A stretch of DNA of 42,368 nt, taken from Desulfohalobiaceae bacterium (GTDB taxonomy: Bacteria > Desulfobacterota > Desulfovibrionia > Desulfovibrionales > Desulfothermaceae). Position 1 is the first letter of the stretch; each line of letters opens with the position of its first letter. This document shows, piece after piece, positions 1 to 42,368 of this stretch. The translations under genes were made by a program, and so were the position numbers. The notes beneath the pieces are model-generated. The model was not told the origin of the DNA. It saw only the letters and a list, made by a program, of their open reading frames with translations, and ran no database searches. Where the stretch lies: the NCBI GenBank assembly GCA_021737085.1, contig JAIPEP010000007.1:1-42368 (forward strand), in the 5' to 3' direction.

Positions 1-908
1 CCTAGGGATTCCTCAAGGCTGAAGGCATCGCTTTCCTCGATCTCCTCCGAGGACTCCACCTCCTCTTCGAAGGAGGCCAGCTTGTCCTCGCCATGTAATT
101 CACGGAAAAAACGGTCAATAAAGGCATCTAGATCGCTTTTTAGGGCCACACGAGGCTCGATTGCGCTGGTTCCCAGAATGAATCGGATGGCGTCCAGCTT
201 ATTCAGATCTTCCGGATTGACCATGAGCACATTGACATTACTGCCGTTCTTGGCCAACGGAACCCAGTTGTTCTGTTTCAAAAAGCTCGCGTTCAGATTG
301 TGGTGCTCAAGGAGGTCCAGAGGGGGATCGATTTTTTCGTCAAAGGCAACAAACGGCACATCGTAGTATACACTGAGGGATCCTCCCACACTTTCCTTGC
401 TTATCCCGTAGTCGTTTAGCAGGATCTCTTCTGGGGCTCGCTCCTCACTTTCCGCCCCCTTCAGGACCTGGTTGATCTGATCCCGGCTCAGCTCCCCCTT
501 TTCCAAAAGAAGATCGAATCTGGTTTGTTGGCTCTTGTTGCCTTTGTTTAATTCTTGGAGACGCTTATCCAGTTCGGGGAAGTCCGGGTCCAATTCCTTG
601 ATCTGCAATAGGGTAAGCCGGGCCAAGTTGTATTTTTCCTGTTGGGCGTAGGCGAGCCCCAGGCGATAATAGAGATGGGCCCTTTCCTGCGCAGGATACG
701 AATCCTCGGCCAGAGACTGGCTCAAGAAATCGACAATTTCTTGAGGCATATCCAAATATTTCAGGCAATCAACGATGCGGTCCAAAATGTTGATATTCTT
801 GGCACCCTGACCATAGGCCTGAATCAGGAACTCGAAAGCCTGATTGTAATCCCCTTTCTCAAAAAGGGTATTTCCCTTTTCTATCATCTGGTTTGCGGCA
901 GTTGACAT
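1..908 (-). CDS. GspE/PilB-type secretion ATPase, N-terminal part (partial)
   Basis: The frame starts at the ATG at 908, with AAGGA nine bases upstream, and leaves the window at base 1, so about 302 N-terminal residues are visible. Residues about 1-105 look like tetratricopeptide-type helical repeats (alternating Leu/Ala/Tyr pattern, e.g. LYYRLGLAYAQQEKYNLA). Residues about 130-260 match the MshEN/T2SSE_N regulatory domain that precedes the ATPase in type II secretion and type IV pilus motors: the run LLLEKGELSRDQINQVL is followed by a VPFVAFDE segment and a WVPLAKNG/VLMVNPED block. An acidic linker follows. The Walker A/B ATPase core would lie beyond the left edge and is not seen, so the choice between GspE, PilB and a related motor is open. 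The TPR extension ahead of MshEN is less usual. It is separated by a long gap from the divergent hflK. Confidence 0.72.
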   Translation of the reverse strand, partial: MSTAANQMIEKGNTLFEKGDYNQAFEFLIQAYGQGAKNINILDRIVDCLKYLDMPQEIVDFLSQSLAEDSYPAQERAHLYYRLGLAYAQQEKYNLARLTLLQIKELDPDFPELDKRLQELNKGNKSQQTRFDLLLEKGELSRDQINQVLKGAESEERAPEEILLNDYGISKESVGGSLSVYYDVPFVAFDEKIDPPLDLLEHHNLNASFLKQNNWVPLAKNGSNVNVLMVNPEDLNKLDAIRFILGTSAIEPRVALKSDLDAFIDRFFRELHGEDKLASFEEEVESSEEIEESDAFSLEESL

Positions 909-994
909 AATACAAAATCCTTAAAAATATACTATTCCGGCTGAGCGCAGTCCTAGGCGCTCCTTGTTTCTTTTCCCACCCCATCGGTGGCTAT

Positions 995-1028
995 TTCCCG
1001 TCCGGAAAGAGGACTTTCCGGACGGGAA
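995..1028. repeat. Perfect 15-bp inverted repeat (hairpin)
   Basis: TTCCCGTCCGGAAAG (995-1009) is followed by a four-base loop AGGA and its exact reverse complement (1014-1028). No T-run follows on either strand, so it does not look like an ordinary intrinsic terminator. A related partial motif (TTTCCGGTCCG) occurs about 40 bases further on. It lies in the divergent gap between the secretion ATPase gene and hflK. Its role is unknown: REP-like repeat, protein-binding site or RNA stem are all possible. Confidence 0.8.
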
Positions 1029-1150
1029 CCAGATAGGCTCTCCCTCCCCTCGGCTTCCTTTCCGGTCCGAAAAGGGAGTGTGGTCCCTGCAGCCAGGTTT
1101 AGGAAGAGCTTTGCTGGAGTGGAGCTGTTTTTTCAGGACAAAAAAATACT

Positions 1151-1460
1151 ACTACAACGTAACTTCGCTCATTTTAAGCCGCAGCCGGGGAGTTGCCTGT
1201 GCTCATTGATCGGATTGCGCCAATGTTTTCCGCCGAGGCGAAGGAAAAGCGCTTTGTGCAGCGCAAAAGGCAGCATGCCCTTCCAAGGGCACACGTGCTT
1301 TTCCTTTTGACCCGTGTTCTTGATTCAAGGGGTCATGCCCGCATCACAAAGCGCCCGGAGCCGAGGCGAGAAAACACCCTTCACCCACTTCGTAAAGTGG
1401 GTGAAGGGTCAGCCGGAGCAAAAGGCAACTCCCCGGCAAGGCGCAAACTTACGTTGTAGT
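1151..1460. repeat. 310-bp nested palindromic element (possible MITE or structured RNA)
   Basis: The ends form a perfect 12-bp inverted repeat, ACTACAACGTAA (1151-1162) and its complement (1449-1460). Inside are further nested arms: GCCGGGGAGTTGCC (1184-1197) with its exact complement (1424-1437), GCGCTTTGTG (about 1249-1258) with CACAAAGCGC (about 1345-1354), TGACCC with GGGTCA near the centre, and a 15-bp perfect side hairpin with loop CGTA (1376-1409). ATACT occurs at 1146-1150 and again at 1462-1466, a possible short target duplication that is off by one base. A degenerate relative occurs at about 25905-26034. There is no transposase frame, so this is a non-autonomous repeat or a large folded RNA. 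Confidence 0.65.
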
Positions 1461-1546
1461 GATACTGTGCTACTTTATAACGGACTCTTCAGGCACAAGA
1501 TTTACGTTTTTTGAGAATTCATTATTATTTTACACCTGTAGACAAG

Positions 1547-1600
1547 GTTGAGTCAATGACTGCCTTTTGACATGAGGAAACTCCTTGACCTTGGCTCAAC
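1547..1600. promoter_or_regulatory. Inverted repeat, possible operator upstream of hflK
   Basis: GTTGAGTCAA at 1547-1556 is mirrored by TTGGCTCAAC at 1591-1600 (one mismatch). The second arm abuts TTGACC (1585-1590), with GATAAT at 1606-1611 (15-base spacer) or TAATGC at 1608-1613 (17-base spacer), which could be a weak sigma-70 promoter for hflKC. The position is right for an operator, but no regulator is known; this is inference from symmetry and spacing only. Confidence 0.3.
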
Positions 1601-1767
1601 TCTTGGATAATGCTTGTATTTTCTTCTGATCGCATTTGGCCTCCCGGTAGGCTACCGATGCCCTTCCGACTCTGGAGATCCGGAAGGATCGCACTGCCCA
1701 TGGCTGACTCAATATGGTGCAAAGGATGTGACTGCAAAAGAACACTGAGCTACAATAGGCAGGGAAT

Positions 1768-2877
1768 ATGAATTGGGACTGGGATCGACTCCAGCAACAG
1801 CGGCGCAACAGGCAGGGCGGCGGAGACGGCGGCGGGCGGCCGTCCCCTGACTGGGAAGAGCTAAAGCGCAAGCTAAGCCAATTGACCAGACTGAGGATCT
1901 CTGGAGTAGGGATCCTCATCGGTCTCATAGTTTTGCTCTGGCTCGCCAGCGGGATCTATATTGTGGACCCCGACGAAGTGGGCGTGGTGAAGCGATTCGG
2001 GGCCTATACCCGAACGGTGCAATCTGGTCCACACTACCATCTGCCCTATCCGGTGGAGACGGTGCAGACCCCCAGCGTTACCACTGTGCGGCGTATCGAG
2101 ATCGGCTTCAGGACCCCGGAGGGCACCTCGAAGCTGATCAAGGCCAAATTCCGCAAGGTCCCCAAAGAGGCGCTCATGCTTACCGGGGACGAGAATCTAG
2201 TCAATGTGCAGTACACCGTGCAGTACACCATTAAGAACGCAGAGAAGTATCTCTTCCAGATCAGTCAGCCCCGTACAGCGGTCAAGGAGGCAGCCGAGGC
2301 CTCCATGCGCGACGTGGTGGGAGATAACGAGATCTCTGATATTCTGACCACGCAGAAGTTCGAGATACAGAACGAATCCCAAGAGCTTCTGCAGGATATC
2401 CTGGACAGCTACAATAGCGGGATCCAGGTCTCCTCGGTCAAGATGCAGGATGTACATCCTCCGGACCAGGTTAGGGACGCCTTCAAGGACGTGGCTAGTG
2501 CGCGTGAGGACAAGAGCACCCTGATAAATCAGGCCCAGGCCTACCGCAATAAGATTATTCCCGAGGCGCGCGGCCAGGTCGCGAGTATCCGGAACGAGGC
2601 AGAGGCGTACAAGGAGACCAAGGTTCGCCAAGCCAGGGGCGAGGCAGCCCGATTCGACAAGCTTTTAAAACAGTACCGCAAGGCGAAGCGCATCACGCGC
2701 AAGCGCCTCTATCTGGAGGCCATGCAGGATGTCTTGGGCGATGTGCAGCAGAAGACTATCCTGACGGACAGCGCCTCGGAAAACATGGTTCCCTTTCTCC
2801 CCCTGAACCAGCCCTCAGGGACAAAGCGGGGCTTACCTGGCGAGGCGGGGCAAAAGCAAAGCTCAGGAGACAATTAG
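1768..2877 (+). CDS. hflK: HflK, SPFH-domain regulator of FtsH protease
   Basis: This 369-residue protein is the larger partner of the HflK-HflC membrane complex, which surrounds FtsH and limits its proteolysis of membrane and regulatory proteins. Residues 1-40 are an Arg/Gln/Gly-rich cytoplasmic tail with a GGGDGGGR run, typical of HflK. One membrane segment spans about 43-63, followed by the SPFH domain opening with YIVDPDEVGVVKRFG. The end is a charged coiled-coil region with EARGQVASIRNEAEAYKE, then a short hydrophilic tail. E. coli HflK is slightly longer (419 residues). AGGCAGGGA precedes the ATG. The hflC start lies two bases after the stop and its ribosome binding site is inside hflK, so the two are translated together. 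Confidence 0.95.
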   Translation: MNWDWDRLQQQRRNRQGGGDGGGRPSPDWEELKRKLSQLTRLRISGVGILIGLIVLLWLASGIYIVDPDEVGVVKRFGAYTRTVQSGPHYHLPYPVETVQTPSVTTVRRIEIGFRTPEGTSKLIKAKFRKVPKEALMLTGDENLVNVQYTVQYTIKNAEKYLFQISQPRTAVKEAAEASMRDVVGDNEISDILTTQKFEIQNESQELLQDILDSYNSGIQVSSVKMQDVHPPDQVRDAFKDVASAREDKSTLINQAQAYRNKIIPEARGQVASIRNEAEAYKETKVRQARGEAARFDKLLKQYRKAKRITRKRLYLEAMQDVLGDVQQKTILTDSASENMVPFLPLNQPSGTKRGLPGEAGQKQSSGDN

Positions 2878-2879
2878 CC

Positions 2880-3758
2880 ATGGCCCAAATCAAATCCTCG
2901 CCTCTGGCGATCGTGGTGGTCCTGGTCCTTCTACTGCTGGGGATATCCCAGAGCGTGTATACGGTGGACCAGACCGAACGGGGCCTTCTATTGCAGATGG
3001 GCGATCCAGTCACGGCGAACGTAGCTCCCGGACTGCACTTCAAGATCCCTTTGATCCAGAAGGCAGTAACCTACGATCATCGCATTCTGGAATACGACGC
3101 CCAGCCCAAGGAAGTGGTCACCAAGGAGAAAAAGGCCTTGGTGGTGGACAACTACGCCCGCTGGCGGATCGAGGACCCCCTGACCTTCTATCGCACTGCG
3201 AGATCGGTGGACGGAGGGCTCTCCAGGCTTAACGACATTGTCTACTCCCAGCTCCGGGTGGCCCTGGGCAAGCATACCCTCAACGAGATCGTCACCACCA
3301 AGCGTAACAAGATTATGCAAAACGTTGCCCTTCAGGCGAAAAAGGAGCTTGGCCAATTCGGGATCGAGTTGCTCGATGTGCGGATCAAGCGGACCGACCT
3401 GCCGGAGGAGAACCAGAAGGCAATTTTTGAGCGCATGCGTTCCGAACGGCAGCAACAGGCCCGCCAATATCGATCCGAAGGAAGGGAAAAAGCGGAGGAG
3501 ATCAGGGCCGAGGCGGAAAAAAAGCGTTCCATTATGCTCTCCGAGGCCCGACGCAAGGCCCAGTCCTTACGAGGCGAGGGAGATGCAAAAGCAACCGCGG
3601 TGTACGCCGCTTCCTACAGTAAGGCCCCTGAATTCTATGCCTTTACCCGCAGCATGGAACTCTACCGCCAGAGCCTGAGCAACCGGACCAACCTGCTTTT
3701 GACCCCTAAGAGCGATCTCTTCCGGTATTTCCGCTCCATGGAGGGCCAGAAGAAATAA
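2880..3758 (+). CDS. hflC: HflC, partner SPFH protein of HflK
   Basis: A 292-residue SPFH protein with one N-terminal membrane anchor (about residues 8-26, ending in SQSVYTVDQTERG) and a periplasmic SPFH domain with the HflC signatures PGLHFKIPLIQKAVTYDHRILEYD and DNYARWRIEDPL. A long coiled coil follows (EEIRAEAEKKRSIMLSEARR), then the conserved YAFTRSMELYRQSL block. It pairs with HflK to control FtsH. CAGGAGA before the ATG lies inside the end of hflK. The gene ends 37 bases before the stop of the convergent lpxB; the gap holds a short AGCGGG/CCCGCT hairpin that may separate the two transcripts. Confidence 0.95.
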   Translation: MAQIKSSPLAIVVVLVLLLLGISQSVYTVDQTERGLLLQMGDPVTANVAPGLHFKIPLIQKAVTYDHRILEYDAQPKEVVTKEKKALVVDNYARWRIEDPLTFYRTARSVDGGLSRLNDIVYSQLRVALGKHTLNEIVTTKRNKIMQNVALQAKKELGQFGIELLDVRIKRTDLPEENQKAIFERMRSERQQQARQYRSEGREKAEEIRAEAEKKRSIMLSEARRKAQSLRGEGDAKATAVYAASYSKAPEFYAFTRSMELYRQSLSNRTNLLLTPKSDLFRYFRSMEGQKK

Positions 3759-3795
3759 CTCAGCGGGACCCCAGCCCCGCTTACTGCCCTGCCTG

Positions 3796-4992
3796 TTATC
3801 CTTCCGCGGGTGTTGTTTTCTCCCAGCATTCTCCGCGTGAGGACTGTAGATCCCTGTATATGATGCGGGCGCTCTCCTCGGCGGCATGCTTTTGTCCCAG
3901 TTCTTCGCGCAGGGTCTGGAGCTCGTCCCGGATGCGCTGCAGTTGAACAGGATTTTGCAGCCAACTTGCGGCCTGTTCCGCAAAAAGCTCTGCCCTGGCC
4001 TGGGATTGAAGGAACTCGGGAAAAACCTCGCGTTGTAGAATGAGATTGGGCAGGCTGATCCAGGTAACATCCACTGCCAGCTTGGCCACGGCGTAGCTCA
4101 ACCCGGAGAGTTTGTAGGCAACTATGGCGGGCGTTCCGAGAAGAGCGCATTCCAGGCTGGCAGTGCCGGAGGTGGTGAGTGCCAGGGCACAGGATCGTAT
4201 CCTTTCGTAGCGCTCTGGAAAAGGACAAATGCTCACTTGCACCTCTTGGGGCCACAAAGCGGTCAGTTCCTCGTTCTCCACACTGGGGGCCCGGATTAGA
4301 TGGAAGTCCAGGTCCGGGATCCGCTGCTGAAGGATGCGGGCAGCTTCGGCGAATTGGGGAAGGAGCTTGCGAATCTCCATTTTACGGCTGCCAGGAAGAA
4401 CGGCGATGCGACGAGGATAAGGGTGCTGCTCTTCTGGGGAAGGGATGCCGATATAGTGTACGAGGGGATGCCCCACGAAATCGGCCCGCACGTTGTGCTC
4501 AGCGTAGAAGGACTGCTCGAAGGGAAGGATGCACAGCATGCGCCGGATGTGTTTGCGGATGAAGTTGACCCGGCCTTTACGCCAGGCCCAGACCTGGGGA
4601 CTGATGTAGTAGTACACCGGAATGCCCAGCTTGGAGGCCATCTTGGCCACTCGGAAATGAAAGTCCGGGGCGTCGAGGAGCACCAGGCAGCTGGGGCGTC
4701 TCTGGCGCAGGGTCCGCCTGATGCGGCGAAAGAGGGCAAGGATGCGGGGAAGGAGGCCCAGGACCTCGCTGATGCCCATGGCAGAAATATCCTCCGCCCG
4801 GGCCACGCTTTCCAGCCCTTCGCTGCGCATTAGCTCTCCGCCGATGCCCAGAAAGGTTAGATGGGGATCGTGATTGCGCAAGGACCGCATGAGATCCGCA
4901 CCGTGAAGATCCGCCGAGGTCTCCACCGCGCTGATCCAGATGGGACCGCCTGCTGTTGCCGAAGGGGCTTCAGGGAATGCTTCGCGACTCAC
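3796..4992 (-). CDS. lpxB: Lipid-A-disaccharide synthase
   Basis: A 398-residue GT-B glycosyltransferase (family GT19) that joins UDP-2,3-diacylglucosamine to lipid X to make the lipid A disaccharide at the inner membrane. The N-terminus carries the conserved ISAVETSADLHGADLM, then FLGIGGELMRSEGLES, DAPDFHFRVAK and YYYISPQVWAWRKGR, all diagnostic of LpxB. The C-terminal half has VLPGSRKMEIRKLLPQF and TTSGTASLECALLGTPAIVAYK. Length matches the family (E. coli 382). The start is a GTG at 4992 with GGAG five bases upstream. It lies 150 bases after pnp on the same strand, at the end of the large operon, and converges on hflC. It implies an outer membrane with lipid A. Confidence 0.95.
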   Translation of the reverse strand: MSREAFPEAPSATAGGPIWISAVETSADLHGADLMRSLRNHDPHLTFLGIGGELMRSEGLESVARAEDISAMGISEVLGLLPRILALFRRIRRTLRQRRPSCLVLLDAPDFHFRVAKMASKLGIPVYYYISPQVWAWRKGRVNFIRKHIRRMLCILPFEQSFYAEHNVRADFVGHPLVHYIGIPSPEEQHPYPRRIAVLPGSRKMEIRKLLPQFAEAARILQQRIPDLDFHLIRAPSVENEELTALWPQEVQVSICPFPERYERIRSCALALTTSGTASLECALLGTPAIVAYKLSGLSYAVAKLAVDVTWISLPNLILQREVFPEFLQSQARAELFAEQAASWLQNPVQLQRIRDELQTLREELGQKHAAEESARIIYRDLQSSRGECWEKTTPAEG

Positions 4993-5142
4993 GCGCGCTC
5001 CGGTAGGCGAACCCCCGCAGTAATGCCACGGGAATGCGTCCGCACCGAGTCGGCGTTTTGTAGGGCCCTTTGATTCGGCACGGACTGGATTTCCTGTACC
5101 TATGTATGATGGATGAGGGATCCGGACCGCGGCGCGCGGATG

Positions 5143-7452
5143 CTATTCCTTGTTTCGCTCCGACCCGCCGGACCGGGGCTGGCCACTGGGATTCTTGTCC
5201 TTGTGAGGCGGCCCGGATTTTTTGTTCTGCCCGCCGCGGTCTTTGAAGCCCCTGTCCGGGCCTCCGCGACCTTTCGGACCCCTGTCCGGGCCACCTCCCT
5301 TGCCGCCGCGAGGACCGGACTCAGAAGCGTCGAAGGTACCCCCTTCCTCCTCTATGAGCACCGCCTTGCGGCTCAGTCGGATTTTGCCCGTCCCCTGCTC
5401 GATCTCAATGACCTTCACAGTGAGCTTGTCCCCGCTGGAGACGAACTTGTGGATGTCCTCCACGCGGCCCTTGTCCAGCTGGGAGATGTGCGCCAAGCCC
5501 TCCACGCCGGGAAGGATCTCCACGAAGGCCCCGAAATCCTTTACCGATTTCACCGTGCCCGTATAGGTCTTGTTCAGCTCCGGCTTCTGATCGTAGAAGA
5601 GCACCCTTTCGATGGTATCCTCCAGGGACTGGCTCGTGGGGGCGAAGATGGAGATCTGGCCATTGTCCTCTATATCGATGGAGGCCCCGGTCTCCTTGGT
5701 TATAGCCTTGATGTTCTTGCCCCCCGGCCCGATCACGTCCTTGATCCGATCCGGATCCACTTCCAGGATCTTGAGCTGCGGGGCGTGTTCGGACAGGCTC
5801 TGCCTGGGCTGCTCCAGGACCTGGCCCATTTGCTCCAGGATACTCAGGCGGGCCTCTCTTCCCTGGGCCAGCGCCTGCACCAGGATGTCCCGGGATATTC
5901 CCGTAACTTTGATATCCATCTGGATTCCGGTGATGCCTTCTCTGCTTCCCGCCACCTTGAAGTCCATGTCCCCCAGGTGGTCTTCGTCGCCCATGATATC
6001 GGTCAAAACGTGGAAATCGCCCCCTTCCTTGATCAGGCCCATGGCGATGCCTGCTATAGGCGCGGAAATAGGGACTCCAGCGTCCATGAGGGCCAGGCTG
6101 CCCGCGCAGACCGTGGCCATGGAGGAGGATCCGTTGCTTTCCATGATCTCCGAGACGAGGCGAATGGTAAAGGGAAAATCCTCCTGACTGGGCAACACCG
6201 GCAGCAGGGAGCGCTCCGCCAGCACCCCGTGCCCGATTTCTCTCCGGCTGGGGCCGCGCATCATCTTGACTTCCCCCACACAGTAGGGAGGGAAGTTGTA
6301 GTGGACCATGAATCGCTTACTCAGCTCACCAGCCAGGCTTTCGATATGCTGCTCGTCCTGGGTCCCGCCCAGGGTGATCGCCCCCAGTGCCTTCGTTTCC
6401 CCGCGGGCGAAGACTGCGGAGCCGTGCACCCGTGGCAAAAGGCCTACCTCGATCCCCAGGCTGCGGATCTCCTCCAAGGAGCGGCCGTCGATGCGCCTAC
6501 CGTCCCGTATGGTCCAGCCGCGCACGATCTCCGCCTCCAGCTCCTGGAAGTACTTGGAGACGTAATTCAGTCTCTCTGGCTCCTCTGGGTGCCGCTCGGC
6601 CATGGCCTGTTGCAGCTCCTCCTTGGCCTGTTTGACAGCCTCTTGACGTTCCAGCTTGCGGGGGACCGCCATCGCCTTTCGCAGGGTTTCGCTTCCCAGC
6701 TCGCGCACTTCGTTACGTATCTCCCAATCGTCGAGGCTCTCCGGGACCTGAATCTTGGGCGTGCCCGCGCTGTCCCGCAGCTGGTGCTGGGTTTCCAGCA
6801 AGGGCTGAATCTGTTTCTGTCCCCAGAAGATGGCGTCCGCCACCAGCTCCTCGGAGCAGAACTGGGCACCGCCTTCCACCATGACCACCGCATCGCTCGA
6901 TGCGGCCAGGATCAGGTTGAGCTGGCTGTAGGCCAGCTCTGCCTGCGTGGGATTCAGGATGAAGTTGTCGTCCACGTAACCTACCCTGGCTCCGGCAATG
7001 GGACCATGGAAGGGGATCTTGGAGATGTTCAGAGCGGTTGAGGCGCCGGTGAGGGCCAGGACATCCGGATCGAAATCCGGATCAGCAGAGAGGACTGTGG
7101 CGATGATCTGCACCTCTTGCTTGAATCCCTCCGGAAAAAGGGGGCGGATGGGGCGATCGATAAGTCTGGAAACCAGGGTCTCTCGCTCGCTCGGCCGACC
7201 GATTTCGCGGCGAAAATAGCTGCCTGGTATCTTGCCCGAGGCGTAGGACATCTCCTGATAATCGACCACGAGAGGCATGAAATCGATGTCGCGCTGCAAG
7301 GGCTGGGTCACCGCGGTAACCAGAACCACAGTGTCACCGCTTTGGACCCAGACCCCTGCGTCCGCTTGATTCGCGAGCTTTCCCGTTTCCAGGACTATAT
7401 CCTTGTCCGCGACCTTACAGCTTACCCGCGTGCTGCTGAGACTTTCTGCCAT
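5143..7452 (-). CDS. pnp: Polynucleotide phosphorylase
   Basis: PNPase degrades RNA 3'-to-5' by phosphorolysis, and its reverse reaction adds nucleotide tails; it acts in the cytoplasm, often in a degradosome. The 769 residues hold two RNase PH-like domains (first with [26 protein letters not shown]-like block; second with [29 protein letters not shown] and the catalytic-site stretch IAGIAMGL...[19 protein letters not shown]). A KH domain follows (about 555-620, [12 protein letters not shown]), then an S1 domain (about 626-700). The last ~69 residues form a Gly/Arg/Lys/Asp-rich low-complexity tail with repeated GGPDRG units, longer than in E. coli (711 residues in all) and probably an RNA-binding extension. 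It follows rpsO by 157 bases, the usual rpsO-pnp order. AGGAG lies 11 bases before the ATG. Confidence 0.96.
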   Translation of the reverse strand: [769 protein letters not shown]

Positions 7453-7609
7453 GATGTTTTGTGCTCCTAACAGTAACGTGTTTTATTTTCGGAAAGGCTC
7501 CTGCTTTGCGGCTTTAATCGGGGCGCTTCCGGACATGCCGCGGCAATGGACGGGGCGGAACTTACCGGAAGAGCCTCCGGGGCCAGCGCACCGCCCAGCT
7601 GCAGGAACT
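7453..7609 (-). promoter_or_regulatory. rpsO-pnp intercistronic leader
   Basis: A 157-base gap on the minus strand between the rpsO stop and pnp start. It contains a short CCGGA/TCCGG stem and GC-rich potential stems. In other bacteria this position holds the RNase III-cleaved pnp leader through which PNPase autoregulates. Only a modest hairpin is seen here, so the regulatory role is inference by position. Confidence 0.3.
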
Positions 7610-7879
7610 CTATTTGCGCAGATTGAGTCTCTTTATCAGGTCGCGGTAGCGATTGATGTCCTTTTTCCGCAAGTAGTTCAAAAGCTTTCTGCGCTGGCCT
7701 ACGAGCTGTAAGAGACCGTTTCGGGAATGGAAGTCGTGCTTGTGGATCTTGAAGTGTTCCGTCAAATGCTCGATCCTGTTGGTGAGCAGCGCGATCTGGA
7801 CTTCCGGAGACCCGGTATCGCTTTCGTGCTGCTTGAATTGGTCGATGATTTCCTGCTTTTTTTCCACGGATAAGGCCAC
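7610..7879 (-). CDS. rpsO: 30S ribosomal protein S15
   Basis: An 89-residue protein identical in length to most S15 proteins. The start is GTG at 7879 with AAGGAGG seven bases upstream. It has the family signatures [36 protein letters not shown] and [15 protein letters not shown]15 binds 16S rRNA in the central domain and nucleates platform assembly. It sits between truB and pnp, the order seen across proteobacteria. The gap to truB is 33 bases. Confidence 0.98.
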
Positions 7880-7912
7880 AGCGAATCCTCCTTAGTACGG
7901 GTTTTTTTAGTT

Positions 7913-8845
7913 CTAGGACGGCCACAGGCCCCTAAGGATGGCCCAGTAGAGCTGTTCACGCCAAAAGCGGGTCTCCACCAGCGCGACCGGTTCCTCCCGG
8001 GTGGTCAGGAGGAGGGCCCGCTCTCCTTCTTGCTGTGGAGCGAAGCCTTTGATCTCCTCTAGTGCCAGCCAGTTCCCGTTCTTGATCCTGGCTGCTTGTT
8101 CGGAGCCCACGTACAGCTTGGGCCAGTGGGGCAGACTTTCCGGGAGGGAAAGCACGTGCCGCTGAAGGCTCTCCGGGTGTTGGAGCAGCTCTTCCAGTCC
8201 CACCGCTTGATCCAGGCCGAAGGGTCGGCTTTCCTCCCGTATCAGATCCGAGAGAACGGCTCCGCAACCGAGCCGCGTCCCCAGGCTGTGGGCCAGGGAG
8301 CGGATATAGGTGCCCTTGGAGCACGTAACCCGGAACTGAACAAACGGTAATTGTATGTCCAAGACTTGTGCACGGTCAATACGCACTGGCTTTGTTTTCC
8401 GCGGCGGATTCTTTCCGCTGCGCGCCAGGCGGTAATGGGGCGTGCCCTTGTGCTTGGCCGCGGAGAAGGGCGGAACGGTCTGTGCAGTGAGATCGCGCCA
8501 AGCGTGAACTTCGCTGTATATACGCTCCCTGGATACACTGTTCCAGTCCCCCTCGGACTGGGCTATGCCCTGCACATCATAAGTATCCGTGGTGAGGCCC
8601 AGCTGTATCCAGCCGCTGTAGACCTTGTCCCCCTCCACCAGATAAGGGGTCAGCTTGGTCCCCCGGCCGAGCGCCACCAGGAGCACGCCGGTGGCCAGAG
8701 GATCGAGAGTCCCGGCGTGTCCGATCTTTTTCTGCCCCAGCCCCTTTTTTACCTTCTCCAGGCATGCGGTGGAGGTATACCCTTTGGGCTTGTCCAGGAC
8801 CACAACTCCGTGCTGCTGCTTGGGGCGGCTGCTCTGGGTGCTCAT
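7913..8845 (-). CDS. truB: tRNA pseudouridine-55 synthase
   Basis: TruB makes pseudouridine 55 in the T-loop of tRNAs. The 310 residues begin with GVVVLDKPKGYTSTACLEKVKK, followed by GHAGTLDPLATGVLLVALG with the catalytic aspartate at about residue 48. KVYSGWIQLGLTTDTYDVQG, then CSKGTYIRSLAHSLGTRLGCGA confirm the family. The C-terminal ~70 residues form a short PUA-like domain. It starts 16 bases after the nrnA-like stop in the rimP-pnp operon, with only a weak ribosome binding site, so coupling to the upstream gene is likely. Confidence 0.96.
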   Translation of the reverse strand: MSTQSSRPKQQHGVVVLDKPKGYTSTACLEKVKKGLGQKKIGHAGTLDPLATGVLLVALGRGTKLTPYLVEGDKVYSGWIQLGLTTDTYDVQGIAQSEGDWNSVSRERIYSEVHAWRDLTAQTVPPFSAAKHKGTPHYRLARSGKNPPRKTKPVRIDRAQVLDIQLPFVQFRVTCSKGTYIRSLAHSLGTRLGCGAVLSDLIREESRPFGLDQAVGLEELLQHPESLQRHVLSLPESLPHWPKLYVGSEQAARIKNGNWLALEEIKGFAPQQEGERALLLTTREEPVALVETRFWREQLYWAILRGLWPS

Positions 8846-8861
8846 AAAAGCGGATGTCTCG

Positions 8862-9860
8862 TCAATGCGCTCCGGCGTTCAGGGAAGCTTCCTCATGAGG
8901 TCCCGGCAGGTCCTGAGCGATCCGCTGAAGCACCCGCTTCTCTGCATCACGCATATCGGTGTACAACACCCCGCCGGCGGCATTGGCGTGCCCGCCGCCT
9001 CCTAGACTGGAGGCGATGGCGCTGACATCCACCTCGCCCCAGGAGCGAAGGCTCATCTTGATCCGCCCCGGGCTCTCCCACTTAAGGCAAAGGGATACCT
9101 GCACCCCGCGCACCCGCCGCATATAGTCCACCAGGTTTTCGCTGTCCTCCCGGGTTGCTCCGGTGTGCTCTAATGCGTCCTCGTCCACCGTGACCACGCC
9201 GACTCGCCCGTCTTCGGCGAGATAGGCGTTCTGCAGGGCTAGTCCGTGGAGCTTTACCGTGCCCAGGCTCCACTGGCGTTGCAGGTTCGCGTTGAAGCGA
9301 TCCAGATCCAAACCCTGCTCCAATATATGGGCAGCGATGCGGAGGCTCTCCGGTGTGGTGTTACTGTAACTGAAGAATCCGGAATCCGTGACCAGGGCCA
9401 GATAGAGGGCCTCCCCCAGGGCCCCCGAGAGGGGGATGTCCAGATCGCGGGCCAAGAGAGCGATCATCTCCCCCACGGAAGAACGGGCCTCAACCCAGTT
9501 TATCACCGCGAATCCGGAGTTGTCCTGGTGATGATCGATATTGACGGTATGCCCCAAATCGATGCCGCGCTCCACCGTATCACCCATGCGCGACGCACTG
9601 CCGCAATCCAGGGCGAAAGCCCAGTCGAATCCCTCCGTGGGAGGCTCCCGGAGCACCTCGAGGTCTGCGGCGGCGAGCCAGGCGAACCTCTCGGGGACAC
9701 CGCTCTCGTTGCAGAAAAATACCTCCTTGCCCAGGGATCGCAGAACACGTCCCAGAGCGAACAAGGACCCTATGGCATCCCCGTCCGGATTCGTGTGAGA
9801 CAGGATCAGGAACCTCCGGTGCTGCTGAATGATCTCGCGGATGCGGCTACGGGGAGTCAT
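8862..9860 (-). CDS. DHH/DHHA1 phosphoesterase, NrnA-like oligoribonuclease
   Basis: A 332-residue DHH-family phosphoesterase. Metal-binding motifs are visible: SHTNPDGDAIGS (about 21-32), ALDCG (about 84-88) and the DHH signature NIDHHQDN (about 108-114). The C-terminal DHHA1 domain ends with the substrate-binding GGGGHANAAGG. Proteins of this form in the infB-rbfA-truB operon correspond to NrnA, which degrades short oligoribonucleotides and 3',5'-pAp, and thereby can stand in for Orn and CysQ; some relatives hydrolyse cyclic dinucleotides. The exact substrate cannot be read from the sequence. The ATG overlaps the last 14 bases of rbfA and has GGAGA nine bases upstream. Confidence 0.88.
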   Translation of the reverse strand: MTPRSRIREIIQQHRRFLILSHTNPDGDAIGSLFALGRVLRSLGKEVFFCNESGVPERFAWLAAADLEVLREPPTEGFDWAFALDCGSASRMGDTVERGIDLGHTVNIDHHQDNSGFAVINWVEARSSVGEMIALLARDLDIPLSGALGEALYLALVTDSGFFSYSNTTPESLRIAAHILEQGLDLDRFNANLQRQWSLGTVKLHGLALQNAYLAEDGRVGVVTVDEDALEHTGATREDSENLVDYMRRVRGVQVSLCLKWESPGRIKMSLRSWGEVDVSAIASSLGGGGHANAAGGVLYTDMRDAEKRVLQRIAQDLPGPHEEASLNAGAH

Positions 9861-10176
9861 AGATCATTGTCTCCAGGAAATCGTCCCACTTGAAGCGCAG
9901 CTCCGGAACGAACTTCTGCTTCAGATGCTGTCCCAGCAGGTGGCGCAGGCGGCCCCTGGCACTGTACAGGCCCTGCAGCGCCTCCTCTTTCTTCTCCGCA
10001 TCTGAGGCGTGAGTGTACAGGACCTCGGCCACGGTAAGGTCGCTATTGAGTCGCACCCCGCTGATGGTGACCATTTCCAGTCTGGGATCCTGAATATCTT
10101 CCAGCAGGATCCGGCTGAGCTCCTTTTTGATGTGTTCCTCCAAGCGGAAGGCTCGTCTGGATGTGGCCTTGCGCAT
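9847..10176 (-). CDS. rbfA: Ribosome-binding factor A
   Basis: RbfA is a small KH-fold protein that binds the 30S subunit and helps mature the 5' end of 16S rRNA. The chosen ATG at 10176 (MRKATSRRAFRLEEHIKKEL) has GGAG nine bases upstream and gives 109 residues. A longer frame back to 10260 overlaps the upstream gene and lacks a ribosome binding site. The motifs DPRLEMVTISGVRLNSDL and LRHLLGQHLKQKFVPELRFKWDD match the family. The stop overlaps the next gene by 14 bases, suggesting translational coupling. Confidence 0.93.
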   Translation of the reverse strand: MRKATSRRAFRLEEHIKKELSRILLEDIQDPRLEMVTISGVRLNSDLTVAEVLYTHASDAEKKEEALQGLYSARGRLRHLLGQHLKQKFVPELRFKWDDFLETMIYDSP

Positions 10177-10228
10177 AGCGTATATCTCCAAATGGCCCAA
10201 CATGGGACCGGTTGGCGGACGGATCGAA

Positions 10229-10516
10229 TCACGCGTGGAAAACCTCGGTGGAGACGTCAAGAATTTCCTCCACGGAAGAAGACTCCACTTTGTTAAGGAT
10301 CTTCTGCAGCGCGCTGTGAGCGGATCGCGTATCCGTAGTCAGGGTAACGATTCCGAGCACCAGGAAATCGAGGCTTTCCTGCTCTTCGATCTCGGAAACC
10401 GACACATTGAAGGAGTTACGCAGTTTCTGCTTCAGGCTGTTGGCCATGCCGCGCTTCTGTTTCTTGGAGAAGACGCCGTGCAGCCTGAAGGTGATCCGAA
10501 GCGACCCGATAAACAT
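10229..10516 (-). CDS. DUF503 family protein (YlxP-like)
   Basis: A 95-residue protein of the DUF503/YlxP family, which sits between infB and rbfA in many bacteria. The N-terminus MFIGSLRITFRLHG, the KKQKRGMANSLKQKLRNSFNVSVSEIEEQES block, and the C-terminal VEEILDVSTEVF fit the family's ferredoxin-like fold. The function is not established; the operon context points to ribosome or 30S biogenesis. No strong ribosome binding site is seen before the ATG, although the start agrees with homologues. It is followed by rbfA after 52 bases. Confidence 0.85.
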   Translation of the reverse strand: MFIGSLRITFRLHGVFSKKQKRGMANSLKQKLRNSFNVSVSEIEEQESLDFLVLGIVTLTTDTRSAHSALQKILNKVESSSVEEILDVSTEVFHA

Positions 10517-10611
10517 GGCGCTCAGTTTCAGTTCGAGGTTCGCTGTAAAGCCCGGGTGCGGTGATGTCCATCTTCAACTGTTGAGCCGGGGTTCGAAAAT
10601 GGAAAACTCGA

Positions 10612-13212
10612 TTAATCCAAGGAGGGTCGCTCCTGGACCTCGGTGTAGGCCTCCAGGACATCCCCGATCTTGATGTCATTGTATCCAGCCAGTCCGGCAC
10701 CACACTCGTACCCCTTGGTAACTTCCTTGGCGTCCTCCTTGAAGCGCTTGAGGGAATCCAGTTTTCCGGAGTGGATGACCACACCGTCGCGCAACAGCCT
10801 GACGCTGGCGTTGCGTTGCAGCTTGCCGTCCACCACATAGCAACCGGCAATTGTCCCTGCCTTGGGGACTTGGAAGGTTTCCCGCACCTCGGCCTGGCCC
10901 AGGTAGATTTCCCGGGTGATCGGGGTAAGCAGGCCGGCCATGGCCTCTTTGACCTCACCCACCAGCTGATAAATGATATTGTAGTAACGTATGTCCACAC
11001 CCTCGGACTCGGCCATGTCCATGATCCTGGCGGTGGGGCGGACGTTGAAGCCGATGAGAACGGCCCGGGAGGCCGAGGCCAGCTTGATGTCGGATTCGGT
11101 AATGCTTCCAATGCCGCCGTGGAGAATGTTGACCTGCACTTCCTCCGTGGTCAATTTCTGCACCGCCTCGGAGACGGCTTCCAGGGAACCGTGTACGTCC
11201 GCCTTGAGGATCAGATTCAGGGTCTTGAGCTCTTCCTCCTTCTTGGCCTGGAAGAAGCTCTCCAGGGTGACCTTGCTCTCCTGGGCCAGGTCCCTTTCCC
11301 GCTGTTTCTGCTGCCTGGCCTCGGCGATCCGTTTGGCGACTTTCTCGTCCTGCAAGACGACGAACTCGTCCCCGGCATTGGGCACGCCCTCCAGGCCCTG
11401 GACCTCCACCGGAGTGGAAGGCCCGGCGCTGTGAATCCTTTGTCCGCGGTCGTTGAACAGGGCCCGGACTCGACCGTGATACAGCCCGCATACCGCGGCG
11501 TCTCCGGCATACAGGGTTCCCTCCTGCACGAGCACCGTGCCCACGGGTCCCTTGCCCTTATCCAGCTTGGCCTCCACAATATGGCCCCTGGCCCGCTTAT
11601 TGGGATTCGCCTTCAGCTCGAGAATCTCGGACTGGAGCAGGATCATTTCCAGGACCTGATCGATCCCCTCCCGCTGTTTGGCCGAGATGTAGGTAAAAAT
11701 GGTTTCTCCGCCCCATTCCTCCGGAAGGAGATCCTGCTCGGCGAGCTCCCGCTTGACCCGTTCCGGGTCCGCGTTGTCTTTGTCAACCTTGTTCACCGCC
11801 ACCAGGATGGGGACTTCGGCTGCCCTGGCGTGGTTTATCGCCTCCTTGGTCTGCTCCATGACGCCATCGTCCGCGGCAACGATCAGGACCACGATGTCGG
11901 TGACCTGGGCTCCCCGGGAGCGCATTTCCGTGAACGCCTCGTGCCCCGGAGTATCGAGAAAGACGATGGTATTACCCCTTATGGTGACGTGGTAGGCCCC
12001 GATATGCTGGGTAATCCCCCCGGATTCCTTGGCCATAATGTGCGATTCGCGGATGCCGTCCAATAGGGATGTCTTCCCGTGGTCCACGTGGCCCATAATG
12101 GTGACCACCGGCGGCCTGGGCTCAAGCTCCTCTGGACTGTCCTCCCGTTCCGGACCGAGGTGGGCCTCCTCGGAGAAGCCGGTTTCTTCCACTTCGTAGC
12201 CGTATTCCGCCGCGATTACGGAGGCAGTGTCCACATCCAGGGGCTGGTTTATGGTGGCCATGGTCCCCAGGCTCATAAGGGCCTTTATGATCTCCTGGGC
12301 CTTGACGCCCATCTCCTGGGCCAGCTCGGAAACTTTTATGGCCTCTTGTATTCGTATCTTGCGTTTGGCAGCCTTTTGGGGCTGTGCAGCAGGCTTGGCC
12401 TCCCGAGACGGTTTGCCGGCTTTAGCCGGCCCTCCCTTAGCACCTTTCCTTTTTCTGGGCTGCTTGGCTCCGCTTTTTTCTTTCTTGGGCTGCTCCTGCT
12501 TCTCCCCCGGCACCTCTTGGCTCTCCTCTCCCTCGTACAGGCCGGATACGTCGACAGTGCGCTTTTCCTTCTTTTTCTTCTTCTTGCTCGGCTTATCCTG
12601 TTTCTGCTCTGCCTCCGGGGGCGGGGCCACTGCTTCCCCTTGAGTCACACCGGAATCGCTGCTGACCTCCGCCGGGGGCGGTTCCCCTTCCTCGGCCTCG
12701 GGGCGGGATATGACTGTCACTTCAGGTTGTATTTGTTCCTGAGCCTTTTTGCGGGACTTCTTGCGGCGTTTGCCCTTGGAGGGGGCCTGTTCCGCCGTCT
12801 TCTCCCCTGTTTCGGGGGAAGCAGATAGCTCCTCTTTTTCCGCAGCGCTTTCCTGCTGGGACGGAGCAGACTCTGTTCCTTCCGCGGTCTGGGGCTTTTC
12901 CGTGGCCTCGGCAGAGGCTTCGGGCTCGGGGGATTCTGCCTTTTCCCGGCTTTCTTCGGCGGGCTCCTGTTCGCTCTGCCGGCCGCGCCGCCTACGTCGA
13001 ACAATCACTCCAGAAGAAGTCACCTTTCTCTGGGAGTACCTCTCCCTGGAACCCGAGCGGAGCTGCTGGCGGATATGCTCCACCTCGTCCTCGCTCAGGC
13101 CGCTCATGTGGCTTTTGACCTGAATATTGTTCTCCCGCAGCATGTGGAGCATATCCTTGTTGGAAAGCCCCAGCTCTGCAGAAAGCTCACGCACGCGCAT
13201 CTTTGTGGTCAT
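10612..13212 (-). CDS. infB: Translation initiation factor IF-2
   Basis: IF-2 is the GTPase that brings fMet-tRNA to the 30S subunit and promotes subunit joining. The 866-residue form starts at ATG 13212, with AGGGGGAAG just upstream, and overlaps the ylxR stop by four bases (ATGA). A first IF2_N helix bundle (1-52) is followed by a very charged Glu/Pro/Ala/Lys linker (about 55-285) with a KKKKKK run, a second IF2_N domain (about 286-345), the G domain with [12 protein letters not shown] (374-385), DTPGHEAF and [11 protein letters not shown], and the C-terminal domains II-IV. The linker is the least conserved part. It is central to the rimP-nusA-infB operon. Confidence 0.97.
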
Positions 13213-13439
13213 ATCTTCCCCCTGCACTTCTTCTGCCGCCCCCGGAAGGCTCGCTTCGCGTTTCTACACTGTTCGCGGGCACAGAGATAGAAACCGCGTC
13301 CGGGCAGTGTCTGCTCGGGATCCTTCCAAAATTCTTCCTTGCCCCCCTTGTCGTCCCTTCGGCAGACATAGCGCTCCAATTCCCTCTTGGGGAATTTCCG
13401 TCGACAGACGTGGCACATCCTGTAGGGGACATGGGGCAA
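13209..13439 (-). CDS. YlxR/DUF448 small RNA-binding protein
   Basis: This small basic protein of the YlxR (DUF448) family sits between nusA and infB, its usual place. The diagnostic motif is [19 protein letters not shown], followed by [19 protein letters not shown]. The four cysteines (two CxxC-like pairs) may bind a metal. I chose a TTG start at 13439 because GGAGA lies six bases upstream and gives 76 residues; the frame is open back to a GTG at 13523 but without a ribosome binding site, and an ATG at 13418 would cut into the motif. The stop shares four bases with infB. The family folds like an RNA-binding protein; a regulatory role has been suggested in other bacteria. Confidence 0.82.
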
Positions 13440-13567
13440 GGTCAATCTCCGAGTAAAATTTGCCCAAACCGAGTCTTGACATCGCTTGCCCTGGACAAGT
13501 CCCTGCACCGGACAGGAAAACACTGGGCCGATGGCTCAGCCCCGCGTCCGGAGGAGCGAGTCCGGGA

Positions 13568-14797
13568 TCAGGGCTGCAGCAGACTCAAGGCGTACTTGAG
13601 TTCGGAAATTTTGTCTGTGGTCATCCCCTTGATGGCGAGCAGTTGCTCGTCCGAAGCGGACTGGATTTCCTCTATGGACTCAAATCCGGAGTGGAGGAAA
13701 TTCTCGTAGGGGATGTCGGTGATCTTGCTCAATTGTTCGAATTCGCGGGAAACGTTGTGCATCTCGCTGTAGCGGCTTTCGGTAATCACGTCAATGTTCC
13801 ACCCCAGGAGCTTGCTCGCCAGTTTGACGTTCTGCCCCTTCTTGCCTATGGCCAGGTAGTGCTGATTGTCCGGAACAACCACTTCCAGGGACTTTTCTTC
13901 CTCATCCACCGTGATACTGGAAATGCGGGCCGGAGCAAGGGCGTTCACCGCGTAGGTGGTGATGTCTGGGCTCCACAGCACCAGATCGACCTTTTCCCCC
14001 TTGAACTCCTGTACGATCTTGTTGATCCGCGAGCCGCGGACGCCTACACAGGCCCCCACAGGATCCACGTCCCGATCGCTGGAGTACAGGGCTACCTTGG
14101 CCCTGTAACCCGGATCTCGAGAGACGCCCATGATCTTGATCGTTCCGTCGCTGACCTCCGGGACCTCCAGTCGAAAAAGGGCCTCCATATAGGCCGGGTG
14201 AGAACGGGAGAGCACGATCTGGGGGCCTTTGCCCTCTTTGCGCACATCGAGGATGTAGCCCTGGAGGCGATCCCCACGCTTGTAGTGTTCCTTGGGAACC
14301 TGCTCCTCCTTGGGGAGAATGGCCTCTGTGCGGCCCAGGTTGACTATCCATCCTGCCCGGTCCCGCCGCTGTACGATGCCGCTGATAATCTCCCCCTTGC
14401 GGTCCTTGTACTCCTCGTAGATGATCTCCTGCTCTGCATCGCGCATGCGCTGGATGATCACCTGTTTTGCGGATTGTGCCGCGATCCGTCCCAGGTCCTC
14501 CACATGCAGCTTGAACCCCAGCTCATCCTCAAGCTGTACGTTCGCATCGATCCCGCGGGCCTCTTCCAGGGAAATCTCCGTGTTCGGATCCTCCACCTCT
14601 TCCACAACCACCTTGAACTGGTGGGCTTCGATATCCCCGGTCTCCTCGTTGAAGTTCACTTCGATGTCCAGCTTGTTGTGGAACTTCTTGTTCACCGCGG
14701 CCCGGACAGCCTCTTCCAGGGTGTCGACGAGCACATCCCGATCGATTCTGCGTTCCTTGCTAATATGGTCGATGGATTTCTTGAGTTCCAAGCTCAT
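13568..14797 (-). CDS. nusA: Transcription termination/antitermination factor NusA
   Basis: NusA binds RNA polymerase and nascent RNA and controls pausing, termination and antitermination. The start at ATG 14797 (MSLELKKSIDHISKERRID) has GGAGG six bases upstream and gives 409 residues. The order is NusA N-domain (1-125), S1 domain (about 130-200, GEIISGIVQRRDRAGWIVNLGR), KH1 with GVRGSRINKIVQEFKGEKVD and KH2 with GKKGQNVKLASKLLGWNIDV, then a short helix-hairpin-helix-like end. It lacks the duplicated acidic repeats of E. coli NusA (495 residues), as in many non-gamma bacteria. It follows rimP by 207 bases in which I see no gene. Confidence 0.96.
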   Translation of the reverse strand: MSLELKKSIDHISKERRIDRDVLVDTLEEAVRAAVNKKFHNKLDIEVNFNEETGDIEAHQFKVVVEEVEDPNTEISLEEARGIDANVQLEDELGFKLHVEDLGRIAAQSAKQVIIQRMRDAEQEIIYEEYKDRKGEIISGIVQRRDRAGWIVNLGRTEAILPKEEQVPKEHYKRGDRLQGYILDVRKEGKGPQIVLSRSHPAYMEALFRLEVPEVSDGTIKIMGVSRDPGYRAKVALYSSDRDVDPVGACVGVRGSRINKIVQEFKGEKVDLVLWSPDITTYAVNALAPARISSITVDEEEKSLEVVVPDNQHYLAIGKKGQNVKLASKLLGWNIDVITESRYSEMHNVSREFEQLSKITDIPYENFLHSGFESIEEIQSASDEQLLAIKGMTTDKISELKYALSLLQP

Positions 14798-15004
14798 GGA
14801 GTCCCTCCAACTGGGAAATGTAAAATGTAAAGGCCCTGGGCGCAAAAGAGGAGACAGTGATTATGCGTCCAAGATCGGGCTAGAAAAATAAATCCCCATT
14901 CGGACAATTGTCCACTGTGGCCCTTGCCTCTGGGTTTAAGGCCGAACACGAGAGCTCAGGCCGTACGCAATCCCTGTTTTCTTCCTGGGTTAAAGTCTTG
15001 TGTC

Positions 15005-15463
15005 CTATTCCGCCAAGAGGTGGATAGTGCGGATCTCCTGCCAATCGAAAGCCTGGGGGCCCAAGTCAGTCTCCATATGGATCCGGTCTCCCTCTATGTC
15101 AATTATTATGCCGCGCCATTTCTTTCTGCCCTGCACAGCGACCCTTGTTTTGAGCTGCACGGAGTTGCCCAGATATTCCCGCACCTGGTCCGGGGAAAAG
15201 AACGGCCGCTCCATCCCGGGCGAGGAGACCTCAAGGGTATAGGATCCGGGGATGGGATCCTCGGCATCAAGGATGTGACTCAGATGCCGGCTCGCTTGAG
15301 CGCACTGATCGATGCTGACCCCATCCGGGGAGTCAATATAGACCCTGACAGTGCCTCCTCGTGCTGCAGGTACCTGCAGTCCCCAGAGCCTCAGACCCAT
15401 GGATTCCAGAAGAGGGCGGAACAGCTCCTCGAGCTGACGGCGCAGCGCTTCCTGCTGGAACAT
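15005..15463 (-). CDS. rimP: Ribosome maturation factor RimP
   Basis: RimP is needed for 30S subunit maturation. The ATG at 15463 (MFQQEALRRQLEELFRPLLESMG) gives 152 residues; the frame is open further upstream but runs into the tRNA gene, so the longer version is rejected. Family motifs: RVYIDSPDGVSIDQCAQASRHLSHILDAEDPIPGSYTLEVSSPG-like core with the conserved SSPGMERP, and the C-terminal Sm-like domain with GIIIDIEGDRI. AGGGG lies about 11 bases upstream. It is the first protein gene of the operon, 97 bases after tRNA-Gly on the same strand. Confidence 0.94.
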   Translation of the reverse strand: MFQQEALRRQLEELFRPLLESMGLRLWGLQVPAARGGTVRVYIDSPDGVSIDQCAQASRHLSHILDAEDPIPGSYTLEVSSPGMERPFFSPDQVREYLGNSVQLKTRVAVQGRKKWRGIIIDIEGDRIHMETDLGPQAFDWQEIRTIHLLAE

Positions 15464-15560
15464 GACGGGTATAACCCCTGATGCGTCCCTTGTTGTCAAA
15501 AAAAAGAGTGGACCAAAGGCCCACTCCCGTATACTGCAACCACAGATGTTGTTTGAGGAG

Positions 15561-15636
15561 TGGAGCGGGTGACGGGACTCGAACCCGCGACAGCAAGCTT
15601 GGGAAGCTTGTACTCTACCAACTGAGTTACACCCGC
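15561..15636 (-). tRNA. tRNA-Gly (anticodon CCC)
   Basis: A 76-base cloverleaf on the minus strand. The acceptor arm GCGGGTG pairs perfectly with CACCCGC, followed by discriminator T and an encoded CCA. The D stem is ACTC/GAGT, and the anticodon stem CAAGC/GCTTG encloses the loop TTCCCAA, so the anticodon is CCC and reads GGG. The T arm is GCGGG/CCCGT with loop TTCGAGT. It lies just downstream of a strong promoter and 97 bases before rimP, so it is probably processed from the same transcript, a layout like the tRNA that precedes rimP-nusA-infB in E. coli. Confidence 0.97.
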
Positions 15637-15649
15637 TCGAAACAGAATA

Positions 15650-15678
15650 ATTATGCCCACAAAAAGGGGGCTTGTCAA
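15650..15678 (-). promoter_or_regulatory. Sigma-70 promoter of tRNA-Gly and the rimP-pnp operon
   Basis: On the minus strand TTGACA (15673-15678) is separated by exactly 17 bases from CATAAT (15650-15655). Transcription would start near 15643, seven bases before the mature tRNA 5' end. The perfect -35 box, ideal spacing and position make this the main promoter of the translation operon. Confidence 0.8.
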
Positions 15679-15755
15679 GGGAGGAAGGCTGGAGAGTCGC
15701 GACCATGCGGAACAAGATCAATAAGCCTTTGTCAGGTAAGTTATTTTGTTCATTA

Positions 15756-16043
15756 GTAATTATTCACCACTTCTCTGGCCTCGAAGTAATCTTCAAGGGG
15801 GCCTTTTTGAATCAATTCTCCGGAGACTCTGTTCGATTTTCTTCGCTCGCCACGTGGGGGAAACCCGGCACTCACTTTTTTTGGAAGTTCAACACCCCAC
15901 GAGCAGGTATCAATCAAAAGTGAGTGCCGGGTGGGGGCAGGGATGCCCCCGCGTGGCGAGCGTTAGACAATCCAGAGTCGAAGGTGCGAGATGAAAAAAG
16001 GCCCCCTTGAAGATTACGATTTCACAAGACGCTGAATAGTTAC
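15756..16043. mobile_element. IS66-type MITE, 288 bp, with 8-bp target duplication
   Basis: The element begins GTAATTATTCACC and ends with the complement of GTAACTATTCAGC. Both ends therefore start GTAA, the hallmark of IS66-family ends. It is flanked on both sides by the identical 8-mer GTTCATTA (15748-15755 and 16044-16051), and 8-bp duplications are also characteristic of IS66. The interior is almost one long palindrome: GTAATCTTCAAGGGGGCCTT near the left end (from about 15790) is repeated inverted near the right end, then GACTCTG, CGCTCGCCACG, and CCCGGCACTCACTTTT arms lead to a central loop at about 15880-15915. It has no transposase frame, so it must have been moved by an enzyme supplied in trans. 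The perfect duplication suggests a fairly recent insertion. Confidence 0.85.
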
Positions 16044-16120
16044 GTTCATTATAGTAAATCAAACATCCTGATATTGCGTTGCTTATCCAAAACTCGGGAG
16101 GTTATCTGACAATTTGTTCC

Positions 16121-16149
16121 TTGACTTTGGGAGATACAGGCATTATTCT
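16121..16149 (+). promoter_or_regulatory. Sigma-70 promoter of ferredoxin-metV pair
   Basis: TTGACT (16121-16126), a 17-base spacer, and TATTCT (16144-16149). The predicted start lies about 60 bases before the ATG at 16217. It lies outside the mobile element, about 80 bases from its right end. Confidence 0.6.
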
Positions 16150-16216
16150 AATAGCCTAAACTAAAACTAAAGAGTTGTATTTTTCACTTGAATGAATAAA
16201 ATTTGGAGTATATACT

Positions 16217-16630
16217 ATGAGGTTCTTTAAGGTAAACAATAATTGCATCGGTTGCATGGCTTGCGTGGACAACTGCCCGGGCAAGGCCCTGAAAGCGGAA
16301 TGGAAGGGGGACAAGGCCTTTATTTACCACAATATGGCCAAATGCGCCCGCTGCGGCCTTTGCTGGCGCATTTGCCCGGAAGGTGCCATCGAGTTCGGAG
16401 ATCTGCTGCAGGGCCACTGGGACGAGGTGGAAAGCTTCGACACCGTGACCTGCGAGCGCTGCTCAAAGACGATCTGCACCGCGAAACAACTCGAGGAAAT
16501 CCGCAATACGGTCGAGTTAGGCTCCGAGCTGCTTTGTGACGAATGCCGTCCCCTCGCGACGTCTGAAAAGCTGCGCAAGTCGTGGGGCGAAATGGAAAAA
16601 ACGATATCTGTCCAGGGAGCAGGAAAATGA
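16217..16630 (+). CDS. Two-cluster ferredoxin with C-terminal zinc-knuckle-like motif
   Basis: A 137-residue electron-transfer protein. Cysteines 10, 13, 16 and 20 form one CxxCxxCxxxC motif and cysteines 43, 46, 49 and 53 a second, so two [4Fe-4S] clusters are expected. The C-terminal half adds CERC (79-82) and CDEC (107-110), a possible zinc or extra metal site, a layout also seen in small ferredoxin subunits of hydrogenase and formate-hydrogenlyase-type complexes. GGAG lies eight bases before the ATG. The stop overlaps the metV start (ATGA), so the two proteins are probably made together and may form an electron-transfer module. The physiological partner is unknown. Confidence 0.85.
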   Translation: MRFFKVNNNCIGCMACVDNCPGKALKAEWKGDKAFIYHNMAKCARCGLCWRICPEGAIEFGDLLQGHWDEVESFDTVTCERCSKTICTAKQLEEIRNTVELGSELLCDECRPLATSEKLRKSWGEMEKTISVQGAGK

Positions 16631-17310
16631 TCGTGGCCAAAGAAAAAAAATTCGACGATATACTGGCAATGGTCAAGGAATACGACAGGATTCTGGTTTT
16701 AGGTTGCGGGACATGCACTGCAGTGTGTCATTCCGGAGGAGAGAAGGAAGCGGAAGACCTCGCCTTCAGGCTCCAGGGCAAACTGAGCCTAATATCTCCG
16801 GATAAGGAGGTGCGCGCCGCAAATATAGAACGCCAGTGCGAAATCGACTTCCTCCGCGAATTCCTCACGCAGGCGGAATGGGCCGATGTGGTGATCTCTC
16901 TGGCCTGCGGAGCGGGAGTCCAGTCTCTGGTCCAGATATTAGAGGACAAACCAGTATTCCCCGGCACGGACACAACCTTTATCGGCTCCTACACGGGCGA
17001 GGGCACCTGGACGGAAATGTGCCGGGCCTGCGGGGAATGCATCCTCCATCTCACCGGCGGGATCTGCCCGGTTACCCGCTGCGCCAAAAAGCTGCTGAAC
17101 GGGCCCTGTGGAGGGACTAGCAGTTATGGATACTGCGAAGTCGGACAGGGAAAGCCCTGTGCCTGGCATCAAATCATCCAGCGTCTTGAGGCGCTGAACA
17201 AATTGCATCTCTACGAGGACATCGCGCCGCTCAAAAGATGGGCTCCGGACCCGACGGACAATGGACCGCGTAAGCGCATCTTCCCGGGCGTGGGCCAGCA
17301 CTGGAAGTAG
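16627..17310 (+). CDS. MetV-like methylenetetrahydrofolate reductase C-terminal-domain protein
   Basis: A 227-residue protein matching the MTHFR_C/MetV zinc-binding family. The N-terminal part has GCGTCTAVCHSGGEKEAEDL, and the C-terminal part has EMCRACGECILHLTGGICP, then CAKKLLNGPCGGTSSYGYCEV, the conserved cysteine/glycine signature of the family. In acetogens MetV partners MetF, the flavin subunit that reduces methylene-THF to methyl-THF. Here no metF lies beside it; instead it overlaps a two-cluster ferredoxin gene by four bases, suggesting ferredoxin-linked one-carbon chemistry with a MetF encoded elsewhere. I chose the ATG at 16627 because of the overlap and the AGGA just upstream; an upstream in-frame ATG at 16582 has no such support. 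Confidence 0.85.
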   Translation: MIVAKEKKFDDILAMVKEYDRILVLGCGTCTAVCHSGGEKEAEDLAFRLQGKLSLISPDKEVRAANIERQCEIDFLREFLTQAEWADVVISLACGAGVQSLVQILEDKPVFPGTDTTFIGSYTGEGTWTEMCRACGECILHLTGGICPVTRCAKKLLNGPCGGTSSYGYCEVGQGKPCAWHQIIQRLEALNKLHLYEDIAPLKRWAPDPTDNGPRKRIFPGVGQHWK

Positions 17311-17488
17311 AGCGAAAGGGGAAGTTTTTTATATGTAAATGTCTCGAACCTACTGAATTGCTTGATGAAGTTGAAAAGGAACCTGTCCGGTAATTGTATG
17401 CTTGGTGGTGGCTGCGTTGGTGCAGACATAAGGTGAAGCATGTGCTTGTCCGGGATAGCCGCTTCAGACATGATCACCTTTCATCTCC
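17311..17488. other. Convergent gap between metV and fdhD
   Basis: A 178-base gap between converging genes. Near-repeats CTGTCCGG and TTGTCCGG occur at about 17382 and 17445. A minus-strand open frame starts at about 17477 and runs into metV; it has a plausible AGGTGA upstream but no recognisable domain, and I do not call it a gene. No clear terminator. Confidence 0.5.
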
Positions 17489-18253
17489 TCATATGATCCT
17501 GTGCGGAGCGTGAAACACATTCACCCTTCCCGGACGGACATAGGCCCCCAGGGTCACTCCCGCCCTTTGAGCGATCTCCAGGCCCAAGGAGGAGGGAGCG
17601 GTCCGAGAGAGGACCACGGGTATGCCTATCCTGGCGCACTTGAGCACCATATCCGAGGTGAGACGTCCAGTGGTGTAGGCAGCGCCAGCTGTGGGAAAGC
17701 GCCCCAGCAGAATGGCCCCCAGAAGCTTGTCCACGGCATTGTGCCGACCCACATCCTCGTAGCATACCTGAAATCCCTCGGCGCTCAGGTAACCGCATCC
17801 ATGGACGCAATGGGTATCCTGACGCAGGGAGGAGCAGGCCAGGGTGCTTCTGATCAGCTCCCCGACCTGATCAAAGGTTATGTTGAAATCTGAAAGCTCC
17901 GGGGAACTCTCCTGGAAAAGCCTTTTAGCCATCCTGCCAGTGCCCCCGCATCCGGAGGTGGTTACCATTTCATCCTCTTCCTCCTCCGGCTTGGGCTCTA
18001 CCTCGGCATAGACGTTTACCCTGCCCTGAGCACACACCTCGGCCTCAAAGATCGTGTCCCCGGAATCGATATAGCCCTGACCGAAGAGATACCCTACTGC
18101 CAACTCCTCCAGGTCCTGGGCCAGAACCATGGCAGTCCCCACAGGCTCGTCATTCAACAGGATCCCCACCGGCGTCTCCTCCAGCACGGTCTCCCGCATC
18201 TGCTGAGTGCCTTCGGGTGTAACCACGGTGGTCGTGCACTGCATGGTGACCAT
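17489..18253 (-). CDS. fdhD: FdhD, sulfurtransferase for formate dehydrogenase maturation
   Basis: FdhD passes sulfur from a cysteine desulfurase to the molybdenum/tungsten bis-MGD cofactor, without which formate dehydrogenases are inactive. The start at ATG 18253 has GGAGG six bases upstream and gives 254 residues; the frame is open to 18346 without support. Motifs: DLEELAVGYLFGQGYI, TSGCGGTG with the active-site cysteine at about 102, VHGCGYLS, YEDVGRHNAVDKLLGAIL, TTGRLTSDMVLKCARIGIPVVLSRTAPSSLGLEIA-type C-terminus. In E. coli the motif is CxxC; here the second cysteine position is a threonine, as far as I can align it. No formate dehydrogenase gene is in the window. Confidence 0.93.
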   Translation of the reverse strand: MVTMQCTTTVVTPEGTQQMRETVLEETPVGILLNDEPVGTAMVLAQDLEELAVGYLFGQGYIDSGDTIFEAEVCAQGRVNVYAEVEPKPEEEEDEMVTTSGCGGTGRMAKRLFQESSPELSDFNITFDQVGELIRSTLACSSLRQDTHCVHGCGYLSAEGFQVCYEDVGRHNAVDKLLGAILLGRFPTAGAAYTTGRLTSDMVLKCARIGIPVVLSRTAPSSLGLEIAQRAGVTLGAYVRPGRVNVFHAPHRII

Positions 18254-18582
18254 GTTCAACCTCCAGATTAGCCCCTCAATTCCCCTTGCCTTGCCGCAAA
18301 AACACGGCACTTCCTGTTGCATTCGCTCCTTGATAATCCCCGGCAATTCAATTATGTAACCATTGCAGGAATAAGCGCAAGTATCAAGGTTAAGCCCAGC
18401 TGGCGGGCAGCTGGCAAGGCTCCGGCAGTTTACCTGTTCCCACTAAAAAACAGATACGAACCAGGCAAAGCGCGGAACACTGCCTCCTTTCCGGACCTCA
18501 AACAGGAGGGGCCACACACATTCGAGTTCGGCCATCCTCCCTGCCGGGAAGAGAGGGTTGGTCTCTTTTTGCCCTACATCCT
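18254..18582. other. Divergent gap between fdhD and EamA gene
   Basis: About 330 bases. I looked for a molybdenum-cofactor riboswitch ahead of fdhD and did not find a convincing one. No promoter with both boxes stands out. Confidence 0.4.
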
Positions 18583-19593
18583 ATGCAAAGACAAAACTGG
18601 CTAAAGAAAGAAGGGGATAAGGGCTCACCCGGTATATGGAGCCGAGTGAAGCACCTGCGTCTGGCCAGCCTCAAGCCGGAAGGCTCTGCGCCAGCAGGGG
18701 GGACAGATCCTGACTCTCGGGCCAAATCGCGTTCCAGGGGCCTCTTCATGACCATGCTGGGGGCCTTCTGCTTTGCCCTGGTCCCTATCTGGGTCCGCTC
18801 CATCGAGGCCTACTCCTCCATGGGCATCGTTTTCTTCCGCGCCCTCATCGGGGTCCTTCTTCTCTCCTTCTGGATCCTGCGTACAGCTGAGGGGCGACGC
18901 GAAGCCACTCTGGCGCGGCTAGACCGGAAACAGCTCCTTGTGCTGTTCTGCGTGGGCCTTTCCATGTGCGGCACTGCTACAACCTACTACCTGGGTATTA
19001 TGAAGACCTCAGTAGCCAAGGCGGTGGTGCTGCACTATACAGCCCCGATATACGTAGCCATTTTGAGCCCTTTGGTGCTCAGGGAGAAAAACGCCCCGCT
19101 TACCTGGTTCGCCGTGGGCGCGGGTCTGTTGGGTATCGCCCTAATAGCGGAACCCTCAAGCCTGATCTGGGGCGGGCGGGATGAGCTCCTGGGCATCGCG
19201 AGCGCCTTCATCTCTGGCGTATGCCTCGCCGGGGTCTTCCTCTTCGGCCGCTTTTTGGCCGGAGGTCTGTCCTCGCCAGTCTGCACCCTGTGGGGCAGCC
19301 TGATCGTTCTGTTGGCCCTACTGCCCTGGGGCATCACTGTGCCCGAGGGCCACTTCTGGCAGAACCTGCCCTTCCTGGTTCTGCTGGGCTCCGTTTCCCT
19401 AGTCCTGCCCTACACGCTTTTCTTCCAAGGCCAAAAGCACATCACCGCCCAGACCGCCTCCATGGCCGCCTTGTTCGAGCCTGTCTGCGGCATCGCTATA
19501 GGCTTTCTTTTTTTCGGGGAGCAACTTACCCTTGTGGGATCCCTGGGAGCGGCTGTAGTCCTTTTCAGCATCTATCTCGCCAGCTGTCGCTGA
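18583..19593 (+). CDS. EamA/DMT-superfamily transporter
   Basis: A 336-residue integral membrane protein with ten predicted membrane segments arranged as two EamA repeats. The first repeat starts at about residue 53 (FMTMLGAFCFALVPIWVR) and contains the family-typical GTATTYYLGIMKTSVAKAVVLHYTAPIYVAIL. The second starts around residue 205 and ends with ALFEPVCGIAIGFLFFGEQL, the classic last-helix motif. The first ~50 residues are hydrophilic and unusually long, with no ribosome binding site before the ATG at 18583, so a later start (for example the GTG at 18646 or the ATG at about 18748) is possible. Substrates of this family are metabolites or amino acids; none can be assigned here. Confidence 0.88.
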   Translation: MQRQNWLKKEGDKGSPGIWSRVKHLRLASLKPEGSAPAGGTDPDSRAKSRSRGLFMTMLGAFCFALVPIWVRSIEAYSSMGIVFFRALIGVLLLSFWILRTAEGRREATLARLDRKQLLVLFCVGLSMCGTATTYYLGIMKTSVAKAVVLHYTAPIYVAILSPLVLREKNAPLTWFAVGAGLLGIALIAEPSSLIWGGRDELLGIASAFISGVCLAGVFLFGRFLAGGLSSPVCTLWGSLIVLLALLPWGITVPEGHFWQNLPFLVLLGSVSLVLPYTLFFQGQKHITAQTASMAALFEPVCGIAIGFLFFGEQLTLVGSLGAAVVLFSIYLASCR

Positions 19594-19820
19594 AAAGCGG
19601 AACAGTACCGAAGGGGGAGGAAGGGGCCTCCCTGAGCGAAACTAGCTAACTTGGGCCGGATCAGGCGAGAATATGACTGGCTCCTACTCTCCCCACAGGA
19701 GGATACCCCTGAGATCTGCGAGTTAACAGATACCGCCGGACTTTTCACTCCAGGGGATCCGCGCCGGGACTCGGCCTTGGAGAGGACGATCATCTCCCCA
19801 GATCACAGCGGCCGCTGGCT

Positions 19821-20735
19821 TCAGGCCAGGGGCGGGGGTGGGGGTGGGATCTCCCCGCGCTCCAGGACCTTTCGGGCCTCCTTGACCGGAATGCCCGCCT
19901 CGCAAGGAACGCCCACCTGGCACAGCCCACAGCCATAGCCCTCGAATCCGTAGGTCCGTCTCACGTATTCCCTGGTGCTGGCCAGGTGCCGTTGGCATCT
20001 CTCCTTGTCGTGGCCGGATTCGGTAATGGCCCTGACCGGACAGCGGTCTATGCATTTGCCGCAGGTGCCTTGAGCGAAATAGAGGCAGTAGGCCCTATGG
20101 TGGGTGTAGGGACGCGGGGTCGGCTGGATAGGGATTTTGCCCACGATGGATCCGATCCGCAGGGCCTTGCCCCGGGAGGTGATCAGGCCGTCGCAGAGGC
20201 CGAATGTGCCCAGCCCGCAGGCGTGGGCCGCATGCCTCTCGGACCAGGAGGAGGCGTAGGAGAAGCGCTCCGATTGGACAATGGCCCAGCTCGGGGCCAG
20301 CATGGGAGCGATCGCCGGCTGGCCGGCCTCCCGGAGGCTTTGAACTACGTAACGGCGTAGGGCGGAATTGAACTCCTCCCCGTAGACCCTGATTCTGGCC
20401 CATTCCGCGGAGGGATACTTCCTGGCCCTGCGGTTGGACTTGCGCACAGGGCCCCGCTGGGGAAGGACCCAGGAAACGACGCTCAGATCCTGTGCTCCGG
20501 CCCCCTCTTGGGGATGATACTGGGTAAAGATCTCCCAGGGGGTCCAATGGAAAGGCCCGATGTATTCCTTGTATTGCTGCCAGATGGGATCCGCGCCCGA
20601 GGCGAAGCCCACTAGGGCGTGGTCCCAGGCTGGCTCCCCAGTTTTGTCCTGCATGGTGTTCAGGGGGGAGGTGCGGATAAAGTCCTTGATCAGGCCGGAA
20701 ATCCGGTCCTGGGAATCTATGGCCTTTTCCTGCAT
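19821..20735 (-). CDS. Epoxyqueuosine-reductase-like [4Fe-4S] protein
   Basis: A 304-residue protein started by the ATG at 20735, which has a perfect AGGAGG six bases upstream. The C-terminal half carries a double-cluster ferredoxin pattern: CGKCIDRCP with a later C-x-x-H, and a second group CGLCQVGVPCEAGIP. Upstream lies HACGLGTFGLCDGLITSRGKALRIGSIV, the block seen in QueG and in reductive-dehalogenase-like cobalamin/Fe-S proteins. It is not a standard QueG: the N-terminal half (about 1-170) differs, so a precise reaction is not assigned; a corrinoid-dependent reductase is possible. The protein ends in a run of six prolines. It lies 88 bases after the CLC gene on the same strand. Confidence 0.72.
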   Translation of the reverse strand: MQEKAIDSQDRISGLIKDFIRTSPLNTMQDKTGEPAWDHALVGFASGADPIWQQYKEYIGPFHWTPWEIFTQYHPQEGAGAQDLSVVSWVLPQRGPVRKSNRRARKYPSAEWARIRVYGEEFNSALRRYVVQSLREAGQPAIAPMLAPSWAIVQSERFSYASSWSERHAAHACGLGTFGLCDGLITSRGKALRIGSIVGKIPIQPTPRPYTHHRAYCLYFAQGTCGKCIDRCPVRAITESGHDKERCQRHLASTREYVRRTYGFEGYGCGLCQVGVPCEAGIPVKEARKVLERGEIPPPPPPLA

Positions 20736-20823
20736 AGGGAACCTCCTAAAGTATGGTTCAGGACTGACAGACGGGGCGCATCCGGATGATAAATGCATTC
20801 TCCCACCTGGGCAAGGGATGGGA

Positions 20824-22611
20824 TCAAGTTTTGGGACCGGAGAGCACCCGGTCCTTTAACACCTTCTGGTCATATGCCGTAAGCAGGGCATCCTTAGTCA
20901 GGATGCCGCTTACCTCTTTGGAGCCGGAATCCTTCAGCACGGGCAGGAAAGAGAATTGGTGCCGCTCGAACACATGCATGGCCCTCTCCATGGTATCCCT
21001 TTCCCCAAGAGTGACCGGGTTCCGCGTCATGACCTCCCGGACCGCCAGAGAGTCCTTGAGCTCCTCGAAGCGGCCCAGGACCGGCCGGAGATCCCGAAAG
21101 CTGACCACTCCCGCGAGGTCTTTGTTCGCGTCGAGAACCACGAAATGGGGAAAGGGGGATTCCATGAGCCGCCTGTAGAGCTCCTGAAGGGGGGCGTCTT
21201 CGCGAACCCAGGCATAGTCCCCATGCATGAACTCCCGGACGTAGAGGTTGCGCAATATCCCCACGTCGTGGCCTCGGACGATGTTTACCCCCTCCCGGAC
21301 CAGCTTCATTTCGTACGCGGAGTACCCGAAGAGGAGTCGCACCACCAAAGTGGAGCTGATGCAGGCGAGCATGAGGGGCAGAATGATCTGATACTGCAGT
21401 GTGAGCTCGAAGATGGTCATGATGGCGGTCATCGGGGCCAGGGTGGTTCCGGATACCACTGCCCCCATGCCGGCCAGGGCGAAGAAGGCCGGATGCAGGC
21501 CCTGCGCGAATCCGAGCTGTATGTAGAGGAGGCCCATTGCTGTGCCCAGGGTGGCTCCCAGGTACAGGGAGGGGGCGAGAATGCCCCCGCTCATGCCCGA
21601 GCCAAGGCACAGGGAGGTTGCCAGCAGCTTGGCTCCCAAAAGGAGCAGGGCCGTGTTCCAGAGCAGGGAGTTGTTCAGGGCGGCGTTGACCGTTTCGTAT
21701 CCCACGCCCATGACCTGGGGCAGGGCCAGGGCGACACAGCCAAGGCCCAGCCCGCCCAGGACCGGCTTGATCCAGCCGGGCAGGGGGATACGGGCAAACA
21801 GGCCCTCCAAACCGTAGGTGAGGCGCACGAAAAAGATGGAGACCATACCTGCGACGAGTCCCAGAAGGAGGTACCCCGCGAGCTCAAAGTGGCTGCCCAG
21901 CTGGAAAGTTACCGCGTCGAAGGTGGGGAACTCGCCCCAGAACGCGCGCGCCAGCACGGAACCGGTGATGGCGGAAATGACGATGTAGCTGATGGAGCCC
22001 ACTTCCAGGTTCATGAGGATAATTTCCAGGGCGAAGAGGGTGCCGGCGATGGGAGCGTTGAATGTGGCGGCGATACCCGCGGCTGCGCCGCAGGCCAGGC
22101 ATACGCGCCGCAGATCCGGACGAAGGCGGAACAGCTGGGCCAGGGAGGAGCCCACCGAGGCCCCGATCTGCACCACCGGGCCTTCCCGGCCCACAGAGGC
22201 CCCTGTCCCCAACAGGAGGCTGGAGACTAGCCCCTTGAGGAAGGTCACCCTGTGGCGGATCGTGGATTGCTGCGCGCTGACGGAGAGGATTACCGCGGGA
22301 ACTCCGGGGCCTCTGGCCTCGGGAGCGAGGTATTGAATTATCGGCCCGGTGATAAGGCCGCCTGCCGCGGGAAGGCCCAGGGTCATCCACCAGGGTGCGG
22401 CAATAACTTTGTCCAGAAAGGATTCCCCCGAGGGCCAGAAAACAAACTGAAACAGCTCGATCAGGGAACGGAAGGCCACGGCGCCCAGTGCGGCCAGGAG
22501 GCCGATGGCCAGGGCAAAGCCGAGTAGGGAAAAGTCGCGCAGGTTCGCCCTGGGCGAGATGGATAGCTGCGTGCCGAGCAGCGTTTTCAGAAGCCGCAAA
22601 AGTTTCGGCAT
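20824..22611 (-). CDS. CLC-family anion transporter with C-terminal CBS pair
   Basis: A 595-residue membrane protein of the CLC family, ending in two CBS domains (about 455-590) that usually sense adenine nucleotides. CLC signatures are GPGVP (101-105), GREGP (141-145, gating glutamate 143), and GSGMSGGILAPSLYLGA. By alignment with the E. coli antiporter, the selectivity-filter serine of GSGIP is proline here, which in plant CLCa is linked to nitrate preference. The internal proton glutamate (E203 in E. coli) aligns with isoleucine 197, after glutamate 196 (LFALEII). The central tyrosine of helix R appears kept (GYSAYE). The protein could be a channel or a non-standard exchanger; chloride, nitrate or another anion is possible. 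Confidence 0.9.
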   Translation of the reverse strand: MPKLLRLLKTLLGTQLSISPRANLRDFSLLGFALAIGLLAALGAVAFRSLIELFQFVFWPSGESFLDKVIAAPWWMTLGLPAAGGLITGPIIQYLAPEARGPGVPAVILSVSAQQSTIRHRVTFLKGLVSSLLLGTGASVGREGPVVQIGASVGSSLAQLFRLRPDLRRVCLACGAAAGIAATFNAPIAGTLFALEIILMNLEVGSISYIVISAITGSVLARAFWGEFPTFDAVTFQLGSHFELAGYLLLGLVAGMVSIFFVRLTYGLEGLFARIPLPGWIKPVLGGLGLGCVALALPQVMGVGYETVNAALNNSLLWNTALLLLGAKLLATSLCLGSGMSGGILAPSLYLGATLGTAMGLLYIQLGFAQGLHPAFFALAGMGAVVSGTTLAPMTAIMTIFELTLQYQIILPLMLACISSTLVVRLLFGYSAYEMKLVREGVNIVRGHDVGILRNLYVREFMHGDYAWVREDAPLQELYRRLMESPFPHFVVLDANKDLAGVVSFRDLRPVLGRFEELKDSLAVREVMTRNPVTLGERDTMERAMHVFERHQFSFLPVLKDSGSKEVSGILTKDALLTAYDQKVLKDRVLSGPKT

Positions 22612-23155
22612 GCTGGGGATACCGCCGTGAGGGAGCTCTTTTGCTTTCTATCCTCGGGGACGCCGCAGGAGCCTTCTGGAGGATATCATTATTTGTCTAG
22701 CGCCTGAAAGGTAGCGGGTAAGAGGTGAAAACACAAGCCCGCGCTCAACAAATGGCTTGGCAGTGCCGAAAAAAAAATATCGTAACTGTTCACCAAATCA
22801 TTAATTCAGCGTAAGCCTGCCCCAGGCGCGAAGCGACTCTGTAGGGAACGCCGCAGCGGAGCGCTACAGCCGGACATGCCCCGGTATCAGCATGGCGGCT
22901 CAGCCGGATGCACACTGTAAGTGGTGACACAACATACCTTGTCTGTTATTTTTATTGTCTGGTCGGTCCTGCCTGCACAGCACAGAGGCGCAGCCCTGGA
23001 AAATCCTGCTTCTGGCAGGTCAGCTTCGCTGCAGGGGACAGGGCGAGTCTGGCCTAACAAATTTAGCAAAGAACTGAACAGATAAGCATCCTCCTAAAAA
23101 AATTTTTTCGAGGGTCTTTTCATCCACGGCCAACTGAATAACACAAGGAGCTGAT
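22612..23155. other. Divergent gap between CLC and MscS genes
   Basis: 544 bases without a recognised gene. GTAACTGTTCACC at 22782-22794 resembles the left end of the IS66-type element at 15756, but no matching partner end or target duplication was found. A loose inverted repeat CTGTAG...CTACAG lies at about 22840-22870. An A/T tract (A7T6) is at about 23096-23108, shortly before mscS. Confidence 0.5.
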
Positions 23156-24061
23156 ATGGAAGTGCAAGGCATAGGACAGGCTGCCTGGCAGTGGCTGGTG
23201 ACCAGTGGCCCGCGACTCGCGATTATCCTGGTGTTGATCTTCGTCCTGTACAAGCTGGCCCGAACAATCCCCCCCAGGATCTTAAAGCGTAAGCAAAAGA
23301 TCACGGACGAGGAATATCGCAAGCGGGCCGAGACCCTGAGCGGGATCCTCAGCCTGATCTTCGGCATCGTGGTCCTGGCCATTGGGGCCATGATCGTTCT
23401 GGGTGAGATCGGCGTTAGCATGGGCCCCATCATCGCATCCGCAGGTATCCTGGGATTGGCCATCGGCTTCGGGGCCCAGAACCTGGTCCAGGATCTGATC
23501 AGCGGGTTCTTTCTCCTGCTAGATGATCAGGTCCGGGTGGGAGACGTGGTGGAGACCGCGGGCAAATCCGGACTGGTGGAGCAGGTGGGCCTGAGGATGG
23601 TTGTCCTGCGCGATCTTGCGGGGAATGTGCACTATATCCGCAACGGGCATGTGGATATCATGACCAACATGAGCAAGGAATACTCCCACTACATTTTCGA
23701 CATTCGCGTGGCCTACCGCGAAAACCTGGACGAGGTGATGGATCTAATCAGGCGGGTGGACGAGGACATGCGGCAGGACAGGGAATACGGTCCGAACATC
23801 CTCTCCCCTATCGAGATTCTGGGAGTAAACGAGCTCTCCGACACCGGTGTTGTGGTCAAGGCCCGCACCACGACCAAGCCGGTCATGCAGTGGTACGTGG
23901 GCCGGGAGTTCAACAAGCGGCTCAAGAAGCGCTTTGATGAGGCGGGTATCGAGATCCCCTACCCCCACCGCATCGTGTCCTTCGACAGGGACAAGGCGGA
24001 CTGGGCGACACCTGTGCGCGTGGAGAGCGTGAGCACCGAGCCGGAGGAGACGCAGGAATAG
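23156..24061 (+). CDS. Small-conductance mechanosensitive channel (MscS family)
   Basis: A 301-residue MscS-type channel that opens under membrane tension to release solutes on hypo-osmotic shock. Two N-terminal membrane segments (about 18-36 and 63-85) are followed by the pore helix with the family motif SAGILGLAIGFGAQNLVQDLISGFF and then DDQVRVGDVV, which opens the beta domain. The C-terminal alpha/beta domain ends with GIEIPYPHRIV, also typical. Size matches E. coli MscS (286). AGGAG is five bases before the ATG. Its neighbour on the other side is the CLC transporter, so both ion/osmotic functions lie together, on opposite strands. Confidence 0.93.
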   Translation: MEVQGIGQAAWQWLVTSGPRLAIILVLIFVLYKLARTIPPRILKRKQKITDEEYRKRAETLSGILSLIFGIVVLAIGAMIVLGEIGVSMGPIIASAGILGLAIGFGAQNLVQDLISGFFLLLDDQVRVGDVVETAGKSGLVEQVGLRMVVLRDLAGNVHYIRNGHVDIMTNMSKEYSHYIFDIRVAYRENLDEVMDLIRRVDEDMRQDREYGPNILSPIEILGVNELSDTGVVVKARTTTKPVMQWYVGREFNKRLKKRFDEAGIEIPYPHRIVSFDRDKADWATPVRVESVSTEPEETQE

Positions 24062-24140
24062 CCGGTGTGTCGGTGAGTCGGTATATCAGTGAGTCAGTGG
24101 AGCGGAGATGGCGGAGGTGGTGATTCGTGACTCGTGACTC
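24062..24140. repeat. Degenerate GTGAGTCG-type simple repeats, left of esterase gene
   Basis: The region between mscS and the esterase gene is made of loose octamer variants (GTGTGTCG, GTGAGTCG, GTGAGTCA, GTGATTCG, GTGACTCG twice). The same kind of sequence, partly in reverse orientation, appears at about 24838-25010 on the other side of the gene. Confidence 0.55.
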
Positions 24141-24253
24141 GCAACTGGCGAAGCCCTGAGATAGAAGATCGCATAATGGAAAAGGCATGCCGGCAAACAG
24201 AAGCAAGACAGTAACTGGGTTATATTTATCCACCTGCTAAGACGGATTGCGCC

Positions 24254-24838
24254 ATGTACACGATTCTCGCCTTCGGCAACAGCCTGACCGCAGGTTTCGG
24301 TGTGCCAGAGGACAAATCCTTCGCCGCCGGGCTGGACCGGGCCCTGCAACAAGAGGGATTTAGCGCGCGCGTAATCAACGGGGGTGTCTCCGGGGACACC
24401 ACCTTCGAAGGGTTGCGCCGCCTGGAGAGGCTTTTGCGCTACGAACCCGACCTGGTCCTTGTAGAACTCGGGGCCAACGACCTCCTTATGGGCCTTCCCG
24501 CGAATACGGTCCGGGCCAACCTGGAGAGCCTGGTGGACACCTGCCTGGATACCGGGGCGAAGGTCTTGCTCGCCGGTTTTCTCTCCCTGCAGGGAATGGA
24601 CGAGGACTACACCGAACGCTTCCACGCAGCGTATGCGGATCTGGCACAATCGAGGAACATCACCCTGGTTCCGGACTTTTTGCCCGGCATTCCCGGAGAC
24701 CCAAGGCTTACCCTCCCCGACGGGCTGCACCCCAACGAGGCCGGAATAGAGCAGATTGTCAGGACGGTTTTGCCCTATGTCCGAACCTTTTTGGCCGCCT
24801 CCCCGGAAAAATCCTCGCATGAAACACCACAGTCGTGA
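24254..24838 (+). CDS. SGNH-hydrolase esterase, TesA-like, cytoplasmic
   Basis: A 194-residue SGNH/GDSL hydrolase related to TesA (thioesterase I/lysophospholipase L1/arylesterase). Block I reads ILAFGNSLTAGFG, with the nucleophile serine at about residue 10; the usual GDS is GNS here. Block II glycine lies in NGGVSGDTT, block III is LGANDLL with the oxyanion asparagine, and block V is DGLHPNEAG with the catalytic aspartate and histidine. No signal peptide is present: the protein begins directly at the first strand, unlike E. coli TesA, so it likely acts in the cytoplasm. It stands alone between repeat-rich gaps. The natural ester substrate is unknown. Confidence 0.88.
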   Translation: MYTILAFGNSLTAGFGVPEDKSFAAGLDRALQQEGFSARVINGGVSGDTTFEGLRRLERLLRYEPDLVLVELGANDLLMGLPANTVRANLESLVDTCLDTGAKVLLAGFLSLQGMDEDYTERFHAAYADLAQSRNITLVPDFLPGIPGDPRLTLPDGLHPNEAGIEQIVRTVLPYVRTFLAASPEKSSHETPQS

Positions 24839-25012
24839 CTGGTGATGATTTGCTGAATCCGGATGTGGAAGCTAGCTGGAGCTTTGGAATTTGTAATCCG
24901 TGATTGGTGAAATCCGGGCGTCGGGAGACTGTGGACCGTTGAGTCAGCGAGTCGACAATTCGGTGTTCAGTGAATTACTGACACACTGACCAACCGACTA
25001 ACTGATACAAGG
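24838..25012. repeat. Degenerate octamer repeats, right of esterase gene
   Basis: Variants such as CGTGACTGGTGAT, CCGTGATTGGTGA, GTTGAGTCAGCGAGTCG, then ACTGACACACTGACC, CCGACTAACTGA fill the gap; the last ones are the complement of the GTGAGTCGGT-type repeats at 24062-24100. No gene or terminator is evident. Confidence 0.5.
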
Positions 25013-25014
25013 CC

Positions 25015-25698
25015 TCAGAATCCGCGGGGGCTCTGTCCGGAATAGAAACCGGGATCTGCTCCCAGGCAATCTCCTGAGGCGGCAAAGGAACCTTTTACCA
25101 GAGCGTCGATGGCACAATCGATCCGTTGCCTGCCCCTCTCCGAGCTTAGATCGATCCCACCGAAGCTTGTCGATCTGCGGGAACGGACCGCAAGGAACTG
25201 GATCGCTCCGGCAAGCAGGGCAACAATTGCCGATAGATCGGCCCCTTCGGGGATTTCGCCCTGGAGGTTCTCGAAATACTCCAGGGAGATGCGCACCCGG
25301 ATCTCCTCCAGCCTTCGGGAAAGGTCGTTCCGCTCCAGGGCCTCCCAGGCCAGAATGTCCATGGTTTCGGGCCTGCGCCTCAGTGCAGAAAACAGGCCCT
25401 TATAAAAGGTCGCCATTTGCTCTTCCGGGGTAAGCTCGGCGAAGCTCCCGCGCACTTCGCACATCAGCTCCTGGGCCGAGGGCCAAAAGAGGTCGGATTG
25501 CCCGTAGGCATCGACAAGTCCGTCCAGCCCGCCGAAGCAGCGCAGGATATTGCCTGCCGCCACCCCGGCCTCTCGAGCCACCAACTCCCTATCCAGCCGC
25601 TCGAACCCGACTCTGGCCATCACTGTGCCCATGGCGGAGATGAGTTTCTCCCGTATCCGCCTTGCGCTGTCTAGGGGGATAACTTTGGCCTCTGACAT
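25015..25698 (-). CDS. TetR-family transcriptional regulator
   Basis: A 227-residue regulator. The ATG at 25698 (MSEAKVIPLDSARRIREKLISAMG) has GGAGAGG upstream; the frame continues a few codons to a TTG. The N-terminal helix-turn-helix spans about residues 10-60 (IREKLISAMGTVMARVGFERLDRELVAREAGVAAGNILRCFGGLDGLV-type, with the TetR-like AREAGVAAGNIL recognition region). The remaining helical domain would bind a ligand and dimerise. No efflux pump or enzyme operon lies next to it, so its target is unclear; autoregulation from the 600-base upstream gap is likely. Confidence 0.82.
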   Translation of the reverse strand: MSEAKVIPLDSARRIREKLISAMGTVMARVGFERLDRELVAREAGVAAGNILRCFGGLDGLVDAYGQSDLFWPSAQELMCEVRGSFAELTPEEQMATFYKGLFSALRRRPETMDILAWEALERNDLSRRLEEIRVRISLEYFENLQGEIPEGADLSAIVALLAGAIQFLAVRSRRSTSFGGIDLSSERGRQRIDCAIDALVKGSFAASGDCLGADPGFYSGQSPRGF

Positions 25699-26324
25699 GA
25701 TCATCCTCTCCAAACATATCGCTTATGCAGTAGTGCTTTTGAGACTACAACATCGCTTGACTGATTTTCACCCGACAGGCCAAGCTCACCTTATCCTGTC
25801 CAACCTGCGGATCATATTACCCCAACCCCAAAAAGCTGGCAATGTTAAGGTCATACTATGGGTAGTAGCACCGAGTTCTTTCCCTATCAGATTCTCACGC
25901 ACAGATAACATAATCTCTATCTTGTCCTCACCGGAGAGTTGCCTTTGCTCCTTGATCGCTTTGGGCTAACATTTTACACCGAGTCGGTCGCAGGGTTTTG
26001 CCCTGTATTGCCGCTATTTAATTTACGTGTTATAATAAATAATTAATACTTCATGCCCCTAAAGCAATTGAAGGCTCATAATGGCTTGACTCCTTATATC
26101 TGCGCGGCTCTGCTGGTTTATCTCTTGGCCGATTCCCCCTGCTTTGCTAGATTGATGCGGGGAGTTTTTTCACTTATGGAGTACCGCGCGCGATTCGCGG
26201 AAAAAATTTTGTGCTGCCGATATTGACCCCCTGGGAAAAGGGTCCCCAGAATTGCCCCAGCCCGTCGCATCCTTCGACAGGACGGCCCAGACGCACTGGA
26301 GCGTGAAGCATACAGAGAGACACT
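25699..26324. other. Long gap between TetR gene and PHP-glycosyltransferase gene
   Basis: About 626 bases. It contains the degenerate copy of the palindromic element (25905-26034), an AT-rich stretch to 26060, and a weak terminator-like stem TCCCC...GGGGA followed by TTTTTT (about 26146-26172). No gene is seen. The final 40 bases lead to the ATG at 26325 without a strong ribosome binding site. Confidence 0.5.
25905..26034. repeat. Degenerate shorter copy of the 1151-1460 palindromic element
   Basis: Positions 25930-25986 align without gaps to 1184-1240 at about three-quarters identity (core ACCGGAGAGTTGCC against GCCGGGGAGTTGCC, then GCTC-TTGATCG in both). The outer ends also correspond: ATAACATAATCTC (25905-25917) to ACAACGTAACTTC, and TTACGTGTTAT (26023-26033) to TTACGTTGTAGT. 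The middle section is much shorter, keeping a hairpin CAGGG/CCCTG near 25991-26005. This shows the element at 1151 belongs to a dispersed family. Confidence 0.5.
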
Positions 26325-28805
26325 ATGAACGGACACGGCATCAAGGCGGACCTGCATCTGCACTCCGGTTACTCCACACAACCCACGCAGTGGTTCCTCC
26401 AGAAGCTGGGCAGCCCGGAGAGCTTCACGGATCCCATGGCCGCCTACTCTCTGGCGAAAAAGCGGGGGATGGACCTAGTCACATTGGCCGACCATGACAC
26501 GCTGGCCGGAGCCCTGGAAATCGCCCACCTGAAGGACGTCTTCCTCAGCGAGGAGGTAACCGCCATCTTCCCCGAAGACCGGGGCAAGGTCCACATCCTG
26601 GTCCTGGACATCAATGAGGCACAACACGAGGAAATCCGCCGCATCAGGGAAAATATCTATCACCTGGCAGACTACCTGCATCAGCAGGACATCACCCACA
26701 GCGTGGCCCATCCACTCGGTGACACCAACCACTGCCTCACACTGGAACACGTGGAGAAGATGCTCCTGCTCTTCAACCACTTCGAGCTAAACGGAGCGCG
26801 GCATCCCTATCAGAACGAGATCCTGCACCAGCTCTTCAACTCCCTTACCCCCGAGGAGATCCACCGCCTAGCGGACAAGCACGACTTGCCCCCCAGGGGA
26901 GAGCGGCCCTGGAGCAAGATGCTGACCGCAGGGTCGGACGATCACTCTGGATTGGATATCGCCCGATCCTACACCTGGGCTCCGGGAGCGGAGAACAAGG
27001 AACAATTCTTCCGGGAGCTGCGGGCCGGCAGGGTCGAGCCCCAAGGAGTGCCCGCTTCCCCCAGATCTCTGGGGCACAACCTTTACGGCATCACCTACCA
27101 GTTCTTCAAGTCCAAGTTCCGCTTGCAAAAGTACGTGCACAAGGATGCGCTGCTTCAATTTGCGGACGCCGCCCTCAGCATCCCGGAAAAGGACGATCGC
27201 TCCGTGCTCAGGCGAGTGCAGGACGTATTCGCCCGCAAAATTTCCTTCCTTTTTTCCCGCAGCCGCAGGCGTTCCCTTTCCGCACTGCTGCAAAGGGAAT
27301 CCCACGCAGTTCTGGGAAGCGATCCCTCCCTCCAGGAGGCGATCCTCAGTCCCGGCCGCGATCCGTGGGAGGTGGAGGAGAAGTGGTTTTCCTTCACCGC
27401 TGAGGTCTCGGACCGGATTATACGCTCCTTCTTCGATTCCTTCCTGGAAAACATGTCCGGGGCCAAGCTGTTCAACATCTTTGATAGCCTGGGATCCACC
27501 GGCTCCATTTACACCCTGCTAGGGCCTTATTTCCTCTCCTATCACCTTTTTACCAAGGACCGTGAGTTCTCCAGGGCCTGCCGGGATCATTTCCTTCGCA
27601 GCAAAGGGGTATCCCGGGAGGACGACTCCCCCAGCATGGCCCTGTTCACAGACACCTTCCTGGACGAGAACGGGGTGGCCCTGACCCTGCAGTCCCAGCT
27701 CCGCCTGGCCCGGAAGCTGAACAAGGACATGACCGTCCTGACTTGCTCCGGAGGGGAGTCCATAGACGGCGCGGTCAGCTTCCCCTCGGTGGGCTCCTTC
27801 GAGATCTCGGAGCGGCCCGGAGTGGCGATCCACTACCCCTCTTTCTTGCGCATGCTGGACTACTGCTACCAGCAGGGCTTCAGCCAGATCCATGCAGCCA
27901 CACCGGGACCCATGGGGCTCGCCGCCCTGGGGGTCGCCCGGATACTGGAGCTGCCGGTCTGCGGGACCTATCACGCCGCCTTCCCCCAGCGGGTCTCCGA
28001 ATTGACCGGAGACACCGGCCTGGAGGAGATGGCTTGGAAGGCCATGGTCTGGTTCTACAACCAGATGGACACCGTATACGTCCCCTCCCAAAACGCTGCG
28101 GACAAGCTGAGCCACAAAGGGGTATCGGAGGAGAAAATCCAGCTCTACCCCAGCAGCGTGGACACCGAGCGCTTCCATCCGGCCAAGCGCAACGGGTTCT
28201 GGAAGAACCGCTTTCGCACGGAGGGAGACAGCTTCAAGATCTTGTATGTTGGACGCATCTCCAGGGAGAGGAACTTGGAGCTGCTCACCGAGGCCTTCCT
28301 GCAGGTAACCAGGGAGCGCAGCGACGTCCGCCTTGTGGTGGTCGGGGACGGCCCCTACCTGGAACGGATGCGCCGCGACCTCAGCTCCACCAAGGCCTTG
28401 TTCCCCGGCGCCCTGCATGGGGATAAGCTCTCCCAGGCCTACGCCAGCAGCGACCTCTTCCTCTACCCCTCCAGCGCGGATACTATGGGCCATGTAGTTC
28501 TGGAGGCCCAGGCCTCGGGCCTTCCCGCCCTGGTGGGGGATCTGGGAGGAGCGCGAGAAAACCTTATCCCGGAGGAGACCGGCCGCATCCTACCCGGAGA
28601 CGATCCTTCCGCATTCGCCCAAAACATTCTTGACCTTCTGAACAACCCGGACAGGCTGTCAGCCATGGCCTCCCAAGCCAGGCTAAGCATGGAGAAGCTC
28701 TCTGCCGAGACTGCCTTTTTGCGCACCTGGGATATCTACATGCGACAGGATCCTGCCAGTCCCGCACAGAGCGGGAGCTGGACCTGGCCCGGAAAGGATA
28801 AATAA
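26325..28805 (+). CDS. PHP-domain phosphoesterase fused to GT4 glycosyltransferase
   Basis: An 826-residue fusion. Residues about 5-240 form a PHP domain with the metal-ligand motifs DLHLHSGYS (9-17), LADHDT (54-59), VAHPLG and GSDDHSG, which suggests a hydrolytic metal centre. Residues about 240-440 are a helical, charged region I cannot assign. From about 455 to the end is a GT-B family 4 transferase: an N-terminal Rossmann half, PSSVDTERFHP, ILYVGRISRERNLELLTEAF, VVGDGPYLERM and PSSADTMGHVVLEAQASGLPAL, where Asp replaces the first Glu of the usual E-x7-E. No signal peptide or membrane segment, so it works in the cytoplasm. GtrA-like and MJ1255-like genes follow at once, so it probably builds a surface glycolipid or glycoconjugate. 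Confidence 0.85.
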   Translation: MNGHGIKADLHLHSGYSTQPTQWFLQKLGSPESFTDPMAAYSLAKKRGMDLVTLADHDTLAGALEIAHLKDVFLSEEVTAIFPEDRGKVHILVLDINEAQHEEIRRIRENIYHLADYLHQQDITHSVAHPLGDTNHCLTLEHVEKMLLLFNHFELNGARHPYQNEILHQLFNSLTPEEIHRLADKHDLPPRGERPWSKMLTAGSDDHSGLDIARSYTWAPGAENKEQFFRELRAGRVEPQGVPASPRSLGHNLYGITYQFFKSKFRLQKYVHKDALLQFADAALSIPEKDDRSVLRRVQDVFARKISFLFSRSRRRSLSALLQRESHAVLGSDPSLQEAILSPGRDPWEVEEKWFSFTAEVSDRIIRSFFDSFLENMSGAKLFNIFDSLGSTGSIYTLLGPYFLSYHLFTKDREFSRACRDHFLRSKGVSREDDSPSMALFTDTFLDENGVALTLQSQLRLARKLNKDMTVLTCSGGESIDGAVSFPSVGSFEISERPGVAIHYPSFLRMLDYCYQQGFSQIHAATPGPMGLAALGVARILELPVCGTYHAAFPQRVSELTGDTGLEEMAWKAMVWFYNQMDTVYVPSQNAADKLSHKGVSEEKIQLYPSSVDTERFHPAKRNGFWKNRFRTEGDSFKILYVGRISRERNLELLTEAFLQVTRERSDVRLVVVGDGPYLERMRRDLSSTKALFPGALHGDKLSQAYASSDLFLYPSSADTMGHVVLEAQASGLPALVGDLGGARENLIPEETGRILPGDDPSAFAQNILDLLNNPDRLSAMASQARLSMEKLSAETAFLRTWDIYMRQDPASPAQSGSWTWPGKDK

Positions 28806-28837
28806 AAACCTGCGCCCCAGAAGCAGCCCGATCAAAA

Positions 28838-29278
28838 ATGCCCAAAAACGCCCTCATACAGGCCAATGCCATGACGCACAGCCTACTGCGGGCCCGCACG
28901 GATCACCTCGGAGTGCAGTTCTTCCGCTACCTATGCGTCGGAGGCGTGGGGTTCCTCACCGACTACAGCAGCCTGTTCCTGCTCACGGAGTTCGCAGGGC
29001 TGTACTACCTTTTCTCCGCTCCAGTGGCATTTGTTCTGGGGCTTCTGGTCCACTATACCCTGAGCGTGAAATGGGTCTTCAGCCGGCGCAATCTGAACAA
29101 CCGCTACGCAGAGATGTGCATCTACATGAGCCTGGGCGGAATGGGCCTTTTGCTCAATGAGCTGGTCATCTGGGCCTGCACGGAGTTTTTCCATCTGCAC
29201 TACATGATATCCAAGCTGTTCTACCTGTTCATTTTCATCCTGCTCTTCGGCCTGCGCAAGGCCCTGCTTTTCCGTTGA
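28838..29278 (+). CDS. GtrA-like membrane protein
   Basis: A 146-residue protein with four membrane segments (about 28-48, 52-73, 90-110 and 118-140), fitting the GtrA family, whose members move lipid-linked sugars across the membrane for later glycosylation. The family motif FFRYLCVGGVGFLTDYSSLFLL and the short loop VKWVFSRR before the third helix are typical. It starts 32 bases after the PHP-glycosyltransferase gene; a later ATG at 28871 is also possible, and neither has a strong ribosome binding site. The stop overlaps the alternative TTG of the next gene. Confidence 0.85.
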   Translation: MPKNALIQANAMTHSLLRARTDHLGVQFFRYLCVGGVGFLTDYSSLFLLTEFAGLYYLFSAPVAFVLGLLVHYTLSVKWVFSRRNLNNRYAEMCIYMSLGGMGLLLNELVIWACTEFFHLHYMISKLFYLFIFILLFGLRKALLFR

Positions 29279-29283
29279 TCATC

Positions 29284-30303
29284 ATGAAGATCCTCTACGG
29301 CGTCCAAACCACAGGCAACGGCCATCTGGTCCGCTCCGCGGCCATCATCTCCGCCCTCCGGGAAATGGGGCATTCGGTGTTCACCCTGATGAGCGGGGAC
29401 CAGGGGAAAACCCTCTCCAGGCCAGAAGTCTATCAGCCCTACGAATTCCGGCCCGGGCTGACCTTTATTACCCGCAACGGCCGAATCCGCTACCTGGAAA
29501 CCATGCGTCAGCTGCGGCTCATCCGCTTCTACCGCGACGTCCGCTCCTTCTCAGCCCAGGACTTCGACCTGGCGGTGACGGACTACGAGCCCCTGACCGC
29601 CCGGATAGCCAGGCGCAACCAAATACCCAGCATCGGAGTGGGACATCTCTACGCCTTCGCCCACCGCGTCCCCTTGCCCAAGAATGATCCCCTCGGGGTC
29701 ACCATCATGCGCAGATTCGCTCCCACGGACATCCCTCTGGGCCTCCACTGGCACCATTTCGGCAGTCCCATCCTGCCGCCCACTATTCCCCAAGACGTGT
29801 ACGGAAAAGAACTCCCCCTGGAATCCAAGATCCTGGTCTACTTCCCCTTCGAGAGCCCGGAACGGATCGGGGAGTTCCTCCGCCCTTTCCGGGAATTCAC
29901 CTTCCATATCTACACCCCCGGACTGAGCACCCCCAGCGAGGAAGGCCATCTCCTGTGGCGTCCTGTCTCCCGGCGTAATTTCGTGGACGACCTCGCCGAC
30001 TGCGGCGGCGTGATGTGCAACGCGGGGTTCTCCCTGCTCAGCGAGGCCCTGCATCTGGGAAGAAAAATCCTGGCCAAGCCCCTCTCCGGCCAGGTGGAGC
30101 AAAAGGCCAATGCCCTGGCCCTGCATCGCCTGGGTCTTGGATCGGTCATGTCCCGGCTGGACCGTGACGCAACGCGGGAGTGGCTGCGACTTGATCCGCC
30201 CCAGCCCAGGAACTACCCCGAGGTCCTGCCCCGCGTCGCGGAGTGGATCCATGAAGGCCTCTGGGACCGGCCGCAGGAGCTGGCGGACCGGCTCTGGGCC
30301 TAG
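29284..30303 (+). CDS. MJ1255/MurG-like glycosyltransferase
   Basis: A 339-residue GT-B type transferase. The start ILYGVQTTGNGHLVRSAAIISAL carries the GNGH nucleotide-sugar loop of the MJ1255/VC2487 group. Later motifs GGVMCNAGFSLLSEALHLGRKILAKPL and QVEQKANALALHRLG match the donor-binding C-terminal half of this group. I use the ATG at 29284; a TTG at 29275 overlaps gtrA by three bases. Together with the upstream genes it forms a three-gene set likely to make and move a glycolipid or polysaccharide. The sugar and acceptor are unknown. Confidence 0.82.
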   Translation: MKILYGVQTTGNGHLVRSAAIISALREMGHSVFTLMSGDQGKTLSRPEVYQPYEFRPGLTFITRNGRIRYLETMRQLRLIRFYRDVRSFSAQDFDLAVTDYEPLTARIARRNQIPSIGVGHLYAFAHRVPLPKNDPLGVTIMRRFAPTDIPLGLHWHHFGSPILPPTIPQDVYGKELPLESKILVYFPFESPERIGEFLRPFREFTFHIYTPGLSTPSEEGHLLWRPVSRRNFVDDLADCGGVMCNAGFSLLSEALHLGRKILAKPLSGQVEQKANALALHRLGLGSVMSRLDRDATREWLRLDPPQPRNYPEVLPRVAEWIHEGLWDRPQELADRLWA

Positions 30304-30352
30304 GGGACTCCTGTCCCAAGCCGCCGGCGAAGTGCCCATTTCTTGCCAAGCC

Positions 30353-30381
30353 TTGATCAATCCGCTCCGGCGGGCTAGAAT
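30353..30381 (+). promoter_or_regulatory. Probable sigma-70 promoter of small zinc-ribbon gene
   Basis: TTGATC (30353-30358), a 17-base spacer and TAGAAT (30376-30381). It lies just after the glycosyltransferase stop and would give a leader of about 160 bases before the ATG at 30547. Confidence 0.45.
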
Positions 30382-30387
30382 AAAAGC

Positions 30388-30546
30388 TGAGAGTCCCTGC
30401 CTGCATGGCAGGAGGATTTTGTCCGGTATGCCTCTAGGAGAGCTGCCACAGCGAACAGCCGGCTATTCTGTGCCCAAATGTCGACTGTGGCCGCTAGTGC
30501 GCAGCAGTCGTCTCTGCCGAACTTTCAGCCCACAAGGAAGGAAACC
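30388..30546 (+). promoter_or_regulatory. Long structured leader ahead of zinc-ribbon gene
   Basis: Contains a perfect hairpin CCTGCC-TGCAT-GGCAGG (30396-30412), followed by GGAGGATTTT, and a second longer-range stem GCCACAG (30445-30451) with CTGTGGC (30485-30491). A short open frame begins at the ATG at 30428, 12 bases after AGGAGG, and reads across the leader. No known riboswitch was recognised. A regulatory role is inferred from length and folding only. Confidence 0.3.
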
Positions 30547-30765
30547 ATGGCCCAGGACAGCCCCACCACCCCGCAACACTGCCCGGGATTTCAGAGCTTC
30601 AAGCACCTGAGCTCCTTCGAGTGCCGCTGTCCCGAGTGCGGAGCGGTGAACGAGATCTTTTCCGACGAGTTCAACAGGCCCCACTCCTGCTCTACCTGCG
30701 GTCACCCCATCGACTTCACCCAGTGCTCCCTGGAGGGGACAGGGGGACAGAACAGCCCGCGTTAA
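30547..30765 (+). CDS. Small zinc-ribbon protein of unknown function
   Basis: A 72-residue protein started at ATG 30547 with AAGGAAGG upstream. The core is CRCPECGAVNEIFSDEF...CSTCGHPIDF, two CxxC pairs about 20 residues apart: a compact zinc ribbon like those that bind nucleic acid or stabilise other proteins. An in-frame ATG at 30478 would add 23 residues but lacks a ribosome binding site. No domain beyond the ribbon is recognised. It has its own probable promoter and long leader and converges on the ABC-F gene. Confidence 0.7.
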   Translation: MAQDSPTTPQHCPGFQSFKHLSSFECRCPECGAVNEIFSDEFNRPHSCSTCGHPIDFTQCSLEGTGGQNSPR

Positions 30766-30835
30766 ACACTGCTATCCTCCAGGCAAGGGACCCGCCAGCG
30801 CAAGCGGGATTCCCCCAGAGCGGCCGGCCGGAACG

Positions 30836-32521
30836 CTATCGCTTGAGCTTGCGGTGCTTGCTGCGCGAGGGGCGGTCTGCATCCGCACCCAGCCTCTGAC
30901 GCTTGTCCTCCTCGTATTCGGAGAAGTTGCCCTCAAACCAGAGCACCTCTCCCTGCCCTTCGAAAGCCAGGATGTGAGTGGCCACTCGGTCCAGGAACCA
31001 GCGATCGTGGCTGATGACCATGGCGCTGCCGGCGAAGCCCTGCAGGGCGTCCTCCAGGGCGCGCATGGTGTTCACGTCCAGATCGTTTGTCGGCTCGTCC
31101 AGAAGCAGCAGGTTGGCCCCCTCCTTGAGCATCATGGCCAGGTGCACCCTGTTGCGCACCCCGCCGGAGAGCTCGCTCAGCTTTTTCTGCTGCTCGGATC
31201 CGGTGATGTTGAAGCGGGCCACATAGGCCCGGGAGCGGATCTCCCGGTCCCCGATTCTTATGGTGTCCCTTCCCTCGCTCACAGCCTCCCACACGGTCTG
31301 TTCCGGATCCAGGCGCTCGCGGCTCTGCTCCACGTAGGCCATCTGCACGCTGGGTCCCACACGCAGGGTCCCGGCATCCGGCGTGTCCCCGCCTGTAATC
31401 ATGCGAAAGAGGGTGGTCTTGCCCGTGCCGTTGGGCCCGATGATGCCCACAATGGCCCCCGGAGGGACCAGGAAGGAGAGATCCTCCATGAGCAGCGTGT
31501 CCCCGAATCCCTTGCGCACGCCGCCTGCCTCCACCACCATATCCCCGAGACGCGGACCAGGAGGAATGGGGATCTCCAGATCCTCCACTCCGGTCCCTGA
31601 TTCGCGGCTGAGCAACTGATCGTAGTTGTCTATCCGGGATTTGCTCTTGGCGTGGCGCTGCCGGCTGGACAGGCCGATCCATTCCAGCTCCCGCTCCAGG
31701 GTCGTGCGCCAGAGCTTGTCCCCTTTCTTCTCCTGGTCCAGGCGGGTCTTCTTCTGCTCCAGCCAGGAGGCGTAATTCCCCTTCCAGGGGACGCCGTGGC
31801 CGCGATCCAGCTCCAGGATCCATCCGGCCACGTTGTTCAGGAAGTAGCGGTCGTGGGTCACTGCGATCACCGTCCCCTGATAGGCGTGCAGATGGTGCTC
31901 CAGCCAGACCAGGGTCTCTGCGTCCAGATGGTTGGTGGGCTCGTCCAGCAAAAGGATGTCCGGCTGCTGGATAAGCAGCCGGCAGAGGGCCACTCTGCGC
32001 CTCTCGCCTCCGGAGAGTACCTCCACAGGGGTATCCCCTGAGGGACAGCGCAGGGCCTCCATGGCCATATTCAGCTGACTTTCCACATCCCAGGCGCCGA
32101 TGGCGTCGAGCTGGTTCTGTACTTCGGCCTGGCGCTCCAAGAGATCCTGCATGGCCGCGTCGTCCATGGGCTCGGCGAACTGCTCGTTGATCCGCTCGAA
32201 CTCGCTCAAAAGACGGAAGGTCTCACTGGCCCCTTCGGCCACCACCTCGCGCACGGTCTTGGAATGGTCCAGGCTCGGCTCCTGCTCCAGAAAACCCACG
32301 CTGTATCCGGGCGCCAGGTGGGCCTCGCCCTCGAAGTCCTGGTCCACTCCGGCCATGATCCGCAGTAGCGTGCTCTTGCCTGAGCCGTTGAGCCCGATGA
32401 CCCCGATCTTGGCCCCGTAGAAATAGGACAGGGAGATGTCCTTGATTACCGTCTGCCCCTTGTACTGCTTGCTAACCCCCCTCATGGAGTAGATGATCTT
32501 TTCCGGATCCTGCTGACTCAT
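30836..32521 (-). CDS. ettA: ABC-F protein, energy-dependent translational throttle EttA
   Basis: A 561-residue soluble protein with two ABC ATPase domains and no membrane part, close to E. coli EttA in length (555) and sequence style. Domain 1 has GLNGSGKSTLLR and LSGGERRRVALCRLL, with DEPTNHLD; domain 2 has GPNGTGKTTLFRMI, LSGGVRNRVHLAMML and DEPTNDLD. The start EKIIYSMRGVSKQYKGQTVIKDISLSYFYGAKIGVIG, an arm insertion in domain 1 and the linker KKGDKLWRTTLERELEWI are EttA traits. EttA binds the ribosomal E site and gates entry into elongation according to the ATP/ADP ratio. The tail is basic (HRKLKR). Confidence 0.93.
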   Translation of the reverse strand: MSQQDPEKIIYSMRGVSKQYKGQTVIKDISLSYFYGAKIGVIGLNGSGKSTLLRIMAGVDQDFEGEAHLAPGYSVGFLEQEPSLDHSKTVREVVAEGASETFRLLSEFERINEQFAEPMDDAAMQDLLERQAEVQNQLDAIGAWDVESQLNMAMEALRCPSGDTPVEVLSGGERRRVALCRLLIQQPDILLLDEPTNHLDAETLVWLEHHLHAYQGTVIAVTHDRYFLNNVAGWILELDRGHGVPWKGNYASWLEQKKTRLDQEKKGDKLWRTTLERELEWIGLSSRQRHAKSKSRIDNYDQLLSRESGTGVEDLEIPIPPGPRLGDMVVEAGGVRKGFGDTLLMEDLSFLVPPGAIVGIIGPNGTGKTTLFRMITGGDTPDAGTLRVGPSVQMAYVEQSRERLDPEQTVWEAVSEGRDTIRIGDREIRSRAYVARFNITGSEQQKKLSELSGGVRNRVHLAMMLKEGANLLLLDEPTNDLDVNTMRALEDALQGFAGSAMVISHDRWFLDRVATHILAFEGQGEVLWFEGNFSEYEEDKRQRLGADADRPSRSKHRKLKR

Positions 32522-32765
32522 ACAAAGCCCCCCAAAAAAATGATTTCAGGCCTTGGCGGCCCGGAGGGCAAAGGTAAACGTCTTGGGGTCGGGACGCAAT
32601 AACCCGGGGGAAGAAGAGGGAAAATTAATATTGCATCAGTCCGTAACCTCAGGTAATATTTCCTCTATAATTGGGATATTGGAAATTATATCCACGTAAG
32701 CTGGGCACTACCTCCTGCTGGAGGACTTCGGCCCGCCTTCAAGCGGCAGACCCATCCCACAGCCT

Positions 32766-34169
32766 ATGCAACAGAAGACATCCCCCAATATGCGGCGTAT
32801 TGCTCCGCGCCCCCCTTTTTCTGCTGCGCTTTCCGCCGCCCTGCTGTGTCTCGCCCTTCTTCTCATCGGGGCGAGTCTCCCCGGAAAATCCCGGGCGCGC
32901 ACCGTCGAAGCCCTTTCCGTGCGCATCCAGGGCAGCATAAACCCTGCCCAAGCCGACATGCTCACCAGGGCTGTGGAGCAGTGCCGAACAGAAGACTATG
33001 ACCTCCTTCTGCTCAGCCTGGACACCCCGGGCGGTCTGGGCCAGACCATGCGGGAGATGGTGCAGACTGTGCTCAACTCTCCGGTGCCTGTTGCGGTCTG
33101 GGTGGGCCCCCGCGGGGCCAGGGCGGCATCTGCGGGAACCTTTCTCGTGGCCTCCTCCAGCGTGGCCTCCATGAGCCCGGAGACCACCATCGGCTCCGCC
33201 TCTCCGGTGAGCGCAGGGGGCAAGGAAATCTCCGAGACCATGAAGAAGAAGATCGAAAACGACTTTGTGAGCCTTATACGCGGCGTGGCCTCGGACAAGG
33301 GTCGCAACGTGGAATGGTACGAAAAGGCGGTCCGCGAGGCGGCGAGCCTCTCCGCATCCCAGGCCGCGGAAAAGGAGGTAATCGATCTTCTGGCGGACTC
33401 GCCCCAGGATCTCATGCGACAGATCGGCGAACGAGGCCTGCCCCTGAACGGGGAAACCGTCACCTTCAGCCCGGAGGAGTATAGCATTACTTCCTTCGAG
33501 CCTAGCCTGCGCTTCCGTATCTTCTCCTGGCTCCTGCATCCGCAGATCGCCTATCTTCTCCTGCTCGGAGGCATAGCCGGCCTGTTCTTCGAGCTGTCCA
33601 ACCCGGGAGCTGTCTTTCCCGGTGTCTTCGGCGGGGTGTGCCTGGTGCTCGGACTTTACGCCATGGCGGTTTTGCCTGTCACCGTGGCCGGCCTGCTGCT
33701 CATCTTCCTCAGCATCCTGCTCTTCGTCCTGGAGCTCGCAGTGACCAGTTACGGGCTGCTCACCATCGCCGGAGTGGTCAGCCTCTTTTTCGGATCCATC
33801 CTTCTCTTTAACTTCGAATACGGGTTGGGTTCCCTTCCCCTGGGCACCATACTGCCCACGGTTGCAGTGGTCTGCGCCTGTATTGTCTTCGCCCTGTACC
33901 TGGTGACCCGGGCCCAGCTCAAACCCCGCACCACGGGCGCGGAGGCCATGAAAGGCCTTATCGGGCGCGTTACCCGCTGGGAGCAGGACAGGGGTCAGAT
34001 CATGGTCCGCGGCGAGCTCTGGCGGGCCCGTTCCGCAAGCGGTGCGGCACTTGCCCCGGACACCACAGTTCGCGTGGTGGACATCCAGGGGCTGCATCTC
34101 ATGGTGGAGCCGGTACCTTCGGAACAGGAGCCGCAAGAGGCCGAAAAAAAGGCCCGATCCAAAACATAG
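32766..34169 (+). CDS. NfeD family protein, long form with ClpP-class serine protease domain
   Basis: A 467-residue membrane protease of the NfeD1b type, partner of slipin/stomatin proteins. A signal or anchor segment (about 17-40) leads to a periplasmic ClpP-like domain: LLLLSLDTPGGLGQTMREMV, then the nucleophile motif AASAGTF with serine 122, SPETTIGSASPV, and lysines 160-162 in the region expected to hold the general base. Five or so membrane segments occupy about 260-395 (YLLLLGGIAGLFFELSNPGAVFPGVFG is typical), and a soluble beta-barrel NfeD domain ends the protein (GLIGRVTR ... GELWRARS). The slipin gene follows after 167 bases. Some members cleave the C-terminus of their slipin. The start ATG at 32766 has no clear ribosome binding site; the ATG at 32790 is an alternative. 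Confidence 0.9.
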   Translation: MQQKTSPNMRRIAPRPPFSAALSAALLCLALLLIGASLPGKSRARTVEALSVRIQGSINPAQADMLTRAVEQCRTEDYDLLLLSLDTPGGLGQTMREMVQTVLNSPVPVAVWVGPRGARAASAGTFLVASSSVASMSPETTIGSASPVSAGGKEISETMKKKIENDFVSLIRGVASDKGRNVEWYEKAVREAASLSASQAAEKEVIDLLADSPQDLMRQIGERGLPLNGETVTFSPEEYSITSFEPSLRFRIFSWLLHPQIAYLLLLGGIAGLFFELSNPGAVFPGVFGGVCLVLGLYAMAVLPVTVAGLLLIFLSILLFVLELAVTSYGLLTIAGVVSLFFGSILLFNFEYGLGSLPLGTILPTVAVVCACIVFALYLVTRAQLKPRTTGAEAMKGLIGRVTRWEQDRGQIMVRGELWRARSASGAALAPDTTVRVVDIQGLHLMVEPVPSEQEPQEAEKKARSKT

Positions 34170-34336
34170 GCCATGGTAGATAGACCGGAGAAAGGCAAGA
34201 TGACAAAGGACAAAGGTAAGTAAAGGAAATAAACTGGGGCGGCGCTCTGCCGCTTGGCTGATTCAACAAACAAGGCCTGTTCCCGGCAGGTTACGGATAA
34301 AGACCTACGGGAAGGGCGCAAACAAGGGAGTCGGAC

Positions 34337-35218
34337 ATGGAATCCTTAGGCTACACCCTGGCAATCATCCTCATTCTGCTCATCCTCTTTCTCTCCTCCG
34401 CGATCCGGATCCTGCGGGAGTACGAGCGCGGCGTGGTCTTCCGGCTCGGACGCATTCTCAAGGCCAAAGGTCCCGGGCTGATCCTGCTCATCCCGGTCAT
34501 CGACAAGATGGTCAAGATCTCCCTGCGCATCATCGCCCTGGATGTGCCCAGCCAGGACGTAATCACCAAGGACAACGTGAGCGTGCAGGTCAACGCGGTA
34601 ATCTACTACCGGGTCGTGGACCCGGTGAACGCGGTAATCCAGGTGGAGAACTACAACTTCGCCACCTCGCAGCTGGCCCAGACCACCCTGCGCAGCGTCT
34701 GCGGGGCGCGGGAGCTTGACGAGATCCTCATTCACCGGGCCGAGATCAACGACCAGATCCAGGAGATCCTGGACGAGCACACCGACGCCTGGGGCATCAA
34801 GGTGACCAACGTAGAGATCAAGTACATCGATCTGCCCCAGGAGATGCAGCGGGCCATGGCCAGACAGGCCGAGGCGGAGCGGGACCGTCGCTCCAAGGTG
34901 ATCAATGCCGAGGGCGAGTTCCAGGCCTCACGCCGTCTGACGGACGCGGCCAAGGTCATCAGCCGCTATCCCCAGGCCCTGCAGCTCCGCTATCTGCAGA
35001 CCATGCGGGAGATGACCTACGAGAGCAAGGCCTCCACCATCATCCCCGTGCCCCTGGAGATGTTCAAGTACATCGCCACCAAGGGGTCCTTCGAGGAGGA
35101 GGCGCCTCCTCCGGAAGAGGAGCCGCCGGAGGAAAACCCGGATCTGCAAACAGGCTTCGATCCGGAACAGGCCCAGGATGATACCCCCTTTGATCCCGAT
35201 GCGAAGCCCTCCTCCTAA
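34337..35218 (+). CDS. Slipin, SPFH/stomatin-like membrane protein
   Basis: A 293-residue slipin. One N-terminal membrane segment (about 5-24) precedes the SPFH domain with [33 protein letters not shown] and [15 protein letters not shown]. The coiled-coil region ends in the conserved [27 protein letters not shown]. The tail is unusual: about 45 residues rich in Glu, Pro and Asp ([16 protein letters not shown]), absent from many slipins. GGGAG lies upstream of the ATG. With the upstream NfeD it forms a membrane microdomain/protease pair, separate from the HflKC pair at the other end of the window. Confidence 0.94.
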
Positions 35219-35279
35219 CGGTTCCTTCCCCTGTAAAGAATAGCGCCACAGGAGGGGCCTTGGAAAGCCGTGAACCTCC

Positions 35280-35311
35280 AGAGCCGGGCCGAGGGCCCGG
35301 CTCTTTTTCTT
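35280..35311 (+). terminator. Intrinsic terminator after slipin gene
   Basis: AGAGCCGGGCC (35280-35290), loop GAG, exact complement GGCCCGGCTCT (35294-35304), then TTTTCTT. A perfect 11-bp GC-rich stem with a T-run 62 bases after the slipin stop; it closes the nfeD-slipin operon. Confidence 0.93.
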
Positions 35312-35863
35312 ACAACCCTCATTCCCGGGCAGACCCGGGCCCAACCAAGCAGGAAAATGCTACGAGGCGAGTCAAGGGATGCGCTGATGCCTATGTTTCA
35401 TCCTGGGGTCCATTGCCGGGAACAGCTCAAGCTGCTCGGTTCCAGCTAACAAGACGCCGTATGTTCTACTCTCGCCCTCTGCAACGCGGGCTGTCAGGCT
35501 ATACCGCCTTGATCCCCATATCGCGAAGAAACAGGCAGCCAAGCATATGAAACACGGCTTCAGCGCACTCCCTGACGAGCCTCGCCGTATTTCAAGTTAA
35601 TTCAAAGTGTTAGACACGTTTTCATATAAATCCTCTAGTCCCTCCCATTCAGTACAGCACACTGAGTGCCGCACCCTATGCTTCCCTCTGGCCGAGACCG
35701 CCTTCCGCCTGTTGCTTACCCTGCCGCTTATCTTTTACAACCTTCCCTGCCCCAAGAGAACTACTCCGTATACAACACCCCCTGCACAAGCGAACCCGGA
35801 CAAAGGCAGCAGGACCGGTTTATCCGGGTGAGCAAAACGCCAATCCTTTGCCGGACCGCAACC
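35312..35863. other. Gap between slipin terminator and hrpB
   Basis: About 550 bases. It begins with repeated CCCGGG palindromes (about 35326-35342). The hrpB frame is open upstream of the chosen start, from about 35666, but the extra residues do not look like helicase sequence. No RNA gene or repeat was recognised. Confidence 0.45.
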
Positions 35864-38197
35864 ATGCAACAACTGCCCATTGAAGAGATACGCTCCGAGC
35901 TCGAGGCCAAGCTGCCCCAGGCTCCCGTGGTTATCGAGGCCCCGCCAGGAAGCGGCAAGTCCACCAGGCTGCCGGTGTGGTGCGGTGAAACTGGGCGCGT
36001 GCTCGTGGTTGAGCCGCGCCGTTTGCCCTGTCGCTCCCTGGCCGAGTACGTGGCCCGCTGCGAAGGCACCGAACCCGGAGGCCGCATCGGGTACGCCATC
36101 CGCTTCCAGAGCCGCTACAGCGAAAAGAGCCGCATCGTCTTCGCCACCCCCGGAGTGGCCCTGCGCTGGTTCGCAGCGGACGGGTTTGCCGGATTCGACA
36201 CGGTCATCTTGGACGAGTTCCACGAGCGGCGCTGGGACACCGACCTATTGGCGGCGCTGTTGCGGGAGAGGGACAAGCGCCTGGTCCTCACCTCGGCCAC
36301 AGTGGAGGGCCGCCGCCTGGCCCGCTACCTGGATGGGCACCGCATCCGGGCCGAAGGCAAGCTCTACCATGTCACGGTCCAATATACCGAACAGAGCTCC
36401 CTGCCACGGACCAAGGACCTGGACAAGCGGGCTGCGGACGCTGCGGCCAAGGCCCTGGAACGGGCCGAGGGAGGGGACGTCCTCGTCTTCCTTCCCGGCA
36501 AGGGAGAGATCCAGGGGGTGCAGTCCCGGCTGCAGAAGAAGCGGATCGCCGCGGAGACCATCCCCCTGCACGCCTCCGTGGATAAGGCCAGCCAGGATAA
36601 GGCCTTGAATCCCGAGGGGAACCCCCGCATCATCCTGGCCACCAATGTGGCGGAGACCTCCCTTACCCTGCCCGGAGTGCGGGTAGTGGTGGACAGCGGC
36701 CTGGAACGCCGCACTCACTATCGCAACGGCCGCACCGTGCTCGCCCTGTCCGCCATCTCCCAGGCAGCTGCGGAGCAGCGCTCCGGCCGGGCCGGACGCC
36801 TCGGTCCGGGACTCTGCCTGCGCCTCTGGGGCAGGGCCGCCCGGCTGGAGCCTTACACGCCCCCGGAGGTGGTCCGGGAGGATCCTGCGGAGTTCGTCCT
36901 GGCTGCCGCGGCCTGCGGCAAGCGCATCCGGGACATGACCTGCCCGGACCCCATCCCGGAACATTCCCTGGAGGCCGCTGTGAATCGGCTACGCAGCATG
37001 GGGGCCATGGACGACAACGGGGACATCACCGAGCACGGCCAGGCCCTTTTCCGCCTCCCATTGGACTCCCAATTGGCCCACCTCATCGCCGCAGCCTCCG
37101 GGGAGGAGACGCAGGCGGACGTAACCGATTTGGCGGCCGCCCTCACCGCGCAGGGACAGATCCTCTCCCCCCACCAATCGGACAAAGGCCGGGAGGAGCT
37201 AGCACACTTCGCTCCCGAACCCTGCGACGCCTGCACCCTGATCCGCCTGGTGCGCAAGGATCCGCCCCGGGCGGTCCAGGTAAACAAAAGCGCCCTGCAG
37301 GAGGCTAGGCGCACTGCGGAACAGATCCGGCACAGCCTGGGAATTCCCTCCGCGGGTGCAGATGCGCCGAACCGGCAAGAGTTGGTCCGACAGATCCTTC
37401 GCGCCGATCCCGAGCTCGCCTTTGTCCGCCGCATCAAGCGGGACTTCTCCCTGGGAAACGGCAGCGAGGAGGTGGAGGTGGGCGGAGACAGCCGCATGCA
37501 GCCAAGCCACGCCGCGGCCATTGTCCTGGACCGGCACAGCATCCCGGGCAAGGGGACCACCAAGACGTTGACCATCGCCACCTGCCTGGCTCCGGTCAGC
37601 TTCGCAGAACTGGCCCGCGCCGGCCTGGGCGAGATTGTGCGCAGGGAGCCCTTCTGGGAGAAGGGCCGCTTGCAGCAGACTGTAGAACGGGTCTATGCCG
37701 GCAGGGTCATCGACTCCTGGAGGGAGGAGCCCGAGGGTGAGGCCCTTTGTCGAGCGGTGGCCGAGCTCATCGCCAAGGGAGACCTCTGGCCCGAGACAGG
37801 AGAGCGCCTGCGACGGGACATCGAGGCCTGGAACCTTTACCTACGCCTTGGGTTCGACAGTGGCGAGCAGGTGGATATTCGAGACTGGCTTTCAGAGCGC
37901 CTGGCGGATATCGGCCTGGAGAAAAGCGAGGACCTGGAGGTCCTGGAGCCGGAGGACCTCCGCTTCGAGGGTGTTCCGGACTGGGAGAGAGAGGAGTTCG
38001 ACCGCTACTATCCCCGCCGCCTGAGCCTGGCCAATCTGGAGGTGAAGGTGGAATACGAGCCAGGGCTGGGCCGGATAACCCTGGTCAAGACCTCGGGCAT
38101 CCGCAAGAATCCGCCCCAGCGCTGGGAGCTGCCCGCCTGGGGCCGCGGCTGGGAAATCCGCTTCCGGGCGGGAAGCCGCGTGGTGCCTATTGCCTAG
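35864..38197 (+). CDS. hrpB: ATP-dependent RNA helicase HrpB
   Basis: A 777-residue DEAH-family helicase. The start MQQLPIEEIRSELEAKL aligns with the short N-terminus of E. coli HrpB; the frame extends upstream to about 35666 but without family-like sequence. Walker A is APPGSGKST (26-34), motif II is DEFHERRWDTDLLAALL (typical HrpB DEFH instead of DEAH), motif III TSATV, motif V NVAETSLTLPGV and motif VI QRSGRAGRLGPG. The C-terminal HrpB_C domain closes with the PPQRWELPAW-type end. Its cellular role is not well defined in other bacteria. The gene is convergent with ade, 35 bases between stops. Confidence 0.92.
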   Translation: MQQLPIEEIRSELEAKLPQAPVVIEAPPGSGKSTRLPVWCGETGRVLVVEPRRLPCRSLAEYVARCEGTEPGGRIGYAIRFQSRYSEKSRIVFATPGVALRWFAADGFAGFDTVILDEFHERRWDTDLLAALLRERDKRLVLTSATVEGRRLARYLDGHRIRAEGKLYHVTVQYTEQSSLPRTKDLDKRAADAAAKALERAEGGDVLVFLPGKGEIQGVQSRLQKKRIAAETIPLHASVDKASQDKALNPEGNPRIILATNVAETSLTLPGVRVVVDSGLERRTHYRNGRTVLALSAISQAAAEQRSGRAGRLGPGLCLRLWGRAARLEPYTPPEVVREDPAEFVLAAAACGKRIRDMTCPDPIPEHSLEAAVNRLRSMGAMDDNGDITEHGQALFRLPLDSQLAHLIAAASGEETQADVTDLAAALTAQGQILSPHQSDKGREELAHFAPEPCDACTLIRLVRKDPPRAVQVNKSALQEARRTAEQIRHSLGIPSAGADAPNRQELVRQILRADPELAFVRRIKRDFSLGNGSEEVEVGGDSRMQPSHAAAIVLDRHSIPGKGTTKTLTIATCLAPVSFAELARAGLGEIVRREPFWEKGRLQQTVERVYAGRVIDSWREEPEGEALCRAVAELIAKGDLWPETGERLRRDIEAWNLYLRLGFDSGEQVDIRDWLSERLADIGLEKSEDLEVLEPEDLRFEGVPDWEREEFDRYYPRRLSLANLEVKVEYEPGLGRITLVKTSGIRKNPPQRWELPAWGRGWEIRFRAGSRVVPIA

Positions 38198-38232
38198 ACA
38201 TGTGGAAACTGTTTCCGGAGAACTGTCCATGG

Positions 38233-39849
38233 CTAAGCAAGGAACTCGAACCGCTCCGCATCGAATATCCCCCTGTCGCTGATCCTGAGGCTGGGGATGA
38301 CCAGAAGAGCCATAAAGGACAGCACCATGTACGGGGCCCGGAGCGGACTCCCCATTTCCCCGGCCATACGGGTCAGACGCTCGTAGACGGTCGACACCTC
38401 CCCGCCGGGGCGATCGCTCATGAGCCCGGCCACGGGCAGGGGTAGGACCTCCTCCCTGTCCCCGAGCACCGCGGCGATCCCGCCCCTGTGTCGCATTACC
38501 AGGTCCACCGCCCTGGCCAGATCCGCGTCCGAGGCGCCGACGGCCACGATGTTGTGCGAGTCGTGGGCCACGGAAGAGGCTATCGCCCCCTCCCGAAGCC
38601 CGAACCCCCGCACGAACCCTGCCGCTGGATCGGCACGGCGGTAGCGACACACTACTGCGATCTTGTTCATGCCCTGCCCCGGCGAGGCCAGGAGCTCGCC
38701 CTCCTCGCTCGGGAGCCGGTCCCAGGTCTTGCCCGTGAGCAGGGAACCCTCGCTCGCCTCGATCACGGGAAAGCTCTCCCCATCCCACCGGATCCGGAAA
38801 TCCTCCGGGGCGGGCGAATGCGGGACGAAATTGTTCACAGGGCTCACAGTCCCTTCCCGGAAGAAGACCTTGCCGCCTTCCTGGACACATTCGCCGTCGA
38901 TCCAGGTCTGCTCCACCTCCATATTCTCCGTGTTTGCCACCACGAGGAAGTCCGCGGGATCGCCTTCCTGCAGAAGGCCGACATCAAGGCCGTAGTGCCG
39001 CACCGGCACCACGCTGCAGGCTTCCAGGACGTCCCATAGATCCAGTCCCCGCCTCAGGGCACGGGCTGCCAGGGCGTTGATGTGTCCCTGCTGCAGGTCG
39101 TCGGGGTGCTTGTCGTCACTGCAGAACATGATCCGTCCGGGGTATTTCTCCAGGGCGGGAATGAGCTCGTCGAAGTCCCGCGCCGCGCTGCCCTCCCGGA
39201 TGAGGACCAGCATGCCCTTTTCCAGCTTGTCCAGCGCCTCCTCCAGCGAGGCGCACTCGTGGTCCGTGGAGATGCCCGCAGCGATATACCGGGCCGCCTG
39301 CTCTCCGGTGAGACTGGGAGCGTGTCCGTCCACCGGCTTGCCCCGGTCCAGGGCCGCCCGGATCTTGGCCATGACCCCGGCGTCCTCCGCGAGTACTCCG
39401 GGCCAGTTCATCATCTCCCCCAGGAAGGGGATGTCCTCGCGGTCCAGGAGCCTGCCCACGGCATCGGCATCCAGCTCCGCGCCGGAGGTCTCGAAGGGAG
39501 TTGCGGGCACGCAGGAAGGTACCCCGAAGGCGAATTTCAAGGGGGACTCGCGGCCGTTTCGGATCATGAAGTCGATGCCTTCCACCCCGCACACATTGGC
39601 GATCTCGTGGGGGTCGGAGACCGTGGCCACCGTGCCGTGCCGCAGCGCGATCCGCACGAATTCCGTGGGCACCAGCATGGAGCTCTCGATGTGCACGTGC
39701 GCGTCCACGAATCCGGGTAGGATGTAGCTGGAGGGAATATCCCCGCCCGTCCCCCGGACCGCGGTAATCCTCCCGTCGCTGAAGGCCACCTCTCCTGGGA
39801 GCCGCCTCCTGCTCACCGGATCCAGAACAATGCCCCTGACACTATCCAT
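38233..39849 (-). CDS. ade: Adenine deaminase
   Basis: Converts adenine to hypoxanthine and ammonia in purine salvage. The ATG at 39849 (MDSVRGIVLDPVSRRRLPGEVAF) has GGGGG seven bases upstream and gives 538 residues; the frame extends to 39903 without support. Amidohydrolase metal motifs are GFVDAHVHIESSML and HGTVATVSDPHEIANVCG; FLGEMMNWPGVL, DGHAPSLTG, ISTDHECAS and FCSDDKHPDDL follow, and the C-terminal domain has RGFGLREGAIASSVAHDSHNIVAVG, the mark of bacterial Ade. Length matches the family (B. subtilis 577). Confidence 0.94.
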   Translation of the reverse strand: MDSVRGIVLDPVSRRRLPGEVAFSDGRITAVRGTGGDIPSSYILPGFVDAHVHIESSMLVPTEFVRIALRHGTVATVSDPHEIANVCGVEGIDFMIRNGRESPLKFAFGVPSCVPATPFETSGAELDADAVGRLLDREDIPFLGEMMNWPGVLAEDAGVMAKIRAALDRGKPVDGHAPSLTGEQAARYIAAGISTDHECASLEEALDKLEKGMLVLIREGSAARDFDELIPALEKYPGRIMFCSDDKHPDDLQQGHINALAARALRRGLDLWDVLEACSVVPVRHYGLDVGLLQEGDPADFLVVANTENMEVEQTWIDGECVQEGGKVFFREGTVSPVNNFVPHSPAPEDFRIRWDGESFPVIEASEGSLLTGKTWDRLPSEEGELLASPGQGMNKIAVVCRYRRADPAAGFVRGFGLREGAIASSVAHDSHNIVAVGASDADLARAVDLVMRHRGGIAAVLGDREEVLPLPVAGLMSDRPGGEVSTVYERLTRMAGEMGSPLRAPYMVLSFMALLVIPSLRISDRGIFDAERFEFLA

Positions 39850-39942
39850 CGCTATACCCCCTGTCCGTGCCCCCTGACAAAAGCCGTTCCATCGAGCCAA
39901 CAAGACCGAAACCCGGACTTCCTGCCCGACTCAAGACATCTT

Positions 39943-39986
39943 CCCCTGGTTTTCGCGGATTTGACTGAAAGCCACGAAAATCGGGG
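39943..39986. repeat. Imperfect hairpin between sigma-54 activator and ade
   Basis: CCCCTGGTTTTCGCGG (39943-39958) faces CCACGAAAATCGGGG (39972-39986); most positions pair. It follows the activator gene on the minus strand and may act as a terminator or RNA processing stem, although no T-run is present. Confidence 0.45.
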
Positions 39987-40040
39987 TCACTCCATCCCTG
40001 AAATCATTGCCTTCATTGGTACTGGCTCCGCGGTAAACGG

Positions 40041-41621
40041 TCAATGCGATTGAGGGCGTGTTTTTTGGGATGAGCTCCAGACCCTTCGCTTATAGTCCAC
40101 CCCCAATTTGTCCATTCGCTGCCGCAAGGTGTTCGGATGGATGTCCAGCAGCTCAGCCGCCCCGCCGGGTCCGCTGATTTTCCCCCGGGATCTTTGCAGT
40201 GCCTGACGAATATGCTCGGCGCACACCGTATCCAATGAGGGAAAGTGACCCTGCTCCGGCTGTCCTGCCCCCGTCTCGAAGCGCGACTGCCCCATGCCTT
40301 CCAAGAGGGAGTCGACTTCGAGCACTTCTCCGGAGGAGAGAATAAGGGCCCGTTCTATGAAGTTCTCCAGCTCGCGCACATTGCCCGGCCAGTCGTAAGC
40401 CATCAGCTTATCCAGGGCATTGGATTCCAGCTTGGGACGGTAGGAAAGCTTCAGCTCCGCCGCCTTTCGACGCAGGAAATGGTGGACCAACGCCGGGATG
40501 TCCTCCTTTCTCTGGCGAAGGGACGGCACCAGGATGGGGAACACGTTGAGCCTGTACCACAGATCCTCCCGAAACTCCCCTTTTTGAACCATCTGCGCCA
40601 AATCCCTGTTCGTGGCCGCGATAATCCGAATATCCAGGGGAATGGTCTGTTCGCCCCCCACCCGCTCGATCTCCTTGCGCTGCAGGACATGCAATAGCTT
40701 GACCTGGGACTGCAAGGGGAGCTCGCCGATCTCGTCCAGAAAGACAGTCCCTCCCTGTCCTCGTTCCAGGCGCCCTCTCGACTGTCGCTCCGCCCCGGTG
40801 AATGCGCCCTTTTCGTGCCCGAACAGCTCATTCTCCAGCAAGGAATCGGGAATCGCCCCGCAGTTCACCGTGATCAAAGGCCCCTGGGACCGCAGGGATA
40901 GATTGTGGATGGTGTCGGCGACGATTCCCTTGCCGCAGCCCGTCTCCCCCAGGAGCAGGACGGGATTGTCCATCTGGGCGACTTGATGCACCTGATGCAT
41001 CACTCCGCTGAGGCCAAAATCGGCCCCGATGATCTCCCCGCCCTTGCTCGCCCTGAGCTCCTGCTGGAAATAGCGGCTGTCGTCGGCCAGCAGTTCGTTG
41101 AGGTGGACCACCTCCATGTGTTTCAGGGCGTTGGCCAGGGCGATGGCCAACGGCTCTCTCAGGAGGACGAAGAGTCTGCCGTGGTCCTCGGTGTATTGAT
41201 GGGTGCCCCGGATTTTGACCGCTACATCGCCGATGTAGCTCTCGTCGAGAGACAGGCGCATGATCATGATGGAGAAATCGGTATCCACGTTCAGCTGATG
41301 CAAGGTGTCAAGGATCTTCGGCTCATCATGGGGATTGTTGCCTATGTGCACACACTCCATGCCGGGCCTCTGGTTTTCCGGCGCCTCCCAGTCAATTGCG
41401 GGAACCGAAATGACATTCAGATTCTGCTCCTCGGACCCTCCAGCCGCGGCAATGAACTGGAGCATCTGCACATCCGGCAGATAGACGGAGAGATGCATGG
41501 AATCGGCGGGGATGAATCGCTGCAGATAGGCCAGACAGCGCTCCAGGGACTTGTTGATGTCCAGGCTGCTGCAGATGCGCAGGACCGCTTCCCAAAAAAA
41601 GGCTTCCGTCAACTGTTCCAT
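40041..41621 (-). CDS. GAF-domain sigma-54-dependent activator
   Basis: A 526-residue enhancer-binding protein. Residues about 1-180 form a GAF-like sensory domain. The AAA+ domain holds GETGCGKG (225-232), GAFTGA (272-277, the loop that contacts sigma-54) and GTVFLDEIG (291-299), followed by the arginine-finger region FREDLWYRLNVFPI. The C-terminus (about 470-515) is a Fis-type helix-turn-helix (GGAAELLDIHPNTLRQRMDKLGV). It is divergent from the ABM-fold gene at 41793, whose promoter is of the sigma-54 type, so that gene is the likely target. Three related sites between the genes (41631-41695) are candidate binding sites. The signal sensed is unknown. Confidence 0.95.
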   Translation of the reverse strand: MEQLTEAFFWEAVLRICSSLDINKSLERCLAYLQRFIPADSMHLSVYLPDVQMLQFIAAAGGSEEQNLNVISVPAIDWEAPENQRPGMECVHIGNNPHDEPKILDTLHQLNVDTDFSIMIMRLSLDESYIGDVAVKIRGTHQYTEDHGRLFVLLREPLAIALANALKHMEVVHLNELLADDSRYFQQELRASKGGEIIGADFGLSGVMHQVHQVAQMDNPVLLLGETGCGKGIVADTIHNLSLRSQGPLITVNCGAIPDSLLENELFGHEKGAFTGAERQSRGRLERGQGGTVFLDEIGELPLQSQVKLLHVLQRKEIERVGGEQTIPLDIRIIAATNRDLAQMVQKGEFREDLWYRLNVFPILVPSLRQRKEDIPALVHHFLRRKAAELKLSYRPKLESNALDKLMAYDWPGNVRELENFIERALILSSGEVLEVDSLLEGMGQSRFETGAGQPEQGHFPSLDTVCAEHIRQALQRSRGKISGPGGAAELLDIHPNTLRQRMDKLGVDYKRRVWSSSQKTRPQSH

Positions 41622-41630
41622 GCTTCAAGC

Positions 41631-41695
41631 TCACATTATTTGGTAAAAGATATGTCTGGCCACGAAATAAAGTAGCTGTTTCACGAAATAATGTA
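41631..41695. promoter_or_regulatory. Candidate activator-binding sites (repeated CACGAAATAA motif)
   Basis: CACGAAATAAAGTA (41661-41674) and CACGAAATAATGTA (41682-41695) are direct repeats 21 bases apart, two helical turns. The inverted half CACATTATTTGG (41632-41643) is nearly the complement of the second repeat. They lie 55-120 bases upstream of the -24/-12 promoter, the expected place for an enhancer-binding protein, and also overlap the activator's own upstream region, so autoregulation is possible. Confidence 0.6.
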
Positions 41696-41746
41696 AAATA
41701 GTATTGCGACTTCATGCCAACTTCTTGATTTTCTTGAATCAGCCTT

Positions 41747-41762
41747 CTGGCACGATAAATGC
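41747..41762 (+). promoter_or_regulatory. Sigma-54 (-24/-12) promoter of ABM-fold gene
   Basis: CTGGCACGATAAATGC has GG at 41749-41750 and GC at 41761-41762, exactly the 12-base spacing of sigma-54 promoters, with the TGGCACG consensus intact. The start would be near 41774, about 20 bases before the ATG. A TGATT/AATCA inverted pair lies just upstream (about 41726-41742). Confidence 0.82.
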
Positions 41763-41792
41763 TTTGCTCGCTCCGAAGCAAGGACGGAAGCT

Positions 41793-42083
41793 ATGTGGAT
41801 CGAGACCATAACTGTTCGGACGGCAAAATCCCAGCAAGCGAAAAGCTTGCTGGGAGAGCTGGCAGCCTGCCGGGTGAGCTGCATGCATTCCAGGCCCATA
41901 TGTTTCGAGTGCTATCAGAACATGGAAATAGCCAACGAAATCAGCGTCCAGCTTCTGTGGAATGAAAAGGTGCTCGCCCCGGAGAAGACACAGTGCGGTT
42001 TATTCATTTCAAGGTGGTTCGAGAAATACGGGATTGTGCGTCATACGATCTGGATGTCCGCTTTAGGGGCCAGCGACACATAG
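41793..42083 (+). CDS. ABM-fold small protein (antibiotic biosynthesis monooxygenase-like)
   Basis: A 96-residue protein. The pattern (MWIETITVRTAKSQQAK at the start, CFECYQNMEIANEISVQLLW in the middle, FEKYGIVRHTIW at the end) fits the dimeric alpha/beta-barrel ABM family, which includes small quinol or heme-type monooxygenases and many proteins of unknown role. Four cysteines (about residues 26, 37, 40 and 68) are more than usual for the family. AAGGACGGAAG precedes the ATG. It is driven by a sigma-54 promoter and lies divergent from the GAF sigma-54 activator, which points to an inducible stress or redox function. The fold assignment is by eye. Confidence 0.68.
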   Translation: MWIETITVRTAKSQQAKSLLGELAACRVSCMHSRPICFECYQNMEIANEISVQLLWNEKVLAPEKTQCGLFISRWFEKYGIVRHTIWMSALGASDT

Positions 42084-42184
42084 TGGATCGCATACGACGA
42101 GGATACGGCTTGCCTTCTTGGCGCCGACAACCAATAAATCAAATGTGGATTGTCCTGACGTCGAGCTTAGGCATCGGCATATAG

Positions 42185-42368
42185 AATCGGGCTGACAACG
42201 AGGTAACTCTCGGGCATCCTGTGGTATTTCGCTCCGCACTGAAGCTCAGCTATGAGCTGGAAAACAGGTCCCGCATCGGAGTTCGCTTTGGCCATGTCTC
42301 CAACGCCGGCCTTGGAGAAACAAATCCGGGGTCGGAATTCCTCTCCCTCATCTACAGCATTCATCTCG
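42185..42368 (+). pseudogene. PagL-like lipid A 3-O-deacylase, C-terminal remnant
   Basis: After a TAG at 42182-42184 the frame reads without stop to the window end. It contains RSALKLSYELENRSRIGVRF and then GHVSNAGLGETNPGSEFLSL, matching the conserved end of PagL/acyloxyacyl-hydrolase-like outer-membrane enzymes, including the catalytic H-x-S. PagL proteins are about 150-180 residues with a signal peptide; here only about 60 residues precede the edge and the upstream stop lies only 99 bases after the ABM gene, so there is no room for the missing N-terminal barrel strands. It is therefore most likely a truncated gene. A frameshift linking it to upstream sequence was not found. Confidence 0.6.

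Follow-up and report, generated by a model that had tools for sequence, protein, structure and literature searches.

The 288-bp palindrome at positions 15756-16043 of the window (by which we mean the whole 42,368-nucleotide stretch of Desulfohalobiaceae DNA that was analysed) is, we believe with considerable confidence, a non-autonomous IS66-type MITE that carries a conserved palindromic passenger core together with remnants of a second GTAA-type terminus. By themselves, IS66-type MITEs are ordinary. What is uncommon is that one core, near-invariant in short segments, occurs in elements that, judging from their ends and target duplications (TSDs), need different transposases.

The element has GTAA at both ends and is self-complementary over nearly its entire length. 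A perfect 8-bp TSD, GTTCATTA, brackets it (15748-15755 and 16044-16051), and the list of open reading frames contains no transposase frame within the 288 bp. When the element was aligned with its own reverse complement, 204 of the 288 positions matched, whereas 100 base-shuffled versions averaged 156 matches and never exceeded 171; the predicted RNA fold has an energy of -146.5 kcal/mol (z = -11.4 for the plus strand and -11.3 for the minus strand). The ends, the duplication, the missing transposase frame and the self-complementarity, which an earlier note made from the sequence alone had claimed, are confirmed. The two ends, GTAATTATTCACCA on the left and GTAACTATTCAGCG on the right (read inwards), are identical at 11 of 14 positions and belong to the outer arms of IS66 type (T1) at 15756-15785 (plus strand) and 16018-16043 (minus strand). 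Immediately inside them lie the inner arms: the left one (GTAATCTTCAAGGGGGCC..., 15786-15813, plus strand) is homologous to a GTAATCC-type (T2) terminus and is part of a 28-nt inverted repeat, pairing with the right one at 15990-16017 (minus strand). The outer IS66-type ends make up only about 60 bp of the element; the rest consists of the inner arms and the core (15825-15979, plus strand), which is common to MITEs with different ends. This core has the stems GACTCTG/CAGAGTC and CGCTCGCCACG/CGTGGCGAGCG, followed by a three-way-junction-like fold, and it is matched by our covariance model R1 at 15827-15977 (E=7e-17). In the predicted plus-strand fold, the enclosing stem pairs CGCTCGCCACG (15844-15854) with CGTGGCGAGCG (15952-15962), the conserved segment GGGGGAAA (15856-15863) is mostly unpaired, and a conserved hairpin, GGGGGCAGGGATGCCCCC, occupies 15933-15950. 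The apical module (15863-15932, plus strand) is of the 95-class (GGCACTCAC...GTGAGTGCC) with arms at 15863-15879 and 15916-15932; other copies have two alternative modules at this place.

With respect to its neighbours, the element lies between two divergent promoters, as the earlier note had described. That of the tRNA-Gly/rimP-nusA-infB operon (TTGACA-17-CATAAT, 15650-15678, minus strand) is outside the element; the -35 box begins at 15678, at a distance of 70 bp from the left TSD copy and 78 bp from the element, and the tRNA-Gly gene occupies 15561-15636 of the minus strand. On the other side, a plus-strand promoter-like site begins at 16121. Since both promoters are directed away from the element, neither of them transcribes it. 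The insertion between these promoters is probably neutral or mildly modulating for expression, and an effect on the promoter or on the translation operon is possible, if unproven. In any case, a mobile element from a family that was probably active recently has inserted into, and so altered, the spacer upstream of tRNA-Gly/rimP-nusA-infB. Elsewhere in the window there is a second, truncated IS66-type end (22782-22810, GTAACTGTTCACCAAATCATTAATTCAGCGTAAGCCTG); the vicinity contains no right end to match it, and its arm recurs at two positions of a host contig (G000:C167:7566 and 20977).

Further copies, for which the earlier note had proposed a search, are numerous. The host assembly (G000; 2.36 Mb in 178 contigs, 89% complete) contains about 17 full or contig-truncated copies that share the ends of the window element: the window copy itself, one at 94% identity, further full-length ones with 74-83% identity, and several that a contig end interrupts. 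Two pairs of these interrupted copies show no difference over the sequence available, which implies that the family was probably active recently. Among the copies collected from several genomes, IS66-type ends are accompanied by a perfect 8-bp TSD at 10 distinct sites and by one with 1-2 mismatches at three more. Moreover, the congener G001 is without the element at the orthologues of five host copies (those on contigs C97, C11, C82, C22 and C5; about 985 kb compared with flanks). Empty orthologous sites of the kind envisaged in the earlier note were therefore found for these other host copies, in intergenic DNA too diverged for a base-precise junction; the G001 sequence searched for an empty site of the window copy includes neither rimP nor nusA, and no orthologue of the window spacer was met there. 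Short, gene-less, with inverted-repeat ends and a TSD, and dispersed in copies that have independent TSDs, the window element has the marks of a MITE, including, at these G001 orthologues of other host copies, insertion polymorphism between relatives. Two side observations came from the same comparison. Three pairs of host and G001 loci (L032/L314, L063/L312 and L073/L318) are 99.5-100% identical, against about 70-90% at other orthologous loci; this points to cross-binning of contigs in one of the two metagenome assemblies. Two other dispersed repeats of about 125 bp, outside the IS66-type MITE family, have many copies in G001 (left flank of L023, query 785-913; right flank of L024, query 68-192).

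To which transposase do the outer ends belong? The sister genus G003 has a complete IS66 element of 1,727 bp (G003:C102:7985-9711, the same as L184:1986-3712; PF03050, E=1e-44) whose gene is bracketed by inverted GTAACTATTCA[G/C]CA ends, GTAACTATTCAGCA and GTAACTATTCACCA, 1,727 bp apart; this end pattern was found independently of the gene. Each window end matches one of these at 13 of 14 positions, the left outer arm the right end GTAACTATTCACCA and the right outer arm the left end GTAACTATTCAGCA. One could nevertheless suppose that the ends belong to a non-IS66 transposase family that shares GTAA ends and an 8-bp TSD by coincidence. No PF03050 match was obtained in either the host or G001, an absence that carries little weight at 89% and 53% completeness, and the IS66 family has been described as having inverted repeats of 20-30 bp that start with GTAAGCG, along with 8-bp direct repeats (PMC11946415), whereas the window ends read GTAAC and GTAAT. 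However, the G003 IS66 deviates from that consensus in the same way, with only GTAA in common, and our claim is consequently for the ends of that particular IS66 and not for the published consensus. With a complete transposase gene between such closely matching ends, and a reversed control of the end pattern that finds no match in the host, coincidence seems to us very unlikely. On the sequence level, the assignment of the ends to IS66 is well supported by the GTAA start, the 8-bp TSD (10 perfect) and, in the sister genus though not in the host, ends of this kind that enclose an IS66 transposase gene; the enzymology is what we infer from this. The G003 IS66 copy has no clear target duplication of its own, and these GTAACTATTCA ends were not seen with the PF03050 fragments of G004. 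The IS66 relatives L210 and L211, from another family of the order, were rejected as partners: GTAACTATTCA ends are absent, within 3 mismatches, at the right places around the gene. In favour of the earlier note, which had proposed a non-autonomous IS66-type derivative, are the copies with their own TSDs, the empty sites in G001 and the G003 IS66; the note's expectation of an IS66 with the same ends holds for the sister genus, though not for the host. A lack of other copies, a lack of any matching IS66, or old shared sites, which it had named as telling against it, were not encountered.

Where that note has to be amended is in having treated the palindrome as part of the IS66 derivative. This is true of the outer ends, but the palindrome itself is a separate core that is common to ISL3-like, IS630-like and second GTAA-type MITEs as well. 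In Blast comparisons the shorter host copies share only the inside of the window element, and their ends differ. One such type has GTAATCC-type (T2) ends, GTAATCCTTCACGGGG, with an 8-bp TSD (six perfect). Another has TAGTG[T/C]..TGTCCG ends in a CTAG context, with inner arms homologous to T2; ends of this sort in a CTAG context resemble an IS630 insertion. The IS630 genes (PF13358) of the host, G001 and G007 have no TAGTG ends and were rejected as partners, and the IS630-like label is given from end sequence and CTAG context only. In G004, the core is within ISL3-like elements with ends of the GGCTCTTCG type (GGCTCTTCGACAC..GTCGAAGAACC) and an 8-bp TSD (six perfect); that genome has 168 ISL3-like MITE ends (GGCTCTTCGACACA) with at most one mismatch, and its ISL3 transposase fragments have an end of their own, GGCTCCTCACAC, similar to but different from those of the MITEs. 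G005, G007 and G009 have the core in a further context (GAAACTTCA...) whose outer boundary could not be fixed. In all, the core is recognisable by a double signature, TTTTCTT..GGGGGAAACC and GGGGGCAGGGAT..TTAGAAAA, between which there is one of three alternative apical modules (spacing of about 118, 95 or 64 nt); which module is present is independent of the type of end.

The distribution of the core is narrow. When 84,980 species genomes were scanned for the pattern, almost all matches fell in Desulfohalobiaceae. The covariance model, run on 150 genomes of the order, matched five, each of them from the host's family, with filters strict enough to miss known copies in G005 and G007. DNA-pattern matches outside the family (for example L091, L105, L130, L145 and L157, with L155 also among them) were discarded, as they either have no left arm or look like chance matches; L157 consists of tandem repeats of about 84 bp that contain GGGGGCAGGGAT and are probably unrelated to the core. 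The plasmid collection searched gave no match, and our literature searches, in open-access papers, met with no description of this core-bearing MITE family. Other kinds of partner or identity were considered as well. A transposase-like gene beside a half core in the host (G000:C78, L069) is not an autonomous partner: it belongs to a multi-ORF element of IS481-like type, which meets the core with its own terminus (..TTTTTAT), and the core does not flank a relative of it in G004 (L083); the element is hence an insertion. This element (L069:3482-4725 in the host, L083 on G004:C56) has three genes, encoding a 348-aa integrase-like protein, a 120-aa protein and a second, 483-aa integrase-like protein; in L069 the remnant adjoins the half core at the core's hairpin. 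Another half core (L035, G000:C5, about 44200-44280) is truncated directly before a gene whose product starts like the small subunit of 3-isopropylmalate dehydratase. An integron attC-like site was suggested by the GTTAGA that adjoins the stem, but the consensus GTTAGAA misfits GTTRRRY and, on inspection, there is no other attC feature.

How did one core come to lie within such different ends? A more specific version of our explanation would make the core, with its GTAATCC-type ends, the primary transposable unit and would derive the IS66-type, ISL3-like and IS630-like elements from its independent insertion into other small MITEs. Stand-alone GTAATCC-type copies do exist with an 8-bp TSD, short core-less outer elements exist too, and T2-homologous inner arms are found inside the TAGTG-type elements. 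In copy L062, an outer TSD (GGGAATTC/GGGAATTC) surrounds an inner element, GTAAGCC..GGCTTAC, that has a 7/8 duplication of its own (GCTGAACT/GCTGAATT), as expected if one MITE had inserted in another. Most composites, however, have no recognisable inner duplication, an autonomous partner with GTAATCC ends was not found, and several of the core-less forms look like deletions of the palindrome centre of a composite. As the nested reading depends on this one 7/8 duplication, with none at the other junctions, the core may equally well have been captured through end exchange or gene conversion, and we would give insertion of a primary unit a serious but somewhat less than even chance. The core-less forms are instructive in their own right: those of IS66 type measure 77-79 bp and have their own TSDs (AAGCCGGG, ACCGAGTC, GAACGTTG and CATTCCGC, among others), and those of the ISL3-like type measure 79-81 bp, also with TSDs of their own (ATACTTTT, TATAAATA and ATTTTGAC). 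The core is therefore dispensable for transposition and readily lost, being optional in at least two of the MITE types that carry it.

Considering how well parts of the core are conserved, it would be natural to think of it as a structured non-coding RNA gene or a cis-acting RNA under selection, with the MITEs as its vehicles. Unpaired or loop segments (GGGGGAAA, CAGGGAT and TTAGAAAA) are strongly conserved across four genera, the 118-class apical module is near-constant in length while its sequence varies, and in the RNAalifold prediction (enclosing stem, apical stem and side hairpin) 25 of the 50 predicted core pairs have two-sided changes. Yet nothing in these data favours one strand over the other. 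In a hand-made structure G-U cells number 18 and A-C cells 17, part of each being due to alignment shift, and such a balance is what one expects of a palindrome that is kept or repaired as DNA. Orientation is random: of the core copies with codirectional genes on either side, 17 are sense and 18 antisense, and a crude gene call places only 4 of 85 copies within an ORF. Folding z-scores do not distinguish the two strands, an Rfam search matched no family, core-less copies spread too, and in the window the two flanking promoters point away from the element. A G-U excess over A-C and an orientation bias, the signature of a strand-specific RNA, were thus both missing; the results speak against the core acting as a strand-specific RNA, and we consider the RNA explanation improbable, though less so than a coincidence of ends. 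The RNA-hairpin or regulatory role suggested by the earlier note likewise gained no evidence. The strong conservation of the short segments is not accounted for by these results; it may reflect recognition of folded DNA or, instead, simply recent common descent plus homogenisation.

The passenger reading can then be put as follows. An IS66-family DDE transposase would recognise the outer ends in trans and insert the element with an 8-bp duplication, the TSDs and ends being observed and the transposase step presumed from them. Between outer ends that together make up about 60 bp lies the core, flanked by the remnants of the second GTAA-type terminus and carried likewise by several MITE families with unrelated ends. 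Most likely it is a palindromic passenger, an older MITE that newer ones captured or that came to be nested in them. Transposition does not need it, and it has been lost again and again, probably when the palindrome collapsed. More speculatively, and we are inclined to doubt it, a compact palindromic module, made up of a conserved three-way-junction-like core and apical parts that can be swapped, might move from one MITE family to another and so change its transposase (IS66-, ISL3- or IS630-type ends), a parasite of parasites that is possibly kept because a host factor recognises the folded DNA or RNA. In either case the core offers a natural system for asking whether passengers capture new ends, what conserves them, and how bacterial genomes can retain large palindromes.

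Compared with known elements, the window element resembles the IS66 family in its single-ORF DDE_Tnp_IS66 form (the G003 element) by its inverted GTAACTATTCA[G/C]CA ends, GTAA start and, among the MITE copies, 8-bp TSD, but it is gene-less and its interior beyond the ends is unlike that of the IS66. With the ISL3-like MITEs of G004 (GGCTCTTCGACACA ends) it shares the core and an 8-bp TSD, and these too have core-less versions (about 79 bp), whereas their ends are unrelated to IS66. The bacterial MITEs MITEPsy1 and MITEPsy2 (PMC3189936) are similarly gene-less, short and dispersed, with inverted-repeat ends that match an autonomous element by which they are presumably mobilised in trans, and the same likenesses hold for the TIMEs, Tn3-derived inverted-repeat miniature elements (PMC4133298). 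What sets the present family apart from both is that one palindromic core is common to several unrelated types of end and that its apical module is exchangeable.
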